Positions 1 to 64,000 of a DNA stretch of 64,000 bases are shown piece by piece. The first letter of the stretch is position 1, and each line of letters begins with the position of its first letter. The notes under the pieces were generated by a model, which was not told the origin of the DNA, did not search any database, and saw only the letters and a program-made list of their open reading frames with translations. The DNA is taken from contig NZ_VLLL01000006.1 in the NCBI RefSeq assembly GCF_007994225.1, positions 1,488,001-1,552,000 of the forward strand, in the 5' to 3' direction. Origin of the DNA: Stackebrandtia albiflava. Lineage in GTDB: Bacteria > Actinomycetota > Actinomycetes > Mycobacteriales > Micromonosporaceae. A program made the position numbers and the translations under genes.

Positions 1-1
1 C

Positions 2-31
2 GAACTGTGGGAGCTGCGCAGCGCCCTGTGA
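2..31 (+). CDS. C-terminal end of a gene cut by the window edge
   Basis: An open frame enters from the left edge and ends ELWELRSAL followed by TGA. Only nine codons are visible, so neither product nor reality of the gene can be judged. The same strand continues with the kinase gene about 100 bases on, after a spacer ending in a good ribosome binding site. Confidence 0.3.
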   Translation, partial: ELWELRSAL

Positions 32-134
32 CGTCCGCGGAGTCCCGGTTTCGTGCCAGTTCGGCCCCCGCGGTGTGGCCCCGCGTGCGTGGCCTCAATA
101 ACGTTGTGGGCAGAACCTTCCAGGGGAGCCCGCC

Positions 135-1445
135 ATGACACAGCCACTCGCAGACCGTTACCAGTTCGAAGCCGAGATCGCCCGCGGCGCGGCCGGTGTC
201 GTCCACCGGGCCCGCGACCTCATCACCGGTGAGTCGGTGGCCGTGAAGGTTCTGCACGCCGAGGCCGCCGGTGAACCCGTCATGGCCGCCGCCTTCCTGG
301 ACGAGGCCGAGGTCCTCTCCGAGCTCAACTCCCCGGGCATCGTGCGTCCCCGCGACCTGATCGTGGACGGCACCGTGATGGCGCTCGTCATGGACCTCGT
401 GGAGGGCGTCGACCTGCGGCGCGCCCTGATCGACGAGGGACCGTTGTCCCCGTCCGCCGCCGCCACTGCCGCGGCGCAACTGGCGCAGACCCTCAGCCTC
501 ATCCACTCGGCGGGGATCGTCCACGGTGACGTCAAGCCCGGCAACATCCTGATCCCCCGCGACGGCAGCCAGGTCCGGTTGGTGGACTTCGGTGTGGCGC
601 GTCGCATCGCCAGTCCCGAGGCGGCCACCCACGGCACCCCCGACTACGCCGCCCCCGAGATCATCGAGGGCATGCCCACGTCGGCGAAGTCGGACGTGTA
701 CGGGTTCGGGCTCGTCCTGTTCGAGATGCTGTGCGCGCGCAACCCCTACCGCGGCGGCAGCATCGACGACGTACTGGAACGCCACCGCACGCACATCCCG
801 GAACGTCCCGGACACGTGCCCGCCGAACTGTGGAGCATCATCGAGCCGTGCCTGGCGGCCGATCCGGCGCACCGGCCCGAGGCGGGGGCGCTTCCGTCGA
901 TGCTGCGCGCGGTGACTCCGCATCTCTCGACGACCCCCGGTCCCGCCCTCATGGAACCTCCGGTGCTGCGCCCTCGCGGCGACGAGGCCGTGACGCGTGT
1001 GGTCGGCGGTGTCGGAGTGCCGGTCGAGATGTCCCCACCCGACGACGCCCCGTTCCTGCCCACGGGCGACTCCGCCACACGACGCAGGAACCCCCTCGTG
1101 CTGGTGGCCGGCATCGTGGGCGGCGTGGTCGCACTGGGTGCGGCGGCGGCGATCGGGTGGAGCCTGCTCGGGACCGCCGAACCGGGCGTCGTCTCCGAAC
1201 CGACCGGGGTGGACGAATCGGCCGAAACCGACCCGTCCGAACCCGAACCCGACACGGGTGACTCTCCGTCACCGGACTCGGACGAAGAGGACGCCGAACC
1301 GTCCCAGACTCCCGATGACTCCACCCCGGACAGTGGGACGGACGGTGACGCAGGGGACGGAAGTGACTCCGGTGAGTCCGAACAAGACATCCCCGGCGGA
1401 GATCTCATCGGAGAACCGATGCCTGGTAAAACTGGTGGTAACTGA
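135..1445 (+). CDS. Membrane Ser/Thr protein kinase (PknB-like, no PASTA)
   Basis: A one-pass membrane protein kinase that should phosphorylate cytoplasmic proteins on Ser/Thr. The kinase domain spans about residues 8-262: degenerate glycine loop at 17-21, ATP lysine K38 (VAVKV), catalytic loop HGDVKPGN at 130-137 with D132, and DFG at 151-153. The loop has HGD rather than HRD, so it is a non-RD kinase. One membrane helix follows at about 321-346, then an outer tail of about 90 residues rich in Asp, Glu, Ser and Pro. No PASTA or other sensor domain is visible. Start ATG 135 has AGGGGAG nine bases upstream. It could sense by tail conformation, but that is inference. Confidence 0.88.
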   Translation: MTQPLADRYQFEAEIARGAAGVVHRARDLITGESVAVKVLHAEAAGEPVMAAAFLDEAEVLSELNSPGIVRPRDLIVDGTVMALVMDLVEGVDLRRALIDEGPLSPSAAATAAAQLAQTLSLIHSAGIVHGDVKPGNILIPRDGSQVRLVDFGVARRIASPEAATHGTPDYAAPEIIEGMPTSAKSDVYGFGLVLFEMLCARNPYRGGSIDDVLERHRTHIPERPGHVPAELWSIIEPCLAADPAHRPEAGALPSMLRAVTPHLSTTPGPALMEPPVLRPRGDEAVTRVVGGVGVPVEMSPPDDAPFLPTGDSATRRRNPLVLVAGIVGGVVALGAAAAIGWSLLGTAEPGVVSEPTGVDESAETDPSEPEPDTGDSPSPDSDEEDAEPSQTPDDSTPDSGTDGDAGDGSDSGESEQDIPGGDLIGEPMPGKTGGN

Positions 1446-1559
1446 CCGGTTTCAATCCCAATGAGTCATATTGGAGCACCATTAAGCACGACTCATTTCC
1501 ACAGTTCGCCTGGGACAGTTGCCAATGGAGCAATTCGGAGCACAATAGATGCCCTCCGG

Positions 1560-1595
1560 TTGAATCGAATATAAAGACATGGCATCATTGTCGAC
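1560..1595 (+). promoter_or_regulatory. Putative leaderless promoter of the PadR gene
   Basis: TTGAAT (1560-1565), a 17-base spacer and CATCAT (1583-1588) end seven bases before ATG 1596. No ribosome binding site lies in between, so the transcript probably starts at the ATG. The surrounding 150 bases are clearly more AT-rich than the genes. Confidence 0.55.
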
Positions 1596-2105
1596 ATGGC
1601 AGGAAAAGAACTGAACGCGACGGCGGCGGCCCTTTTGGGTCTGCTGCATGACGGATCAATGACCGGCGGTCAACTCATGTCCGAGGCCACCAGGCGCCTC
1701 GGTCCGTTCTGGACGATGACCCGCAGCCAGGTCTACCGGGAGCTCCCCGCCCTGGCCGAGGTCGGGTACGTGCGGGTCGGCAAGCCCGGCCCGCGTGCCA
1801 GCGTCCCCTACACGATCAGCGCCTCGGGCAAGCGGGCCTTCGCCAAGTGGATCAACGAGGAGAGCGGCATCGGCCAGCTGCGCGACCCCGTCGCGCTGCG
1901 CACCGCGTTCGCCTCGCACATGACACCCTCGGCGCTGTCGGAGATGTACAAGTCCGCGGTCGAGTACCACACCGAGGCGCTGGCGGACGTCCGCGCGCGC
2001 GCCAAGGAACTGGCCGCCGACGACGCCGGCGCGGCGACCGCGATGGACTTCGCGGTCGGCTACCACAAGGCGGCGCTGAGCTGGCTCAAGGCCCGCCAGA
2101 AGTAG
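1596..2105 (+). CDS. PadR-family transcriptional regulator
   Basis: A 169-residue DNA-binding regulator. Residues 1-85 form the PadR winged helix: a helix beginning [12 protein letters not shown], then MTGGQLM, the recognition region [16 protein letters not shown] and the wing ending in a YTIS strand with GKRAF. Residues 90-165 are the helical Vir-type C-terminal half used for dimerisation. PadR proteins typically repress a neighbouring transporter or their own gene in response to small toxic molecules. No transporter is adjacent here, so the target is unknown. It appears to be transcribed alone and leaderless. Confidence 0.85.
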
Positions 2106-2158
2106 ATCGGAGACGGGGCCGGCCGAACGCTCGTGATCGGCGGGCCCCGATGAGCGGG

Positions 2159-2195
2159 AGCCGTGGCGTCCGTGGCAGAGACGGCCGCCACGGCT
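2159..2195 (+). terminator. Possible hairpin after the PadR gene
   Basis: Nine-base arms AGCCGTGGC (2159-2167) and GCCACGGCT (2187-2195) can pair around a 19-base loop. There is no T-run, so this is a weak terminator candidate in the 180-base spacer before prfB. Confidence 0.3.
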
Positions 2196-2276
2196 TCGCC
2201 GTGTCCGCTTCCGGTGGCGACGTCGACACGTCGGGTCCGCCACGCACACCTGATGTGAGGCCCGGGGCCTGCGGCG

Positions 2277-2282
2277 TAAGCT
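2277..2282 (+). promoter_or_regulatory. -10-like hexamer before prfB
   Basis: TAAGCT ends eight bases before GTG 2291. No ribosome binding site is present. If this is the promoter, the mRNA begins at the GTG and the ATG at 2285 cannot be the start. Confidence 0.45.
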
Positions 2283-2290
2283 CGATGGTT

Positions 2291-3418
<1,128 letters not shown>

Positions 3419-3558
3419 ACCGTCCACGGCCCGGCCGGGGACGGATGGCCCGAACCGGTGACCAGGGCATCCGATGTTCGTGTGATTGCGCGGTATCGGA
3501 AGCCCGCTCCACCGCGTGATACGAGAGGGGGAGTGGCAGAGGTCCCAGCGAACGCGCG

Positions 3559-3564
3559 TAGACT
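3559..3564 (+). promoter_or_regulatory. -10-like hexamer before ftsE
   Basis: TAGACT ends eight bases before GTG 3573, with no ribosome binding site in the gap. This fits a leaderless ftsEX transcript. A convincing -35 was not found. Confidence 0.45.
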
Positions 3565-3572
3565 CTCGCAGC

Positions 3573-4253
3573 GTGATTCGGCTCGAGCACGTGACGAAGC
3601 ATTACGCTAGGTCCAACCGCCCCTCCATCGAGGACATCAACGTGTCCATCGAGAAAGGTGAGTTCGTCTTCTTCATCGGTCCCACCGGCGCCGGTAAGTC
3701 GACGATCATCAAACTCCTCCTTCGCGAAGAGGTGCCCAACAAGGGCAAGGTGTGGGTGAACGACAAGGAGGTCACCGGCATGCGCCGGTGGAAGGTGCCG
3801 GCGTTCCGGCGCTCCCTGGGCTGCGTGTTCCAGGACTTCCGTCTGCTCCCGCACCGCACCGCCGCGGAGAACGTGGCCTTCGCGCTGGAGGTCATCGGCA
3901 AACCCAAGACGGTCGCGCGCCGCGTCGTGCCCGAGGTCATGGACCTCGTCGGGCTGGGCGGCAAGGAGCACCGTTACCCCCACGAGCTTTCCGGCGGTGA
4001 ACAGCAGCGCGTGGCCATCGCCCGCGCCTTCGTCAACCGGCCGCTCATCCTGCTGGCCGACGAGCCCACCGGAAACCTCGACCCCGACACGTCGATCGAG
4101 ATCATGCGCCTGCTGGACCGGATCAACCGCACCGGCACCACGATCGTCATGGTCACCCATGACTCCAACATCGTCAACCAGATGCGACGCCGGGTCATCG
4201 AAATCGAAGGCGGGCACGTCGTACGCGACCAGGCTCGCGGCGTTTACGGCTAA
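3573..4253 (+). CDS. ftsE: Cell division ABC ATPase FtsE
   Basis: Cytoplasmic ATPase of the FtsEX complex, which does not transport but drives activation of cell-wall hydrolases at the septum. Residues: Walker A GPTGAGKS (about 32-39), Q-loop VFQDFRL, signature LSGGEQQR, Walker [13 protein letters not shown] and H-loop VTHD. Length 226 residues equals the family norm. The open frame extends upstream, but GTG 3573 gives the standard beginning [11 protein letters not shown] and has a -10-like TAGACT just before it. ftsX follows after 23 bases. Confidence 0.95.
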
Positions 4254-4276
4254 CGGCGGAAGGCATATAAGAAACG

Positions 4277-5164
4277 ATGCGTGCTAAGTACGTATTGTCG
4301 GAGGTCGCTGTCGGCCTCTGGCGCAACATCAGTATGACCATCGCCATGATCATCACCATGGCGGTCTCGCTGACCATGCTGGGCGCCGGCCTGTTGATGT
4401 ACTTCCAGGTCCAGTCGATGGAGGCCTACTACCGGGGCCAGGTCGAGATCATCGTCTACCTCAACCACGAGATCACCGAGGAAGACGAGGTCAAGGGCCA
4501 ACTGGAGGAGTCCCTGATCGGCGACCCCATGGTCAAGACCGTCGAGTTCAAGACCAAGGAGGAGGCGTGGACCGACTTCCAGGAGCTGTTCGCCGACGCC
4601 CCCGACCTGGTCGAGAGCGTCGACAAGGACCGGCTGCCGGCCTCCTTCGAGGTCTCCCTCAACAACATGGACGACGCCGACGAGTTCATCGCCAAGTACG
4701 AGGGCTTCGGTGACGGGGCCGTCGAACGGATCATGAACCAGCGCGACGCGTTGGAGGAGGTCTTCGGGCTCATGGGCGGGGTCCAGCGGCTCTCGCTCAT
4801 CCTCGCGCTCGTACAGGGCATCGCGGCGCTCCTGCTGGTCGCCAACACCATCCAGGTCGCGGCCTACTCCAAACGCCGTGAGGTCTCCATCATGAAACTG
4901 GTGGGCGCCTCCAACTGGTTCGTCCAGGCGCCGTTCGTGCTCGAAGCCGTCTTCGCCGGCCTCATCGGCGCGATCCTGGCGTTCCTCGCGCTGGTCGCCG
5001 GCAAGGCGTTCCTGGTGGACGGCACGTTCAAGGCGTTGTTCGACATCATGACCGAGATGTCGTGGACGAGGATCTGGCTGATGCTGCCCATCCTGGCAGG
5101 CATCGCGAGCGTCATCAGCGCGATCACCGGCTGGGTCACGCTCAGATTCCAGGTCAAGGTCTGA
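4277..5164 (+). CDS. ftsX: Cell division membrane protein FtsX
   Basis: Membrane partner of FtsE, 295 residues. Topology is the FtsX type: one helix at about 20-43, an extracytoplasmic loop at about 45-165 and three further helices near 172-196, 217-243 and 265-287, with the RREVSIMKLVGAS region between helices 2 and 3. The outer loop of actinobacterial FtsX is known to bind a coiled-coil peptidoglycan hydrolase, and a candidate partner is the next gene. Confidence 0.95.
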   Translation: MRAKYVLSEVAVGLWRNISMTIAMIITMAVSLTMLGAGLLMYFQVQSMEAYYRGQVEIIVYLNHEITEEDEVKGQLEESLIGDPMVKTVEFKTKEEAWTDFQELFADAPDLVESVDKDRLPASFEVSLNNMDDADEFIAKYEGFGDGAVERIMNQRDALEEVFGLMGGVQRLSLILALVQGIAALLLVANTIQVAAYSKRREVSIMKLVGASNWFVQAPFVLEAVFAGLIGAILAFLALVAGKAFLVDGTFKALFDIMTEMSWTRIWLMLPILAGIASVISAITGWVTLRFQVKV

Positions 5165-5183
5165 CCCCGAACCGATTCACACA

Positions 5184-5215
5184 CCGCGGCGCGTCCCACA
5201 CGGGGCGCGCCGCGG
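5184..5215 (+). terminator. Rho-independent-like terminator after ftsX
   Basis: Fourteen-base arms (5184-5197 and 5202-5215), one G-T pair, loop ACAC. GC-rich with no T-run, 20 bases after the ftsX stop. Confidence 0.6.
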
Positions 5216-5322
5216 TCGTGTCCGCACCCGGGGCGGCGGCACTGTGGACCGACATTCCACCGTGACACGCCGACGCCACTCCCGAGTTTCCGGACTTACC
5301 GTGATAATGCGATCACTCGGCG

Positions 5323-5328
5323 TACATT
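5323..5328 (+). promoter_or_regulatory. -10-like hexamer before the M23 gene
   Basis: TACATT ends six bases before ATG 5335. There is no ribosome binding site, and a terminator separates this gene from ftsX, so it probably has its own leaderless promoter. Confidence 0.5.
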
Positions 5329-5334
5329 ACCCGG

Positions 5335-6555
5335 ATGAAGACGAGACTGTGGACAGCCGCAGTGCTGGCGGCGCTCGTCTTCGCGGGGACCGCTTCCGCG
5401 GAGCCGAGCACGAGCGACCAGCAGCGCATCGACGAGGAACTGGCCCAGGCCGAGGCCACACTGGAAGGTGCCACCGAGGCGGCCCGAGAGGCGGCCCTGG
5501 CGTTGACCGAGACCGAGGAACTACTGCCCGCCGCACGCGACCGCGCCAACACCGCGAGAGGTGCCGTCGCCGCCGCCGAGTCGCTGGCGGCGATCGCCGG
5601 CGACGAGGCCGACACCGCCCGCGCCACCTACCGGGGTGCCGTCGCCGACTACGACACCGCAGCCGGGGAGGTCGACACGGCCCGCGCCGAGCTGGGCGAC
5701 CTCGTCAGGTTGTCGTACCAGGGGGCGGGCATCATGGCCGTCAACGGCGTCATCACGGCCGACGACCCCTTCGAGGCCGTCGCCCGCATGTCCTACGTCC
5801 AGGAACTCGCCGACCGGCAGAACGCCGCGGTCGACGAGGTCGTGAAACTGCGGCAGGAGGCCCGCGACGCGGAGAACGACGCCGAGGTCGCCCGTGACGC
5901 CGCCGAGGCCGCCGAGACCGCCGCCACCGAGGCACTGGAGACGGCGGAGGCGGAGGCCGCCGCCGCCGAGACGGCCGAGCGCGAACTGGCCGACCTGCTC
6001 GACACCCGGACGGCCGCCCTGGCGGTCGCGGAGGACGAGAAGGAGGCGAGCCTGGCCCGGTACGAGGAGGTCAAGGAGGAGAGCGAACGCATCGCCGCCG
6101 CCCTGCGGGACGTCGGCAGCGGACACGCCACCGCCGGGTCGCAGTCCGGTGCCGCGGGCGCCCGGCTGCTGATGCCGGTCCAGGGATGGAAGTCCAGCGA
6201 CTTCGGCAACCGGTACGACCCGTACTACCACGTGTGGCAGCTCCACGCGGGGGTGGACTTCGCCGCAGGGGGTGGCGCGCCCATCGTCGCCGCGGACTCC
6301 GGTCAGGTCGTTCAGGCCGGCTGGAACGGCGGCTACGGCAACTACACCTGCATCTACCACGGTGACAACCTGTCGACCTGCTACGCGCACCAGTCGTCGA
6401 TCGGGGTGTCGGTGGGGCAGTGGGTGGATCGGGGCGACCGCATCGGCGCGGTCGGCACGACGGGAGCCTCCACAGGTGACCACCTGCACTTCGAGGTCCG
6501 GTTGAACGGCAGCCCGGTGGAACCGCTCCGGTGGTTGCCCGGTTGCCTGTGCTGA
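5335..6555 (+). CDS. Secreted coiled-coil M23 (LytM) endopeptidase
   Basis: Exported cell-wall endopeptidase, 406 residues. A signal peptide occupies 1-22 (ends TASA). Residues 25-265 are an Ala/Glu/Asp-rich coiled coil. The M23 domain fills about 275-406 with zinc ligands H304 and D308 (HAGVD) and H383/H385 (HLH), so it looks catalytically competent. EnvC and RipC, which are activated by FtsEX, share this coiled-coil plus hydrolase plan, and the gene sits right after ftsEX. It is therefore a strong candidate for the FtsX-controlled hydrolase, although the domain is M23 rather than NlpC/P60. Confidence 0.9.
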   Translation: MKTRLWTAAVLAALVFAGTASAEPSTSDQQRIDEELAQAEATLEGATEAAREAALALTETEELLPAARDRANTARGAVAAAESLAAIAGDEADTARATYRGAVADYDTAAGEVDTARAELGDLVRLSYQGAGIMAVNGVITADDPFEAVARMSYVQELADRQNAAVDEVVKLRQEARDAENDAEVARDAAEAAETAATEALETAEAEAAAAETAERELADLLDTRTAALAVAEDEKEASLARYEEVKEESERIAAALRDVGSGHATAGSQSGAAGARLLMPVQGWKSSDFGNRYDPYYHVWQLHAGVDFAAGGGAPIVAADSGQVVQAGWNGGYGNYTCIYHGDNLSTCYAHQSSIGVSVGQWVDRGDRIGAVGTTGASTGDHLHFEVRLNGSPVEPLRWLPGCLC

Positions 6556-6739
6556 ACGCGGAGGGCGGTCCGGTGGGGGCGCGTGTATCGCCTTCGCCGG
6601 GCGGAGCCACCGCCTCGCCCAGCGGAGGTCTCCGGTGCGTCGGCCGGCGTGATTCCGTGGGCGCCCGCGTGCCGTCGTCCATCGCCGGGGCACGGCGCGA
6701 CGGCCCGTTAGTCGGTCGCGTCCGACCGGCCGGTACCGA

Positions 6740-6745
6740 TAGGCT
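6740..6745 (+). promoter_or_regulatory. -10-like hexamer before smpB
   Basis: TAGGCT ends six bases before ATG 6752 and no ribosome binding site is visible, suggesting leaderless transcription. Confidence 0.45.
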
Positions 6746-6751
6746 TGGCGT

Positions 6752-7231
6752 ATGGCGAGGGAAACCGGACACAAGCTGATCACCTCGAATCGGCGTGCCC
6801 GACACGACTACGAGATCCTGGAGACCTACGAGGCGGGGATCGTGCTCACCGGTACCGAGGTGAAGTCGTTGCGGACCGGCCGGGCCTCGCTCGCCGACGC
6901 CTACGCCGACCTCCACAACGGCGAGGTGCGGATCCACGGCATCCACATCGCCGAGTACAGCCACGGAAGTTGGACCAACCACTCGCCTCGCCGCATCCGT
7001 AAACTGCTGCTGCACCGGGCCGAGATCGACAAGCTCACCGGGAAGCTCACCCAGAGCGGACTGACCCTCGTCCCGTTGTCCATGTACTTCAAGGACGGCT
7101 GGGCGAAGCTCGAACTCGGGCTGGCGCGAGGCAAGAAGACCTACGACAAGCGGCAGTCGATCGCCAAACGCGACGCCGACCGCGAGATCGAACGCGCCGT
7201 GCAGCGCCGGGCGAAGGGCCTGCGGGACTGA
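6752..7231 (+). CDS. smpB: SsrA-binding protein SmpB
   Basis: Small RNA-binding protein that brings tmRNA to stalled ribosomes for trans-translation. The 159 residues include the family blocks [55 protein letters not shown] and [10 protein letters not shown], and the basic C-terminal tail that mimics mRNA in the ribosome. The tmRNA gene itself follows about 360 bases downstream on the same strand, the usual pairing. Confidence 0.96.
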
Positions 7232-7594
7232 CGGTGCCCGGAACCACCCCGTTCGTCCGGTTCGGGTGACCGTGGCCCACTCCGTGGGCTCGGCCGACGG
7301 CGGTACGGGAGCTGCGAGGAAGGCCACAGCGCGGCCGGGCGGGTAACCGGAATGCGTTCCCGTGTCGCAGGCGTTAACATTGTCGAGCGTCGCCGGTGTA
7401 GCCGGTGGGCGCGTGATGTACCGAAACTGCATAGCGTGTACCGCACGATCCACGGGAGTACGTGGCCGGCCGCAGCCGGTCCCGACGACCGTCGGATCTC
7501 TCACCACTCGTCGGACCACCGGTTCGCGGCGCCTCCCCTGCGGAGGCGACGTCACCGAAGGCCCGGCGGGTACGCACCATACGCGACACCTCAA
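7232..7594. other. Intergenic region smpB-ssrA, no gene seen
   Basis: No convincing coding frame in 363 bases; the open frames here have poor codon structure and are shadows. A short GCCCAC/GTGGGC hairpin lies just after smpB. The promoter of ssrA must lie in this stretch or further upstream, but I cannot point to one with confidence. Confidence 0.5.
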
Positions 7595-7963
7595 GGGGCC
7601 GATCGGTTTCGACTCCGTACGTTGACGTAAGGGAAGCGGGTCGAGGAAGCCAACGTCGTCTCGTTAATCGTCGTTGGAAAACACAAATGCGAAGTCTAAT
7701 CGCAACGACTTCGCCCTCGCTGCATAAGCAGGGTTGAAGTCTGTCGGTCCAGGGGCGCGCCCGCCCTGGTCACCGGCATCATTTTAGGGCGCTAGGCGAA
7801 CGAATCGGCCACGGATTCGTGAGCGACATCTAACAGTGGCTGGAGCCCGTCACATCGACTTGTTCGCGTGATCGATGGGGCTTGAGGAAAGGCACTGCGA
7901 ACTGCACCCGGAGAAGCCTTACTGAGCCGGCGGAGGACCAGGGTTCGATTCCCTGCGGCTCCA
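7595..7963 (+). ncRNA. ssrA: tmRNA (transfer-messenger RNA)
   Basis: The 5' end GGGGCCGATCGGTTTCGAC and the 3' end GGTTCGATTCCCTGCGGCTCCA pair through seven acceptor bases (one G-U) and contain the T-arm. The tag frame starts at GCG 7689 and reads AKSNRNDFALAA followed by TAA (7725-7727), ending in the ALAA degradation signal. After the discriminator A the genome reads CGA rather than CCA, so the 3' CCA must be added by enzyme. About 369 bases, normal for the family. Confidence 0.96.
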
Positions 7964-8001
7964 CGAGCGGTACACGCCCCGGCGGAACGCCGGGATCTCG
8001 G

Positions 8002-8049
8002 ACGCCGACGGCGCCCCGGTCTCACGACCGTGGGCGCCGTCGGCGTTTT
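8002..8049 (+). terminator. Strong terminator downstream of ssrA
   Basis: Perfect 15-base arms (8002-8016 and 8032-8046) with a 15-base loop, followed by TTT. It sits 39 bases after the tmRNA 3' end and should end that transcript. Confidence 0.8.
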
Positions 8050-8169
8050 CGCACGTCAGGACACCGCGCGCGGGTCGCGTCGCATCGCCGCGATCGGGCC
8101 GTGCCGGAGACCGGTCGGCGCGGCCGGGGTGGGGTCTTCCCGGGGGCGCGCATGTCCGGGGACCCGGAT

Positions 8170-8757
8170 ATGGTGCGGCGCATGGAACATCCGGTCGGGG
8201 AGTCGTGGCGGCGTATCGCCGAGGGGCTTGAGCGGCTCGCTCCCGTGACGGCGGCGGCGATCCGTCCCGCAGTGGCGGCGGCCGAAGTCCGCCGCACGGT
8301 GGACGCCGTGGGGCGTCCACCGCCCACCGATCTGCTCCGGTGGTGGGGGTCGATGGACGGCATCGCCGACGAGGGGCACCACCCGGGCACCCCGATACCC
8401 CCGTTCTATCTGCCGTTGCCGGTGGCCGAGGTGCGAGACCGGCTCGCCGGGCTCGTGCGGTTCGTCGACGAGCAGTGCTGCGGCCCGGACGGTACGCACG
8501 CGCTCGCGGCCGGGCAGCCGTCGTTCGGTTTCTGTGCCGCCACCGTGCCGATCTGCCGGGACGTCGGTGGGGACCTGCTCGTGGTAGACCTCCGCGACGG
8601 TACCCGTCACGGCTGCGTCATGGAGTGGTCGGCCGAGTGCGGCTACTCGGAGCCGGTCTGGCCGGGAGTCGCCGACATGCTCGCCGACGTCGCGGACCGG
8701 CTCCACGACCCCACACAGACCGAGATCGTCGAAGGCGGTGTCCTGCAATGGCGCTGA
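8170..8757 (+). CDS. SUKH / SMI1-KNR4-type protein
   Basis: About 195 residues with the SUKH look: LLRWWGSMDG near residue 55-64, an aromatic FYLPLPVAEVRDRL stretch and a late VMEWSAECGY strand. SUKH proteins are known mainly as immunity proteins against secreted polymorphic toxins, though some have housekeeping roles. No toxin gene is adjacent. The start is uncertain: ATG 8170 has GGGGA nine bases upstream, with ATG 8152 and 8182 as alternatives. A longer frame would overlap the tmRNA and is rejected. Confidence 0.65.
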   Translation: MVRRMEHPVGESWRRIAEGLERLAPVTAAAIRPAVAAAEVRRTVDAVGRPPPTDLLRWWGSMDGIADEGHHPGTPIPPFYLPLPVAEVRDRLAGLVRFVDEQCCGPDGTHALAAGQPSFGFCAATVPICRDVGGDLLVVDLRDGTRHGCVMEWSAECGYSEPVWPGVADMLADVADRLHDPTQTEIVEGGVLQWR

Positions 8758-8856
8758 CCGCCCCGCGTCGGTGGTGATCGTCCACGCGTGTCGGTGGCCG
8801 TTTCGGCGACTACTCCGAGGCCACTGTGGAGTGATGACGGGTGAGGTGGTGAGAAG

Positions 8857-8985
8857 ATGAAGCAAGAGCTTGCGTCCTACGGTCCATATCGAGTCGGCGA
8901 TCTGATCGACATCTCCATGGAGCCCGTGGATGTGGAGGTCCTGTCCGGGACCGAGCGCTTCCTCACCGTGAGATGGCCGTGGTAG
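8857..8985 (+). pseudogene. Truncated copy (42 codons) of the 12706-13167 gene
   Basis: ATG 8857 opens a 42-codon frame ending RWPW-TAG. It aligns without gaps to the N-terminus of the intact protein encoded at 12706: YRVGDLIDISMEPVDVEV here against YRVGDLLRISMEVADAEV there, both then reaching RWPW. The upstream DNA is also alike (GGTGGTGAGAAG directly before both starts). The intact copy continues for about 110 residues after RWPW; this one stops. It is either a decayed duplicate or a deliberately short single-domain version. Confidence 0.6.
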
Positions 8986-9318
8986 GTGACGGACGCCCGC
9001 CGCGAACTGGAGGCCTAAGGGTTGTTGCTCTGTTGCCAGGGAGCGCGTCCGAACGTATATCCATCGGGGATGCAACGTCAGATGGAACTGGGACGTTACG
9101 CGTACATGCTGGAGCGGGCCAAGCGGCCTCTGGATGTGGTGGACGTTCTGGCACCCGCAGACCCCGGTGAGGTCGGGACCTTGGAGGAACAACGGCAGTT
9201 CGTGTTCGGGTTCTACGGACTGTCCCCGACGCGACGGTCCACGGGCCGCACTCCCGCCGATGCTGAGGAGCGTCCATGCTTAACGGCGATGTACGCAGCC
9301 GGTCCGAGTAGGGGCGGC
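8986..9318. other. Mostly unassigned stretch with a weak open frame
   Basis: A plus-strand frame runs from about 9022 in phase with the next gene and contains MELGRYAYMLERAKRPLDVV. It has no good start signal and I recognise no family. It may be an N-terminal extension of the next gene or a remnant of a lost gene. Confidence 0.35.
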
Positions 9319-9693
9319 ATGCTGTCACAGGTGTTGGAGTATGTCGACCCCGTGTCCGAGGCGGAACTCGACGAGCTGGAGGAGCTTTGTGCGGCTGCTA
9401 CGCCGGGGCCGTGGTTCGTCAGGGTCCTGGATGATGACGCGGCGATGAACTTGGTGGCCGTCAGCACTCGGGACGGTTCGCGATCGGCTACCGAGCCGTG
9501 GCCGCAGTTCGACAACGGCGAAATCGTCGCGGCTACGCTCGTGCAGTCGCCGCGATACGTGGACATCGATGACGAACGATGGGACGAGAACGCCGTGTTC
9601 ATTGCGGAAGCACGTGAGGCGGTTCCTCGCCTCGTGGCGGAGGTCCGCAGATTGAAGCGGCAGATCGAAAGCGTTTCGGGGCCGCTGCCGTGA
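9319..9693 (+). CDS. Small conserved-type protein (AATPGPW motif)
   Basis: A 124-residue soluble protein. The run LEELCAAATPGPW and the end FIAEAREAVPRLVAEVRRLKRQIE resemble a widespread small protein of actinomycetes and their phages that has no known function. Start ATG 9319 has AGGGG about six bases upstream, which is why I prefer it to the longer frame. Its TGA overlaps the GTG start of the next gene, so the two are probably translated together. Confidence 0.6.
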   Translation: MLSQVLEYVDPVSEAELDELEELCAAATPGPWFVRVLDDDAAMNLVAVSTRDGSRSATEPWPQFDNGEIVAATLVQSPRYVDIDDERWDENAVFIAEAREAVPRLVAEVRRLKRQIESVSGPLP

Positions 9694-9941
9694 TCGACTT
9701 GCCATTGACGAGAGCCCTGGTGGAACTCGTACTCTTCATCGACCAGAGTGACGAAGAGGTCGTGGACCCCGATGCGGCGGCGAACTGTATGCATTCACTT
9801 GCGGGTGGCTTCGACCGGCTGGATGGACAGCAGCGGGTCGAGATCGCCGAACTGCTGCGTGTCGTGGCTTCGGAACAGCGAGACGCGTCATCGCGTCGTC
9901 GCGTCAACGACCTTGTCCATGAGCTCGGCCTATCGGCATAG
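9690..9941 (+). CDS. Small unknown protein coupled to the previous gene
   Basis: 83 residues, mostly helical, with an acidic middle (DQSDEEVVDPDAA) and a basic SSRRR stretch near the end. GTG 9690 overlaps the preceding stop as GTGA, a classic translational coupling. No family recognised. Small overlapping partners in such accessory regions are often immunity or antitoxin proteins, but nothing in this sequence proves that. Confidence 0.5.
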   Translation: MIDLPLTRALVELVLFIDQSDEEVVDPDAAANCMHSLAGGFDRLDGQQRVEIAELLRVVASEQRDASSRRRVNDLVHELGLSA

Positions 9942-10225
9942 CCATGACCGTCATACCGGCGACAGTCGGCTTGGGTCCTTCCCACCTCGAACGCAGTCGA
10001 CATCCGGAACCGGCGGCAACGCACATGTGGCATGGACGCTTGATGCGGGCTGCTCATGTGCCTACCGTGGGCGCGGTGTGGAATGGATGAGTTGACGGCT
10101 CAAGACCTGCCATGCCCCGTCGCCTGAACCCGTTGAAACCATCACCGACATCCCCATCCACTGGCTACGTGCCGGCTGATGGTTCGGTATCGGCGAAACC
10201 GGTTGAGGGAGGCCGGTGTGATGCG
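9942..10225. other. Spacer between convergent genes
   Basis: A 48-codon frame (ATG 9944 to TGA 10090) begins two bases after the previous stop, but its composition is not convincing and I do not call it a gene. The rest shows no repeat or hairpin of note. Confidence 0.35.
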
Positions 10226-11701
10226 TCATCGGTGGCGGTAGAGGTCTTGCGGGGTTATCAGCGCAATGTCGTCCGCGTTGCCGGCCTCGGTTCGCAGGGA
10301 GTCGCTGAAGCCGGCGGTGGTGAAGTGGAGTAGCCGGGTACCGGTGGTGTCGTACTTTCCACTGTGCTCGATCAGGTCGCGGATGTGCCGGAGGCGTTCC
10401 AGGTGCGCGATGCCCATCGTTTCGCCCCACTTCGCCTCGCCGACGGCCAACAGTGGTGGCCTGCCCCCGTCACCGATCCCGATGACGGCCACATCCACTT
10501 CGTATCCGGTTCTGGCGGCCTGATCGGTGACGACGCCGTGGCCTACCCGCGCCGGTAGGCCACCGAACAGCTCGGGTGGCGCATGGTGCAGGCTCCAGTC
10601 CCGGCACAACTGCTCGAAGTGCGGACCGAGAACCTTGCTGCGGAACCGTTCGCGGCTCGCCTGCCAGACTCTGTCCCCCGATCCCGGTCGCTCCAGTTGT
10701 TCCCAGACCGGACGCATGATCGCGTGATAGAACCGGATCAGCGGTTCTGCGACCCGGTATGTGGTGCGGTTCGCGCGGAAGACGTCCGCGTCTCGGTACA
10801 ACAGGGCGGCGTCTTCGAGCACGCTGATCGGGTGGGAAAGGTCGGAGGCCTTCCTGCCGATGAAGTTCGCGATACCTCCCCGGGTGGCGTTACCGTTCGC
10901 CACAGCCGCCAGAACGGAGGTGTACAGGGCGGTGTCCCTCGCATCGACCTCCTCCGTGAGAAGGTATCGGGCCTCCCGGAACATCGGACTCTGGGGATTC
11001 AGGACGGTGCGGACAATCCAGTCGTCGAAGTCGGTGGCGTCTGCGGGGCTGTCGTTGCGCGCGAATTCCCGGCGATATGCCGGAGTGCCCCCGACCACGG
11101 CGTTCACCTTGATCGCCAATGTGGGGTCCGCGATGTCCCAGAAGTCGGCCGCCAGTGGGAATTCGAGCGGACGAATCACCAGTTCCAGCCCGGCGCGGCC
11201 TCGTAGCGGAGCGTTTCCCGCCAACAGTCTCCCCATGAACCCCATGGAGGAGCCGCACAGCAACAACCGGGTTCGTGAACGCGTCCGTTGCTCCCTCAGC
11301 GGTCGCAACGCCGCCTGAATCAGTGAGGGAATCTCCGGGTTGTTCCGGGCGAGGTAGGGGAACTCGTCGATCACCACCGGTACGGGCCGGTCCCGGCCCA
11401 GAGCCAGTACGGCGTCTATCGCTTCGGCCCAATCGTGGAAGTGGAAGGGGACGTCCGGGCTCACGTGGGCGGTCAGTGCGTCGCCGAAGCGTCGAAGTGA
11501 TTCGGCGTCGGTGGCCTCCGTAGCGCCGAAGTAGAACCCTCCCAGTGCGTGGCACAATGCCGCCAACAGGTATGTCTTGCCTTGCCGTCGCCTTCCACTG
11601 ACCACGCCGAGGGTGGCGCCGGGTTCGGTGTCGGTCGCGAAGCCGATGAGAGCCCGCCACTCGACGTCCCGGTCGAACATGTCCGCGGGTTTCGCGACCA
11701 C
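10226..11701 (-). CDS. ATPase of the DUF234 type with nuclease-like C-terminus
   Basis: A 491-residue soluble ATPase. The N-terminal domain has Walker A GRRRQGKT (36-43) and Walker B VVIDEFPYL (109-117), and a sensor-type LLLCGSS. The winged-helix middle is followed by a C-terminal DUF234-like part with E401-x-D403 and E422-A-K424, matching the PD-(D/E)xK nuclease core. Such archaeal-type ATPases are widespread on mobile and accessory DNA, and their role is unsettled. Start GTG 11701 is chosen because GGAGG lies six bases upstream and the promoter just beyond; an ATG further up would fall inside that promoter. Confidence 0.8.
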   Translation of the reverse strand: MVAKPADMFDRDVEWRALIGFATDTEPGATLGVVSGRRRQGKTYLLAALCHALGGFYFGATEATDAESLRRFGDALTAHVSPDVPFHFHDWAEAIDAVLALGRDRPVPVVIDEFPYLARNNPEIPSLIQAALRPLREQRTRSRTRLLLCGSSMGFMGRLLAGNAPLRGRAGLELVIRPLEFPLAADFWDIADPTLAIKVNAVVGGTPAYRREFARNDSPADATDFDDWIVRTVLNPQSPMFREARYLLTEEVDARDTALYTSVLAAVANGNATRGGIANFIGRKASDLSHPISVLEDAALLYRDADVFRANRTTYRVAEPLIRFYHAIMRPVWEQLERPGSGDRVWQASRERFRSKVLGPHFEQLCRDWSLHHAPPELFGGLPARVGHGVVTDQAARTGYEVDVAVIGIGDGGRPPLLAVGEAKWGETMGIAHLERLRHIRDLIEHSGKYDTTGTRLLHFTTAGFSDSLRTEAGNADDIALITPQDLYRHR

Positions 11702-11713
11702 TGACGGCCTCCA

Positions 11714-11752
11714 GTTATGAGAACTATACTTCTCATAACCATAGCTCTGCAA
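11714..11752 (-). promoter_or_regulatory. Promoter and perfect 10+6+10 palindrome of the ATPase gene
   Basis: Perfect inverted repeat GTTATGAGAA / TTCTCATAAC (11714-11723, 11730-11739) with a six-base centre. On the minus strand the centre contains the -10 hexamer TATAGT (11728-11723), with TTGCAG 18 bases upstream (11752-11747). A protein bound to the palindrome would block RNA polymerase. The predicted mRNA start (about 11716) is just before the GGAGG of the gene. Confidence 0.7.
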
Positions 11753-12017
11753 CTCTCCGTGTTGGGAAGATGGCCTGACTCAGGTGGTGTCTTACCGGCA
11801 ACGTCGACGTGGACGGCTACGGCGACGACACCATCACCGCGACCAACGGCCACACCCGTCCTGGCCCGCCGACTCCGAGGCGTGGGCCGATGCGATTCTT
11901 GGAGTTGGACGACATCGGCGGGAGGCCTGGTCGCTCGGGCCGCTAAGACGAGGGTGGTGAACCGGATATCGGCGGCACGTGCCGGCATCTCGTTGACGAT
12001 AGCTCTATGGAGATGGC
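11753..12017. other. Spacer with a possible gene remnant
   Basis: Around 11797-11850 one plus frame reads VDVDGYGDDTITATNG, an acidic Gly/Asp repeat like those in secreted calcium-binding or toxin-associated proteins, but it is flanked by frame breaks. It may be debris of a lost secreted toxin gene. Nothing else is seen. Confidence 0.25.
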
Positions 12018-12506
12018 TTGCATCTGAAACGTTATACGGAATCGTATGTTGCTCCAGTGCGTATCAAGGCCGTCAGGGATCATCTGGTCGATGTCGGCTT
12101 GCCGGCCTCGACCACCTTGTTCGTCGCCGCAGAACGGGCAACGGGTCTTGAGGAAGTCTCGCTTGCCAAGGAGACGGAGACGATTCTCAACATCGGCTAC
12201 GCGACAGAAGGAGAGGGTTTCTATGGGATCAACTGCCGTGACGGCAGTGTCGTATACATTGAGAGCCACAGTCACGCACTCTTCTTCGTGAATTCGGCAC
12301 CGTCCGCTTTCGTGGCATGTTTGGCGCTGTTCTACGACGAGAATTCGCGGGTTTCCTCAGAATCGGATCCCGAGGATTTCGAAAAGGCGGCTCGCTCGAT
12401 AGCCCGGCAGATTCATGACATCGACGAGCCGGCACTGGTGGAGGGCGGGTTCTGGCAAGACCTGCTCTTCGACGTGGCCCTGGGGGACTACGCCGAGGAA
12501 GCGTAA
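12018..12506 (+). CDS. SUKH-4-type putative immunity protein
   Basis: 162 residues with the SUKH-4 pattern: LPASTTLFVAA near 28-38, then ILNIGYATEGEGFYGINCRDGSVVYI, FFVNSAPSAFVACLALF and a closing FWQDLLFDVALGDY. SUKH-4 members are mostly immunity proteins of polymorphic toxin systems. The TTG start at 12018 has GGAGA five bases upstream. Base composition is less GC-rich than the housekeeping genes nearby, in line with an acquired gene. No toxin is visible beside it. Confidence 0.65.
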   Translation: MHLKRYTESYVAPVRIKAVRDHLVDVGLPASTTLFVAAERATGLEEVSLAKETETILNIGYATEGEGFYGINCRDGSVVYIESHSHALFFVNSAPSAFVACLALFYDENSRVSSESDPEDFEKAARSIARQIHDIDEPALVEGGFWQDLLFDVALGDYAEEA

Positions 12507-12507
12507 T

Positions 12508-12621
12508 GTGCCCGACAGCGATGTTCGCCGGACCCAACCCGTTTTCGAGTACCCGTGGAGCGGTCGATTACCCAGTCCCGAAGATTGGCCAAATGGCAGC
12601 TTGTTGTCGGAACGGTGGTGA
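12508..12621 (+). CDS. Tiny ORF coupled to the SUKH-4 gene
   Basis: GTG 12508 begins one base after the previous stop region, with GAGGAA eight bases upstream, and encodes 37 residues with three Trp and many Pro (for example FEYPWSGRLPSPEDW). It may be a real micro-protein or the broken tail of a larger gene. No family recognised. Confidence 0.3.
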   Translation: MPDSDVRRTQPVFEYPWSGRLPSPEDWPNGSLLSERW

Positions 12622-12705
12622 GACACGCGAGCTTCGGATTGCTCATACGTGTATCAACGGGTGAACAAGGTGTCGTGGATGTTTGGCTTGAGGGGTGGTG
12701 AGAAG

Positions 12706-13167
12706 GTGGAGCGTAAGATCTCGTCGCACGGCTCGTATCGGGTTGGTGATCTACTGCGGATATCGATGGAGGTAGCAGATGCGGAGGTGATGGCCACGAC
12801 CGAGCACTCGGTCATTCTGCGATGGCCGTGGTTCGTTCCCGATCCTGAGAATCCCGTTATCCGGTCAGGGGACGTAAGGCTGCCACGAACTGATGATGAA
12901 GCCTCTTGGCTCGATATTCCCTGGCGAACTGAACCCGACACGCCGTTTCTTTCGGTGGGCGACGTGTGTATGGTGGGAATACCTTCGACGGTCGTCAGGA
13001 TACTCTCTATCGTCCATTTTGATCCGCCAGTGAGTTTCGGTCGACTGCCTCGTCGAGAGTATGTTTTGGATGTCGTTCCTTTGGAATGGGAGGGCAATGA
13101 TGAAGCGGGATATGCAATTGAGCTGGATGCCGCTGAGCCTATTCGGATTGAACGGATAGAGCCGTAG
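12706..13167 (+). CDS. Unrecognised 153-residue protein, intact family member
   Basis: A soluble protein with a beta-rich look: YRVGDLLRISMEVADAEV at 10-27, RWPWFVPDP, DEASWLDIPWRTEPD and DVVPLEWEGNDEAGYAIEL. No known domain recognised. GTG 12706 is the start because the shared GGTGGTGAGAAG precedes it exactly as in the truncated copy at 8857. The repeated presence of this family in the same SUKH-rich stretch suggests an immunity or defence-related role; that is inference only. Confidence 0.55.
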   Translation: MERKISSHGSYRVGDLLRISMEVADAEVMATTEHSVILRWPWFVPDPENPVIRSGDVRLPRTDDEASWLDIPWRTEPDTPFLSVGDVCMVGIPSTVVRILSIVHFDPPVSFGRLPRREYVLDVVPLEWEGNDEAGYAIELDAAEPIRIERIEP

Positions 13168-13342
13168 GCGTTAAGACGGGCATCCATTTTCTCGTTGAAA
13201 TATTCGGGCACATCTCCGGTCCTTGTTGACAGTCGATGTCTTTGCCCAGAGCCGGTCACGTCGGTATGGGACCCCAGGAGCCGTGACGGGATTGCGCGGG
13301 GTCGTCGGGCTCGGGCTCGGCGGCGGCACGGGGTGTCAGGGG

Positions 13343-13374
13343 TAGCATTCAGCGACTGTTCATTGTGAAGGAGC
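13343..13374 (+). promoter_or_regulatory. -10 and ribosome binding site of the acidic protein gene
   Basis: TAGCAT (13343-13348) is a good -10. AAGGAG (13369-13374) lies five bases before GTG 13380 and selects that start over the upstream GTG at 13365. Confidence 0.5.
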
Positions 13375-13379
13375 CACCT

Positions 13380-13808
13380 GTGAGCGATGCCGACAAGAAG
13401 CCGGAAGCCGTTGAGCCGGAAGCGAACGAGGTGAACGAGACCGACGCCGCCAAGGCGGACGCGGACGAGGCCGCCCCCGCCGCGGAGTCCACCGAGGCCG
13501 CCGAACCGGCTGCCGCCGAGGAGTCCGCGACCGACGCCGACGTCGCCGAGTCGGACGTCCCGCCGACCACCGAGGAGGCGGCCGCGGCCGACGCCGAGGA
13601 CGAAGACGGCGATGATGAAGACGAAGAAGACGACGAGGAGTCGTCATCATCCTCCTCTTCCTCCTCCTCGTCGAGTGGATCCGGTGAGGACGAGGACGAA
13701 GAAGACGACGAGGAGGACGCCCACGGTGAGGAACGCCAGGCGGACTCCGACGACGAAGACGCCGACAAGACCGACTCCGGCAAGGGCGACGCCGACGACA
13801 AGGGCTGA
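13380..13808 (+). CDS. Extremely acidic disordered protein with a 12-Ser run
   Basis: 142 residues, nearly all Asp, Glu, Ala, Ser, Pro and Thr. Twelve consecutive Ser (88-99) sit between two near-identical acidic blocks (DEDEEDDEE and EDEDEEDDEE). No signal peptide, membrane helix or fold is visible, so it should be disordered and cytoplasmic. The Ser run with acidic residues on both sides is the kind of site acidophilic Ser/Thr kinases use, and a kinase gene starts nine bases downstream. Substrate of that kinase is the simplest reading, but it is inference. The coding DNA is itself repetitive. Confidence 0.7.
   Translation: MSDADKKPEAVEPEANEVNETDAAKADADEAAPAAESTEAAEPAAAEESATDADVAESDVPPTTEEAAAADAEDEDGDDEDEEDDEESSSSSSSSSSSSGSGEDEDEEDDEEDAHGEERQADSDDEDADKTDSGKGDADDKG
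13620..13715 (+). repeat. 21-base direct repeat around a TCN tract
   Basis: The same 21 bases occur at 13620-13640 and 13695-13715, flanking 12 serine codons (13641-13676). The GA-rich left part and CT-rich right part are also complementary (CGACGAGGAG / CTCCTCGTCG), so the tract can fold back. Such DNA is prone to slippage. Confidence 0.7.
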
Positions 13809-13817
13809 TCGCCACCG

Positions 13818-14705
13818 ATGAACGACACGATTCGGGCGGCTTCACCGCCGCCCGGCCACGTCAGCGGGGCGGGTTCGCAGGCGGGGGACTCGGTGGGGGG
13901 CCATCGAATCGTCAATGCCGTCCGATTGCGCGGGTGCGCGGCGATCTACCGTGCCACCGCACCGGACGGCAGCCCGGTGGCGCTGAAGACGCAGTGCGTC
14001 GCGGCACCGAAACGGCTTCGGCTGCGGATGGACAACGAGATCGCGGCCCACCGCCGGCTCGCCGGTATCGCACCGGTGGCGACACTCGTCGACACCGGAA
14101 CCGACGGCGACCAGCGGTTCGTGGCCGCGGAGTGGCGTCCCGGTGTGCCGCTGCGACGCATGGCGGAACACACCGGCATCTCCCCGCGTGTCGAGTCGGC
14201 CGAAGCCGCCGCGCTTCTCCCGGTGCTCGCGGTCGCGGTGAGTGAGGCGGTAGCCCGTCTCCACACGGCGGACGTGGCCCACGGTGACCTGAGCCGCTTC
14301 AACGTATTGGCCGCAGTGGATGACCGCGTGAGTCTCATCGACCTGGAGAGCGCGCTGGTCGTATCGGACCCGGATCCGCTGCCGGTGCGTCGCAAGGTGA
14401 CCTGGAGCTACGCGCCACCGGAGTTCGCCGACCGGGTACGTCCGTCCAAGGCCGCCGACCAGTACTCACTGGCGGCGGTGTTGTTCCGGCAGCTCACCGG
14501 AAGACGCCACCGCATCCCCGTTCCCGGCGCCGCGCCGGATTCCGCTCAGGCACTCGGTGCGCGAGTGCGGGTGGTCGCCGGATGGCACGCGCGACGCTGG
14601 CCGGGCCTCCTCCGGGTGTTCGCCCGTGCCCTCGCCACCGATCCTTCGGAACGGTACGGCGACGTCGCCGAGTTCACCGAGGCCCTGCGGCATGCGTTCG
14701 TCTGA
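13818..14705 (+). CDS. Atypical Ser/Thr protein kinase, soluble
   Basis: 295 residues with no membrane helix. Kinase features: VALK lysine K57, E74 of helix C, catalytic loop HGDLSRFN (155-162) with D157 and N162, and DLE in place of DFG (175-177). The glycine loop is degenerate (RLRGCAAIYRA). All metal and catalytic positions remain plausible, so activity is likely, yet both HGD and DLE are unusual. It starts nine bases after the acidic poly-Ser gene and probably shares its mRNA. It could instead phosphorylate a small molecule, as several kinase-fold enzymes do. Confidence 0.75.
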   Translation: MNDTIRAASPPPGHVSGAGSQAGDSVGGHRIVNAVRLRGCAAIYRATAPDGSPVALKTQCVAAPKRLRLRMDNEIAAHRRLAGIAPVATLVDTGTDGDQRFVAAEWRPGVPLRRMAEHTGISPRVESAEAAALLPVLAVAVSEAVARLHTADVAHGDLSRFNVLAAVDDRVSLIDLESALVVSDPDPLPVRRKVTWSYAPPEFADRVRPSKAADQYSLAAVLFRQLTGRRHRIPVPGAAPDSAQALGARVRVVAGWHARRWPGLLRVFARALATDPSERYGDVAEFTEALRHAFV

Positions 14706-14860
14706 CTGATGCCACGGCTCCGTTCCGTTGCCGGACAACGAATCCGCGACGACCGGCGTCCGTGCCGGTGCCCATGAGTCACAACCATGCCGCACTCACC
14801 GGGCCACCGCCTACAGTGGCCTGAGCCAGCCGCGGCGGGTCACTGAGACGTGTCGCGGCG

Positions 14861-15820
14861 TCAGCGACCGGCGAACCGGTCCAGGGCGGTGACCAGTGCC
14901 GTCGCGGTGTCGAGGTCGCCGGTGCCGTGTCCCGCCTGCGGGATCAAAACGAGTTCGGCGTCGGGCCATTCCTTGGTGAGCCGCCAGGCGATGTCGGGTG
15001 GTCCGCTGATGTCCAACTGTCCGTTGACGAGTACGCCGGGGATTCCGGCGAGCCGGTGGGCGCCGTCGAACAGCGCGGTCTCTGACAGCCAGGCGGCGTT
15101 CGCCCAGTAGTGCGTGACGATCCGCGCCCACCGGTACCGGAACACGGGGTCGTCGTAGCGGGGATCGGGTTGGTATCCGGCGTAGGTGGCGACGTGGGTG
15201 TCCTCCCAGGTGCACCATTCGCGGGCGGCGCGGTCGCGGACCGCCGGGTCGGGGTCGGCCAGCATCCGGGCGTATCCGGCGGCCAGGTCGCCGTCGCGGT
15301 CGGTCTCCGGGAGCGTGTCACGGAATCGTTCCCACTGCGCCGGGAAGATGCGGCCCATTCGCCGGGTCACCCAGTCCACCTCGGCACGGGTGGTGGCGAC
15401 GACACTGACCATGACGATCTCGCTGACCCGGTCGGGATGCCGTTGGGCGTACGCGATGCCGAGGGTGCTGCCCCAGGATCCCCCGAACACCAGCCAGCGG
15501 TCGATGCCGAGGTGCTCGCGAAGCCGCTCGATGTCCGAGATCAGGTGCGCCGTGGTGTTGACCGACATGTCCGTCGCGGGGTCCCCGGCGTCGGGGGTGC
15601 TGCGACCGCAGCCGCGTTGATCGAATTGGACGATCCGGTAGCGCGCCGGATCGAAGTATCGCCGCGCACCCGGGGAACTGCCGGAGCCGGGTCCGCCGTG
15701 CAGGCACACGGCGGGCTTCCCGTCCGGGTTTCCGCTGGTCTCCCAGTGAATGTGGTTGCCGTCGCCGACGTCGAGCATGCCGGAGTCGTAGGGGGCGATG
15801 GCGGGGTACCGGGCGGTCAT
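14861..15820 (-). CDS. pip: Proline iminopeptidase (alpha/beta hydrolase, S33)
   Basis: Cytoplasmic serine peptidase that removes N-terminal proline. Signature parts: oxyanion HGGPGSG (41-47), FDQRGCGRS (66-74), nucleophile elbow GGSWGS with S115, a cap with WCTWEDTH and the C-terminal histidine in QAGHG. Length 319 matches the family. Start ATG 15820 has GAAGGAA upstream. It is divergent from the MarR gene, with 57 bases between starts. Confidence 0.9.
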   Translation of the reverse strand: MTARYPAIAPYDSGMLDVGDGNHIHWETSGNPDGKPAVCLHGGPGSGSSPGARRYFDPARYRIVQFDQRGCGRSTPDAGDPATDMSVNTTAHLISDIERLREHLGIDRWLVFGGSWGSTLGIAYAQRHPDRVSEIVMVSVVATTRAEVDWVTRRMGRIFPAQWERFRDTLPETDRDGDLAAGYARMLADPDPAVRDRAAREWCTWEDTHVATYAGYQPDPRYDDPVFRYRWARIVTHYWANAAWLSETALFDGAHRLAGIPGVLVNGQLDISGPPDIAWRLTKEWPDAELVLIPQAGHGTGDLDTATALVTALDRFAGR

Positions 15821-15864
15821 GGCGGTTCCTTCGGGTCGAGGAAGGCGAAGTGTAACAGTGCTGT

Positions 15865-15870
15865 CATAAT
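15865..15870 (+). promoter_or_regulatory. -10-like hexamer before the MarR gene
   Basis: CATAAT ends seven bases before ATG 15878 and there is no ribosome binding site, suggesting a leaderless transcript. Confidence 0.5.
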
Positions 15871-15877
15871 CGACGGC

Positions 15878-16477
15878 ATGGTCGACCCCCTCGCCATCGG
15901 CACCCGGATGCGGCAACTACTCGACGCGATGGAGGCCGACATCGCGGCCCGTTACGCCGCTCAGGGCGTACCGGACTACCGGCCCCGGTACTCGCCGGTG
16001 ATGCGGCTGTTGGCGGAGTCCGACGGCCTGCCGATCCGCCGGATCGCCGCCGGGGTCGGCGTCACCCACTCGGCGGCGAGCCAGACCGTCGCCCAGATGG
16101 CGCAGTCCGGCCTCGTCGAGTCGGTCCCCGGCGCGCACGACGCCCGGCAACGCATCGTCCGGCTCGCGGAACGTGGCCGCCGGCTGCTGCCCGTGGTGGA
16201 GGAGGAGTGGACGGCCACCACGACCGCCATGACGGAGTTGGACGCCGAACTGTCGACGCCGCTGCACCGCGTCCTCACCGAACTGGACGCCGCGCTCGCC
16301 CGCCGCCCGCTGCGCGACCGGATCCGCCCGCCGGCCTCCCCCCTGACTCGGCTTGGTTGGCCAGAATGCGCGCTTGGTTGGCCATACGACGGCGAAAAAT
16401 CGGACACTAGGGCTTATTCGAGGCATGTCGATCGTCGTGCGGCCAACCAAGCCGCGAAGGGGAGGCGCATAAGCTGA
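15878..16477 (+). CDS. MarR-family regulator
   Basis: 199 residues. The winged helix spans about 45-115, with LPIRRIAAGVGVTHSAASQTVAQMAQSGLVESV as the recognition region and the wing after DARQR. MarR dimers usually repress a neighbour and release DNA on binding an aromatic ligand. The last 40 residues look unlike MarR and are read from DNA that contains the repeat sites in front of the SDR gene. The SDR gene follows after five bases and is the likely target. Confidence 0.8.
   Translation: MVDPLAIGTRMRQLLDAMEADIAARYAAQGVPDYRPRYSPVMRLLAESDGLPIRRIAAGVGVTHSAASQTVAQMAQSGLVESVPGAHDARQRIVRLAERGRRLLPVVEEEWTATTTAMTELDAELSTPLHRVLTELDAALARRPLRDRIRPPASPLTRLGWPECALGWPYDGEKSDTRAYSRHVDRRAANQAAKGRRIS
16351..16452 (+). 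promoter_or_regulatory. Three copies of a 12-13 base site before the SDR gene
   Basis: GCTTGGTTGGCCA occurs at 16351-16363 and 16372-16384, exactly 21 bases apart (two helical turns). Its inverse GGCCAACCAAGC occurs at 16441-16452, 31 bases before the SDR start. This layout fits cooperative binding of a regulator, most simply the adjacent MarR protein. Confidence 0.6.
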
Positions 16478-16482
16478 TCGGC

Positions 16483-17241
16483 ATGGCCAACATCTCTAGA
16501 GTCGCCGTCGTCACGGGAGCCGCCTCGGGAATCGGGGCGGCCACCGCCGTCCGGCTCGCGGCGGACGGCAACGCGGTCGCCGTCCTGGACCTGCCGGACA
16601 CCGGTTACGCCGAAACGGTCGAGGCGATCGAATCGGCGGGCGGCCGGGCGATCGGCCTGGCCGTGGACGTCACGGACCGCGACGGGCTCGCCGCGGCGAT
16701 GGCACAGGTCGCCGACGAACTCGGGACCGTGTCGATCCTGGTCAACAACGCCGGGTACTCCCACGATCTCCCCATCCAGGACATGACGTTCCAGCAGTGG
16801 GACGACATGACCTCGGTCCACCTCGACGCCGCGTTCTGCACCAGTCGCGCGGTCCAGCCGGGCATGGCGGCGCAGGGGTTCGGCCGCATCGTCAACATCT
16901 CCAGCACCTCCGCGCTCGGCACCGCCGGCCGCGTCGGCTACTCCGCCGCGAAGTCCGGCGTCATCGGGTTCACGAAGGCCCTGGCGCTGGAACTGGGGCC
17001 GATCGGTGTCACCGCCAACGTCGTCGCGCCCGGTTTCATCGTCAGCCGGATGACCGCCAAGACCGCGCGGCGGCTCGGCCGTGACTTCGACGAACATCAG
17101 GAGATCGCGGCGAACGGGATCCCGGTGGGCCGGGTCGGCCGACCGGAGGACATCGCCAACGCCGTGTCCTTCTTCGCGGGGGACGCCGCCGGGTACGTCT
17201 CGGGCCAGGTCCTGTTCGTCGCCGGAGGCCCACGCGGCTGA
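16483..17241 (+). CDS. Short-chain dehydrogenase/reductase (FabG-like)
   Basis: NAD(P)-dependent oxidoreductase of 252 residues. Cofactor loop TGAASGIG (11-18), acidic D36 after strand 2 (AVLDLPD, favouring NAD), NNAG (88-91), and the catalytic set S140, Y152, K156. The C-terminus GYVSGQVLFVAGG is the usual SDR tetramer end. Substrate cannot be told from sequence. Position directly behind a MarR gene suggests inducible use or detoxification of a small molecule. Confidence 0.88.
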   Translation: MANISRVAVVTGAASGIGAATAVRLAADGNAVAVLDLPDTGYAETVEAIESAGGRAIGLAVDVTDRDGLAAAMAQVADELGTVSILVNNAGYSHDLPIQDMTFQQWDDMTSVHLDAAFCTSRAVQPGMAAQGFGRIVNISSTSALGTAGRVGYSAAKSGVIGFTKALALELGPIGVTANVVAPGFIVSRMTAKTARRLGRDFDEHQEIAANGIPVGRVGRPEDIANAVSFFAGDAAGYVSGQVLFVAGGPRG

Positions 17242-17320
17242 CGAGTCGTCCGGAGTCGGAGACGTCGACGTGGAATGACGTAGATGCCCCCGACCGCGCC
17301 TGAAGTCACTATGGACCTGG

Positions 17321-18325
17321 TCACTCCCAGGTGGCGCCGACCAGGTCGGCGGTGATGTGGTCGACCGCCCGCATCGCGCCGTACGACAACAAATACACCG
17401 TGCAGTGATCGGACAACCGGGCGTCGGTGGCCCGCCACGCGGCGACCCGCGCGTCGGTGATCAGTTCCGGCGCCACACCCGCCAGGGCGGCCAACTCCGC
17501 ACCGGCGCGTTCCGGTTCGGACAGACCCGACATCGCCGCCTCCCAGTCGGGGAGGGCGAACGGCCGGCGGCCGTGATGGTCGGCGATCACGGTCTCCGCC
17601 GCCGTCCGGGCGCGCGGAGTGAGCAGACCCGCCCCCTGGGACGTGCGGGCGACCAGGGCCGCATGGGCCACTCCCACCGGGGAGTCGCCCGCCCATTCCG
17701 CCACGGTGCCGCGCGGGCCGGTCTCCAGTAGCTCCAGGCTGCGCCCGGCGGGGACCGTCGTCGGCGGCCGGAACACCGGAGCCCCGTCGAACGGTGGCGG
17801 GTCCTCCGGCCGGAGGGTCCCCGGACGCAGGTCGGCCGGAAGCATCGCGGCCACCATCCGGTTGATGAAGTGGGTGAACAGCGCCGTGCCCAGGTACTCG
17901 GCGCGGTACGCGGGCGCGAGCGGGCTGATCGGCACCGGATGGTCGCCGGTGGCTCTGGCCCAGGTGAGCGGTTCGGCCAGTGCCGGGTCCCTCGGCACGT
18001 CCCGGGTCTCGATCTCGTCGGCGACCGCCTCGGCGCCCGCGATCCGCAGCATGGCCAGGTACGAGTGCACGTCGTAGTCGCACCGGTTGGCCTGCGCGAC
18101 CCCGAGGGCGATCATGACCTTGCCGAGCATCGGCGCGTCACCGGCCAGTTGCGACTCGCGCAGCAGCGACCAGGCGGCGGCGGTGATCTGGTCGGCGGGG
18201 GTCAACATCCGCACGGCCGGTCCGATGCTGCTGAACTCGTCGCGCACCTGCCGGTACACGCGTGCGACGAGTCCGGTGGCGGTTTCGGGTGTGACCGGGG
18301 TGACGTGCCGGACGGGGAACGACAT
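17321..18325 (-). CDS. Carboxymuconolactone decarboxylase / AhpD-like protein
   Basis: 334 residues, helical. The stretch GVAQANRCDYDVHSYLA resembles the AhpD core, where CxxC plus His reduces peroxides. Here only one Cys is kept (CDYDVH), so ordinary AhpD redox chemistry is doubtful. The C-terminal half repeats a similar helical pattern with AELAALAGVAPELITDARV, pointing to a two-lobed protein. Start ATG 18325 has AAAGGA seven bases upstream. The frame stays open far upstream, but that part is antisense to another gene. Confidence 0.6.
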   Translation of the reverse strand: MSFPVRHVTPVTPETATGLVARVYRQVRDEFSSIGPAVRMLTPADQITAAAWSLLRESQLAGDAPMLGKVMIALGVAQANRCDYDVHSYLAMLRIAGAEAVADEIETRDVPRDPALAEPLTWARATGDHPVPISPLAPAYRAEYLGTALFTHFINRMVAAMLPADLRPGTLRPEDPPPFDGAPVFRPPTTVPAGRSLELLETGPRGTVAEWAGDSPVGVAHAALVARTSQGAGLLTPRARTAAETVIADHHGRRPFALPDWEAAMSGLSEPERAGAELAALAGVAPELITDARVAAWRATDARLSDHCTVYLLSYGAMRAVDHITADLVGATWE

Positions 18326-18487
18326 CGCGGGATCCTTTCTCACGGGCGGCCAAGCCTGCCCTCGCGCGCCGCCGGGCGCATCGTCTCGGGGTGGCGAGTC
18401 GGGCCTACTCCACGGGGCGTACCGGCGTGGCGTGACGGGTACGTGGTGTTCACGAGGCGACCATGTCCGTGAAAGGCGGTGTCGGCG

Positions 18488-19240
18488 GTGACGAGGTGGG
18501 ACGGGCTGCGAGCCGGTGGCGTGATCGTCGTCGCCGTCGCCCAGGTGGTGGCCGGTGGGGTCGGTGGAACCGGGGTGTGGGGTGAGCCGGTCGGGGAGGT
18601 GGCGCGTTCCGAACCGAATCCGATCCTCCCGGCGTCCGGGGCCTTCGCGATCTGGTCGCTGGTCTACCTGGCCGTGGCGGCGTACGCGGTGTGGCAGGTG
18701 CTGCCGGGCCAGCCGGGACGGCCGGTGCATCGCGCGTGCGGATGGTGGGTGATCGGTGCCGGGATCGCGAACGTCGGCTGGATCCTGTCGTTCGTACAGC
18801 GACGATTCGTGGTGGCGCAGGCCGTGATCCTGGTGCTGCTGGTCCTGTTGCTGATCGCGTGGTGGCGGGCGGAACGGGCCGCCGGTCGCCGCACCGCCGA
18901 TCGGTGGTGGGTGTCGGGTCCGCTGGCCCTTTACACCGGCTGGGTGACGGCGGCCGCGGCGGTCGGCGCGGTGACGACGGCGTCGGCCACGGGCGTGGAG
19001 GTGTCGGCGGGGACCGCGGTGGGCGCGTTGGTCGCCGTCGCCGTGGTGTCGGCGGCGGTGGTGCTGTGGTGGTGGGGTCTGGCGGGATTCCTGGCGTCGC
19101 TGTGGTGGGCGCTGTCCTGGACGGCCGCCGCCGGTGACGCCGCGCCTCCGATCGCGGTGGGAGTCGCGGTGACGGTGGTGGCCGCGGTCCGGGTGCTCCA
19201 CTCGCCGCGTCGCATCGCCGTCCTCTTCGGACACTACTAG
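18488..19240 (+). CDS. TspO-like tryptophan-rich membrane protein
   Basis: About 250 residues with several membrane helices and many Trp. The segment FAIWSLVYLAVAAYAVWQ resembles the core of TspO/MBR-related proteins, followed by WVIGAGIANVGWILSF and paired late helices. Such proteins bind hydrophobic ligands such as tetrapyrroles or act in light and stress sensing; function here is not established. Start is ambiguous between GTG 18479 and GTG 18488, since GAAAGG at 18471-18476 is close to both. Confidence 0.55.
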   Translation: MTRWDGLRAGGVIVVAVAQVVAGGVGGTGVWGEPVGEVARSEPNPILPASGAFAIWSLVYLAVAAYAVWQVLPGQPGRPVHRACGWWVIGAGIANVGWILSFVQRRFVVAQAVILVLLVLLLIAWWRAERAAGRRTADRWWVSGPLALYTGWVTAAAAVGAVTTASATGVEVSAGTAVGALVAVAVVSAAVVLWWWGLAGFLASLWWALSWTAAAGDAAPPIAVGVAVTVVAAVRVLHSPRRIAVLFGHY

Positions 19241-19304
19241 GTCCCCAGTGGAGCGGATGCCCGGTTCCCGCCGCTGGTACCGGGGATGTTACGCTGTCGG
19301 AGTC

Positions 19305-19679
19305 ATGACGATTGATCATGACGACATCACACGCGAAGTGTCCCGGCTCATCCGGGACTTCACCGAGGCGTTCGACGCCCGCGACGCCGACGCGCTCGAC
19401 CGGCACTACGTCACCGGTGCGGTCGTCGTCCCGGTGCCCGGTCATCCCCTCACCGGTGACGCCGCCAAGGCCGCGAAACGGCACGTCATGGAGCGGGGGA
19501 TGCCGATTCACGCCGAACTGCGACGGGTCTACCACAGCGGCGACGTCGCGTTGGCCCTCACCGACTGGCGGATCGGGGATCCCGACGACGGCGGCTTCGC
19601 CGGTACCGCCACCGACGTCCTGCGCAGAGTGGACGGGCGCTGGCGTTACGTGATCGACAACCCGTTCGGAACCGCCTGA
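19305..19679 (+). CDS. SnoaL/NTF2-like small protein
   Basis: 124 residues with the cone-shaped NTF2 pattern: a long first helix (LIRDFTEAFDARDADALDRHY), a G-HPLTG turn, then strands ending in TDVLRRVDGRWRYVIDNPF. Members bind or isomerise small molecules, or are ketosteroid-isomerase-like of unknown role. Start ATG 19305 has GGAG close by and TACGCT further up. Monocistronic. Confidence 0.7.
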   Translation: MTIDHDDITREVSRLIRDFTEAFDARDADALDRHYVTGAVVVPVPGHPLTGDAAKAAKRHVMERGMPIHAELRRVYHSGDVALALTDWRIGDPDDGGFAGTATDVLRRVDGRWRYVIDNPFGTA

Positions 19680-19858
19680 GAATCCCGGGGAACCCGGTCG
19701 GCGCACGGCCTCCGCGCCGTCGTGGCCGCCTGCGCCGACCGGGTTCGACCCTACTGCGTATCCTGTGGCACCGGGCACCTCTCACCCCGAGGCGCCGATT
19801 CCGGGCAACCAATGTGTGACGCCGTGGCGTCATGGAAGGTGAACGCAGTAGGTGCTGT

Positions 19859-20413
19859 GTGAGTAAGGCAGAGGATTCCGTCGAGGACCAGTTCCGCGAG
19901 TTCGTCGCGGCCCGGTCCGCTGCCTTGCACCGCGCCGCCTATCTGCTCACCGGCAATTGGGCGACCGCGGAGGATCTTGTGCAGACGGCGCTGACCAAGA
20001 CCTACCTGGCATGGCGCCGCATCGGCCACATCGACTCGGTCGAGGCGTATGCCCGGCGGGTGCTGTACAACGCCAACGCCAGTTGGTGGCGTCGCCGGTC
20101 CTCGGGGGAACGGCCCATCGACGTCATCCCCGAACCCCGCACCGCGCAAGCCGACGGGGGCGACGACGTGGCGCAGCGGGACCTGATGTGGCGTTACCTG
20201 ATGGCGCTACCCAGGCGGCAGCGCGCGGTGCTGGTGTTGCGGTTCTACGAGGACCTGAGCGAGGCCGAGTCGGCGCGCATCCTGGGCGTCTCCACGGGGA
20301 CCATCAAGAGCCAGACCTCACGGGCGCTCGCCAACCTGCGGGCCCGACTGGCCGCCGACGGCATGGGGACCCTCACTGACATAATCTCGCCGGTGGACGG
20401 TCGGTCGGCATGA
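19859..20413 (+). CDS. RNA polymerase sigma factor, SigE family (ECF)
   Basis: 184 residues. Region 2 begins FREFVAARSAALHRAAYLLTGNWATAEDLVQTAL and region 4 holds LPRRQRAVLVLRFYEDLSEAESARILGVSTGTIKSQTSRAL, the standard SigE-type order. It directs RNA polymerase to a small set of stress promoters. The stop overlaps the start of the next gene (ATGA), so a membrane partner is co-made, a common set-up for regulating such factors. GTG 19859 is preferred; ATG 19832 is possible. Confidence 0.85.
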   Translation: MSKAEDSVEDQFREFVAARSAALHRAAYLLTGNWATAEDLVQTALTKTYLAWRRIGHIDSVEAYARRVLYNANASWWRRRSSGERPIDVIPEPRTAQADGGDDVAQRDLMWRYLMALPRRQRAVLVLRFYEDLSEAESARILGVSTGTIKSQTSRALANLRARLAADGMGTLTDIISPVDGRSA

Positions 20414-21591
20414 CTACCCGGTTGGAAGACGCCCTGCGTGACGAGTTGTCGGCGCGGGCGGCCGACGTGCCCGCCTCCGCCGACATCGCCGACATCGTCA
20501 TCGCACGCGCCCGCCGGACCCGCCGCCGCCAACGGATCGCCGCGGCCGGTACCGCGTGCGTGGTGATGCTGTTCGCGGCCGCCGGTGGCACGTGGTGGCT
20601 CAAGGGCGGCCCCGAGGCCGCCGAACAGGCCGCCGCCATCACCGACGCCACCGAGCAACTCGGCGAGTTCAGCGTCCTCACCGACGACGCGGCGATCCTC
20701 ACCGGTACCGGCGAGTTCATACACACCGGGCTCACCGTCGCCGAGACCGCGGTGGAGGTCCACGGCGGCTGGGTGGTCAGCGGCGTGACCGGCGACGAGG
20801 GCGAAAGGCGCGCCAGCTACATCGGGTACGACGGTGAGATCGTCGAACTGATGACCGGCGACCTGCTGGAGGTGCACCCCAACGAGCGGGGCGACCGCGT
20901 CGCGGTGGCGTCGATGTCGCCCGACGGCGGGGACGGTCTCGCCGTCGTGTACGCGGCGACCACCGGCTCCCGTATCGCCGAGGCGGGCCGATTCGACGTC
21001 CCGGCCGGGATGGCGGTCGGCGGTGTGAGCGGCGCGAAGATCTGGTTGCGCGCCACCGAGGCGAGCGACGCGGTGGATCCGGCCGCGCCGGGCTACTGGA
21101 TGTGGGATGCCGCCCTGGGCGGGGAGCCGCCGGCACCGTCGGCGCTGACCTCGGACGTCGTACTGCTGGAGTCCGTCGCCGAGCGGATGGTGCTGGCTCG
21201 GACGACGTCGGACGTGCCCACCGATCTGTGCGTGGGCACCCTGGACCTGAACCTCGGCGACTTCACACCCACGTCGCTCGAATGCTTCAGCGAACTGTCG
21301 CTCAGCGAGGTCGTGGTGGGCCCCGACGGGGAACAGGCGCTCGGGTACGTCGAACCTCTGGAGCCGACCGAGACCGACCCGGGCGAATGGGTGTGGTTGC
21401 CGGTCGGAGACCGGGTCGGTGAGGGTTTGGAACCCACCGGTTTCCGCGACTTCGACGTGAAGCCGTTCTTCACCTACCACGACGTGGCGTTCTACGACCC
21501 CGACGGCGACTGGTACTCCCTGGAGCACGAGGAACTGGGGATACCGCAGCTGGCGGGGATCCCGATCCCGATCAGCCACGTGCCGCGCTGA
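20410..21591 (+). CDS. Membrane partner of the sigma factor, putative sensor
   Basis: 393 residues: a cytoplasmic N-terminus of about 42, with basic RRTRRRQR before a single membrane helix at 43-63, then a 330-residue outer domain rich in strands (repeated VYAATTGSRIAEAG- and DGEQALGYV-type blades). The blade pattern suggests a beta-propeller. Overlap ATGA with the sigma gene implies a stoichiometric pair. It lacks a recognisable zinc anti-sigma motif (HxxxCxxC), so calling it an anti-sigma factor is inference from position. Confidence 0.6.
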   Translation: MTTRLEDALRDELSARAADVPASADIADIVIARARRTRRRQRIAAAGTACVVMLFAAAGGTWWLKGGPEAAEQAAAITDATEQLGEFSVLTDDAAILTGTGEFIHTGLTVAETAVEVHGGWVVSGVTGDEGERRASYIGYDGEIVELMTGDLLEVHPNERGDRVAVASMSPDGGDGLAVVYAATTGSRIAEAGRFDVPAGMAVGGVSGAKIWLRATEASDAVDPAAPGYWMWDAALGGEPPAPSALTSDVVLLESVAERMVLARTTSDVPTDLCVGTLDLNLGDFTPTSLECFSELSLSEVVVGPDGEQALGYVEPLEPTETDPGEWVWLPVGDRVGEGLEPTGFRDFDVKPFFTYHDVAFYDPDGDWYSLEHEELGIPQLAGIPIPISHVPR

Positions 21592-21629
21592 TCCGACGCC
21601 GGAGCCGGGTGTGGCGGCCGTGACGGTGG

Positions 21630-21635
21630 CATAAT
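21630..21635 (+). promoter_or_regulatory. -10-like hexamer before the MarC-family gene
   Basis: CATAAT ends eight bases before GTG 21644, with no ribosome binding site between. Confidence 0.45.
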
Positions 21636-21643
21636 CAGCGCTC

Positions 21644-22258
21644 GTGCAGGGATTCGGTCTGATCGGTGAGGCGTTCGTGACGCTCTTCGTGATCATGGAC
21701 CCGCCCGGCATCGTGCCGATCTTCCTGGCGCTGACCGGTGCGATGGACGCCAAGGCGCGACACAAGGCGGCGTTCCAGGCGACCGTCCTGTCGCTGGGTG
21801 TCATCACGTTGTTCGCCGTGGCGGGTCAGCAGATCATCGCGTACCTGGGTATCGAGCTTCCCGCGCTGCAGGCCGCCGGCGGGCTCCTGCTGCTGTTGGT
21901 GGCCCTGGAGCTGCTCACCGGCAAAGCCGACGATCCCACTCAACAGGGCACGTCCAACATCGCGCTGGTGCCGTTGGGGACGCCGCTGTTGGCGGGGCCC
22001 GGCGCGATCGTCGCGGTGATCCTGTTCGTCCAGCAGGCCGACCGGCCCGCGAGCTACGCCGCGGTCGCGGGGGCGATCCTGGGCGTACACGTGGTGATCT
22101 ACCTGGTCATGAGGTATTCGTCCGTGATCGTGCGGCTGATCAAGCGGGGCGGGATCGAAGTCCTCACCCGCATCGCCGGTCTACTCCTGGCGGCGATCGC
22201 CGTCCAGCTCATCGCCGAGGCCGTCGCGGGGTACGTCGAGTTCTTCCTGGCCAACTGA
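21644..22258 (+). CDS. MarC-family integral membrane protein
   Basis: 204 residues, about six membrane helices. The opening FVTLFVIMDPPGIVPIFLALT and the central PLGTPLLAGPGAI are the two conserved half-repeats of the MarC (UPF0056) family. Function of the family is not established; the old link with antibiotic resistance was withdrawn. The 3' end overlaps the tail of a small minus-strand gene. Confidence 0.85.
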   Translation: MQGFGLIGEAFVTLFVIMDPPGIVPIFLALTGAMDAKARHKAAFQATVLSLGVITLFAVAGQQIIAYLGIELPALQAAGGLLLLLVALELLTGKADDPTQQGTSNIALVPLGTPLLAGPGAIVAVILFVQQADRPASYAAVAGAILGVHVVIYLVMRYSSVIVRLIKRGGIEVLTRIAGLLLAAIAVQLIAEAVAGYVEFFLAN

Positions 22259-22480
22259 CCTGCGGTGGACGACGGCCATCCCGCCGTCGAGGTCGATCAG
22301 GTTCAGCGGCTCGCCGGTCTCGGCGTCGAACCGGGAGTTCGTCTGCTCCATGATGAGTTCGGTCTGCTTGCGCTTCGACGGCGCGAACACGGCCTCCAGC
22401 TCGGCGAGACCGGTGGACAGCCCGGTGACGGCGGCGTCGTTGTTGTCGTCGCCGCCGCGCATCCATCGCAACAAACTCAT
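22181..22480 (-). CDS. Small DUF6191-like protein
   Basis: 99 residues starting MSLLRWMRGG. The core LAELEAVFAPSKRKQTELIMEQ followed by LNLIDLDGGMAVV matches a small actinobacterial family of unknown function (DUF6191-like; my recollection, not searched). ATG 22480 has GGAG five bases upstream. The last 25 residues overlap the end of the MarC-family gene on the other strand and look unconserved. Confidence 0.5.
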   Translation of the reverse strand: MSLLRWMRGGDDNNDAAVTGLSTGLAELEAVFAPSKRKQTELIMEQTNSRFDAETGEPLNLIDLDGGMAVVHRRSVGQEELDVPRDGLGDELDGDRRQE

Positions 22481-22518
22481 CTTCACTCCGATCTCGGGAC
22501 TCGATCGTAAGGCGTGAA

Positions 22519-22546
22519 ACCGGGCCCGGCAAATGCCGAGCCCGGT
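22519..22546 (-). terminator. Terminator of katA
   Basis: ACCGGGC + CGGCA pair with TGCCG + GCCCGGT around a two-base loop, with single mismatched bases between the two stems. It lies about 100 bases after the katA stop. Confidence 0.65.
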
Positions 22547-22649
22547 CGGCTCGGCCGGTCACACGGCCGGAGAGCGTCCGGAATGGACCCTCATGCCCGG
22601 TTTCGCGTGTTCTGTGACCGGCCGAGCCGACGTCGTGTCCGTTCGGGTC

Positions 22650-24095
22650 TCAGACGAGGCCGGCGATGCGGTCGCCGAGATCCTTGTCGATGTTGCGCCA
22701 GTACTCCAGCGCCCTCGCCAGGATCGGTTCGCTGACACCACCGCGCAGGGCACCGACCACGTTCGCGGCCAGCCTGCCGCGCGCGGCGTCGTCCATCACC
22801 TGTCGCACCAGCGTGCCCGCCTGCCCGAAGTCGTCGTCCTCGGCGTGCAGCGTGTACGCCGCCCGGACCATCTCGCCGTCGGAGTGCCAGCCGTGGTCGG
22901 CGCCCGCCGCCTCGTCGACGGCGGGGCCGCCGTAGGAGTTGGGCGAGTAGACCGGCTGCCCGGGCGTGTAGTGGAAGCGCATCGGCCCGTCGAAGGTGTA
23001 GGTGTTCACCGGCACCTTCGGCTGGTTCACGGGGAGCTGCTCGTAGTTCGGGCCGATCCGGTACCGGTGGGTGTCGGCGTAGGCGAACATGCGGCCCAGC
23101 AGCATCTTGTCGGGTGAGACCCCGATACCGGGCACCAGGGCGCTCGGCTCGAAGGCGGCCTGTTCGATCTGCGCGAAGAAGTTCTCCGGGTTGCGGTTCA
23201 GCGTCAGCTTCCCGACCTTGATCAGCGGGTAGTCGCCGTGCGGCCAGACCTTCGTCAGGTCGAACGGGTTGAACCGGTAACCGGCGGCGTCGGCGTACGG
23301 CATCACCTGCACGTACATCGTCCAGGACGGGAACTCCCGCCGCGTGATGGACTCGAAGAGGTCCCGGCGGTGGAAGTCGAGGTCGGTCGCGGAGACCGCG
23401 GCGGCCTCGTCGGCGGTGAAGCACTCGATGCCCTGGTCGGTCTTGAAGTGGTACTTGACCCAGAACTTCTCGCCCGCGGCGTTGACCCACATGTAGGTGT
23501 GGGAGCCGAAGCCGTCCATGTGGCGCCAGGTGCGGGGCAGGCCCCGGTCCCCGAACAGCCAGGTCACCTGGTGCGCGGACTCCGGGTTGAGGGTCCAGAA
23601 GTCCCACTGCATGTCGTTGTCGCGCAGGCCGGAGTCCGGGCGGCGCTTCTGCGACCGGATGAAGTGGGGGAACTTCATCGGGTCCCGGATGAAGAAGACC
23701 GGGGTGTTGTTCCCTACGAGGTCGTAGTTGCCCTGCGAGGTGTAGAACTTCAGCGCCCAGCCGCGCGGGTCGCGCGCGGTGTCCGCCGAGCCCTGCTCGC
23801 CGGCGACCGTGGAGAACCTGAGCAGGGTCTCCGTGGTGGCGCCGGGCTGGAAGACGGCGGCCTTGGTGAACTGGCTGACGTCCTCGGTGGTGACGAACTC
23901 GCCGAAGGCGCCGCCGCCCTTGGCGTGCACGTTGCGCTCTGGCACCCTTTCCCGGTTGAAGTGGGCCATCTGCGCGATGAAGTGGTGGTCGTGCAGCAGC
24001 AGCGGACCGTCGGCACCGACCGACAGCGAGAACGCGTCGCTGGGAGCGGGTGCGCCGGTCTCGGTGGTGGAAACGGGAATCGGGTTGTCGGCCAT
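22650..24095 (-). CDS. katA: Monofunctional haem catalase
   Basis: Converts hydrogen peroxide to water and oxygen in the cytoplasm. 481 residues, the small-subunit class. Catalytic H57 in [12 protein letters not shown]130 in [11 protein letters not shown] and the haem-ligand tyrosine in [12 protein letters not shown] are all present. Start ATG 24095 has AGGAG nine bases upstream. It lies 19 bases behind the Fur-type regulator on the same strand, so the two form an operon. Confidence 0.96.
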
Positions 24096-24114
24096 GGAGT
24101 ACGGCTCCTGATCG

Positions 24115-24534
24115 CTAGGGGAGTGGGTTCTGCTGACAGCGGGGGCAGCGGCCCCAGTAGGTGACTTCGGCCTCGTCGATGACGAAGCCGTGGTGTTGGG
24201 CGGCTTCGAGGCATGGGACCTCGCCCACCGCGCAGTCGACGTCCTCGACGGCGCCGCAGTCCCGGCACACCACGTGGTGGTGGTTGTCGCCGGTCCGCGA
24301 CTCGAACCGCGCGTGGCTGCCGGAGGGCTCGACCCGGCGGGCCAGTCCGACGTCGTCGAGTGCGGTCAGCACGTTGTAGACCGCCTGTGTGGAGAGTGAA
24401 CCGACTCTTTCCCTGGCGCGGCGGACTATCTCGTCGACGGTGGGGTGGCCGCCCTCGTCGAGTACGGCGAGCACCGCCAGGCGTTGCCTGGTGACACGTA
24501 GTCCGTGTTGCCTGAGGAGCTGTTCGGAATCCAC
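24115..24534 (-). CDS. furA: Fur-family peroxide/iron regulator (FurA/CatR type)
   Basis: 139-residue metal-dependent repressor. Winged helix at about 5-80 ([26 protein letters not shown]), regulatory metal site in DNHHHVVC and structural zinc pairs CRDC and CPRC. Linkage to catalase is typical of FurA/CatR, which release DNA on peroxide oxidation. GTG 24534 gives the usual N-terminus. The operator in front of it supports autoregulation. Confidence 0.9.
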
Positions 24535-24552
24535 GTGATCTACCAAAGCACG

Positions 24553-24575
24553 TTTTCTGGAATGAGTCAAGAAAA
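24553..24575 (-). promoter_or_regulatory. Promoter and probable Fur box of furA-katA
   Basis: An AT-rich island with inverted repeat TTTTCT / AGAAAA (24553-24558, 24570-24575). On the minus strand it carries a -35-like TTGACT followed by CATTCCAGAAAA, close to what I remember of furA promoters in other actinobacteria. Binding here would silence both genes. Confidence 0.6.
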
Positions 24576-24641
24576 GTGCGGCCCCGGGCGACGTGAGCGT
24601 CAGCACGCCGTGACGGCGGGTGGCGCGACGCCCCGGGGGCG

Positions 24642-24657
24642 GGTAAGGCAAGCCTTA
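24642..24657 (+). promoter_or_regulatory. DtxR/IdeR-like iron box
   Basis: GGTAAGGCAAGCCTTA contains the perfect palindrome TAAGGC-AA-GCCTTA and matches about 12 of 16 positions of the DtxR/IdeR core. It lies 20 bases before the DUF2231 gene. Confidence 0.5.
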
Positions 24658-24676
24658 GTGCGGTTGAATGGTCGGC

Positions 24677-25234
24677 ATGATTGAGATTCTGGGACTGCCC
24701 CTGCACCCCCTGCTGATCCACCTGCCGGTGGTGTTGTTCCCCGCACTCGCCCTGTTCCTGCTGGGCTACCTCCTGGTGCCCCGGCTCAGGCAACGGATCG
24801 GCTGGCTCGTCATGACACTCAGCGTGCTCACCCCGGCCGCAGTGGTCGCGGGCTGGTGGTCGGGACACCGCTTCTACGACGAGCACATCGAGATGATCAC
24901 GGCCGCCGGCGCGAGTACCGAGACCTTCGAGAACCTGTTGGCCGACCACATGGCCAACGGCGACGTCGTGGTGTGGCTGGTGCCGCCGCTGGCACCGCTG
25001 ATCTGGCTGTTCGGCGCGCTGGAACGCGGTCGCCGTTCCGCCGCCGCCTCCCTCACCGCGCCGGCGACCGACGGGCAGGAGTCGGCCCCGACGGGGACGG
25101 ACCCGGCGGCCAAGGGGCGCCGGGTCGTGATGGTGGTGCTCGCGCTGGTCATCCTGGGACTGGCCGGCGTCGCCGGGTACTACGTCTTCGAGACCGGGCA
25201 CACCGGTGCCGAGGCGGTCTGGGGCACGCCCTGA
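24677..25234 (+). CDS. DUF2231 membrane protein
   Basis: About 185 residues, four membrane helices. The N-terminus GLPLHPLLIHLPVVLFP is the hallmark of DUF2231, a family suspected of haem or redox roles because of conserved membrane His residues (H15 region and GHRF). The C-terminus keeps ETGHTGAEAVWG, another family block. The iron-box-like site upstream would make it iron-regulated. ATG 24677 fits the family start; ATG 24668 is possible. Confidence 0.75.
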   Translation: MIEILGLPLHPLLIHLPVVLFPALALFLLGYLLVPRLRQRIGWLVMTLSVLTPAAVVAGWWSGHRFYDEHIEMITAAGASTETFENLLADHMANGDVVVWLVPPLAPLIWLFGALERGRRSAAASLTAPATDGQESAPTGTDPAAKGRRVVMVVLALVILGLAGVAGYYVFETGHTGAEAVWGTP

Positions 25235-25259
25235 CGGACGCCGTCGGTGCGGGCGGGAC

Positions 25260-25490
25260 TCAGGTGATCGCCCGCACCAGGAGCACCATAAGGATGACGA
25301 AGACCATGCTCCCCGAAAGGATCGCCACGCCCTGCGTGATGGTGCGGGCGCGACGGCGCTCGGCGTGCATCCGCTCCCGGTCCTGGGTGGGTAGCACCCG
25401 GGGCGGCGCGACCGCGATGACCTGCGGTACCTGCCAACCCCTGGGCGGTGGATCGGACGCGGGAGGTCCGGTGTACTCCGGATCGGACAT
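25260..25490 (-). CDS. Small single-pass membrane protein
   Basis: 76 residues: a Pro-rich start (GPPASDPPPRG), a basic RERMHAERRRART stretch and one helix at about 52-74. A -10-like TACCGT (25502-25497) ends six bases before ATG 25490, so it may have its own leaderless transcript despite lying just behind the helicase. No family recognised. Confidence 0.55.
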   Translation of the reverse strand: MSDPEYTGPPASDPPPRGWQVPQVIAVAPPRVLPTQDRERMHAERRRARTITQGVAILSGSMVFVILMVLLVRAIT

Positions 25491-25502
25491 GGGTGGACGG
25501 TA

Positions 25503-27083
25503 TCAGCCCTCGTCACCACGGGCGGGCCGACGGCGCCTGCGGCGGCGCGGCTGGCCGCCACCGGCCTGGGACGGCGAGTCCCCCGCCTCCGGTGCCTTCG
25601 TGCGGGGCGCGGGAGCCGTGGCGTCCGGCTTGCCGGCACCCGAACGGGTGCGCCGGCGCTGCCGCGGTGCCTTGGCCGCCGCAGACGCCTGCGGCTCCGG
25701 TTCGCCCTGGCCCTGGCCGCCGCCACGACGTCCACCGCCACGACGGCGCCGCGGCTTGCCCGCGCCCTCGATGTCGATGTCGGCCTCGGCGGACAGACCC
25801 GCACGCGTACGCTCGGCCGACGGCAGGGCCGCGGGAGCGCCCTCGGGGATGCCGAGGTCCGAGTACAGGTGGTCCGAGGTGTGGTAGGTCTCCTGCGGAT
25901 CCGCCAGGTCGAGGTCGAGGGTCTTGGAGATGATCTTCCAGCGTGGGATGTCCTCCCAGCTCACGAAGGTCACCGCCACACCAGTCGCACCCGCGCGGCC
26001 GGTGCGGCCGATCCGGTGGACGTAGGTCTCGGAGTCCTCGGGACTGTCGTAGTTGACGACGTGGGTGACGTCGTGCACGTCCAGCCCCCGGGCGGCCACG
26101 TCGGTGGCCACCAGCACGTCCACCTTGCCGGAACGGAAGGCGCGCAGTGCGCGTTCCCGGGCGTTCTGGCCCAGGTCGCCGTGGACGGCCGCGACCGCGA
26201 AACCGCGGAACTCCAGCTCGTCGGCGATGCGCTGCGTGTGCCGCTTGGTGCGGGAGAACACGATGGTCAGGCCCCGGCCGTCGGCCTGGAGGATCCTGGC
26301 CAGCACCTCGATCTTGTTGAGCGAGTGCGTCAGGTAGGCCAGTTGCCGGGTCTGGGCGCTCAGGCCCGCGTCGGCGGCGGTCTCGGCGTGGATGGTCATG
26401 GGCTGTCGCAGGAATCGCCGGGACAACGCCACGATCGGATCGGGCATGGTCGCGGAGAACAACATCGTCTGCCGCTGCTCGGGAAGCGAGTTGAGCAGTT
26501 TCTCGACGTCTTCGGCGAAACCGAGGTCGAGCATCCGGTCGGCTTCGTCGAGGACCGCGGTGTGGACACCGTCGAGTCGCAGCTTCTTGCTCTTGAGCAG
26601 GTCGAGCAGCCGGCCCGGCGTCCCCACCACGATGTCGACGCCGGACTTCAGCGCCTCCACCTGGGGCTCGTAGGCGCGACCGCCGTAGACGGGCAGGACT
26701 CTGATGTCGCGGGTCTTCCCGGCGGCCTCGATGTCGCGGCACACCTGTAGCCCGAGTTCACGGGTGGGTACCACCACGAGTGCCTGCGGTCGGCCGTCGG
26801 CGCCCTCCCGGGCACTGACGACGCGCTCCAGGATCGGCACGCCGAATCCCAGCGTCTTGCCGGTGCCCGTGGGGGCACGGCCGATGATGTCGTTTCCGCG
26901 CATGGCGATCGGAATGGCGTATTCCTGGATGGCGAATGCCTGGGTGATGCCGATGGCGGCGAGTGCCTCTACGGTCTCGGTGCGGACGCCCAGGTCACTG
27001 AAGGACGGGCTGTCGGCGTGCACCGGCGGAGGCGCAGCGGTGCTGGACGTGAGCGCACCGGGAGAGGTTTCCGGGTGCTGCAC
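25503..27083 (-). CDS. DEAD-box RNA helicase (RhlE-like)
   Basis: ATP-dependent RNA helicase, 526 residues. Q motif region FSDLGVRTETVEAL with AIQ, Walker A APTGTGKT (70-77), PTREL, DEAD in VLDEADRMLD, SAT, and the late motif HRIGRTGRAG. A tail of about 130 residues is rich in Arg, Gly, Pro and Ala ([12 protein letters not shown]), which should bind RNA non-specifically. Mycobacteria keep a similar helicase (rhlE) near moeZ and adnAB, so the position is conserved. GTG 27083 start has only a weak binding site. Confidence 0.92.
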   Translation of the reverse strand: MQHPETSPGALTSSTAAPPPVHADSPSFSDLGVRTETVEALAAIGITQAFAIQEYAIPIAMRGNDIIGRAPTGTGKTLGFGVPILERVVSAREGADGRPQALVVVPTRELGLQVCRDIEAAGKTRDIRVLPVYGGRAYEPQVEALKSGVDIVVGTPGRLLDLLKSKKLRLDGVHTAVLDEADRMLDLGFAEDVEKLLNSLPEQRQTMLFSATMPDPIVALSRRFLRQPMTIHAETAADAGLSAQTRQLAYLTHSLNKIEVLARILQADGRGLTIVFSRTKRHTQRIADELEFRGFAVAAVHGDLGQNARERALRAFRSGKVDVLVATDVAARGLDVHDVTHVVNYDSPEDSETYVHRIGRTGRAGATGVAVTFVSWEDIPRWKIISKTLDLDLADPQETYHTSDHLYSDLGIPEGAPAALPSAERTRAGLSAEADIDIEGAGKPRRRRGGGRRGGGQGQGEPEPQASAAAKAPRQRRRTRSGAGKPDATAPAPRTKAPEAGDSPSQAGGGQPRRRRRRRPARGDEG

Positions 27084-27204
27084 GACGTCTTCGGAATTGC
27101 GTTGCAGTGTTTCATCCCTATGTCGCGGCCTCAGTCTGAGGTGAGGCTCTTCATGCGTACCGGGTTCAATGGTACGCGCCGTGTTCGGATGGTCCGGTTA
27201 CCGG

Positions 27205-27210
27205 TAGCCT
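27205..27210 (+). promoter_or_regulatory. -10-like hexamer before the ferritin-like gene
   Basis: TAGCCT ends seven bases before ATG 27218; no ribosome binding site. Confidence 0.45.
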
Positions 27211-27217
27211 GCCGCGT

Positions 27218-27874
27218 ATGCCAACTCACCCGCAAACACCGGCGACGGAATCCGTGGTCGACCTTCTGGGCATGCTCGCCTACGGTGAGCTCGTCGCGTT
27301 CGACAGGGTCGCCGTGGACGCGCGGCTGGCTCCGGACCTGCGGCGTCGTGCCCAATTGTCCACCATGGCGGCGGCGGAGATCGACAATTACCGCCGATTG
27401 GTGGCAAGAATCACCGAGCTGGGAGCCGACCCGCAGGAGGCGATGCGGCCGTTCGTCGACGTGATCGACGCGTTCCACGACTCGACCAAACCGCGGAACT
27501 GGCTGGAGGGCCTGGTGAAGGCGTACGTGGGCGACGGCATCGCCGACGACTTCTTCCGCGAGGTCGCGGGCCTGTTGGAACCCGACGACCGGCAGCTCGT
27601 CCTGGAGGTCCTGCACTCCGACAACGAGTTCGCGGTCGCCGAGATAACCGGGGCCATCGCCGACAACCCGGCGGTGGCGAATCGGCTGGCGCTGTGGGCG
27701 CGGCGACTGGTGGGCGAGGCCCTGAGCCAGGCGCAGCGGGTGGCGGCCGAACACGACTCGCTGACCATGCTCATCGTCCAGGGCACCGGCGACCTCACCA
27801 AGGTGGGGGAGCTGATCAAACGGCTCATGCAGGCCCACGCCGACCGGATGACGACGGTCGGCCTGAACAACTGA
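27218..27874 (+). CDS. Ferritin-like fold protein (MiaE-like)
   Basis: 218 residues, almost all helix. Early pairs LAYGELVAFDRV and AAAEIDNYRRL carry Glu where ferritin-like diiron proteins have metal ligands, with ADDFFREV and VLHSDNEF later. MiaE-type tRNA hydroxylases have this fold. An equivalent lies beside the DEAD-box helicase gene in mycobacteria. Whether it hydroxylates tRNA is unknown. Confidence 0.65.
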   Translation: MPTHPQTPATESVVDLLGMLAYGELVAFDRVAVDARLAPDLRRRAQLSTMAAAEIDNYRRLVARITELGADPQEAMRPFVDVIDAFHDSTKPRNWLEGLVKAYVGDGIADDFFREVAGLLEPDDRQLVLEVLHSDNEFAVAEITGAIADNPAVANRLALWARRLVGEALSQAQRVAAEHDSLTMLIVQGTGDLTKVGELIKRLMQAHADRMTTVGLNN

Positions 27875-27961
27875 CCCGCTCCACCGCGATACACGACGTC
27901 GGGTGACTCCGACCTTGAACCTTTACAAGAACGGAGCCACCCGGCTTCGGACGCCGACGGC

Positions 27962-28747
27962 TCACAGCCCGTCGGGGATGTCCAGCGGATCGAGCGGTTG
28001 GGGGCTGCTCGGTGTGGGTGCCGCGAAGGTCTCGAACTCGTTGTCCTGCCTGGTGCCGGTCAGCCACTCGACCGCGTCGGCCATGTGCGCGTCCAGTAGG
28101 GCGGCCAGGCGGGGTTCGTCGCGGTCGGCCAACGCGTTGACCAGCAGTTCGTGCTTCTCGGCCAGGTCGGCGCGGACTTCCAGCGAGTCGTGGATCGAGA
28201 AGATGCACAGCCGGGTCTCCACCAGGAGCGTGCGGATCGCCCGGCTGAGTCGCCGGCTTCCCGCCGCGTCCACGAGCGTGCGGTGGAAACTCAGATCGCC
28301 GTCGGCCAGTTGCCGGGCCGCGCCCTTGGCGGTGGCGCGTCCCATCTTGCGCAGCTCGGCCGTGAGCAGCTTGACCGTCTGCTTCACGTGCCGCTGGTCG
28401 CTGCGGAGGATCTGCCGGCTGGCGGCGCGCTCGATCGAGGCGCGCATCAGGTAGACGTCGGCCACGTCGGCGTGCGTCATGGTCGCGACGCCCAGGCCGC
28501 GGCGCCGCACGGTGGTGAGCAGTCCCTCCTGGACCAGTCGTTGCATGCCCTCGCGCAGCGGCCCGCGGCTGACCCCCAGTTGTTGGGCCATCTCGGCCTC
28601 GCCCAACGGGGCACCCGGCGGCAGTGTGCCGTCGAGGATGGCCTCCCGGATTCGGTCGGCGATGAGATCGACCGTTGAGGCACGGAACACCGGCTCAAGT
28701 CGGATACCAGAGGCGTGGGTCGTTCGTGGGGGCGCTTGCTGCGTCAC
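27962..28747 (-). CDS. GntR-family regulator, FCD type
   Basis: 261 residues. Winged helix at about 28-95 (DRIREAILDGTLPPGAPL, LGVSRGPLREGMQRL) and a C-terminal FCD helical domain whose metal/ligand His residues are visible in LSFHRTL, EKHELL and DAHMADA. FCD regulators respond to small carboxylates or amino-acid-like ligands. GTG 28747 has AGGAGG eight bases upstream. Its divergent neighbour is the ectoine uptake operon, so it probably controls that operon. Confidence 0.88.
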   Translation of the reverse strand: MTQQAPPRTTHASGIRLEPVFRASTVDLIADRIREAILDGTLPPGAPLGEAEMAQQLGVSRGPLREGMQRLVQEGLLTTVRRRGLGVATMTHADVADVYLMRASIERAASRQILRSDQRHVKQTVKLLTAELRKMGRATAKGAARQLADGDLSFHRTLVDAAGSRRLSRAIRTLLVETRLCIFSIHDSLEVRADLAEKHELLVNALADRDEPRLAALLDAHMADAVEWLTGTRQDNEFETFAAPTPSSPQPLDPLDIPDGL

Positions 28748-28875
28748 CTGCGAAACCTCCTGTATGTGAAACGGGCGTTGTGCCCGCGTGTGAACCGATA
28801 CGTTGAAAAGTACCGGAGGTCCCGGTACGGTCTCGCGCGCTGTCCTGTAGCCGGTCGGTTGCGGACCGTATCGTT

Positions 28876-28926
28876 ATTGAACGTCAATGATCAGATTGTC
28901 GACAAACATACATTCGCGGTTAAGAT
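28876..28926 (+). promoter_or_regulatory. Operators and promoter of ehuBCDA
   Basis: Palindromes ATTGA-ACG-TCAAT (28876-28888) and TTGTCGACAA (28896-28905). The second fits the TNGT-ACNA pattern of FadR/FCD regulators and covers a -35-like TTGTCG; TAAGAT (28921-28926) is a good -10. The region is AT-rich compared with the genes. Repression by the adjacent GntR protein is likely. Confidence 0.55.
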
Positions 28927-29014
28927 CAACGGTTACAAAACCCGAGTTGGTAGTGGTGCCCGGTGGGGTAAAGACCAGCTCCCATGAGGTCACTGAACCG
29001 AAAGGACTCATGAC

Positions 29015-29911
29015 GTGACTGCACAACCGCGCTGGTCCCGGCGCAATTTCCTCCGCGGTGGCATGCTCGCCGGCGGAGCGTTGACGATCCCCGGACTCGC
29101 GAGCGCCTGCTCCTCGACCGCGGGAAGCACGTTGGAGAAGATCGAGAACGGCGAGACCATCCGGATCGCCTACGCCGACGAGGTCCCCTACGCCTACACC
29201 GAGGGCGGCAAGGCGGTCGGCCAGGCGATCAGCCTGCACACCGAGATCCTGAAGAGCCTGGGAGCGTCCGACGACCAACTGGAGTTCGTGCTCACCGACT
29301 GGGGGAACCTGATCCCGCAGCTCGGCGCGAACCACGACATGGTGGTCGCCGGCATGTTCATCACCCCCGACCGCTGCCGCAGTGCCGTGTTCGCCGACCC
29401 CGACTACGTGATGCCCGACGCCCTGCTCGTCATGGCCGGCAACCCGTTGAGCCTCACCCAGCTCGAGTCCTTCGTGGACTCCGACGCCGTGCTGGGAGTG
29501 ATGAACGGCACCTCCGAGCTGGAGTACGCCACCGCCCTGGGTGTCCCGGAGGACCGCATCAACGTCCAGGACAACCTGGACGCGCTGGTGCGTGAACTCA
29601 AGTCCGGCCGGCTCGACGGCGTCTGCCTCACCGCGGTGAACCTGACCCTCCAGGCCGAGTCCGACTCCGAACTGGAGGTCACCGAGCCCTTCGTGCCCGT
29701 CATCGACGGGAAGGAACAGCTCGGCGCCGGCGCGGCGGTCTTCCAGGAGAAGGACACCGACCTGCGTGACCGGGTCAACGAGGAACTGGACAAGATCCTG
29801 GCCGACCCGGACAAGTGGCTCAGCCTGGTCGAGGAGTTCCACTTCACGATGGACTACTTCCCGCCCGAGGACCTGACCGCCGAGAGCATCTGCGGCGACG
29901 ACTACAAGTAG
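29015..29911 (+). CDS. ehuB: Ectoine/hydroxyectoine-binding lipoprotein EhuB
   Basis: Extracytoplasmic solute-binding protein of an ABC importer. Twin-arginine signal SRRNFLRGG (8-16) and lipobox LASAC with lipid-modified C32, so it folds inside and is exported by Tat. The mature part has YADEVPYAY, the block VVAGMFITPDRCRSAVFADP and PVIDGKEQLGAG, all close to EhuB proteins as I know them, which bind ectoine by aromatic residues. The three genes behind it complete the importer. Confidence 0.82.
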   Translation: MTAQPRWSRRNFLRGGMLAGGALTIPGLASACSSTAGSTLEKIENGETIRIAYADEVPYAYTEGGKAVGQAISLHTEILKSLGASDDQLEFVLTDWGNLIPQLGANHDMVVAGMFITPDRCRSAVFADPDYVMPDALLVMAGNPLSLTQLESFVDSDAVLGVMNGTSELEYATALGVPEDRINVQDNLDALVRELKSGRLDGVCLTAVNLTLQAESDSELEVTEPFVPVIDGKEQLGAGAAVFQEKDTDLRDRVNEELDKILADPDKWLSLVEEFHFTMDYFPPEDLTAESICGDDYK

Positions 29912-29917
29912 GCCGTC

Positions 29918-30664
29918 ATGGACTTCCTCGGAAACGTGACCGCGGCACTACCCGCCTACTGGACGCCGCTGTGGGTGACGATCGGCGCGACCGTCGGCGG
30001 TTCGCTGTTCGCGCTCCTCGTCGCGTTCGCGCTGGGGCTCATGGCGGGTTCCCGGTTCCTCCTGCTTCGCGGCGTCGCCCGGACCGTCATCGAGTTCTTC
30101 CGGGGAACGTCGCTGGTGGTGCAGCTCTTCTGGTTCGTCGTGGTGCTGCCCCTGGCGCTGCAGATCCGGTTCGACGCGGTGATCGTCATCGCGATCCTCG
30201 CGCTGGGGATGAACTACGGCGCCTACGCCGCCGAGGTCGTGCGCGGTGCGATAGCCGCCGTGCCGCCCGGCCAACTGGAGGCGTGCACGGCACTCAGTTT
30301 CACCTACTGGCAGAAGATGCGGCTGGTCGTCATCCCGCAGGCGTGGCCCGAGATGATCCCGCCGCTGTCCACACTGGCGATCCTGCTGCTCAAGGGCAGC
30401 TCACTGGTGTCGCTGGTCAGCCTGGCCGACCTGACGTTCCAGGCGCAGGTGCTGGGCCGCCGTCCCGACCAGGAGATGCTGTTCCACCTGGGACTCATCC
30501 TCGTCGTCTACTTCATCCTGTCCTACCTCATCGCCACCGGCATGCGCTTCCTGGAGCGCCGCGCCAAGCGTGGCCTGGGACAGGAGCCTCCGAAGAAGTC
30601 GGCGCTGGCCAGGCCGGTCCCGGTAGAGGTCCAGTCGGCGGCCGCGGCCGCGGTGGAGAGGTAG
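29918..30664 (+). CDS. ehuC: Ectoine ABC permease EhuC
   Basis: 248-residue membrane subunit of the amino-acid (HisM) class. About five helices, with FFRGTSLVVQLFWF early and the EAA-type loop near EACTALSFTYWQKMRLVVIPQAWP that docks to the ATPase. The gene begins six bases after ehuB. Pairs with EhuD to form the channel. Family-level certainty is high; substrate follows from ehuB. Confidence 0.85.
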   Translation: MDFLGNVTAALPAYWTPLWVTIGATVGGSLFALLVAFALGLMAGSRFLLLRGVARTVIEFFRGTSLVVQLFWFVVVLPLALQIRFDAVIVIAILALGMNYGAYAAEVVRGAIAAVPPGQLEACTALSFTYWQKMRLVVIPQAWPEMIPPLSTLAILLLKGSSLVSLVSLADLTFQAQVLGRRPDQEMLFHLGLILVVYFILSYLIATGMRFLERRAKRGLGQEPPKKSALARPVPVEVQSAAAAAVER

Positions 30665-30668
30665 AGCG

Positions 30669-31325
30669 ATGGGATGGAACTGGGAGACCGCGCAGGAGCT
30701 GTGGCCCCTGCTCATGGAGGGTCTGCGGATCCTGCTGCTGGTGACGCTGATCAGCTCGCTCATCGCGCTCGCGCTGGGTCTGGTCGTCGCGTTGACCGAC
30801 CGTTCGGCCCCCCGGGCGGTGACGATGCCGCTGTTCGCGGTGATGGAGTTCATCCGAAACACACCGGTGCTGGTACAGGCGGTGTTCGTGTGGACGGCCG
30901 TCACGATGTGGCTGGGAACCGCCGCGAGCCCGATGTGGACCGGAGCGATCGTGCTGGGCGTGCACTACGCGTCCTACACGGCCGAGGCGTACCGCGCCGG
31001 AATCGACGGCATACCCAAGGGGCAGTGGGAGGCGATCACCGCGTTGTCGCTGCCGAAGCCGCGCGCCTGGATCGCGGTCCTGCTCCCGCAGGCACTGCGC
31101 CGTTCCACGCCGGCACTCGGCAACTACGTGATCGCGTTGTTCAAGGAGGTGCCGATCCTCAGCGCCATCGGCGTCACCGAGATGGTGCGGCAGGTCGACG
31201 GTTACGCCGGCCTCAACTACACGGGAGCGCTGGAGGGCTTCACGATCGCCGGTCTGATCTTCCTGGTGGTCAGCTACCCCGTGGCCCTCCTGATGCGGAA
31301 ATTGGAGAAACGCCTTGCCAACTGA
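30669..31325 (+). CDS. ehuD: Ectoine ABC permease EhuD
   Basis: 218-residue second membrane subunit. FIRNTPVLVQAVFVW and the EAA-type loop WEAITALSLPKPRAWIAVLLPQA are the standard class features. It starts four bases after ehuC and its 3' end overlaps the ehuA start by 11 bases, so translation is coupled. Confidence 0.85.
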   Translation: MGWNWETAQELWPLLMEGLRILLLVTLISSLIALALGLVVALTDRSAPRAVTMPLFAVMEFIRNTPVLVQAVFVWTAVTMWLGTAASPMWTGAIVLGVHYASYTAEAYRAGIDGIPKGQWEAITALSLPKPRAWIAVLLPQALRRSTPALGNYVIALFKEVPILSAIGVTEMVRQVDGYAGLNYTGALEGFTIAGLIFLVVSYPVALLMRKLEKRLAN

Positions 31326-32142
31326 AGTCGATATCTCACCGAACACCCCGAAGCTGCCGCCGGGCACTCCGATGGTGCACTTCGAGAACGTCGTGAAGCG
31401 GTTCGGCGACCTGGAGGTCCTGCAGGGCCTCAACTTCCAGGTGCAGCCGGGGGAACGGGTCACGCTCATCGGGCCGTCCGGCTCCGGGAAGACCACGATC
31501 CTGCGGTTGATCATGACGCTGGAACAGGTGACCGACGGGGTGATCTGGGTGGAGGGCGAACCGCTCTCCCACATGCGCAAGGGCGAGCGGCTGGTGGCCG
31601 CCAACGAGGCGCACCAGCGGCAGGTCCGCAAGAAGATCGGCATGGTCTTCCAGCAGTTCAACCTGTTCCCGAACATGCGGGTGCTGCGCAACATCACCGA
31701 GGCGCCGGTCCACGTCCTCGGCCAGTCCAAGGAGCAGGCCCACACCCGGGCCAAGGAGCTGTTGGAGCTGGTCGGACTGTCCGACAAGGCCGACGCGTAC
31801 CCCTCCCAGCTCTCGGGCGGTCAGCAGCAGCGTGTCGCGATCGCGAGGTCCCTCGCCATGTCGCCCGACATCCTGCTGCTCGACGAGGTGACCTCCGCGC
31901 TCGACCCCGAGCTGGTCGCCGACGTCCTCGACCTGCTCAAGGACATCGCGCAGAGCACCGACATCACGATGCTCATCGTGACCCACGAGATGGGATTCGC
32001 CCGAGACGTCTCCGACCGGGTGATGATGTTCGACAGGGGCGTCATCGTCGAGGACGGACCGCCGTCCCAGGTGATGGGGGACCCCGAACACGAACGGACC
32101 CGGTCCTTCCTCAAGGCCGTCCTGGGGGAGTCACAGGGCTGA
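31315..32142 (+). CDS. ehuA: Ectoine ABC ATPase EhuA
   Basis: 275-residue ATPase: Walker A GPSGSGKT, Q-loop VFQQFNLFP, signature LSGGQQQR, Walker B ILLLDEVTSALD and VTHEMGFA. The amino-acid class ATPase completes the importer. TTG 31315 is the start, overlapping ehuD. A strong hairpin follows the stop. No ectoine-degrading genes are in the window. Confidence 0.88.
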   Translation: MPTEVDISPNTPKLPPGTPMVHFENVVKRFGDLEVLQGLNFQVQPGERVTLIGPSGSGKTTILRLIMTLEQVTDGVIWVEGEPLSHMRKGERLVAANEAHQRQVRKKIGMVFQQFNLFPNMRVLRNITEAPVHVLGQSKEQAHTRAKELLELVGLSDKADAYPSQLSGGQQQRVAIARSLAMSPDILLLDEVTSALDPELVADVLDLLKDIAQSTDITMLIVTHEMGFARDVSDRVMMFDRGVIVEDGPPSQVMGDPEHERTRSFLKAVLGESQG

Positions 32143-32150
32143 GAACACCG

Positions 32151-32184
32151 GTGGGGGCGGCGCGGACATCCGCGCCGCCCCCAC
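32151..32184. terminator. Bidirectional terminator between ehuA and the next gene
   Basis: Perfect 16-base arms (32151-32166, 32169-32184) with a two-base loop, GC-rich, no T-run, between convergent genes. Confidence 0.75.
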
Positions 32185-32191
32185 TCGTGTG

Positions 32192-32887
32192 TCACGGACG
32201 GGCCGGAGGCTCACCCGGGCCGTACGGCGAATGCGGGTCCTGCCACTGCGGGGGCAGTTCCGGTTCCGGTGCGGCGGCGCCCGGGTGCTGTTGGCCCGGC
32301 TGCGGCGGCGGGCCGGTGTGGTAGCCGCCGGGCGGCGCCTGGTGGGGCGGTGCCGGGGCCGGAGCGCCGGGCTGCGCGTTCAACCAGAACACCACCTCGG
32401 GCTGGAACAGCCCGTACAACGCGAAGCCGATCGCCGCGGCCTCCAGCAGCAGGCCCAACAGCGCCAGCAGCACGAACCACGCGGGTCCGGACGTGAGCAG
32501 TGCCGTCGTCACCGTCGCCAGACCGGCGACGCCCAGCACTATGAACACCACGAGCCGGCGGTCGGGCAGGCCCATCCGGGCGAATCCACCCTTGAACAGG
32601 GGTATCGCGGTACCGATCACCGCCGCCGACAGCAGCAGGCTGAAGACCGCCGACGCGACCAGTCCGCCGCCACGCAGGTACCAGGGGACCGCGACGACCG
32701 CGAGCAGACACGACAGCGTGTAGAACAGGCCGGCGGCCCCGGCCGCCCACAACGCCTGCACGAGACGGGTGACCTTCGGCGGGACGTCGGGGCGCGGGAC
32801 CAGTCCGAGGTCCCCGAGCGTGCCGCCTCCGGAGGGCGGGGGTGGCGGGTACGCGGGCGGGCCGGGTTGCGGTGGGGGGTGGGACAC
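32192..32887 (-). CDS. Proline-rich membrane protein
   Basis: 231 residues: Pro-rich N-terminus (PPPPPSGGG), four membrane helices between about 42 and 165, and a Pro/Gln/Gly-rich C-terminus. Both Pro-rich ends should be disordered and may bind partner proteins. Common in actinobacteria without assigned function. Confidence 0.7.
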   Translation of the reverse strand: MSHPPPQPGPPAYPPPPPSGGGTLGDLGLVPRPDVPPKVTRLVQALWAAGAAGLFYTLSCLLAVVAVPWYLRGGGLVASAVFSLLLSAAVIGTAIPLFKGGFARMGLPDRRLVVFIVLGVAGLATVTTALLTSGPAWFVLLALLGLLLEAAAIGFALYGLFQPEVVFWLNAQPGAPAPAPPHQAPPGGYHTGPPPQPGQQHPGAAAPEPELPPQWQDPHSPYGPGEPPARP

Positions 32888-32981
32888 GGGAAGTCCTTCT
32901 GTCGTCGAGGGGCTGACGGCCTCAATGTACTTGGCGTGTCACGCCGCGACCCGGTTCGCCCGGCGTCGGTCCGCGGCCACG

Positions 32982-33019
32982 ACGAAGGACACCGGCCGAA
33001 GCGGCACGGTGTCCTTCGT
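32982..33019 (-). terminator. Terminator after moeZ
   Basis: Perfect 13-base arms ACGAAGGACACCG / CGGTGTCCTTCGT (32982-32994, 33007-33019) with a small inner stem in the loop. It lies 12 bases past the moeZ stop. Confidence 0.75.
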
Positions 33020-33030
33020 GGATGGATGTC

Positions 33031-34209
33031 TCAGTACGTCGGCAGGCTCGGGTCGACCTGGTTGATCCAGGCCAGCACACCACCCTGCACGTGGACGGCG
33101 TTGCTCAGACCGGCGGCCTTCGCGGCGGCGAGCGCCTCGGCGGAACGCACACCCGCCTTGCAGTAGAAGACGGCCTGCCGGTCGGTCGGCAGCTCCGACA
33201 GGGCGGCCCCGGACACGATGTCGCCCTTGGGCAGCAGGCGCGAACCGGGGATCCGGACGATCTCGTACTCGGCGGGCTCACGCACGTCGATGAGGTCGAT
33301 GTCCTTGCCCGCGTCCAGCCATTCCTTCAACTCGCTCGCGGTGATGGTGGAACCTTGCACGGCCGCTGATGCCTCCTCGCTGACGGCGCCACAGAAGTCG
33401 TCGTAGTCGATCAGACCCGTCACCGTGGGGTTCTCACCGCACAGTGCGCAGTCCGGGTCCTTCTTGACCTTGACGGTACGGTACGACATCTCCAGGGCGT
33501 CGTAGACCATGAGCCTGCCGACCAGCGGTTCACCCGTGCCGGTGAGCAGCTTGATCGCCTCGGTGACCTGGATCGAACCGATCGACGCGCACAGCACGCC
33601 GAGCACGCCGCCCTCCGCGCAGGACGGCACCATGCCCGGCGGCGGGGGCTCCGGGTAGAGGCAGCGGTAGCACGGGCCCTGCTCGGCCCAGAACACGCTC
33701 GCCTGGCCGTCGAACCGGTAGATCGAACCCCACACGTACGGCTTGCCCAGCAGCACCGCCGCGTCGTTGACCATGTACCGCGTGGCGAAGTTGTCGGTGC
33801 CGTCGATGATGAGGTCGTAGCCGGAGAACACGTCCATGACGTTGTCGTTGGTCAGCACCTCGTTGTGGATGACGACCTCGACCAGGGGGTTTATCTCCCG
33901 GACCGACGCGGCGGCGGACTCGGCCTTCGGCCGTCCGATGTCGGACTGCCCGTGGATGATCTGCCGCTGCAGGTTCGACTCGTCGACGACGTCGAAGTCG
34001 ATGATCCCCAGCGTGCCCACTCCCGCGGCCGCCAGGTACATCAGGGCCGGCGAGCCGAGGCCGCCCGCTCCCACACACAGGACACGGGCGTTCTTCAGCC
34101 GCTTCTGGCCGTCCATCGCCACGTCGGGGATGATGAGGTGTCTGGAGTAACGTCGGACTTCGTCAACGGTGAGCTCGGTGGCCGGCTCGACAAGTGGAGG
34201 CAATGCCAT
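33031..34209 (-). CDS. moeZ: Adenylyltransferase/sulfurtransferase MoeZ
   Basis: Activates ubiquitin-like sulfur carriers for molybdopterin and cysteine or thio-compound synthesis. N-terminal E1-like domain: nucleotide loop GAGGLGSP (47-54), zinc pairs CYRC and CALC. C-terminal rhodanese with persulfide Cys in FYCKAGVRS (about 353). 392 residues, the full two-domain form. ATG 34209 gives the usual MALPPLVEPA start; a CATTAT hexamer seven bases upstream suggests leaderless transcription. Confidence 0.94.
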   Translation of the reverse strand: MALPPLVEPATELTVDEVRRYSRHLIIPDVAMDGQKRLKNARVLCVGAGGLGSPALMYLAAAGVGTLGIIDFDVVDESNLQRQIIHGQSDIGRPKAESAAASVREINPLVEVVIHNEVLTNDNVMDVFSGYDLIIDGTDNFATRYMVNDAAVLLGKPYVWGSIYRFDGQASVFWAEQGPCYRCLYPEPPPPGMVPSCAEGGVLGVLCASIGSIQVTEAIKLLTGTGEPLVGRLMVYDALEMSYRTVKVKKDPDCALCGENPTVTGLIDYDDFCGAVSEEASAAVQGSTITASELKEWLDAGKDIDLIDVREPAEYEIVRIPGSRLLPKGDIVSGAALSELPTDRQAVFYCKAGVRSAEALAAAKAAGLSNAVHVQGGVLAWINQVDPSLPTY

Positions 34210-34231
34210 GTCTCCAATAATGCCTGTCGGA

Positions 34232-35044
34232 TTACTCGTATTCCCCCAACGGGCCTGTGAGGTATTCGCCGTCCACATACGGCCAGGCGTTGGCCCGGCA
34301 ACCACGCAGTTCGAGCGTCTGCTGCGCCATCACCGGCGACGGCGCCCCCGCCTCGGGACACACCACGTGGCCCTCGCCGAGCCGGTGGCCGATCTCGTGG
34401 TTGACCACGTACTCGCGGTACGACTCCAGCGGGGCGTCCCAGTGTTCGACCGCCAGCAGCCACCGCTCCAGGTTGATGACGACGGCGTCGCCGTTGCGGC
34501 AGGAGGTGAAGGTGTCCGGTGAGCCGCACAGTTCCGCGCGCGTCGCCGGGGACACCAGGTAGATCGTGAAACCGACCCAGTCCTCGTCGCTGTGGGTGAA
34601 ACGCCAGTCGCCCCCGGCGGTCCAGCCGCGCTCGTCGGCGAGCACCCGCGCCACGAACGCCGCGAACTCGTCGGGTTCCTCGCCGATGCCGTTCTCCACC
34701 GCGACCCGGTAGGTCATGAGTTCACCACCGTCGCCGACGACTTCGGCGTCGGAGGGGACGTCGGCGAACTCGAAGTCCCCGTCGCCCCGTTCGGTGACGG
34801 TCGGGGTGGGGCTGGGAGTCCCCTCGGGTTCCGGGGCCGCGGCGTCGGCCCGGCCGTCCGCGTCGGCCGACTGATCGGCGTCCGGTGAGGTGGACTCGGC
34901 CATCGCGGCGTCCACGTGATCGCCGGCGGGATCCCGCAGCGCCCAGGTGGTCAGCAGTACCGAGACCAGGAGCAGTACGGCTCCCAACACCGTCCGGCGT
35001 CGGCGGCGGAGCATGCGTTGACGTGCGCGTTCACTCCTCGACAT
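34232..35044 (-). CDS. DUF3152 membrane-anchored metalloprotease-like protein
   Basis: 270 residues: basic start, membrane anchor at 18-36, a disordered acidic/Pro linker to about 90, then an outer domain with HEIGHRLGEGH (216-226), the HExxHxxGxxH zinc motif of metzincins, and SPVMAQQ as a likely Met-turn. DUF3152 proteins have no proven substrate. The start overlaps the end of the upstream hydrolase gene by 14 bases, so translation is coupled. Same order beside moeZ as in mycobacteria (Rv3206c-Rv3207c). Confidence 0.82.
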   Translation of the reverse strand: MSRSERARQRMLRRRRRTVLGAVLLLVSVLLTTWALRDPAGDHVDAAMAESTSPDADQSADADGRADAAAPEPEGTPSPTPTVTERGDGDFEFADVPSDAEVVGDGGELMTYRVAVENGIGEEPDEFAAFVARVLADERGWTAGGDWRFTHSDEDWVGFTIYLVSPATRAELCGSPDTFTSCRNGDAVVINLERWLLAVEHWDAPLESYREYVVNHEIGHRLGEGHVVCPEAGAPSPVMAQQTLELRGCRANAWPYVDGEYLTGPLGEYE

Positions 35045-36011
35045 CGGCTTGAGTGTAGTTGGTGTCCCGGGTCTCATCGAGCATCGCCAGAAACGCGCGT
35101 CCCACGATCTCGGGGCGCTCCATCATGGCGACGTGGCCCACCTTGTCGAGGATGAGCAGACGCGAGTCGGGGATGGTGCGGCCGACCTGCGGAGCGAGTC
35201 CCACGTTGACGAGCCGGTCCAGGTTCCCCCACACCACCAGTGTCGGCGCCTTCACCTGGCCGGCCATCCGCCACAGCGACGAGGACCCCGGAAGGTAACT
35301 CTGTAGGAAGCTGCCCACCAACGCCCGGAACGTCCGCACGTACGCCTGCGAGTTCCACGGCACCGACATGCGCCGCCGGACCTCGTCGATCGCCTCCAGG
35401 CGCCGCTGGTCGGGCAGGCAGTCCGGTTCGCCCCAGCAGTTGGCGGTCACCTGGTCCACGACCTGTTCGGGACTGAGCCCCGCCATGGCGCGGGCCGCGA
35501 GCCGATCCGCACGCGGGATCGCCAGTAGCGGAAGGAAACGTGACTGGGTCGACCGGCGGACGTCCGCGAACGGCATGGCCGGGGAGATCAACGTCAGGGT
35601 GCGGACGAGCTGCGGGCGGGTCGCGGCCAGGTACACCGAGATGGCGCCGCCCAGCGAGTTCCCGAACAGGTGGACCGGTCCCCGGTCGGACTTGCCGATC
35701 CACGCCGCGACCCGTTGCGCGAGGGCCGGAATGGTGTACTTCGTGCTCGGGGCGGAGTGCCCGAACCCGGGCAGGTCGATGGCCTGGCCGGCGAGCCGGT
35801 CGGAGAGCACGTCGGCCAGGTCGGTCCAGTTCTGGGAGGAGCCGCCCAGGCCGTGGATGTAGAGGGCGGGTTCGGCCGAGTCCGAGGTGGCGGGGGTCTG
35901 CCTCACGAACAGCCGTTGGTCGTCGACGAGGTGTTCACGACCGGGCCACGGGGGTGCGAGTCTGTCGCGCTTCCTGATCTCGGATACGGGTGCGAGCAGT
36001 GCGCGTTTCAT
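35031..36011 (-). CDS. Alpha/beta hydrolase
   Basis: 326-residue serine hydrolase. Oxyanion loop HGLGGSSQNW, nucleophile elbow GNSLGG, acid in WGNLDRLV and catalytic His in KVGHVAMMERP. The helical lid is ordinary. Substrate unknown; lipid-like esters are usual for this group. A -10-like TAGAAT (36024-36019) ends seven bases before ATG 36011, so it may be leaderless and head the hydrolase-DUF3152 unit. Confidence 0.85.
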   Translation of the reverse strand: MKRALLAPVSEIRKRDRLAPPWPGREHLVDDQRLFVRQTPATSDSAEPALYIHGLGGSSQNWTDLADVLSDRLAGQAIDLPGFGHSAPSTKYTIPALAQRVAAWIGKSDRGPVHLFGNSLGGAISVYLAATRPQLVRTLTLISPAMPFADVRRSTQSRFLPLLAIPRADRLAARAMAGLSPEQVVDQVTANCWGEPDCLPDQRRLEAIDEVRRRMSVPWNSQAYVRTFRALVGSFLQSYLPGSSSLWRMAGQVKAPTLVVWGNLDRLVNVGLAPQVGRTIPDSRLLILDKVGHVAMMERPEIVGRAFLAMLDETRDTNYTQADVEE

Positions 36012-36093
36012 GTTTCCGATTCTATGACCGATACGGGCGGTGGTTTCCGAGTTGAGGGGGACCGGCGCGTCACGGCGCCCCGGTGGAACCGCC

Positions 36094-37284
36094 TCACGCC
36101 AGCAACGCCTCGATGCGGCGGTTGAGCGCAGACAGGGTGGCGTGAACGATCGCCTGACGGCGGTCGCCGGTGACCGGCGCGGCGCCCGCGAGCTGTTCCG
36201 CTCCGGCCTCGGTGAGCAGCAGGACCACCACCAGCGCCACCTTCACCGAACCGGCGGGCTCGATCGAGGCGTGTTCCACCACGACACGGGCGTCCCGGCC
36301 GACCAGGACGCCGACCGCGTCGACCGTGGCGTCGGCCGCGCCCCGCAGGATGTGCCAGTCGACGGCCGGACCGCTGGCCCGCCCGACGGCCCGCGCCCCG
36401 TCCACGGCGAGCGCGACCTCGACGGTGGATTCGAAACCGGAGGTGATGACCTGGATCCGTTCCAGGACGGCGCGGCTCACGGCCGGGACACCGCGGTCGG
36501 CGCCGTCGGTCTCGATGGTGCCCACCGCGGCGCTGACCGGCCGCGCCTGGACGCCCAGTTGCCGGTTGAGGATGTCGGCGACCTGCCGCTGCACGAGTTC
36601 GGCGTCGGCGTCGTCGGCCACGTCGAGGGCCAGCCGCTGGTCCGAGTCGGTCAGCCGGGCACCGTTGACGCCGGGGATGTCGCGGACCGCCGCCAACACC
36701 GAGTCGGTGGCGTCCACCGGCTCCGCCGGTGAGGGGATCAGCGGGGTCGGTTGACGCCGGGTGACGGTCGGCAGTTCGGACGTCTTCTCCGCCACGCCCG
36801 CCGCCGCCTCGTCGTCCGCCGAATCGGCTTCGGTCTCCTGCGTGCGTCGCAGGAAGGTGGCGATGCGGGTCAGGTCGGAGCGTCGCGTGGAGGCGTACTC
36901 GTCGGCGGTGTCCTCGTCGGTCTCGTCGGCGGACGGGTTCTCGGCCTGCCGGCGGCGTTCCGCCCGGCTGGGCCGGCGCGGTTCGGGAGTGGTCGCACCC
37001 GTGCTGCCGTTGAGGAGGTGGTCGGGGCGCGCCACCGTCCAGCCGGGGCCGCCCTCGTCCTCCGAGTCCGTGGTCTCGGTGGTCTCGGCCGTCTCCTCGG
37101 GTTTCTCACCGGCGTAACGGCGACGGCGGGGACGCGACGGATCGAAACGGTACGTTTCGGGCACATCGGCCGATTTGTCGCGGCGGTGTCCCGCGCCGTT
37201 ACTGCCCGGGCGTGGTGAACCGAACTGCGATCGCACCATGTTCTCGGGCGCGCCGGCGTCATCGGGTTGGTTTGGCTGGTACAC
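36094..37284 (-). CDS. Unknown actinobacterial protein with conserved C-terminal domain
   Basis: About 396 residues. The first 200 are charged and disordered (Arg-rich patches and acidic runs). From about 205 a folded region appears: AAVRDIPGVNGARL, then VEVALAVDGARAVGRASGPAVDWHILRGAADATVDAV and VVEHASIEPAGSVKVALVVVLLL. I recall similar C-terminal domains of unknown function in other actinomycetes. GTG 37284 is chosen because GAGAGGGG lies just upstream. Confidence 0.6.
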   Translation of the reverse strand: MYQPNQPDDAGAPENMVRSQFGSPRPGSNGAGHRRDKSADVPETYRFDPSRPRRRRYAGEKPEETAETTETTDSEDEGGPGWTVARPDHLLNGSTGATTPEPRRPSRAERRRQAENPSADETDEDTADEYASTRRSDLTRIATFLRRTQETEADSADDEAAAGVAEKTSELPTVTRRQPTPLIPSPAEPVDATDSVLAAVRDIPGVNGARLTDSDQRLALDVADDADAELVQRQVADILNRQLGVQARPVSAAVGTIETDGADRGVPAVSRAVLERIQVITSGFESTVEVALAVDGARAVGRASGPAVDWHILRGAADATVDAVGVLVGRDARVVVEHASIEPAGSVKVALVVVLLLTEAGAEQLAGAAPVTGDRRQAIVHATLSALNRRIEALLA

Positions 37285-37413
37285 CACGCGACCCCTCTCA
37301 TAGGCTGTTCGCACGTTACCTTAAGAAGGACCGGCGACTGAAGACGCCCGTAGCACGCGGAGTCGTGACCGGCCGGTAACGACATGACGCGAATACAGAA
37401 TCGAGGCTGGAGT

Positions 37414-38046
37414 ATGACTCTCACAGACGGACGTGGTGCCCGGTTGCCGCGGACCGAGCGTCGCCGCCAGCTACTCGACGCCGCCCAGGAGGTGTTCGTC
37501 GCCCGTGGCTACCACGCCACCGCGATGGACGACATCGCCGACCGCGCCGGTGTCAGCAAACCGGTCCTGTACCAGCACTTCCCCGGCAAGCTGGAGCTCT
37601 ACCTGGCGCTGCTGGACACGCACGGCGCCGCACTCGTCGACACGGTCCGCAAGGCCATGGAGTCCACCACCGACAACAAGTTCCGCGTCCAGGCCGCGAT
37701 GCGGGCGTACTTCGACTTCGTCGACGCCCGGGGGGAGGCGTTCCGGCTGGTGTTCGAATCCGACCTGCGCAACGATCCGGCGGTCGCCGAGCGGGTCGAC
37801 CGGGTCGAACGCGACTGCGGCCAGGCCATCGCCCAGACGATCATGGCCGACACCGGCGTCGGGCGGGAACGCGCCGACCTGCTCGCCATCGGATTGACGG
37901 GCGCGGCGGAGATGGCCGCGCGGCGCTGGTTGGCGTCCAAGCGCGCGGTGCCCAAGGAGGAGGCCGTCGAACTGCTGGCCACGTTGGCGTGGCGCGGCAT
38001 CTCCCGGTTCCCGTTGCAGGGCGAGCCGGAGTCCGATCCGGCCTGA
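37414..38046 (+). CDS. TetR-family regulator
   Basis: 210 residues. HTH at about 18-62 (RRRQLLDAAQEVF, HATAMDDIADRAGVSKPVLYQHF) and a TetR C-terminal half. Next to DUF3107 as in mycobacteria (Rv3208-Rv3208A), where the regulator's target is not settled. GAGG seven bases before ATG 37414 supports this start over the upstream ATG 37384. Confidence 0.88.
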   Translation: MTLTDGRGARLPRTERRRQLLDAAQEVFVARGYHATAMDDIADRAGVSKPVLYQHFPGKLELYLALLDTHGAALVDTVRKAMESTTDNKFRVQAAMRAYFDFVDARGEAFRLVFESDLRNDPAVAERVDRVERDCGQAIAQTIMADTGVGRERADLLAIGLTGAAEMAARRWLASKRAVPKEEAVELLATLAWRGISRFPLQGEPESDPA

Positions 38047-38323
38047 TCCCCGCGCCGGGACCCCGGTTCCGTGGGATCGGGAATGACGGCCCGGCGGGTG
38101 CTGTTGTCACGCCACGGCACCTCACCGGGTCGCGGGTCGCGGCCACACCGGTGCCGGTGTACCGACGGTTGTCTCGTAACCTCGTGCAGGGCGGCGGGCG
38201 CCGGATCGGGTGCCGTGTGACGCCGGGAGACCGGCGGCGCGGTGGTGATCGGGCGGCGCGCACCTGCGGGTACGGGTGCCGTGGGAACACGTCACACCCA
38301 TGACGACGAAGAGGAGAGGGCCT
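38047..38323. other. Spacer between TetR and DUF3107 genes
   Basis: 277 bases with no convincing gene. The only clear signal is GGAGAGGG directly before the DUF3107 start. Confidence 0.5.
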
Positions 38324-38554
38324 GTGGAGGTCAAGATCGGTGTCCAGTACGCGCCGCGGGAACTGGTGTTCGAGAGCGCCGAGTCGGCCGACGACATCGA
38401 GGGCGCGGTGTCGGCGGCGTTGTCTTCCGACGAGCGCACCTTGAGCTTCCAGGACGACAAGGGCCGCCGGCTCATCGTCCCCGTGGACAAGCTGGCCTAT
38501 GTGGAGATAGGTGAGCCGGTCGTCCGCGGTGTCGGTTTCACGGCGGGCGGCTGA
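38324..38554 (+). CDS. DUF3107 small protein
   Basis: 76 residues covering the whole DUF3107 family: VEVKIGVQYAPRELVFES, then DDKGRRLIVPVDKLAYVEIG. Highly conserved in actinobacteria (TB9.4 in mycobacteria) without known function. GTG 38324 follows a strong GGAGAGGG. A -10-like hexamer for the next gene lies behind it, so the two are separate units. Confidence 0.85.
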   Translation: MEVKIGVQYAPRELVFESAESADDIEGAVSAALSSDERTLSFQDDKGRRLIVPVDKLAYVEIGEPVVRGVGFTAGG

Positions 38555-38588
38555 CGGGTTCCCGACAGTCACATCGCGCTCGGCGGCT

Positions 38589-38594
38589 TAGGCT
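38589..38594 (+). promoter_or_regulatory. -10-like hexamer before the GGT gene
   Basis: TAGGCT ends seven bases before ATG 38602; no ribosome binding site. Confidence 0.45.
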
Positions 38595-38601
38595 GCCCGG
38601 T

Positions 38602-40101
38602 ATGAGCAACGCCGGGGTCGCCGCCGGCCACCCGGCCACAGTGGAGGCCGGTGTGGCGGTGCTGGCCGACGGCGGCACCGCCGCCGACGCCGCGATCGCG
38701 GCGGTCCTGACGTCCTGTGTCGCCGAGACGGTCATGACCGGTCTCGGCGGTGGGGGATTCGCCACGTACTACGATGCGAAGTCCAGGCAGGTGAGCTGCC
38801 TGGACTTCTTCGTGTCTACGCCCGGACTGGATCCGCCCGCCACGGTCGCACCCGTGCGTCCCATCGACGTCGACTTCGGCGGGATGCCCCTGGAGTTCGC
38901 CGTCGGCGCGGCCAGCGTGGCAGTGCCGGGCGTCCCGGCGGGCTGCCGCGAACTGCACCACCGGTTCGGCCGGCTGCCCTGGCGCCGGCTGATCGCCCCC
39001 GCGATCGCCATCGCCGAGCGCGGCGCCCCGCTGCTGGCCCGGCACGCCGCAGCGTTGCCCGCCCTGGCGGCGGCCCTGCTGCCGGGGGACGGCGGACGCG
39101 CCTACGCCCCGGACGGGAAGCCTTTAACCGCCGGTCGTCTCGTGAGGCATCCCGGGCTCGCCGACACGCTGAGGGCACTGGCCGAGACCGGGACGGCCGA
39201 CTTCTACCACGGTGACACGGCGGCGCGCCTGGTGGCGGCGGTACGCGCCGAGGGCGGTGCCCTGTCGGCCGCCGACCTGGCCGCGTACCGGCCCCGGTGG
39301 TTGCCGGTGACGGCCGTGGACTTCGGTGGGCGGCGCGTCATCGGTCGCCGCGACCGCGCCGACACCGTCGGCACCCTCGGCCGGCTCGCGGCCCTGTCCG
39401 GAGTGGACGCCGCGAAGCGCCCGGTGATGCTGGCCGAGGCGTTGAGCAGCCGGCCCGACGCCTCGCCGGGCGACACCACGAACATCTCCGTGCTGGACGC
39501 GGCCGGCAACGCCTGCGCCGTCACCACCACACTCGGCGTCGGTTCCGGGGTGTGGCCCTCGGGCACCGGCGTACACCTGAACTCGATGCTCGGTGAGGGC
39601 GAGCTGCGTGACGCCGGAGTCGGTGTGGGCGACCGCATGCACAGCATGATGTGCCCGAGTGTGGTGCTGCGTCCCGGCGCCGACGCGGTGGAACTCGCCA
39701 TCGGTGCGGCCGGGGCGTCCCGCATCCGGACCGCACTCGTCCACACCCTCGTCCGGCATCTCCTGGACGGGGAACCCATCGACGCGGCCATCGCCGCGGA
39801 CCGGTGGCACGTCGTGGGTCGGCGGGTCATCTGTGAGGCGCCGTTGCCCGGCCGCGCCGAGGTGGACCTGCGTCGCGCCGGCTACCGGGTGACCCACTGG
39901 CACGGCGACGCGCACTACTTCGGCGGGGTCAGCGCCATCGGACCCGCCGGTGGCGCGGGCGACCCGCGCCGCGACGGCTGCGTGGGTACACCGTCCGACG
40001 ACCGGTCCCGGCGCGTCCGGCCCCGGCTCGCGCGCCGGAGGGCCACGAGTGACACCGCGGCGCCGGAACCGAGGCGCGCGGACTCACCGCACGGGCGCTA
40101 A
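38602..40101 (+). CDS. Gamma-glutamyltransferase-like Ntn hydrolase
   Basis: 499 residues, a self-cleaving enzyme of the GGT family. Catalytic Thr T292 in GDTTNISVLD would become the new N-terminus. Other family blocks: GGTAADAAIA, GLGGGGFATYYD, VPGVPAG. The Arg that in E. coli GGT binds the substrate carboxylate (in LDFRE) is replaced: LDFFVSTPG. The part just before T292 is shorter than in typical GGTs. Some actinobacterial relatives share the FFV form, so another gamma-glutamyl or acyl substrate is possible. The last 45 residues are an unusual basic tail. Confidence 0.8.
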   Translation: MSNAGVAAGHPATVEAGVAVLADGGTAADAAIAAVLTSCVAETVMTGLGGGGFATYYDAKSRQVSCLDFFVSTPGLDPPATVAPVRPIDVDFGGMPLEFAVGAASVAVPGVPAGCRELHHRFGRLPWRRLIAPAIAIAERGAPLLARHAAALPALAAALLPGDGGRAYAPDGKPLTAGRLVRHPGLADTLRALAETGTADFYHGDTAARLVAAVRAEGGALSAADLAAYRPRWLPVTAVDFGGRRVIGRRDRADTVGTLGRLAALSGVDAAKRPVMLAEALSSRPDASPGDTTNISVLDAAGNACAVTTTLGVGSGVWPSGTGVHLNSMLGEGELRDAGVGVGDRMHSMMCPSVVLRPGADAVELAIGAAGASRIRTALVHTLVRHLLDGEPIDAAIAADRWHVVGRRVICEAPLPGRAEVDLRRAGYRVTHWHGDAHYFGGVSAIGPAGGAGDPRRDGCVGTPSDDRSRRVRPRLARRRATSDTAAPEPRRADSPHGR

Positions 40102-40883
40102 CCGGTGGGCCGCACCGAGTCCATGACCTCGCTGACGACGTCGTCGTACTCGGAGTGGGTTCCCGGGATCGACACGTACAACACCGCGGCCTCCGCGCGA
40201 CCCACGTCGATGAGCGCCACACCCACCAGCTCGTCGGTCGCGGTCAGGCCCTCCTGGGTGAAGCTCAACCGGAACTCACGGATCCACGCGGGCCTGCCGC
40301 CCAACACGACCGCCTCGTCCCGGATCGACTCCATCTCGTTCGGCTGCGGATAGTAGTTGTCCCGCACGTCGGCGACGACCTGCTCGCTCACGCACTTGAG
40401 GTCCAGGTCGGTGCCGTCGTTGACGGCCGCGGGCACGTGACCGGACAGGATCGACGCGAGATACTGCCCGCCCGCGTACTCCTCGGTGACGAAGTACTGG
40501 CCCACCAGGTAGGAGACCTGCAACTCGCCCTGCGTCCAGTTCTGGGTCCAGGGCAGCCACGGGTCGTCGAACGCCTTGTAGCTGATGCCGCTGGCCTCGT
40601 CGACGGTGACGTCCCCCTCGTACGGGGGCATCTCCTCACCCTCCGGCGGCTGTTCCGTCGGCGGTGGGCACGCGGCCGCGAGCGGGGGAAGACTCTCGCT
40701 CGGACCCGGTTGCTCCCCCGGGGTGTCACCGGGCAGGCCGCTGGTCAGCGTGAGGATCAGCACCAGCACCACACCGACGACCGCGATGCCGCCGCCCGCC
40801 GCGGCGAACCACAGCAGCATCCTGCGATCGACGCCGTCGGTCGGCGGCGGCGGAGGGCTCTCGGGCCGGATCTCGTCCTTCAC
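40098..40883 (-). CDS. Membrane-anchored protein of unknown function
   Basis: 261 residues: short Pro-rich cytoplasmic part, one helix at 22-48, Pro/Glu linker, then an outer domain from about 85 with ISYKAFDDPWLPWTQNWTQGELQVSYLVGQYFVTEEY, two Cys and a VSIPGTHSEYDDVVSEVMDSV end. The outer domain resembles small actinobacterial membrane proteins near SGNH or septal genes, but no name is justified. Its stop overlaps the end of the GGT gene. Confidence 0.6.
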   Translation of the reverse strand: MKDEIRPESPPPPPTDGVDRRMLLWFAAAGGGIAVVGVVLVLILTLTSGLPGDTPGEQPGPSESLPPLAAACPPPTEQPPEGEEMPPYEGDVTVDEASGISYKAFDDPWLPWTQNWTQGELQVSYLVGQYFVTEEYAGGQYLASILSGHVPAAVNDGTDLDLKCVSEQVVADVRDNYYPQPNEMESIRDEAVVLGGRPAWIREFRLSFTQEGLTATDELVGVALIDVGRAEAAVLYVSIPGTHSEYDDVVSEVMDSVRPTG

Positions 40884-41077
40884 GCCGTCAAGTGTCGCCG
40901 ATGCGGACAACCGGCACGGCCGGGGCCACGGGCCACCGGCCCTCCCCGCACCGGTTATCGCCCGGTTATGGACCTTCGGGCCCACGGTGCGTGATCGCCT
41001 CTGGACATCCGTCCCCGTTCCTGGGACCGTGGAGTACATCACGCCCAGTATCCATTCTCGACCCCCGGAGGACTTGG

Positions 41078-41869
41078 ATGCGCTCCCTGATGAAACTCGG
41101 CATGGTGGCGGCCGCGGCCGCGACGATGCTGCTCGTCTCCGTCGGCCCGGCATCGGCGGACCCCGGCGGCGACGCCGTCGACTACGTGGCCCTGGGTGAC
41201 TCTTACAGCTCCGGCACCGGAACCCGTGAGTACTTCGACTCCGGATGCCAGCGGTCACACCACTCCTATCCCGCCCAACTGGCCGTACAGCACGGCTACA
41301 CCCTGACCTTCGACGCCTGCTCCGGCGCCAGGATCGCCGACGTACGCAACGAACAACTGGGGAACCTGTCCGCCGAGACCGACCTGATAACCGTCTCCGC
41401 CGGAGGCAACGACACCGGCTGGACCGACGTGCTGGTGTCCTGTGCCCGGCCCTGGCCGTGGACCTGCTGGGGCGACATCGACCGTGCCGAGAACTTCATC
41501 CGCACCACACTGCCCGGCAGGCTCGACGCCCTCTACACCGACATCGCGGCGGCGGCGCCCGGCGCCACCGTGATCGTGGTCGGGTACCCGAGGCTGTTCA
41601 ACGGCGAGACCTGCAACTTCGCGGCCCGGATCAGCGCCGGTGAGCAGGAACGCCTCAACGCGGCGGCCGACCTGTTGTCCGACACCACCGAGGCGGTCGC
41701 CGCCGACTTCGGATTCACCTACCTGGACGCGCGGGACGCCTTCGACGGGCACGCCGTCTGCGACGACGTCGAATGGCTCAACGGACTGTCCAATCCGATC
41801 GGTGAGTCCTACCACCCGAACCGGCTCGGACACGACGGTTACACCCGTGAGGTCACGGCGCTGCTGTGA
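41078..41869 (+). CDS. Secreted SGNH/GDSL hydrolase (lipase/esterase)
   Basis: 263 residues. Signal peptide 1-27 (ends ASA). Nucleophile S42 in GDSYSSGTG, oxyanion N in SAGGNDTGW and catalytic His in SYHPNRLGH, with paired Cys that likely form disulfides. Resembles secreted Streptomyces SGNH lipases. ATG 41078 has GGAGG seven bases upstream. Its end overlaps the adnB end by 17 bases on the opposite strand. Confidence 0.88.
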   Translation: MRSLMKLGMVAAAAATMLLVSVGPASADPGGDAVDYVALGDSYSSGTGTREYFDSGCQRSHHSYPAQLAVQHGYTLTFDACSGARIADVRNEQLGNLSAETDLITVSAGGNDTGWTDVLVSCARPWPWTCWGDIDRAENFIRTTLPGRLDALYTDIAAAAPGATVIVVGYPRLFNGETCNFAARISAGEQERLNAAADLLSDTTEAVAADFGFTYLDARDAFDGHAVCDDVEWLNGLSNPIGESYHPNRLGHDGYTREVTALL

Positions 41870-44800
41870 CACCGCGGTCGTCCGCCCCGCCCGCCGTGGG
41901 TCCGCCCGCGGCGGGCGAGGTGTGTTCCTCCGCCGGCGTCGCGGTCCGGGTCCGCGGCAGTGGTCCGGTGTCGCGGGTCCGCAGCGGCTCGGCCAGCTCC
42001 GCGAGGCCCGGAAGGTCGGCGGGCCTGATCGTGACGTCGTCCGCGACGTGATGGAACGCCGCCGTCACCTTCGCCACCGGGACGTTCCGCAGCGCCGCCC
42101 ACGCCTGCCGGTATGCCGCCAACTGCATCGCCGCGGCCCTGGCGGCCCGGCCGCGTGGCGGTGGTCCGGTCTTCCAGTCGACGACCTCGTATCCGCCGTC
42201 CGGTGTCGCGAAGACGGCGTCCATGCGTCCCCGCACCACGACCGATTCCAGAACCGTCGTGAACGGCACCTCCAACGCCACCGGAGTCCGGCCCGCCCAC
42301 TCCGACGCCTCGAACGCCTCCTGCAGTTCACGTAGCGACTCGTCCGGTGCCGCGTGTGGGTCGGCCGCGCCCGGCAGCTCGGCCAGGTCGATGAGCGCGG
42401 TGGCGCCGAACCGCCGTTCCACCCAGGCGTGGAAGGCGGTACCGCGCCGGGTGTGCGGTGCGGGTGCCTCCGGCACCGGCCTGCGCAGCGAGGACGCGAA
42501 CCGCTGCGCGTCGGTGTGCCAGGCGACCAGTTGCGACACCGACAGCCGGTCGGGCCGCGGCAGTACCGCCTCGTCGGCCGCCGACTCCGCCCGCTCTGCC
42601 AGCAACAGGTCGACCTCCTCGGCCCACCGGGAGTCGGCGGCGTCGGAGCCGGGCTCGACGGGACGACGGACCGCCTCGGCGGCCGCGAGCCACGCGGCCT
42701 GCCGTTCGCCGAGCGGATCGGTGGGCGGCCACACCGCCTGCACGTGGTCGGCCAGCAGCGGATTCTCCTGCGAAGTCGGTGCCGCCAGCCATTCCCCGAC
42801 CGTGGCGCCGGCGGCCCGCAGCTCGGTGAGGAAGGTGGAGGGTCCCCGGGGCGACTGCGCGGCGGGGCTCCACCAGTGGCCGCAGGCCCACAGTCGGTGG
42901 CGCGCCCGGGTGAACGCCACGTACGCCAGTCGGCGTTCCTCCGTCTCGTGGTGTTCCCGCAGATCCGCGGCGAACCGTTTCACTGCCGTCGTGAGGTCGC
43001 GGGGAGCGGTCACCTCGCTCAGGTCGAACACCGGCAACTCCATGGCGTCGCCGCGCAGCGGGTACGGGAGGCGGCCGGTGGCGGTGAGCCAGTTCGCGTC
43101 CCGGGTGCGGCCCGGGAATCCCCCGTCGACCAGGCCGGGAACGGCCACGCAGTCCCACTCCAGGCCCTTGGCGGCGTGGACGGTCATGATCTGGACGGCA
43201 CCGGTGTGCACGGTGGCGCCGGTGACCTCCAATCCCCGTTCCCGCTCCTCGGCCGCCTCCAGATAGGACAGGAAGCCCGCGAGGCTCGGCGCCGCCGCGT
43301 AGCCGCTGTACCGGGCGGCCTCCTCGACGAAGGCGTCGAGCCGGGCGGTGTCCTGCCGGTGGACGATGATCTCCACGTCCAGGCCCGACACGCGGCAGAT
43401 CTCGCCGATCAGGTCGGTCACCGGTTGGTCGGCGCGGGAACGCAGCAGGGCGAGTTCGGCGCGGAGTTCCCCGAACCGCTCCCACGCGGCCGGGCTGTAG
43501 GAATCCGGGTCGCCCGGGTCCTCCAGTGCCTCCGCGAGTGTGACCTCGTCGAGCCCCTCGGCGGTCGGCTCGTAGCCGCGCTGTTCCGGGGCGAGTTCCC
43601 TGGCCCTGCGATACAGCGCCGTCAGGTCCCGTGGCCCGATCCGCCACCTCGGCCCGGTCAGCAGCCGCACCAGCGCCGGTCCCGAACCCGGCTTGGCCAG
43701 CACCTGCAGCGTCGCGTACACCTCCCTGACCTCGGGCGCGTCGAGCAGGCCGCCGAGACCGACCACCTCGACCGGCAGGTCGCGGTCCCGCAGCGCCCGC
43801 TCCAGCCGCGCTATCTGGTCCCGTTTCCTCACCAGCACCGCCGTGGACGGCGGCGACTGCGGATCGGTCTCGTCCCAGTGACGCCGGATCCGGTCCGCGA
43901 CCCATTCCGCCTCGTCATCCACCGTGGACAACAGCGCCGCCGTCACCTCGCCGTCGCCCGCCGCCCCCGGCTCCAGGACCGACACCGGCAGGCCGCCGGC
44001 CCGCAGTGGCTCCGAGATCGCGTTGGCGACGCCGAGCACCGCGGCGGTGTTGCGCCACGAGACGGTGAGTTCGGCGCGCGCGGCGGGTTCACCGTCCCGG
44101 GTGCGGAAGTCGTCGCGGAAACGCGCGAGCGTCCCGGCGCTGGCACCGCGCCACGCGTAGATCGACTGGCAGGGGTCGCCGACCGCCGTGACGGGATGCC
44201 CGCCGCCGAACACCGCCTTGAGCAGTTCCACCTGGGCGTGCGAGGTGTCCTGGTACTCGTCGAGCAGGACCACCGGGTAACGCTCACGCTCGATCACGCC
44301 CACCTGCGGGACCGTGATCGCCAGATGGGCGGCCTGCGCCAGTTGGTCCGCGAAGTCCTGTGCGGGCATCGCCCGCTTCCGTTCCCGGTACTCCGCCACC
44401 AGTGGAAGGAGCTGGAGCCTGGCCCGCAGGCCCGTCACCAGGTCCTCCACCGCCTTCGTCGACCGGCCGAGCCGTGCCCGCAGTTCCTCCAGCAGTTGCT
44501 CGGTGTGGCCGCGCACGCCGTCGGCGTCGCTGAGGTGTTCGGAGATCTCGTCGGACAGCGACAGCACCCGTTTGGCGATCTCGTCGACACTCAGGTTCGT
44601 CGCCGACATGTCGCCGTCGTAACCCCGCACCACCGCGTACGCCACCTGCCACGCCTGCGCCGACGACAGGACCGTCGCACCGGTCTCGATACCCGCCCGC
44701 AGACCGTGTTCGGTCACCAGCGAGGCGGCGTACGCGTGATAGGTGGAGACGGTCGGTTCCCCGGTCGCGGGCTCGCCGCCCGGGCCGGTGACACCGTCCA

Positions 44801-45083
44801 CTCCGGCCAGTCGCGCCAACCTGCTCCGGATCCGGCGGGCGAGCTCGGCGGCGGCCTTGCGGGTGAAGGTCAACCCGAGTATCTGGTCCGCCCGGACGTG
44901 CCCGTTGGCGATCAGCCACACCACCCGCGCCGCCATGGTCGCCGTCTTCCCCGAACCGGCGCCCGCGACGATCAACTGCGGCGAGAGCGGCGCCTCGATC
45001 GCGGCGGCCTGCTGCGCCGTCGGCGGATGTGGGTCGCCCAGCAGCGCCGCCAGCCGACGCGCCGAGAAACGGTGCCCGCTCAT
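41853..45083 (-). CDS. adnB: DNA helicase-nuclease subunit AdnB
   Basis: One half of the AdnAB resection machine that unwinds and trims DNA ends at double-strand breaks. 1,076 residues: UvrD-type motor with Walker A AGAGSGKT (40-47), DEYQDT, GDPCQSIYAWRG and later helicase motifs (MTVHAAKGLEWD), then a RecB-like nuclease near 940-975 with GRMDAVF and VVDWKTG. Both motor and nuclease motifs are intact, consistent with AdnB being the main motor. It starts 28 bases after adnA ends. Confidence 0.93.
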   Translation of the reverse strand: MSGHRFSARRLAALLGDPHPPTAQQAAAIEAPLSPQLIVAGAGSGKTATMAARVVWLIANGHVRADQILGLTFTRKAAAELARRIRSRLARLAGVDGVTGPGGEPATGEPTVSTYHAYAASLVTEHGLRAGIETGATVLSSAQAWQVAYAVVRGYDGDMSATNLSVDEIAKRVLSLSDEISEHLSDADGVRGHTEQLLEELRARLGRSTKAVEDLVTGLRARLQLLPLVAEYRERKRAMPAQDFADQLAQAAHLAITVPQVGVIERERYPVVLLDEYQDTSHAQVELLKAVFGGGHPVTAVGDPCQSIYAWRGASAGTLARFRDDFRTRDGEPAARAELTVSWRNTAAVLGVANAISEPLRAGGLPVSVLEPGAAGDGEVTAALLSTVDDEAEWVADRIRRHWDETDPQSPPSTAVLVRKRDQIARLERALRDRDLPVEVVGLGGLLDAPEVREVYATLQVLAKPGSGPALVRLLTGPRWRIGPRDLTALYRRARELAPEQRGYEPTAEGLDEVTLAEALEDPGDPDSYSPAAWERFGELRAELALLRSRADQPVTDLIGEICRVSGLDVEIIVHRQDTARLDAFVEEAARYSGYAAAPSLAGFLSYLEAAEERERGLEVTGATVHTGAVQIMTVHAAKGLEWDCVAVPGLVDGGFPGRTRDANWLTATGRLPYPLRGDAMELPVFDLSEVTAPRDLTTAVKRFAADLREHHETEERRLAYVAFTRARHRLWACGHWWSPAAQSPRGPSTFLTELRAAGATVGEWLAAPTSQENPLLADHVQAVWPPTDPLGERQAAWLAAAEAVRRPVEPGSDAADSRWAEEVDLLLAERAESAADEAVLPRPDRLSVSQLVAWHTDAQRFASSLRRPVPEAPAPHTRRGTAFHAWVERRFGATALIDLAELPGAADPHAAPDESLRELQEAFEASEWAGRTPVALEVPFTTVLESVVVRGRMDAVFATPDGGYEVVDWKTGPPPRGRAARAAAMQLAAYRQAWAALRNVPVAKVTAAFHHVADDVTIRPADLPGLAELAEPLRTRDTGPLPRTRTATPAEEHTSPAAGGPTAGGADDRGVTAAP

Positions 45084-45111
45084 CCTGCTCCCTCCCGTCC
45101 CACCCGGACGC

Positions 45112-48100
45112 TCACTCGGTGACCGACCCGCCCTTACCGCTGATCGGGCAGCATTGTTTCACCGCGCAGGTGTCGCAGCGACGCGAGTGGACCGCGAGGA
45201 ACGTCGCACCCGCCATCCGCCCGGCCACGTCGGTGACCTTGTCCCGCGCCCACCCCGGATCGGCGGCGTCGGGCAACGCGGGCTGTTCCCGCACCGACAC
45301 GGACGCGCCCTTGGTGCCGGTGTACACCAGCGACGCGCCACCGGGCTCGCGGACGTCGCTCCACTCGGAGAACGCGCCCGCCTCCACCGCCAACTGGTAG
45401 GCCGCCAACTGTGGGTTGACCGCCGCCTCCTTCTGCGTGATCGGCGTGGTGCCGGTCTTGATGTCGACGATGTGCAACCGGCCGTCCATGTCCCGCTCGA
45501 CCCGGTCGACCACGCCCGACAGCTCGGCCGACACGCCCGGGGCGATGTCGGGGAGGGAGACGGTGAACCGAGCCTCGGCCGCCACCAGGGTGCGTGGATT
45601 GTCCGCCAGCCAGCCGCCGAGCTTGTCGACCATCCCGCGTACCCGCTCCATGTCCTGCCGGGCCTTCCACGGTGCCGCGAACGGCAACAGGCCGATGCGC
45701 CGGTCGACGAACTCGCGCATCGCGCCCTGCGGGTCGGCCGTACCGGCGGCCGCCTCGGCGGCGGCGTGGACCAGGTCGCCGATCTTCTGCGGCAGTCCGG
45801 CGGGTTCGTTGCCGCCGTGACGTTCCAGGATCCAACGGAGTCCACACTGGTCGAACCGCTCGATCGTCGAGGGCGACACCTTCACACGCTCGCCCGGAAG
45901 GTGCAGCTCCCGCTCGTCCGACAGGGGACGCAGGCCCCACCAGTCGGCGGGGTCGGCGCCCGGCACACCGGCCTCGGCCAGGCGCCGCAACTGCGCGATC
46001 GCGGCGTCACGCCCGGCCCCCTCCGGACCGCACGCGGCGGTACGCAGCTCCGCTACCAGCGCCGGCAGCGTCAGGGCACGCGGCAACGCGGTCACCTCCA
46101 CCGGGGTGACCCCCAGTTCCGACACGAACCGGCTCGGCTGTGACTCGTCGTCGTCGGAGACGGCCGTCACCACCAGGCGATCCCGCGCCCGGCTCACCGC
46201 CACGTGGAAGAGCCGCCGCTCCTCCTCCAGCAGCGCCGCCATCACGTTCATCTGTTCCGGCGGGTTCCCCGCCGCGGCGTCCACGAGCTGTTCGGCGCCC
46301 ATCAGCGAACCGCGTGGCCGCAGGTTCGGCCACCGGCCCTCCTGGACACCGGCGACCACGACGACGTCCCACTCGCCACCCTTGGCCTGGTGGACCGTCG
46401 TCAACCGGACCGCCTCACCACGCCGGGCGTGCCGCGCCAGGGAATCGGCCGGGATGACCTGTTCCATGACGTGCGCGCAGAACACCTCGGGGCCGGCGCC
46501 CGGCAGCCGGTCGGTGAACTCGGCGGCCCAGTCGAACAACGTCATCATCGCGTCCAGATCGGAGTCCGCCGCCTCCGCGCGACTGTCGCCCGAGACCGCG
46601 AGCGCGGCGAGCCGGTCCGACACGCCCGCCGCCCGCCACACCTCCCACAGCACGTTCTCGACGCTGCCGGTCGCGGTGGCCGCGACGGTCAGCAACCGGG
46701 CGATCCGGCGGGCGGGCGCCACCCAGTCGGCGTCGTCGAACTCGTCGAGCACGTCCGGTTCCCGAAGCGCCTCCACCAGCAGCTCACCGCTGTGCCTGAA
46801 CACGTCGGACCGCACCGCGCGGCGCCGCAACTCCTGGCGCAGTCGCCGCTCCCGCAGGGCGTCCGCCCCGCCGTACGGGGAGTGCAGCAACGCCACCGCC
46901 GTCGGCTCGTCCAGCAGTTTCGGGTTCAACCCGCAACGGATGACGGTCAGCAACTGCGCCACCATCGGCTGCGCCGACAGCGGCGTGTCGTCGGCGGCGC
47001 GCTTGACCGGTACTCCCGCCTGCCGCAGTGCCCGGGAGATCTGCGGCAGGTGCTCCGTCGCCGACTTCACCAGCACCGCCATCCGCGACCACGGCACGCC
47101 GTCCCGCAGGTGCGTGCGGCGCAGCACGTCCGCGATGTACCCGGCCTGCCTGCCGCCGGACGGCAGGACCGTCACCGTCACGTCCCCGGCACCGACCTCC
47201 GGCGGAGGCAGATGCCCGCGGTGCCGCGCCGAGCCGCGCAGCCGCGCCGCCACCGAGGCGGCGGCGGAGTGGGGGGCCGAGGCGCTGCGGTGGCAGACCG
47301 CGAGATCGACCTCCGGCGCGGGATCCCCCGCCGCCGTGGGGAAGACCGTGGGGAAGTCACGCATCACCGTGGGATCGCCGCCCCGGAAGCCGAACACGGC
47401 CGAGTCGGCGTCGCCGAACGCGACCAGGTTCGCCCCGCCACCGGCGACCAGCCTCAGCAACTCCGACTGGGCGGGCACGATCTCCTGTAGTTCATCCACG
47501 TAGACGTACGCGGGCGGCCGGATCAGGCCCGGATCGGAGGCGAGTTCGTGGGCCGCCGCGCGGATGATCTCCGCCGCGTCGTAGGACGCCGCACCGGTCA
47601 ACGACGACAGCGCCAGGACGTCCACGTACCTGGTCAGGAAGTCGGCGGCGGCCACCCATTCCGGCCGGTCGTGGACGCGCCCCAGTTCGGCGAGCCGCGG
47701 CGCCGAGATACCGCGTTCGGTGGCGCGTTGCAGCACGTCGTGCAGTTGCTCGACGAACGCCCGGGTCGCCAGGGCGGGCGTGACCGAGTCGGGCCAGGCG
47801 ACGTCGTCGGCGGCCAGCAGTTCCCGGATCACGACGTCCTGCTCCGGTCCCTTGAGGAGCCGGGGTGGCGGTGCGCCACGCCGGGCGGCGGCGAGCCGCA
47901 GCAGCGCGAACGCGAACGCCGGGAAACTGTGGACGGCGACCTCGGCGCCGGTGCGACCCAGCCGGGCGGCGATCCGGTGCCGCAACCGGGCGGAACCCCG
48001 CCGCCCGAAGCCGAGTACCAGGATGTCCTGCGGCGGTACGCCCTCATCGACCCGGGCGGCGACCGACTCCACCAGCGTGGTGGTCTTGCCGGTTCCGGGG

Positions 48101-48261
48101 CCACCGTGCACGAGCAGCGGCCCGAACCGGTGGGCGACGACCCGGGCCTGCCCGGGGTCCAGGCGACGGGGTGCGCCGCCGGCGGTCGCATAGGCCGGCG
48201 GGGCCACGAAGCGATACCCGGGCGAAGTCACGCGAGTCATCAAACCACGCCCGCCCGACAT
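45112..48261 (-). CDS. adnA: DNA helicase-nuclease subunit AdnA
   Basis: Partner of AdnB, 1,049 residues. Walker A GGPGTGKT (53-60) and VDELQEIVP in the motor; the second motor region is weaker. The C-terminus is an AddB/AdnA-type nuclease: VVDRVERD and VDIKTG with a FDQCGLRW Cys and a terminal CDTCAVKQC set, four Cys in all to hold a 4Fe-4S staple. Order adnA-adnB matches mycobacteria. ATG 48240 (MTRVTS) is an alternative start; neither has a strong binding site. Confidence 0.93.
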   Translation of the reverse strand: MSGGRGLMTRVTSPGYRFVAPPAYATAGGAPRRLDPGQARVVAHRFGPLLVHGGPGTGKTTTLVESVAARVDEGVPPQDILVLGFGRRGSARLRHRIAARLGRTGAEVAVHSFPAFAFALLRLAAARRGAPPPRLLKGPEQDVVIRELLAADDVAWPDSVTPALATRAFVEQLHDVLQRATERGISAPRLAELGRVHDRPEWVAAADFLTRYVDVLALSSLTGAASYDAAEIIRAAAHELASDPGLIRPPAYVYVDELQEIVPAQSELLRLVAGGGANLVAFGDADSAVFGFRGGDPTVMRDFPTVFPTAAGDPAPEVDLAVCHRSASAPHSAAASVAARLRGSARHRGHLPPPEVGAGDVTVTVLPSGGRQAGYIADVLRRTHLRDGVPWSRMAVLVKSATEHLPQISRALRQAGVPVKRAADDTPLSAQPMVAQLLTVIRCGLNPKLLDEPTAVALLHSPYGGADALRERRLRQELRRRAVRSDVFRHSGELLVEALREPDVLDEFDDADWVAPARRIARLLTVAATATGSVENVLWEVWRAAGVSDRLAALAVSGDSRAEAADSDLDAMMTLFDWAAEFTDRLPGAGPEVFCAHVMEQVIPADSLARHARRGEAVRLTTVHQAKGGEWDVVVVAGVQEGRWPNLRPRGSLMGAEQLVDAAAGNPPEQMNVMAALLEEERRLFHVAVSRARDRLVVTAVSDDDESQPSRFVSELGVTPVEVTALPRALTLPALVAELRTAACGPEGAGRDAAIAQLRRLAEAGVPGADPADWWGLRPLSDERELHLPGERVKVSPSTIERFDQCGLRWILERHGGNEPAGLPQKIGDLVHAAAEAAAGTADPQGAMREFVDRRIGLLPFAAPWKARQDMERVRGMVDKLGGWLADNPRTLVAAEARFTVSLPDIAPGVSAELSGVVDRVERDMDGRLHIVDIKTGTTPITQKEAAVNPQLAAYQLAVEAGAFSEWSDVREPGGASLVYTGTKGASVSVREQPALPDAADPGWARDKVTDVAGRMAGATFLAVHSRRCDTCAVKQCCPISGKGGSVTE

Positions 48262-48289
48262 CCCCGGCCAGGGTGCGGGTCCGCAGACC

Positions 48290-48637
48290 CTACAACGCCA
48301 GGTGCAACCGAGTGGCCCGGTCGAGTTCCATCAACTTCTGGTCGCTCAGTGTCGACAGGCGATTTCGGATCCTGCTCACATCGACGGCCCGGATCTGTTC
48401 TGTCTGGATCTTGGAGTCCTGCCGGAGGCCCGATTCCCGGCCCTCTAGGTATACCTGAAATGACAGGATCCGGGTGGTGTTGGACGTGAGTGGAACCACG
48501 GTGACCACCCCACGACCGCGCCTCTCCGCAGACCGGTTCGCCGCATCGTTGCTGACGATGACGGCAGGACGCACCTTGTTGGCCTCACTACCTTGATGTG
48601 GTTCGAAATCGACCAGGTAGATGTCACCCCGCCGCAT
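48290..48637 (-). CDS. mazF: MazF-type mRNA interferase toxin
   Basis: 115 residues with the MazF/PemK fold: MRRGDIYLVDFEPHQGSE, VRPAVIVSND (R23 region) and VVPLTSN (48-53), the catalytic neighbourhood. It cuts mRNA at a short sequence when free of antitoxin. Its ATG lies inside the antitoxin gene, so translation is coupled. ATG 48649 is a possible earlier start. Confidence 0.88.
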   Translation of the reverse strand: MRRGDIYLVDFEPHQGSEANKVRPAVIVSNDAANRSAERRGRGVVTVVPLTSNTTRILSFQVYLEGRESGLRQDSKIQTEQIRAVDVSRIRNRLSTLSDQKLMELDRATRLHLAL

Positions 48638-48854
48638 CGGCGAGTCCATCGCTGCTGGTCTGATCCCACAGTGCGGCGTCGTCACTGCCTTCCCACTCGT
48701 CCCAAGCCTGTGAGTACTCCTCTTCAAGCTCATCCATGCGGAGCAGTTCCAATGCCTTGTGCAGCACGGCAGAACGGGAGGGGACGTTCATTCTCCGGGC
48801 GTAGTCGTCCACGAAGGTGATGTCACTCTCTGGTAGGCTCACGCTCACTTTCAT
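48624..48854 (-). CDS. mazE: MazE/RHH-type antitoxin
   Basis: 76 residues: ribbon-helix-helix N-terminus (MKVSVSLPESDITFVDDYARRMNVPSRSAVLHKAL) and an acidic C-terminus (EEEYSQAWDEWEGSDDAA) that would thread into MazF. Overlaps mazF. Probably leaderless, with an operator just upstream for self-control. Confidence 0.85.
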   Translation of the reverse strand: MKVSVSLPESDITFVDDYARRMNVPSRSAVLHKALELLRMDELEEEYSQAWDEWEGSDDAALWDQTSSDGLADAAG

Positions 48855-48860
48855 GGGTTA

Positions 48861-48883
48861 ATGCTACCAGTGGTCCTACTGGT
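48861..48883 (-). promoter_or_regulatory. Promoter and operator of mazEF
   Basis: Palindrome ACCAGT-GGTCCT-ACTGGT (48866-48883) directly upstream of the -10 TAGCAT (48866-48861, minus strand), which ends six bases before ATG 48854. RHH antitoxins bind such short palindromes. Confidence 0.6.
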
Positions 48884-48950
48884 GCTGCCACCTGGCGTTG
48901 AAAAACATGTCCCAGTTAGTGGCATCAACCGGTTTTCCTCAGGAGCAGCG

Positions 48951-49238
48951 ATGACGGTCATCAGGTCGGATCACGCCGGATGGCATCGACAGGCGGGTCA
49001 CTCGGAGGACTATGAAGCCGCCCGCCGCGGTTATCTGCTCGGCCGGCTCGTCTACGACCGTCGGATGGAATTGGGCATCAGCCAATCCGAACTCGCCGAG
49101 CGGGCCGGAATGAGCCAACCGCAGGTCTCGCGACTGGAGGGCGGCGGGGTGACGCCGACCATTCCACTTCTGGAGAGGTTGGCGGACGACCTGGAGGTGG
49201 AACTGACCATAGGATTCACACCGCGCTCGGCGGCATGA
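48951..49238 (+). CDS. XRE-family HTH protein
   Basis: 95 residues with a HigA-like HTH (RRMELGISQSELAERAGMSQPQVSRLEGGGVTPTIPLLERLADDL). AGGAG five bases before ATG 48951. It is divergent from mazEF, with no toxin partner of its own, so it may be a solitary regulator or antitoxin remnant. Confidence 0.75.
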   Translation: MTVIRSDHAGWHRQAGHSEDYEAARRGYLLGRLVYDRRMELGISQSELAERAGMSQPQVSRLEGGGVTPTIPLLERLADDLEVELTIGFTPRSAA

Positions 49239-49242
49239 CGTC

Positions 49243-49281
49243 GCACCGCCCGGCCCATCGGCGTCGTGGGCCGGGCGGTGC
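49243..49281. terminator. Terminator between the HTH gene and metQ
   Basis: Perfect 15-base arms (49243-49257, 49267-49281), nine-base loop, between convergent genes. Confidence 0.75.
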
Positions 49282-49307
49282 ACTCGTGCCGTCTACGACC
49301 GATCGGG

Positions 49308-50114
49308 TCAGAAGGCGGGGATTACGGAGCCGTCGGAGAAGGTGTCCTCGATGAACTGCGCGACCTCGGGGGAGTTGAGCAGTTCGGCCAGCTTCTGGAC
49401 CTGCGGGTCGTCGCGGTTCTCCTCGGTGACCACGAGCAGGTTCGCGTAGGGGTTGCCCTCGCCCGCCTCGGCGGCGAGCGCGTCGTCCGCCGGTGACAGG
49501 TCCGCCTCCAGCGCGTAGTTGCCGTTGATCACCGCCAGGTCGAGGTCTTCCAGCGATCGGGGCAGTTGTGCCGCCTCCTGCGGTACGACCTCCAGGTTCT
49601 TCGGGTTGTCGACGATGTCGTCCTCGGTGGCCAGTTCACCCGCGCCCTCCGCGAGCGTGATCAGTCCGGCGGTCTGGAGCAGTTGCAGTGCGCGGCCGCC
49701 GTTGCTGGCGTCGTTGGGTATGCCGACCTGCGCACCGTCGGGGATCGCGTCGAGCGAGGTCACGGAGTTCGAGTACAGACCCATCGGTTCGACGTGGACC
49801 TCCGCGACACTGACCAGGTTCCCGTCGTTGCCGTCGTTGTACTCGGCGAGGTAGGCGGGGGTCTGGAAGTAGTTGGCGTCGAGGTCGCCGGCCTGCAGCG
49901 CGGGGTTGACCTGCGTGTAGTCGGCGAACTCCTCCACTTCCAGGTCGAGCCCGGCGTCCGCGGCCAGGTTCTCGGAGATGAACTCCAGGATCTGCCCGTG
50001 CGGCGTGGGACTGGCCCCGACCAATAGGGTGTCGTCGTCTCCGGAGGCGCAACCGGTCAGCACCGTGGCGGCGGTCAGGCCGGCGATGCCCGCGACGGCG
50101 AGGTGACGTTTCAT
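49308..50114 (-). CDS. metQ: D-methionine-binding lipoprotein MetQ
   Basis: 268-residue NlpA-family lipoprotein. Lipobox LTGC with C22; the mature part opens VGASPTPHGQILEF and has NYFQTPAYLAEY and SNGGRALQLLQ, the MetQ set. Delivers methionine to MetNI. It is last in the metN-metI-metQ unit, 69 bases after metI, with GGAGA upstream. Confidence 0.9.
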   Translation of the reverse strand: MKRHLAVAGIAGLTAATVLTGCASGDDDTLLVGASPTPHGQILEFISENLAADAGLDLEVEEFADYTQVNPALQAGDLDANYFQTPAYLAEYNDGNDGNLVSVAEVHVEPMGLYSNSVTSLDAIPDGAQVGIPNDASNGGRALQLLQTAGLITLAEGAGELATEDDIVDNPKNLEVVPQEAAQLPRSLEDLDLAVINGNYALEADLSPADDALAAEAGEGNPYANLLVVTEENRDDPQVQKLAELLNSPEVAQFIEDTFSDGSVIPAF

Positions 50115-50183
50115 AATTCTGTTTCTCCTATCGGATTCAAAGGAAACACGGGGGCCGCGACGATGCGGCCGACGGGGGAGTGC

Positions 50184-50825
50184 TCAGCGGCGGTCGAGTC
50201 GCCGCGCGGTGTGGTCGCCGAGGAACTGCACGACCTGCACCAACGCCACCAGCAGCACGACGGTGGCGATCATGTAGCCGGTCTCGTAGCGCTGGTATCC
50301 GTAGCGGATGGCGAGGTCGCCCAGGCCGCCGCCGCCGATCGCGCCGGCCATCGCGGAGTAGCCGGTGATGGCCACGACCGTGACCGTGAAGCCGCGTAGC
50401 AGTCCCGGCAGTGCCTCGGGGAGCATCACGTGCCGGATGGTGCCGAGGCGGCCGGCGCCCATCGAGTCGGCGGCCTCCAGCAGGCCCGGATCCACGTCGA
50501 GCAGTGCGGACTCCACGAGCCTGGCGAAGAACGGCACGGCGGCGACCGCCAGCGGCACCACGGCGGCGGCGCTGCCGATGGTGGTGCCGACCAGGGCGCG
50601 GGTGAGCGGGGTGATCGCCACCATCAGGATGACGAACGGCGCGGACCGCCCGACGTTGACGACGGTGCCCACCACGCGGTGGGTGACCGGCCTGCGCCGG
50701 AAGCCGCCGGGTCCGGTCGCGAACAGCAGCACACCCAACGGCACACCGGCCAGGAGCGTCCACAGTGCCGAGAGGCCGACCATGTGGAGGGTCTCCAGGC
50801 TCGCCTCGACGAGTTTCTCGGTCAT
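50184..50825 (-). CDS. metI: Methionine ABC permease MetI
   Basis: 213-residue membrane subunit with five to six helices, opening METLHM-type (LETLHMVGLSALWTLLAGVPLGVLL) and the EAA loop LLEAADSMGAGRLGTIRHVMLPEALP. The ATG overlaps the metN stop (ATGA). Confidence 0.9.
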   Translation of the reverse strand: MTEKLVEASLETLHMVGLSALWTLLAGVPLGVLLFATGPGGFRRRPVTHRVVGTVVNVGRSAPFVILMVAITPLTRALVGTTIGSAAAVVPLAVAAVPFFARLVESALLDVDPGLLEAADSMGAGRLGTIRHVMLPEALPGLLRGFTVTVVAITGYSAMAGAIGGGGLGDLAIRYGYQRYETGYMIATVVLLVALVQVVQFLGDHTARRLDRR

Positions 50826-51790
50826 GCGCGTCGCACCCCGTATCCGTTGGTCGCCAGCCACTCCACGGCCGGAACCGGGTCGGTCCCCTCCGGAAGCCGC
50901 AGCCGTAGCCTGCCGACCGTGCCGGAGGTGGTGGTGTGCACGGCGGCGTCGGTGATCGACACGTCCAGTCCGAACCGGTTGACCAGTGTCGCCACGACCG
51001 GGTCCCCGACCGCGGCACCGGTGAAGGTGATCTCCAGGCCGGTCCGGGGGTCGAGGGACACGCCCTCGTCCGGTAGCCGGAACGCCTGGGAACCGAGTTG
51101 CGAGCCGGGTGTGGCGAGCAGGTCGGCCACCGGGCCGGACTCGGTGACGGCGCCGTCGGTCATGATCGAGGCCGAATCGCAGATCCGGGTGACCACGTCC
51201 AGTTCGTGGGTGATCAGCAGGATGGTGAGGCCGAGTTCGGCGCGCAGCTTCACCAGCAGGTCCAGGATGTCGATGGTGGTCTGCGGGTCGAGTGCGCTGG
51301 TCGCCTCGTCGGAGAGCAGCACCTCGGGACCGGACGCCAGGGCGCGGGCGATCGCGACGCGTTGCCGTTGCCCGCCCGACAGCCGGGAGGGGTAGGCGTC
51401 GGCCTTGTCGGGCAGGCCCACCAGTTCCAGCAGCTCCCGAACGCGTGTGGCGCGCAGGTTACGGGGTGTCCCGTGGAGTTTCAGCGGGAGCGCGACGTTG
51501 GCGGCGACCGTCCGGTTGTGCAGTAGGCGGAAGTGTTGGAAGACCATCCCGATGCGGCTTCGGGCGTGCCGGAGCGCGTCGTGGTCGAGCCGGGTGAGGT
51601 CGACGCCGTCGACCTCGACGGTGCCACGGTCGGGCCGTTCCAGGAGGTTGACGGTGCGCAGCAGCGTCGACTTGCCGGCGCCGGAGCGGCCGAGTACGCC
51701 GTGGATGCGGCCGGCGGGTACGGAGAGGTTCACGTCGTCGACGGCGACGATGTCGCCGAACCGTTTGGTGATGTCGCGGAGACGGATCAT
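50822..51790 (-). CDS. metN: Methionine ABC ATPase MetN
   Basis: 322 residues. Walker A GRSGAGKS, Q-loop VFQHFRLL, signature LSGGQRQR, Walker B VLLSDEATSALD, H-loop ITHELDVV. The C-terminal part (about 240-320, ITFTGAAVGDPVVATLVNRFGLDVSI) is the NIL domain that shuts the importer when cell methionine is high. ATG 51790 starts MIRLRDITKRF. No S-box-like leader was found upstream. Confidence 0.92.
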   Translation of the reverse strand: MIRLRDITKRFGDIVAVDDVNLSVPAGRIHGVLGRSGAGKSTLLRTVNLLERPDRGTVEVDGVDLTRLDHDALRHARSRIGMVFQHFRLLHNRTVAANVALPLKLHGTPRNLRATRVRELLELVGLPDKADAYPSRLSGGQRQRVAIARALASGPEVLLSDEATSALDPQTTIDILDLLVKLRAELGLTILLITHELDVVTRICDSASIMTDGAVTESGPVADLLATPGSQLGSQAFRLPDEGVSLDPRTGLEITFTGAAVGDPVVATLVNRFGLDVSITDAAVHTTTSGTVGRLRLRLPEGTDPVPAVEWLATNGYGVRRA

Positions 51791-52016
51791 GGTGTGCCTA
51801 TCGGGCGATGGCGAACGGCCGCTTCGGGGCGCGGCGCGGGTGTGGCGGGAGCCCTCAGATGGCACACATTCGGCGGCAGACGACCATGACGGACGGCGCG
51901 GTGTCCCCGCGGTGTCCCCAGTGGTGTCGGCTCGTCACGATTGGCAAGTAAAGCAGCCGACCCGGCCGTCGGCAACGCCCTGTGAGCAATGCCGCAGCCG
52001 GGTCGGCGCGGGGTCG
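51791..52016. other. Spacer upstream of metN
   Basis: 226 bases. The distal part holds the terminator described below for the gene ending at 52017. I looked for a SAM riboswitch in front of metN and do not see a recognisable one; regulation of metNIQ is therefore unclear. Confidence 0.5.
51957..52006 (-). terminator. Terminator-like hairpin after the copper-type gene
   Basis: Ten-base arms CCGACCCGGC / GCCGGGTCGG (51957-51966, 51997-52006) with a 30-base loop, just past the stop at 52017. Confidence 0.5.
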
Positions 52017-52991
52017 TCAGTGGCCGTGGCCGCCGTCGTCGTCCCCCTCGTGGCCGTCACCGGACGGGGACTCCGTGGCGGTGTCGCCCGAGGGCGTGTC
52101 GTCGGGGTGGCCGCCGGTGGGCGGCACCGAGAGCGTGAACTCGGCGGTGCGGACCTCGCCGTCGTGCTTGAAGTCGAGGAACAGCCGGTAATCGCCGGGG
52201 CTGGGAACGGTGATCTGGAATCCGACCTCGGGGCCGGGGGTGGTCTCACCGTCGCCGGGGGTGCCCTCGGGGTGGACGTGCAGGTACGCCAGGTCGCCGC
52301 CGCGCAGTGCGACGAGGTGGCCGTACGCGCCGAGGTAGGGCTCCAGGTCGGTGACGGGTTCCCCGTCCAGGCTCACCGACAGGGTCACCGAGGTGGCCGT
52401 TCCGGCCGACACGTCGCCGTCCAGGGTGACGGTGTAGTCGTCCACCCGGTATTCGGCCGCGGGCTCGGGGAGGTCGGCGGGGGTGTGGTCGCCGGGTGCG
52501 GCGAGGTCGGCGCCGAGGGTGAGTCCTTCGGCCCCGGCGGGGGCGAAGTCGGCGAACACCCGGTACTGGCCGGGTTCCGGCAGGTCGAGCGGGGTGCTCC
52601 AGGTGCCGTCGTCGGCGAGTTCGGGGTGGAGGTGCTGGTAACCGGTCAGGTCGCGGCGGGCCACGATGAGGTGGAGGTCGGCGTCGTGTTCGGTGGTGAA
52701 CTCCGTCACGGGTGCGCCGTCGGGGCCCTCGATGTGGAAGCGGTAGTCCCCGCCGGTGTGCACGTCGCTTTCGGGGACGAGCCGGTAGCCGTCCTGTGCG
52801 ATCTGCAGCCCGCCGGGTGGGTCGTCGGCGGCGGTGTCGTGGTCGCCGCCGTGCCCGTCGTCGTGTGCGCCGTCCGGTGTGGCCTCGGCGTCCTGGGGTG
52901 AGAAGTCGAACCGGCCGCCCGCCCACAGGGCGGCGGCGAAGACGACCGCCAGCCCGGCGACGTATCCGGCGATCTTGATCGGGGTCTTCAA
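52017..52991 (-). CDS. Secreted, copper-type binding protein
   Basis: About 324 residues. A membrane-anchoring helix at 8-22 (AGYVAGLAVVFAAALWAGG), a His/Asp-rich patch (DGAHDDGHGGDHD), then repeated beta domains: LHLIVARRDLTGYQHLHPEL, YRVFADFAPAGAEGLTLGADL, AYGHLVALRGGDLAYLHVHPEG, and a His/Asp/Gly C-terminus. I recall relatives beside csoR and copper ATPases. Two CsoR-like boxes lie upstream, which supports a copper role. TTG 52991 has GAGAGG eight bases upstream; GTG 53000 is possible. Confidence 0.7.
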   Translation of the reverse strand: MKTPIKIAGYVAGLAVVFAAALWAGGRFDFSPQDAEATPDGAHDDGHGGDHDTAADDPPGGLQIAQDGYRLVPESDVHTGGDYRFHIEGPDGAPVTEFTTEHDADLHLIVARRDLTGYQHLHPELADDGTWSTPLDLPEPGQYRVFADFAPAGAEGLTLGADLAAPGDHTPADLPEPAAEYRVDDYTVTLDGDVSAGTATSVTLSVSLDGEPVTDLEPYLGAYGHLVALRGGDLAYLHVHPEGTPGDGETTPGPEVGFQITVPSPGDYRLFLDFKHDGEVRTAEFTLSVPPTGGHPDDTPSGDTATESPSGDGHEGDDDGGHGH

Positions 52992-53015
52992 CGCAATCAC
53001 CTCTCGTCGTCTCGA

Positions 53016-53066
53016 TATACCCGCACGGGGTATGGGAGCGACCTTAACATGCCCCCGGGGGGTATG
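53016..53066 (-). promoter_or_regulatory. Two CsoR-like boxes
   Basis: TATACCCGCACGGGGTAT (53016-53033) and ATGCCCCCGGGGGGTAT-type site (53049-53065) match the AT-flanked CCC/GGG palindromes bound by CsoR copper repressors. They are upstream of the copper-type gene; no csoR is in the window. Confidence 0.6.
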
Positions 53067-53115
53067 GCTGCGGGGTGTCGCACCGCGTGGCCGACGATCC
53101 GGGCGGGACGCGGGA

Positions 53116-53121
53116 TATGGT
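53116..53121 (+). promoter_or_regulatory. -10-like hexamer before the M16 gene
   Basis: TATGGT ends six bases before GTG 53128, without a ribosome binding site. Confidence 0.5.
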
Positions 53122-53127
53122 TCGCTT

Positions 53128-54441
53128 GTGATAACTCCCGAACAGGTGGACATTCCGGCGACCGCCTTCCCGGTCGAGCAGTTTCGATTGCCTAACGGCC
53201 TGCGGGTGGTGCTCAGCCCCGATCGCGGCGTCCCGGTCGTGGGCGTCGCGGTGGTGTACGACGTGGGGATCAGGCTGGAGCCGCAGGGCAGGTCCGGCTT
53301 CGCCCACCTCTTCGAGCACATGATGTTCCAGGGCTCCGCGAACGTCGCGAAACTGGAGCACATGAGTTACGTGCAGGGCTCCGGCGGCACTCTCAACGGC
53401 TCGACGCACCTCGACTACACCGACTACTACGAGATGCTGCCCTCGAACGCCCTGGAGCGGGCGCTCTTCCTGGAGGCCGACCGCATGCGCGGCCCGGCGA
53501 TCACCGAGGAGAACCTCGCCAACCAGATCGACGTGGTGAAGGAGGAGATCAGGGTCAACGTCCTCAACCGGCCGTACGGCGGTTTCCCCTGGTTGAAGCT
53601 CCCCCCGGTCATGTTCGACACCTTCCCGAACAACCACGACGGCTACGGGTCCTTCGAGGACCTGGAGGCCGCCACGCTGGAGGACGCCCAGACGTTCTTC
53701 GACACCTACTACGCCGCCGGCAACGCGGTGTTGAGCGTCGCCGGCGACTTCGACGTGGCCGAGGCGACCGCGATGATCGAACGGCACTTCGGTGACGTCC
53801 CGGCCCGCGAGGCACCGGTGCACCCCGGCATCGGGGAGCCGGACCTGACGGCCGAACGCCGCGCGTCGTACACCGACCCGAGGGCACCGCTGCCGGCGAT
53901 CGCCGCGGCCTGGCGGGTGCCCGACCCCGTCCGTGACCTCGGTGGATACCTTCCGTACGTCGTCCTGGCGGAACTGCTCACCGACGGCGACGCCTCCCGC
54001 CTGGTGGAGCGGCTCATCCAGAGGGACCGCAGCGCCACGAGCCTGTCGGGTTACCTGGGCTTCATGGGTGAGCCCTTCGCGGTGCGCGACCCCACGGCAC
54101 TGGTGCTGCAGGCGCACCTGCCACCGGGAGGCGACGTGGACCGGTTGCTGGCCACCGTCGACGAGGAGGTGGCGCGGATCGCCTCCGACGGCCTCGCCGA
54201 GGGCGAACTCGCCCGCGTGAAGGCCCGCATCGCACTGCACCTGCTGCACGAGGACGACTCGGTCATCAACCGGGTGCTGCGGCTGGCGACCTCGGCCGCG
54301 CTCCACGGAGACGCCCGCGTCGCCCGGGAGCTTCCCCGCCGGTTGGGAGAGGTCACCGCCGAACAGGTCGTCGAGGCGGCCTCCCGGCTCGTCCCGCACC
54401 GCCGTGCCGCCATCGAAGTCATCGCCGGAGGAGCTGCGTGA
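53128..54441 (+). CDS. M16 zinc peptidase, catalytic subunit
   Basis: 437 residues. Inverted zinc motif HLFEH (60-64) with a downstream Glu in VVKEEIRVN, the GGTLNGSTHLDYTDYYE strand that lines the chamber, and a second half of the M16 clamshell. Digests peptides or small proteins in the cytoplasm. The next gene, overlapping by one base, is the inactive partner, as in paired bacterial M16 peptidases. Confidence 0.9.
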   Translation: MITPEQVDIPATAFPVEQFRLPNGLRVVLSPDRGVPVVGVAVVYDVGIRLEPQGRSGFAHLFEHMMFQGSANVAKLEHMSYVQGSGGTLNGSTHLDYTDYYEMLPSNALERALFLEADRMRGPAITEENLANQIDVVKEEIRVNVLNRPYGGFPWLKLPPVMFDTFPNNHDGYGSFEDLEAATLEDAQTFFDTYYAAGNAVLSVAGDFDVAEATAMIERHFGDVPAREAPVHPGIGEPDLTAERRASYTDPRAPLPAIAAAWRVPDPVRDLGGYLPYVVLAELLTDGDASRLVERLIQRDRSATSLSGYLGFMGEPFAVRDPTALVLQAHLPPGGDVDRLLATVDEEVARIASDGLAEGELARVKARIALHLLHEDDSVINRVLRLATSAALHGDARVARELPRRLGEVTAEQVVEAASRLVPHRRAAIEVIAGGAA

Positions 54442-55751
54442 TGCCCGTCCTGACCGTTCCGGACCTCGCACCGGACACCGAGTTCACCCTGCCCGGCTGC
54501 CACGAGCGCACCCTGGCGAACGGCCTGACCGTCCTGGCCATCCACCGGCCCTCCGTGCCGTTGGCGGAGGTGCGATTGCGGATCCCGTTCGCCTACGCCG
54601 ACGTCGCCGAGTCGTCGGTGTTGGCGCAGACGCTCCTGTCGGGCACGGCGGACAAGACCGTCGTGCAGATCGCCGCCGAGTTGCAGAGCGTCGGCGGCGC
54701 GCTGTCGGCGAGTGTGGACGCCGACCGCATGCTCATCGCGGGCAACAGCCTGGTCGACGGCCTGCCGAAGGTGTTGGCGACGATCGCCGAGGTGGTCGAC
54801 GGCGCGGCGTACCCCGAGGACCAGGTGGAGTCGGAACGCAACCGGCTCGCCGACCGCATCAACGTCGCCCGGCAGCAGCCCGCCCACCTGGTTCAGGTGG
54901 CGCTGCTGGAACGCCTGTACGGCGACCACCCGTACGGCACGCAGACCCCCGAACCGGACGCGGTGTCGCAGATGACGCCCGACCGGCTCCGCGCGTTGCA
55001 CGCCGACCGGCTGCACCCGGCGGGTGCCACCCTCGTGATCGTCGGCGACCTGTCGGCCGAGGCGGCCCTGGACGCCGGCGAGGCGGCGTTGGGCGGCTGG
55101 AACGGTGCCGGGTCGCCCCGCGAGATCGCGCCGGTGCCGGCGCTGCGCACCGGGCCGCTCGTGCTGGTCGACCGTCCCGCGTCGGTGCAGAGTTCGCTGC
55201 GCATCGCCGTGACGGCGCTGCCGCGCACCGATCCCGACAACGCGGCCCAGCAGTTGGCCAACCTGATCTACGGCGGATACTTCTCCTCTCGTCTGGTGGC
55301 CAACATCCGTGAGGACAAGGGCTACACGTACTCGCCGCGTTCGGTCGTCGACCACGGCCTGGCGGGGTCCTCCCTGGTGATCTCCGCCGATGTCGCCACC
55401 GAGGTGACGGCGGCGGCGCTGTGGGAGACCTGGTACGAGATGGGCCGGATGGCCGTCGGTGAGCCGACCAAGGAGGAACTGGAGCAGGCGCGCCGGTATG
55501 CGCTCGGCACGTTGCGGTTGGGAACCGCGACCCAGTCCGGCCTGGCGTCGCTGACGTCGGGGTTCGCCGGATTCGGACTGCGGCTCGACTGGTTGCTGGA
55601 GCACGCCGGACGACTCGCCGAGGTGACCGTGGACGACGTGGCGCGGGTGTCGGCCCGGTTGTTCGCCCCCTCGAACGCCGTCACCGTCGTGTTGGGTGAC
55701 TCCGGTGAGATCCGGAAGCCGTTGGAGGCGCTGACCGCCGTGGGGGCCTGA
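54441..55751 (+). CDS. M16 peptidase, non-catalytic subunit
   Basis: 436 residues, same fold without the HxxEH motif (the matching place reads SSVLAQTLLSG). It keeps the R/Y substrate-tail site YFSSRLVANIREDKGYTYSPRS. ATG 54441 has GGAGGAG seven bases upstream and overlaps the previous TGA. The two subunits should form the closed chamber together. Confidence 0.88.
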   Translation: MPVLTVPDLAPDTEFTLPGCHERTLANGLTVLAIHRPSVPLAEVRLRIPFAYADVAESSVLAQTLLSGTADKTVVQIAAELQSVGGALSASVDADRMLIAGNSLVDGLPKVLATIAEVVDGAAYPEDQVESERNRLADRINVARQQPAHLVQVALLERLYGDHPYGTQTPEPDAVSQMTPDRLRALHADRLHPAGATLVIVGDLSAEAALDAGEAALGGWNGAGSPREIAPVPALRTGPLVLVDRPASVQSSLRIAVTALPRTDPDNAAQQLANLIYGGYFSSRLVANIREDKGYTYSPRSVVDHGLAGSSLVISADVATEVTAAALWETWYEMGRMAVGEPTKEELEQARRYALGTLRLGTATQSGLASLTSGFAGFGLRLDWLLEHAGRLAEVTVDDVARVSARLFAPSNAVTVVLGDSGEIRKPLEALTAVGA

Positions 55752-55752
55752 C

Positions 55753-56598
55753 GTGCGGCCGAGGCTGGCCCGGTCGGTGTTGGACCGGGCGGCCCACCGC
55801 AGGGCCGACGCGAAGTGGCTCGACGAGGCGTGGCACCGGGGACGCGTCCTGGTGGTGGATCCGGCCACCGGGCACGCGCCGGTGGCCGGGAATCCGCCTC
55901 GGCTGCGTTACGTCACCGCCGCCGAGGCACCCGTCGGCGACCGGCTCTACCTGGGCGGCGAGGACGAACCCTACTTCGCCGTGGCCGGCGCCGTGACCGA
56001 CGGCGCGGGGCTGCGTGAACTGGGGTCCGACCTGTCGGACTTCGACGTGGGCGTGTTGACGGAGGCCCTGTCGCTGGTGCGCTGGCACGCCGACCACCTG
56101 TTCCACACCGTCGACGGTTCCCCGACCGAGGTCGCCTCGGGCGGCTGGGAACGGCGCAGCGGGACGCGGACCGTGTGGCCGCGCACCGATCCGGCGGTCA
56201 TCGTGTTGATCACCGACGGCGGCGACAACTGCCTGCTCGCCAACGGCGTGGGCTGGCCCGTCGATCGTTTCTCGTGCATCGCCGGCTTCGTGGAACCCGG
56301 CGAGTCGGCCGAGGCGGCGGTCCACCGTGAAGTGGGGGAGGAGGTCGGTGTGACGCTACGCGATCTGGCCTATGTGGCCAGTCAACCGTGGCCGTTCCCC
56401 AGGTCGTTGATGCTGGGCTTCCACGGGCTCGCCGATCCGGGTGCCCCGGTCGTCGTGCAGGACGACGAGATCGCCGCCGCCCGATGGTTCCACCGTTCCG
56501 AACTCGCCGCCGCGCTGGCCGGTGCCGACGCGCCGCTGCGGGTGCCCCCGTCGATCTCCATCGCGCGGTTCCTGATGGAGCGCTGGATCGCCGCCTGA
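55753..56598 (+). CDS. nudC: NADH pyrophosphatase / NAD-decapping NudC, zinc ribbon lost
   Basis: Hydrolyses NADH and NAD-capped RNA to NMN and AMP. 281 residues. The Nudix box GFVEPGESAEAAVHREVGEEVGV (178-200) is intact, and SQPWPFPRSLM (209-219) is the NudC signature. The four-Cys zinc ribbon normally at about 110-143 is gone: that segment reads RWHADHLFHTVDGSP and GGWERRSGTRT. GTG 55753 starts one base after the M16 stop, so it shares that mRNA. Confidence 0.85.
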   Translation: MRPRLARSVLDRAAHRRADAKWLDEAWHRGRVLVVDPATGHAPVAGNPPRLRYVTAAEAPVGDRLYLGGEDEPYFAVAGAVTDGAGLRELGSDLSDFDVGVLTEALSLVRWHADHLFHTVDGSPTEVASGGWERRSGTRTVWPRTDPAVIVLITDGGDNCLLANGVGWPVDRFSCIAGFVEPGESAEAAVHREVGEEVGVTLRDLAYVASQPWPFPRSLMLGFHGLADPGAPVVVQDDEIAAARWFHRSELAAALAGADAPLRVPPSISIARFLMERWIAA

Positions 56599-56673
56599 TC
56601 CGTCCGATCGTCCCTCCGATGTAGTGGACCGCCGGCATACCGGGTTTTCGGCCGTTCGGCGGACTCGCGAGGC

Positions 56674-56709
56674 TTGGAAAGAGTTCTTTCGAAAGATATC
56701 TTTCGACAC
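56674..56709 (+). promoter_or_regulatory. Leaderless promoter and 18-base palindrome of the ArsR gene
   Basis: TTGGAA (56674-56679), 17-base spacer, TATCTT (56697-56702), then ATG seven bases on. The perfect palindrome TCGAAAGATATCTTTCGA (56689-56706) covers spacer and -10, so bound repressor would block the promoter. Confidence 0.7.
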
Positions 56710-57354
56710 ATGGAAGACGCCGAGACCTCCGAACAGTGGCCGATCCGCACCATCCGGGACCCCGCCGTGTTGCGCGCCATGGCGCATCCGCTGCGGCTGC
56801 GCCTGATCGAGCTGTTGGCGGTGCACGGTCCCGCCACCGCCACCCGGTTGGCCGCGCAGGTCGGTGAGAGCCCCGCCAACTGCTCATGGCACCTGCGGCA
56901 ACTCGCCGCGGGTGGCTACATCGAGGAGGCGCCAGGTGGCACGGGACGCCGTCGCCTGTGGAAGTTCGTCGAGACCGGCCACTGCTACGGCGGCGCCGAC
57001 GACGAGCCGGAACTCGCCGCCGCCGGCCAGGCGGCGGGCGCCATCCAACTCGAACACGAGGTCGACCGGTTGCGGCACTGGCGGGCGGCCCGGACCGACG
57101 AGTCCCCCGAATGGCGCGAGGCGGTCTTCTCGACCAACTCGATCGCCTGGCTGACCGCCGATGAGCTGGCCGCACTCAACCGCGAGGTCATGGACCTGTA
57201 CCTGCGCCACATACAACGCCACTTCGCACCCGAGACCCGGCCGGCCGGATCCCGCCCGGTGAGGCTGGTCGCCTGGGGCATCACCGACACCGACCTCGAG
57301 ACACCCGCCGAACCCGACACCCCCGCCGACGCCGGTCGTCGACCCCGCTCCTGA
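56710..57354 (+). CDS. ArsR-family winged-helix regulator
   Basis: 214 residues. The winged helix (RAMAHPLRLRLIELLAVHGPATATRLAAQVGESPANCSWHLRQLAAGGYIEE) is ArsR-like without the classic metal Cys, so ligand is probably organic. The C-terminal half has TNSIAWLTADELAALNREVMDLYLRH. It precedes an MFS exporter by 13 bases and sits on its own palindrome; the pair is a self-regulated efflux unit. Confidence 0.82.
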   Translation: MEDAETSEQWPIRTIRDPAVLRAMAHPLRLRLIELLAVHGPATATRLAAQVGESPANCSWHLRQLAAGGYIEEAPGGTGRRRLWKFVETGHCYGGADDEPELAAAGQAAGAIQLEHEVDRLRHWRAARTDESPEWREAVFSTNSIAWLTADELAALNREVMDLYLRHIQRHFAPETRPAGSRPVRLVAWGITDTDLETPAEPDTPADAGRRPRS

Positions 57355-57367
57355 AGGAAACCACCCC

Positions 57368-58603
57368 ATGCGCACCCTGTTCGCCCAACCCGGTTACGCC
57401 CGGCTGTTCGCCGGTACGGCCGCCGCCACCATCGGCGACTCACTCCTGCTGCTCGTCCTGGCCATCTGGGTCAAGGACCTGACCGGCTCCGACGGCGCGG
57501 CCGGCATCACCCTGTTCTTCTACGGCGCGCCGATGCTGGCCGCGCCCCTGTTCGGCATGCTCGTCGACAGGTTCCGCAACCGTCCGTTCCTGGTGGTGGC
57601 CAACGTCGTCAACGCCACGTTCCTCATCCCGCTCGCCTTCGTCGGCGGAAGCGCCGACGTGTGGCTCATCTACCTGACGGCCCTGCTGCTCGGGGTGGGG
57701 AGCACCGTGGACAGTCCCGCGCTGAACGGACTGCTCAAACGCATGCTGCCCGCCGAGCTGCTGGTGCAGGCCAACAGCGCCTCACAGACCGTCCAGCAGG
57801 GAATGCGGCTGGCCGGCCCCCTGGTCGGTGCGGGCCTCTACCTGGTCGGCGGGGGCATCGTCGTCGCCGCCGTGGACGCCGCCTGCCTCCTGATCGCCGC
57901 CGCCACCATCTGGTCGCTGCGGGTCGAGGAACCGAAACCCGCGCCCCGGCCGGCGGAGAGCCGGTGGCTGCCGGAGATCCTCGCGGGCTTCCGGTTCGTC
58001 GCCGCCGACGGCGCCCTCAAACGGATCACCCTCGGCATGTTCCTCGCCGGGTGCGCGATCGGGGCGGTCGAATCGGTCGGGTTCGCGTTGACCGACAAGG
58101 GGCTCGGTCAGCCGCCGGAGTTCATCTCCGTGATCGTCACCGTCATGGGCATCGGTGGACTCCTCGGAGGACTCACCGCGGCGAAGGTGGTCACCAGACT
58201 CGGAGAGGTCGCCGCGGCGGCACTGTCGATGGCGTTGATCGCGCTGACCTGCCTGGTCTGGGTGATCCCGCAGACGGTGGTGGTCCTGGTGATCACGCCG
58301 GTGGTCGGGTACGCGCTGCCGATCCTGGTCGTGGCCGCGAACACGCTCGTGCAACGGAGGTCGCCGCAGGAACTCATCGGCCGGGTCTCCTCCGTCACGA
58401 ACCAGTCGATCTCGGTGCCGCAGGTGTTCTCGATCGCCCTGGGGGCGTTGCTGGTCAGCGTCCTGGACTACCGGTTCGTGCTGCTCGGAATGGCGGTGCT
58501 GTTCGGCGCCTCGGCCGTCTACCTCTTCCTGGGGCGCCGCCTGAGCCGCGACACCGGCGCGACACCCGAACCGGAGGTGTCCGCCGAGGCCGCGACCGCC
58601 TGA
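57368..58603 (+). CDS. MFS transporter (efflux type)
   Basis: 411 residues, about twelve helices. The opening LFAQPGYARLFAGTAAATIGDSLLLLVLAIWVKDLTGS and the DRFRNRPFLVV loop are typical of MFS drug exporters of the MFS_3/TF1354 type. Start ATG 57368 has GAAGGA upstream. Substrate unknown, probably an organic toxic compound sensed by the ArsR partner. Confidence 0.85.
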   Translation: MRTLFAQPGYARLFAGTAAATIGDSLLLLVLAIWVKDLTGSDGAAGITLFFYGAPMLAAPLFGMLVDRFRNRPFLVVANVVNATFLIPLAFVGGSADVWLIYLTALLLGVGSTVDSPALNGLLKRMLPAELLVQANSASQTVQQGMRLAGPLVGAGLYLVGGGIVVAAVDAACLLIAAATIWSLRVEEPKPAPRPAESRWLPEILAGFRFVAADGALKRITLGMFLAGCAIGAVESVGFALTDKGLGQPPEFISVIVTVMGIGGLLGGLTAAKVVTRLGEVAAAALSMALIALTCLVWVIPQTVVVLVITPVVGYALPILVVAANTLVQRRSPQELIGRVSSVTNQSISVPQVFSIALGALLVSVLDYRFVLLGMAVLFGASAVYLFLGRRLSRDTGATPEPEVSAEAATA

Positions 58604-58612
58604 CCCCGGCCG

Positions 58613-58648
58613 GAGCCCACCCACCGGGGAACCCCGGTGGGTAGGCTC
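58613..58648 (+). terminator. Terminator between the MFS and TetR genes
   Basis: Perfect 11-base arms ACCCACCGGGG / CCCCGGTGGGT with an AA loop, extended by GAGCC / GGCTC around single bulges. Confidence 0.75.
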
Positions 58649-58673
58649 TGCCGTGTCACGACAAGGAGCCGCC

Positions 58674-59258
58674 ATGGTGGGCTACGCGAAGGGCCGGGTC
58701 CGCCGGGAGGACATCATCGCCGCCGCCGCGGCGGCGTACGGGGAGTCGGGTTACCGGCAGGCGTCACTGCGCGACATCGCGCGCCGCGTGGGGATCTCGC
58801 ACTCCGGTCTCCTCTACCACTTCCCGACGAAGGAGGCGTTGCTGACCGCCGTGCTCGAACGGCGCGACGCCGTCGACGCGGCCCGCGAACGGTTGCACGG
58901 TCCGCCCGGGGCGGCGGTGCTGCGCAGCATGGTGTCGCTCGCCGCCCACAACACCGACCACCCCGCCATCGTGGAGCTGTACAGTCGCCTCGCCGCCGAG
59001 GCGGTGTCGCCCGACCATCCCGCCCACGGATACTTCGCGCGGCACTACCGGCGGGCCCGTGACCTGGTGCGCGCCTCCTTCACCGCCATGGCCGAGGCGG
59101 GGGAACTGCGCGACGGGGTCGACCCCGACCGGGCGGCGACCGTGTTCATCGCCTTGATGGACGGTCTACAGGTGCAGTGGCTCACCTCGCCCGACGAGGT
59201 CGACATGACCGCCACGCTGCGCACGCACCTGGCGACCCTGCTGCGGGACGGGAGCTGA
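58674..59258 (+). CDS. TetR-family regulator
   Basis: 194 residues. HTH at about 8-52 (REDIIAAAAAAYGESGYRQASLRDIARRVGISHSGLLYHFPTKEALL) and a TetR_C-type ligand half ending in VFIALMDGLQVQWL. AAGGAG five bases before ATG 58674. The next genes are on the other strand and are plausible targets. Confidence 0.88.
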   Translation: MVGYAKGRVRREDIIAAAAAAYGESGYRQASLRDIARRVGISHSGLLYHFPTKEALLTAVLERRDAVDAARERLHGPPGAAVLRSMVSLAAHNTDHPAIVELYSRLAAEAVSPDHPAHGYFARHYRRARDLVRASFTAMAEAGELRDGVDPDRAATVFIALMDGLQVQWLTSPDEVDMTATLRTHLATLLRDGS

Positions 59259-59270
59259 GGCCGCGCCCGG

Positions 59271-60365
59271 TCACGCCGTGCGCTTCATCGGATCCCATCC
59301 CTCCGGCAGTGGCGCGACCGGCACGAAGTCCGAGGTGACCGGTACCGGCGCGCGGGTGCGGATCGACTCCTCCACGGCCAGCATGACGTCGAGGACGTGG
59401 AACGCCAGTTCACCCGACGCCCGCTCCGCCGCACCGCCCTGCGCGGCACGCACCAGGTCGAGGACACCGACGCCCCGCGTCGCGGTGTGACCCTGCGGCG
59501 GAAGCTCCGATGTGTCGTCCAGCTCGAACAGGTGCAGGGTCGTGTTCCCGTCGAACCGGTTCGGGTCGGGCAACACGGCGGTCCCGGCCGGTCCGGTGAT
59601 CTCGACCAGCCCGGTCCGGGACACGCCGGAGTCGAAACTCATGACCAGTTGCGCGACACCGCCGTCGCGGTATTCGACCAGTGCGTTGACGGAGGTCGGC
59701 ACCGTCACCGGGAAGGCGGTGCCCGCCCGCGGTCCCGAACGGATCACGCGCGTCTCACGACCCCGCGTCCCGGTGGCGGTAACCCTGCAGACCGGACCGA
59801 ACACGTGCGCCAGCGTCGTCAGGTAGTACGGACCCATGTCGAACAGCGGCCCGGCGCCCTCCTGGAACAGGAACTCCGGGGCCGGGTGCCAGGCGTCGGG
59901 GCCGGGTGACTGGAACACGGCCAGTGCCGTCGCGGGGCGCCCGATCCGGCCCTCCGCCATGGCACGGAACGCGGTCTGGAGTCCGGCGCCGAGCATGGTG
60001 TCGGGTGCGCAGCCGACCCGCAGGCCGTGGCGGTGCGACAGGTCCAGTAGTTCCCGCGCCGAGGCACGGGTCAGTCCCAGTGGTTTCTCGTTCCAGACGT
60101 GTTTGCCCGCGGTGACCGCGGCGGTGGCGACCTCGACGTGTGCGGCGGGGATCGTCAGGTTGACGACGACCTCGACGTCGTCGCGGTCCAGCAGTTCCGC
60201 GAGTGTGCCGCTGTGGGGGACGCCGTGCCGTTCGGCCTGCCGGGCGGCACGGTCGGTGTCCAGGTCGGCCACGAACCGCACCGCCAGATCCGGGAAGGTG
60301 CCCAGGTTCTCGAGGTAGGTGTCACTGATGACGCCCGCGCCCACCACTCCGACTCCGACGGTCAT
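59271..60365 (-). CDS. Gfo/Idh/MocA-family oxidoreductase
   Basis: 364 residues. Rossmann start VGVVGAGVISDTYLENL, EKPLG cofactor motif and the C-terminal beta domain. Oxidises or reduces sugars and cyclitols with NAD(P). Its ATG overlaps the stop of the next upstream gene (ATGA), a sugar isomerase-like protein, so the two act in one sugar pathway. Confidence 0.85.
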   Translation of the reverse strand: MTVGVGVVGAGVISDTYLENLGTFPDLAVRFVADLDTDRAARQAERHGVPHSGTLAELLDRDDVEVVVNLTIPAAHVEVATAAVTAGKHVWNEKPLGLTRASARELLDLSHRHGLRVGCAPDTMLGAGLQTAFRAMAEGRIGRPATALAVFQSPGPDAWHPAPEFLFQEGAGPLFDMGPYYLTTLAHVFGPVCRVTATGTRGRETRVIRSGPRAGTAFPVTVPTSVNALVEYRDGGVAQLVMSFDSGVSRTGLVEITGPAGTAVLPDPNRFDGNTTLHLFELDDTSELPPQGHTATRGVGVLDLVRAAQGGAAERASGELAFHVLDVMLAVEESIRTRAPVPVTSDFVPVAPLPEGWDPMKRTA

Positions 60366-61114
60366 GACACCGACCCCCGCAGGTAGCGGAGACCGGCGGC
60401 GATCCCCTCGAAGACGTCGCCGTCGTAGGAGTCGAACTCGACGACCCGAAGGGCGGACCCCGCGGCGGCGAGGATCTCCGGAAGCGGCACGACGCCTTCT
60501 CCGGCGGGCGCCTGCCCGGATCCGTCGAGTGCCAACCCGCCGTCCTTGACGTGGACGGCGACCACGCGGTCGCCGAGCCGGCGCAGCAGGTCGGCGGCCG
60601 GTTCACCACCGGCCGTCGCCCAGTACACGTCGATCTCCAGGACCACGGCGGGATCGAGTCGATCGGCGAGGACGTCCAGCCCGGTGCGCCCGTCGAATCG
60701 GGTCTGCAACTCCCACCAGTGATTGTGGTATCCCAGCCGGAGCCCGTGGGAGGCCGCCTGCGGCGCGAGTGCGTTGAGGGCGTCGGCGATCCGGCCGATG
60801 TCGTCGACGGTCTTCCACAGGTCGGGTTCGGAGAACGGCTGGATGACGGTGTGGACGCCCAGGTCCGTGGCCGCGCGGAACGCCTCGGCGGGGTCGCCGT
60901 CGAGCAGTCCGGCGTGGGCGGTGGGGCATGTCGTTCCGGTGTCGTCGAGGGCGCGGCGGATGTCGGTGTGTCGTTCGGTGATGCCGAACGCCTCGATCTG
61001 CCGGAAACCGATGTCGTGCAGTCGCCGCAGCGTCTCGACGGGCCGGTCGGCGAAGGAGTCCCGGACGGAGTAGAGCTGGACCGAGGGCTCGGAGGGCGAT
61101 GGTGTCGCGGACAT
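60362..61114 (-). CDS. Sugar phosphate isomerase/epimerase-like TIM barrel
   Basis: 250 residues of the xylose-isomerase-like / AP endonuclease-2 fold: VQLYSVRDSF start, IEAFG, YHNHWWE and VVLEIDVYWATAGG carry the metal-binding residues, and VHVKDGG the late His. IolE/IolH-type proteins have this pattern, so inositol or a related sugar is possible. GGAG six bases before ATG 61114. Confidence 0.82.
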   Translation of the reverse strand: MSATPSPSEPSVQLYSVRDSFADRPVETLRRLHDIGFRQIEAFGITERHTDIRRALDDTGTTCPTAHAGLLDGDPAEAFRAATDLGVHTVIQPFSEPDLWKTVDDIGRIADALNALAPQAASHGLRLGYHNHWWELQTRFDGRTGLDVLADRLDPAVVLEIDVYWATAGGEPAADLLRRLGDRVVAVHVKDGGLALDGSGQAPAGEGVVPLPEILAAAGSALRVVEFDSYDGDVFEGIAAGLRYLRGSVS

Positions 61115-61336
61115 GTTCGCTCCTTGTGGCCCGTCGTTGCGAGGGGAACGGGCCTGCCGAATTTCTACCACGTGGTCGGGATTTCAGCTACCGTCGCGTG
61201 TGGACCGCCATGATTCCTCCGCAATTTATGGCCGTATTGCGGGGGACCGACCGGATTCTCCGATTACGAGGTATTCGCAACCGTGAATTTTTCATACAGT
61301 GGGGTGCCGCCGTCCCCTCGCTCCCAGGAGGAAGCC

Positions 61337-62512
61337 ATGACCCTCATCGGCGCCCGAATCCGGTATCGGGCGGCCCTGTGGCTGGCCGCGGTGCTGGCCG
61401 TGACCACGCTCGGTGTCACCGGTTGGCCCGCGCAGGCCGACGCCGCCGCGTCCGACATGCGACTGGAGATCAGCCGCACCGATCCCGCCCTACTGGACGC
61501 ACTGCACGACCGGCTTCCCGAGGCGGGCGTCGTCGACGTCGTCGACTCGGCCAACCGCACCGCCCGCTCCTGCTCCGCACCGGTCAGCCACCGGGTGGCG
61601 TCGTTCTGCTGGAACTCCGGCGACGGATCCGTGGCGTACTGGATGCCGCAGGGGATCACCAGCAGTTCCGACGCCTACCCCGGCGGCACCGTCGACGGCC
61701 GGGAGGTCCTGATCACGAGCTGGTACGACACGGGAAGCTCCGGGATCAACCGCGGTGTAAGGCTCAGCTTCGTCGACATGAGCGACCCCGTCACACCCGA
61801 CTACCGGCACATCCTGCTGGTCGAACCGTACTGGAGCGGTTCCGAGCCGAACTACAGGCGGGTGGCGGCGCACGCCGGCGGCCTGGTCTGGTACGGCGAC
61901 AAGCTGTACGTCAACAACACCTACGACGGCATGCGCGTGTTCGACATGGACGACCTGATGCGGGTCAGCACCGGCGACAGTGGAAAGATCGGGCGGCAGT
62001 CCGACGGCCGGTACATGGCGCACGACTACCTCTACATCCTTCCGCAGTCCGGCCGCTACGTACCGAGCACGGTCGGCGGCGAGCCGCGAGTCCGGTACTC
62101 GCAGTCCTCACTGGACCGCACCACCTCGCCCGACAGCATGGTGGTCAGCGAGTACGGCAACCCCGGGGACGGCACCCGGATCATCCGCTTCGACCTCGAC
62201 GAGGCGAACCACGAGATCCGGGCCGACTCCGACGGATACGCCCGTGCCGACTGGTCCCGGGTGACCTCGTTCCGCAGCGTCCAGGGCGCCACCGCCGTCA
62301 ACGGCACCTTCTACGTGCAACGCAGCAACGGCGACGGCAGCCGGGGCGACCTGTTCACCTGGCGGCCCGGGAACTACGCCGAACCACACGACGGGACGGT
62401 CCCGATCGGTCCGGAGGACCTCAGTTACTGGAGCCAGAAGGGCCAACTGTGGTCCTTGAGCGAATACGCCGGCAAACGGTACGTGTACGCCTCACGGCTG
62501 TCGAGCTGGTGA
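61337..62512 (+). CDS. Secreted protein, probable beta-propeller
   Basis: 391 residues. Signal peptide about 1-37 (ends ADA). The mature part has repeated strand pairs with Tyr/Trp (VAYWMPQGITSS, YGDKLYVNNTYDGMRVFD, SYWSQKGQLWSLSEY), suggesting a propeller. Four Cys in the first third. I know no enzyme motif in it. AGGAGG before ATG 61337. Monocistronic, followed by a strong hairpin. Confidence 0.7.
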   Translation: MTLIGARIRYRAALWLAAVLAVTTLGVTGWPAQADAAASDMRLEISRTDPALLDALHDRLPEAGVVDVVDSANRTARSCSAPVSHRVASFCWNSGDGSVAYWMPQGITSSSDAYPGGTVDGREVLITSWYDTGSSGINRGVRLSFVDMSDPVTPDYRHILLVEPYWSGSEPNYRRVAAHAGGLVWYGDKLYVNNTYDGMRVFDMDDLMRVSTGDSGKIGRQSDGRYMAHDYLYILPQSGRYVPSTVGGEPRVRYSQSSLDRTTSPDSMVVSEYGNPGDGTRIIRFDLDEANHEIRADSDGYARADWSRVTSFRSVQGATAVNGTFYVQRSNGDGSRGDLFTWRPGNYAEPHDGTVPIGPEDLSYWSQKGQLWSLSEYAGKRYVYASRLSSW

Positions 62513-62518
62513 CGACCA

Positions 62519-62548
62519 CCGGCCCGGCCGTCTCCACGGCCGGGCCGG
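62519..62548 (+). terminator. Terminator after the secreted protein gene
   Basis: Perfect 13-base arms (62519-62531, 62536-62548) with loop CTCC. Confidence 0.75.
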
Positions 62549-62636
62549 CCGCCGTCCTCTCGGATACGAGCCGCCAGGTGCGATCGTGGTACCGAGTGAC
62601 GGCGTAATTCGGTCGTCCGGATGCCGCACGGCTGTC

Positions 62637-62642
62637 TACAGT
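62637..62642 (+). promoter_or_regulatory. -10-like hexamer before the exonuclease gene
   Basis: TACAGT ends six bases before ATG 62649; no ribosome binding site. Confidence 0.45.
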
Positions 62643-62648
62643 GCGGCC

Positions 62649-63263
62649 ATGTCTACGGAATCCCTTCTGCTCAACGTCATCGACGTCGAGGCCACCTGCT
62701 GGCGCGGCTCGCCACCACCCGGTCAGACGAACGAGATCATCGAGATCGGCCTGTGCGTCGTGGACCTCACCGAGCCGCGTCGCGTCGGCCGGCACCGCAT
62801 CATGGTGCGGCCCGCACGGTCCACGGTCAGCGCCTTCTGTACCGAACTGACCGGGCACACGCCCGCCGACGTCGCCGAGGGCGTCGACTTCGCCGAGGCG
62901 TGCCGACTGCTCCGGGAGGAGTACGACGGCAACACCCGGCCGTGGGCGAGCTGGGGCGACTACGACCGGGAACAGTTCCGCCGGCAGTGCCGGGCGACCG
63001 GCGTCGGCTACCCCTTGTCGCCCGCGCACACCAACGCCAAGGCGGTGTTCACCGACGCGAACGGCCTGCGGAAGCGGCCGGGCATGGCCAAGGCGTTGAC
63101 GCTTGCCGGGCTGCCGCTGGAGGGCCGTCACCACAACGGCGCCGACGACGCGTGGAACATCGGCGCGCTGATCCTCACCTTCGCCGAACCCGGACGTCGT
63201 CTCCCCGTCACCACGGCCGCACCGCACGGCGGCCGAGGTTCAGGTCCGGGCCGGCGTCAGTAG
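62649..63263 (+). CDS. DEDDh 3'-5' exonuclease (KapD-like)
   Basis: 204 residues. Exo I D12-x-E14 in NVIDVEATCW, Exo II D104/D106 in SWGDYDR, Exo III H162...D167 in HHNGADDAW. The form resembles KapD and other ERI-1-like RNases, which trim RNA ends. The 3' end overlaps the next, convergent gene by 24 bases. Confidence 0.82.
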   Translation: MSTESLLLNVIDVEATCWRGSPPPGQTNEIIEIGLCVVDLTEPRRVGRHRIMVRPARSTVSAFCTELTGHTPADVAEGVDFAEACRLLREEYDGNTRPWASWGDYDREQFRRQCRATGVGYPLSPAHTNAKAVFTDANGLRKRPGMAKALTLAGLPLEGRHHNGADDAWNIGALILTFAEPGRRLPVTTAAPHGGRGSGPGRRQ

Positions 63264-64000
63264 CTCCGCCAGCCGCACCGGATCGGCCACGTGCAGGCTC
63301 ACCGTCCGGACCGTCCTGGTGCGTTTCGCCCGGGAACCCATGCCGGGCAACACCACGCGGCACGGAGCCGCGAGGACCACGTCGAGGTTCGTGCCGTCCG
63401 CGCCGGCGATGTACAACCGGTCGTCGTCACAGGCGGGGTAGGTGTGCGAGTAGCGGCGGTTCTCCGACACCGAGACGATCGCCGACAACGGGATCACCGC
63501 GACCGGTTCAGCGCCGTACCGCAACGTCAACCGCGTCTCCGACACCAGGTGCGGATGCACCGAACGCGACGCGAGCAGACCGAGTAGGAACACGACACCG
63601 TAGACGGTCAGCACCAGCAGCACCACCCGCAGCCACTGCCAGGGCACCAGCAGGTGCACCACGACCGCCTCCAACAGCGACACCGCGATGAACGCCACCG
63701 GGATCACCATGGTGCCCCCGGCGTAGTCGAAACCGGCCACCGACGCCGACACGCCGTCGCGACGCCCCCGGATCCACAGCCACAGTGACCGGAACAGCCG
63801 GAACTCGCTGCGCGCGGCGTGCAGGAACGGGTCGGTGGCGGCGTGCGCCCCGAGCGCCCGGCGCCACGTGGACCCGGTCTCCCGGCGCAGCCGCAGCACC
63901 GCCCGCCATGTCAACGCGACGGTGAGCAGCACCAACGGGATCTCCACCGCCAGGGTGGCGGTCAACGCCTGGCCGGGGGTCAGGACCCCCAGGAGGGTGA
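63240..64000 (-). CDS. Membrane protein, 5' end outside the window
   Basis: The frame is open to the window edge (reading TLLGVLTPGQALTATL before the first visible start candidate at 63965), so the start is beyond 64000 or at TTG 63965. An early helix, a central pair of helices (VIPVAFIAVSLLEAVVVHLLV, VVLLVLTVYGVVFLLGLLA) and a C-terminal soluble part with strands (VSENRRYSHTYPACDDDRLYIAG). Function unknown. Confidence 0.6.
   Translation of the reverse strand, partial: TLLGVLTPGQALTATLAVEIPLVLLTVALTWRAVLRLRRETGSTWRRALGAHAATDPFLHAARSEFRLFRSLWLWIRGRRDGVSASVAGFDYAGGTMVIPVAFIAVSLLEAVVVHLLVPWQWLRVVLLVLTVYGVVFLLGLLASRSVHPHLVSETRLTLRYGAEPVAVIPLSAIVSVSENRRYSHTYPACDDDRLYIAGADGTNLDVVLAAPCRVVLPGMGSRAKRTRTVRTVSLHVADPVRLAELLTPART

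Follow-up and report, generated by a model that had tools for sequence, protein, structure and literature searches.

The window, that is, the whole stretch of 64,000 nucleotides of Stackebrandtia albiflava DNA that was analysed, carries two adjacent genes, the first for a disordered poly-Ser protein and the second for a stand-alone kinase (Table 1). The earlier note had described this pair as a 142-residue acidic protein with 12 Ser residues and, nine bases on, a kinase with HGD and DLE motifs, and both the coordinates and the motifs were confirmed: the poly-Ser gene begins with GTG behind a ribosome site of the GGAG type, and the ATG of the kinase gene stands at 13818, nine bases past the poly-Ser stop codon. 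The 142-residue protein contains 60 Asp/Glu and 7 Lys/Arg residues and no aromatic ones, with a computed charge of about -53. Its Ser run is encoded by TCG TCA TCA TCC TCC TCT TCC TCC TCC TCG TCG AGT, and a run of at least 12 Ser was obtained in none of 200,000 shuffles of the protein's own residues.

Table 1. Features of the window around the poly-Ser gene and the kinase gene.
Feature	Positions	Strand	Remarks
smpB-like ORF	6752-7231		
tmRNA gene	7595-7964		follows the smpB-like ORF
G+C dip (0.57-0.60)	~11.5-13.5 kb		past the tmRNA gene; ATPase-like ORF and SUKH-4 immunity gene
Antisense ORF with poly-Ser and acidic runs	13349-13915	-	mirror effect of GAN/TCN codons
Disordered acidic poly-Ser protein, predicted kinase substrate, 142 aa	13380..13808	+	orthologues in three other Stackebrandtia, each beside a kinase
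Run of 12 Ser codons, Ser88-Ser99, uninterrupted	13641..13676	+	12 residues long in G002 and G003 as well; 4+10 in G004
HGEER motif, residues 115-119	13722..13736	+	H, G, E and R invariant in 4/4 proteins
Stand-alone protein kinase, 295 aa	13818..14705	+	Pfam Pkinase, 9e-13

The co-occurrence of the two genes was followed in 355 genomes of the family, five of them of Stackebrandtia, including the source genome (G000). A profile of the Ser module retrieved four of the 355 genomes at E<=0.01, all of them Stackebrandtia, and a kinase profile retrieved the same four at orthologue-level scores; neither the kinase nor the Ser module was found at these thresholds in the 350 family genomes outside the genus, and the fifth Stackebrandtia genome (G001) had neither the kinase nor a poly-Ser gene. 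A sample of 396 genomes from the phylum gave no convincing match to the Ser module, and the weak ones (E 0.02-0.09) are likely to be chance acidic low-complexity segments. The kinase orthologues in the other three carriers (G002, G003 and G004, the last of which we take to be S. nassauensis DSM 44728) are about 46-50% identical to that of the window. Thus, the search for the pair in other genomes, proposed in the earlier note, gave four of five Stackebrandtia with both genes, the poly-Ser gene lying directly upstream of the kinase gene and in the same order in all four carriers, so that every kinase-carrying genome has the partner gene linked, as would be expected of a dedicated pair. A failure of the genes to co-occur in relatives, which the earlier note had named as a refutation, was thus not seen. 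The stop and start codons overlap by 4 nt in G002 and G003, while a gap of 9 nt separates the genes in the window and of 25 nt in S. nassauensis. This evidence of co-inheritance comes from four genomes of a single genus, which restricts its generality as well.

Within about 8 kb on each side the four loci share only the pair, beside weak matches of a paralogue type (31-32% identity, large proteins), and over 60-100 kb on each side (in G002, up to the contig ends) few reciprocal matches were found between the loci, with no constant third gene beside the pair. Among the genes downstream, none is conserved across the four loci, be it a partner phosphatase or another. The pair therefore persists as a unit in surroundings that differ at each locus. 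A search of plasmids and phages gave no match to the pair, and its spread by either was rejected as an explanation.

In the window, as in G002 and in G003, the run is 12 Ser long, whereas in S. nassauensis Glu splits it into 4+10; as to whether the Ser number varies, a question raised in the earlier note, it is thus steady in three species and departs from this in the fourth. All four proteins carry a short HG-[DES]-E-R motif after the Ser run, which is the sole conserved non-repetitive element of the predicted substrate. Three of the proteins are polyanionic (computed charge -49 to -72), while in that of S. nassauensis the acidic part is short and is joined to a tail of 195 residues with 73 Lys, 53 Ala and 45 Thr, which by eye resembles the tails of histone H1-like proteins, with no Pfam match (Ser-HGxER module and Lys/Ala/Thr tail at L009 732-1475). 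The conserved unit is the Ser run with HGxER, because the remainder of the protein varies; as judged from the sequences, the acidic context is variable, and the Ser module and the kinase are constant. The flanking acidic residues, which the earlier note had linked to the preference of acidophilic kinases, are thus not the constant part. They are few in S. nassauensis, whose protein carries a basic tail, so that recognition by an acidophilic kinase is not established.

Only 3-4 of 12 codons are identical between the aligned Ser runs, and TCN and AGY codons are mixed in all four of them (a single AGT in the window). No single synonymous step interconverts TCN and AGY codons. Serine itself therefore seems to be under selection in the run, given the few shared codons and the two mixed codon boxes, and recent codon slippage as the origin of the present runs was judged unlikely on account of this mixing. 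The same data bear on the reading in which the run serves as a neutral spacer or works unmodified, the kinase and the protein being co-expressed but separate: low-complexity regions can indeed drift, but the linkage has outlasted a complete replacement of the neighbouring genes, and Ser has persisted although its codons come from two boxes, which makes such a reading decidedly unlikely.

The kinase has the features of the Hanks-type protein kinase fold, namely the Lys-Glu pair, the HxD...N loop, a DFG-like Asp and two lobes, with the HGD motif at residues 155-157 and DLE at 175-177, where Glu replaces the Gly of DFG; the residues K57, E74, H155, D157, N162 and D175 are invariant across 13 aligned kinases. 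The AlphaFold2 model (pLDDT 89.7) gave PknB-type Ser/Thr kinases as the top Foldseek matches, the lanthipeptide synthetase CuvL likewise ranking high, and the conserved N-terminal GHVxGxG motif is mostly of low confidence in this model. Action on a small molecule only, which the earlier note had set against its own proposal, is unlikely, because the fold is that of a protein kinase and the catalytic residues are fully intact. By its HGD loop the kinase is of the non-RD kind, for which activation-loop phosphorylation may be dispensable, and it is probably constitutively active. Among the invariants specific to the solo kinases is an unusual S159-R160 in the catalytic loop (H/K/T-P in relatives), along with conserved R36, R113, R192 and R224; together, S159-R160 and the conserved Arg residues could favour acidic or phosphorylated substrates. 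The computed charge of the kinase (+3 to +8) is opposite in sign to that of the acidic partner.

The conserved adjacency of the two genes also fits a kinase held in check, that is, a pair of the antitoxin-toxin type or a pseudosubstrate, in which the disordered protein would restrain the kinase, with the Ser run as a decoy and the true target elsewhere. Such a partner is the main rival explanation, with the small protein encoded first, the 4-nt overlaps, the unshared flanking genes and the SUKH-4 immunity gene upstream in the window on its side, together with the best PADLOC match of the kinase, the anti-phage PD-T4-6 kinase (2e-21, 75 bits), which is however not diagnostic, being a profile match uncalibrated here, from a library without cut-offs, whose models match Ser/Thr kinases widely. 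Since no plasmid or phage match to the pair was obtained, and the conserved count of phosphorylatable Ser suits a substrate over a pseudosubstrate, this explanation is considered unlikely.

The best NCBIfam matches of the kinase are lanthipeptide synthetases, at 80 bits (the LanL profile) and 68 bits versus cut-offs of 650 and 575, and numerous ordinary kinases from these genomes reach 100-128 bits on the LanL profile, so that the match proves nothing alone; membership in the class III/IV lanthipeptide synthetases, which have a lyase-kinase-cyclase architecture, was rejected for a lone 295-residue kinase with scores far under the cut-offs. In a tree of 69 kinase domains the four Stackebrandtia kinases form a clade (100/98), followed by a solo kinase of Streptomyces sp. 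UNOB3_S3 (99/93; L058 4872-5906), which has no Ser-run neighbour, and then by three kinase-LanC fusions (100/99), while the canonical LanKC kinases stand elsewhere and more distant. The fusions have a LANC_like domain and no recognised lyase. Among their loci (L172 4305-4727, L173 7745-9378 and L174 1184-5858), L174 has a Frankia_peptide-like ORF nearby (E 4e-6, below cut-off), and L172 and L173 have small ORFs with a common LRVQLPC motif, so the fusions probably sit in RiPP loci, possibly undescribed ones without a recognised lyase; in two of the loci there is also an unclassified neighbour of 372-426 residues.

This computed kinship with kinases of RiPP-like loci raises the question of a RiPP-like pathway, in which a precursor would have its Ser residues phosphorylated before a lyase from elsewhere, such as the LanKC of the genome, dehydrated them; a LanKC is present above cut-off away from the pair in each carrier. 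In LanKC, the kinase domain phosphorylates Ser/Thr residues on a partner peptide (PMC10604976), and Micromonosporaceae kinase-LanC fusions (L014, L044 and L047) are among the nearest relatives of the kinase; however, the pair lacks the LanC domain, lyase and leader-core peptide of class III/IV lanthipeptide synthetases. At the four loci the pair has no conserved neighbour that encodes a lyase, cyclase, transporter or peptidase, none of the four poly-Ser proteins contains Cys, and their sizes (142-248 residues) are unlike those of a peptide core. A lanthipeptide-like route is thus less likely, given the lack of a linked lyase or cyclase and of Cys, and the RiPP-like reading as a whole is very unlikely. 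The peptidase gene nearby, considered as a possible third component, dropped out as well: orthologues of this prolyl aminopeptidase (64-68% identical) are unlinked to the pair, being 2.6 Mb distant in G003 and about 1.8 Mb in S. nassauensis.

The explanation preferred, somewhat better than evenly supported by the sequences, is that the pair forms a dedicated kinase-substrate module with a multiply phosphorylated Ser run. The poly-Ser protein and the kinase would be co-translated, the kinase would bind its partner, perhaps through the conserved HGxER as a possible docking site, and would phosphorylate the Ser run at many positions, which would give a single short segment at most about 24 extra negative charges; we infer that this charge would alter the binding of cations, basic proteins or nucleic acid by the carrier. 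A bolder and rather doubtful form is a phospho-charge switch, in which the kinase would write contiguous poly-phosphoserine on any Ser-HGxER carrier, whether polyanionic, as in three species, or histone-H1-like, as in S. nassauensis, and so control the electrostatics of the nucleoid or of condensates.

The earlier remark that no bacterial system of this form has been described needs correction, as CotH phosphorylates the disordered Ser-rich CotB/CotG at many sites in the Bacillus subtilis spore coat (PMC7821199). In both cases a kinase gene is clustered with Ser-rich disordered proteins; however, CotH is a distant relative of the Fam20C kinases and its targets are Ser/Lys/Arg repeats, whereas the actinomycete kinase has a PknB-like fold, its predicted phosphorylation lies in a contiguous Ser run, and Pfam assigns it to Pkinase with no CotH match. 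The pair would thus be analogous, not homologous, to CotH-CotB/CotG. In PASK (poly-acidic, Ser, Lys-rich) targets polyphosphate is attached to Lys non-enzymatically (PMC7008358); the S. nassauensis version likewise joins acidic, Ser- and Lys-rich stretches, but the pair includes a kinase gene, and the Lys tail is missing from three of the four versions. A minimal two-gene system writing a dense phosphoserine block was absent from the literature searched. If the preferred explanation is true, the substrate would be foretold by the gene neighbour, as is seldom the case with bacterial Ser/Thr kinases, and the pair would offer a compact bacterial model of multisite phosphorylation and charge-driven assembly.

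Antisense frames of the poly-Ser gene also read as poly-Ser, because reversed GAN codons are TCN codons, and the antisense ORF of Table 1 may mislead automatic annotation; such ORFs are mirror artefacts, since the HGxER motif and the kinase linkage occur only in the sense frame. A functional mRNA hairpin from the inverted codons was unsupported, being not significantly stronger than in shuffles (z -0.95). The G+C dip past the tmRNA gene may belong to an island at the end of the tmRNA gene, immediately before the pair (window positions 6752-13500).
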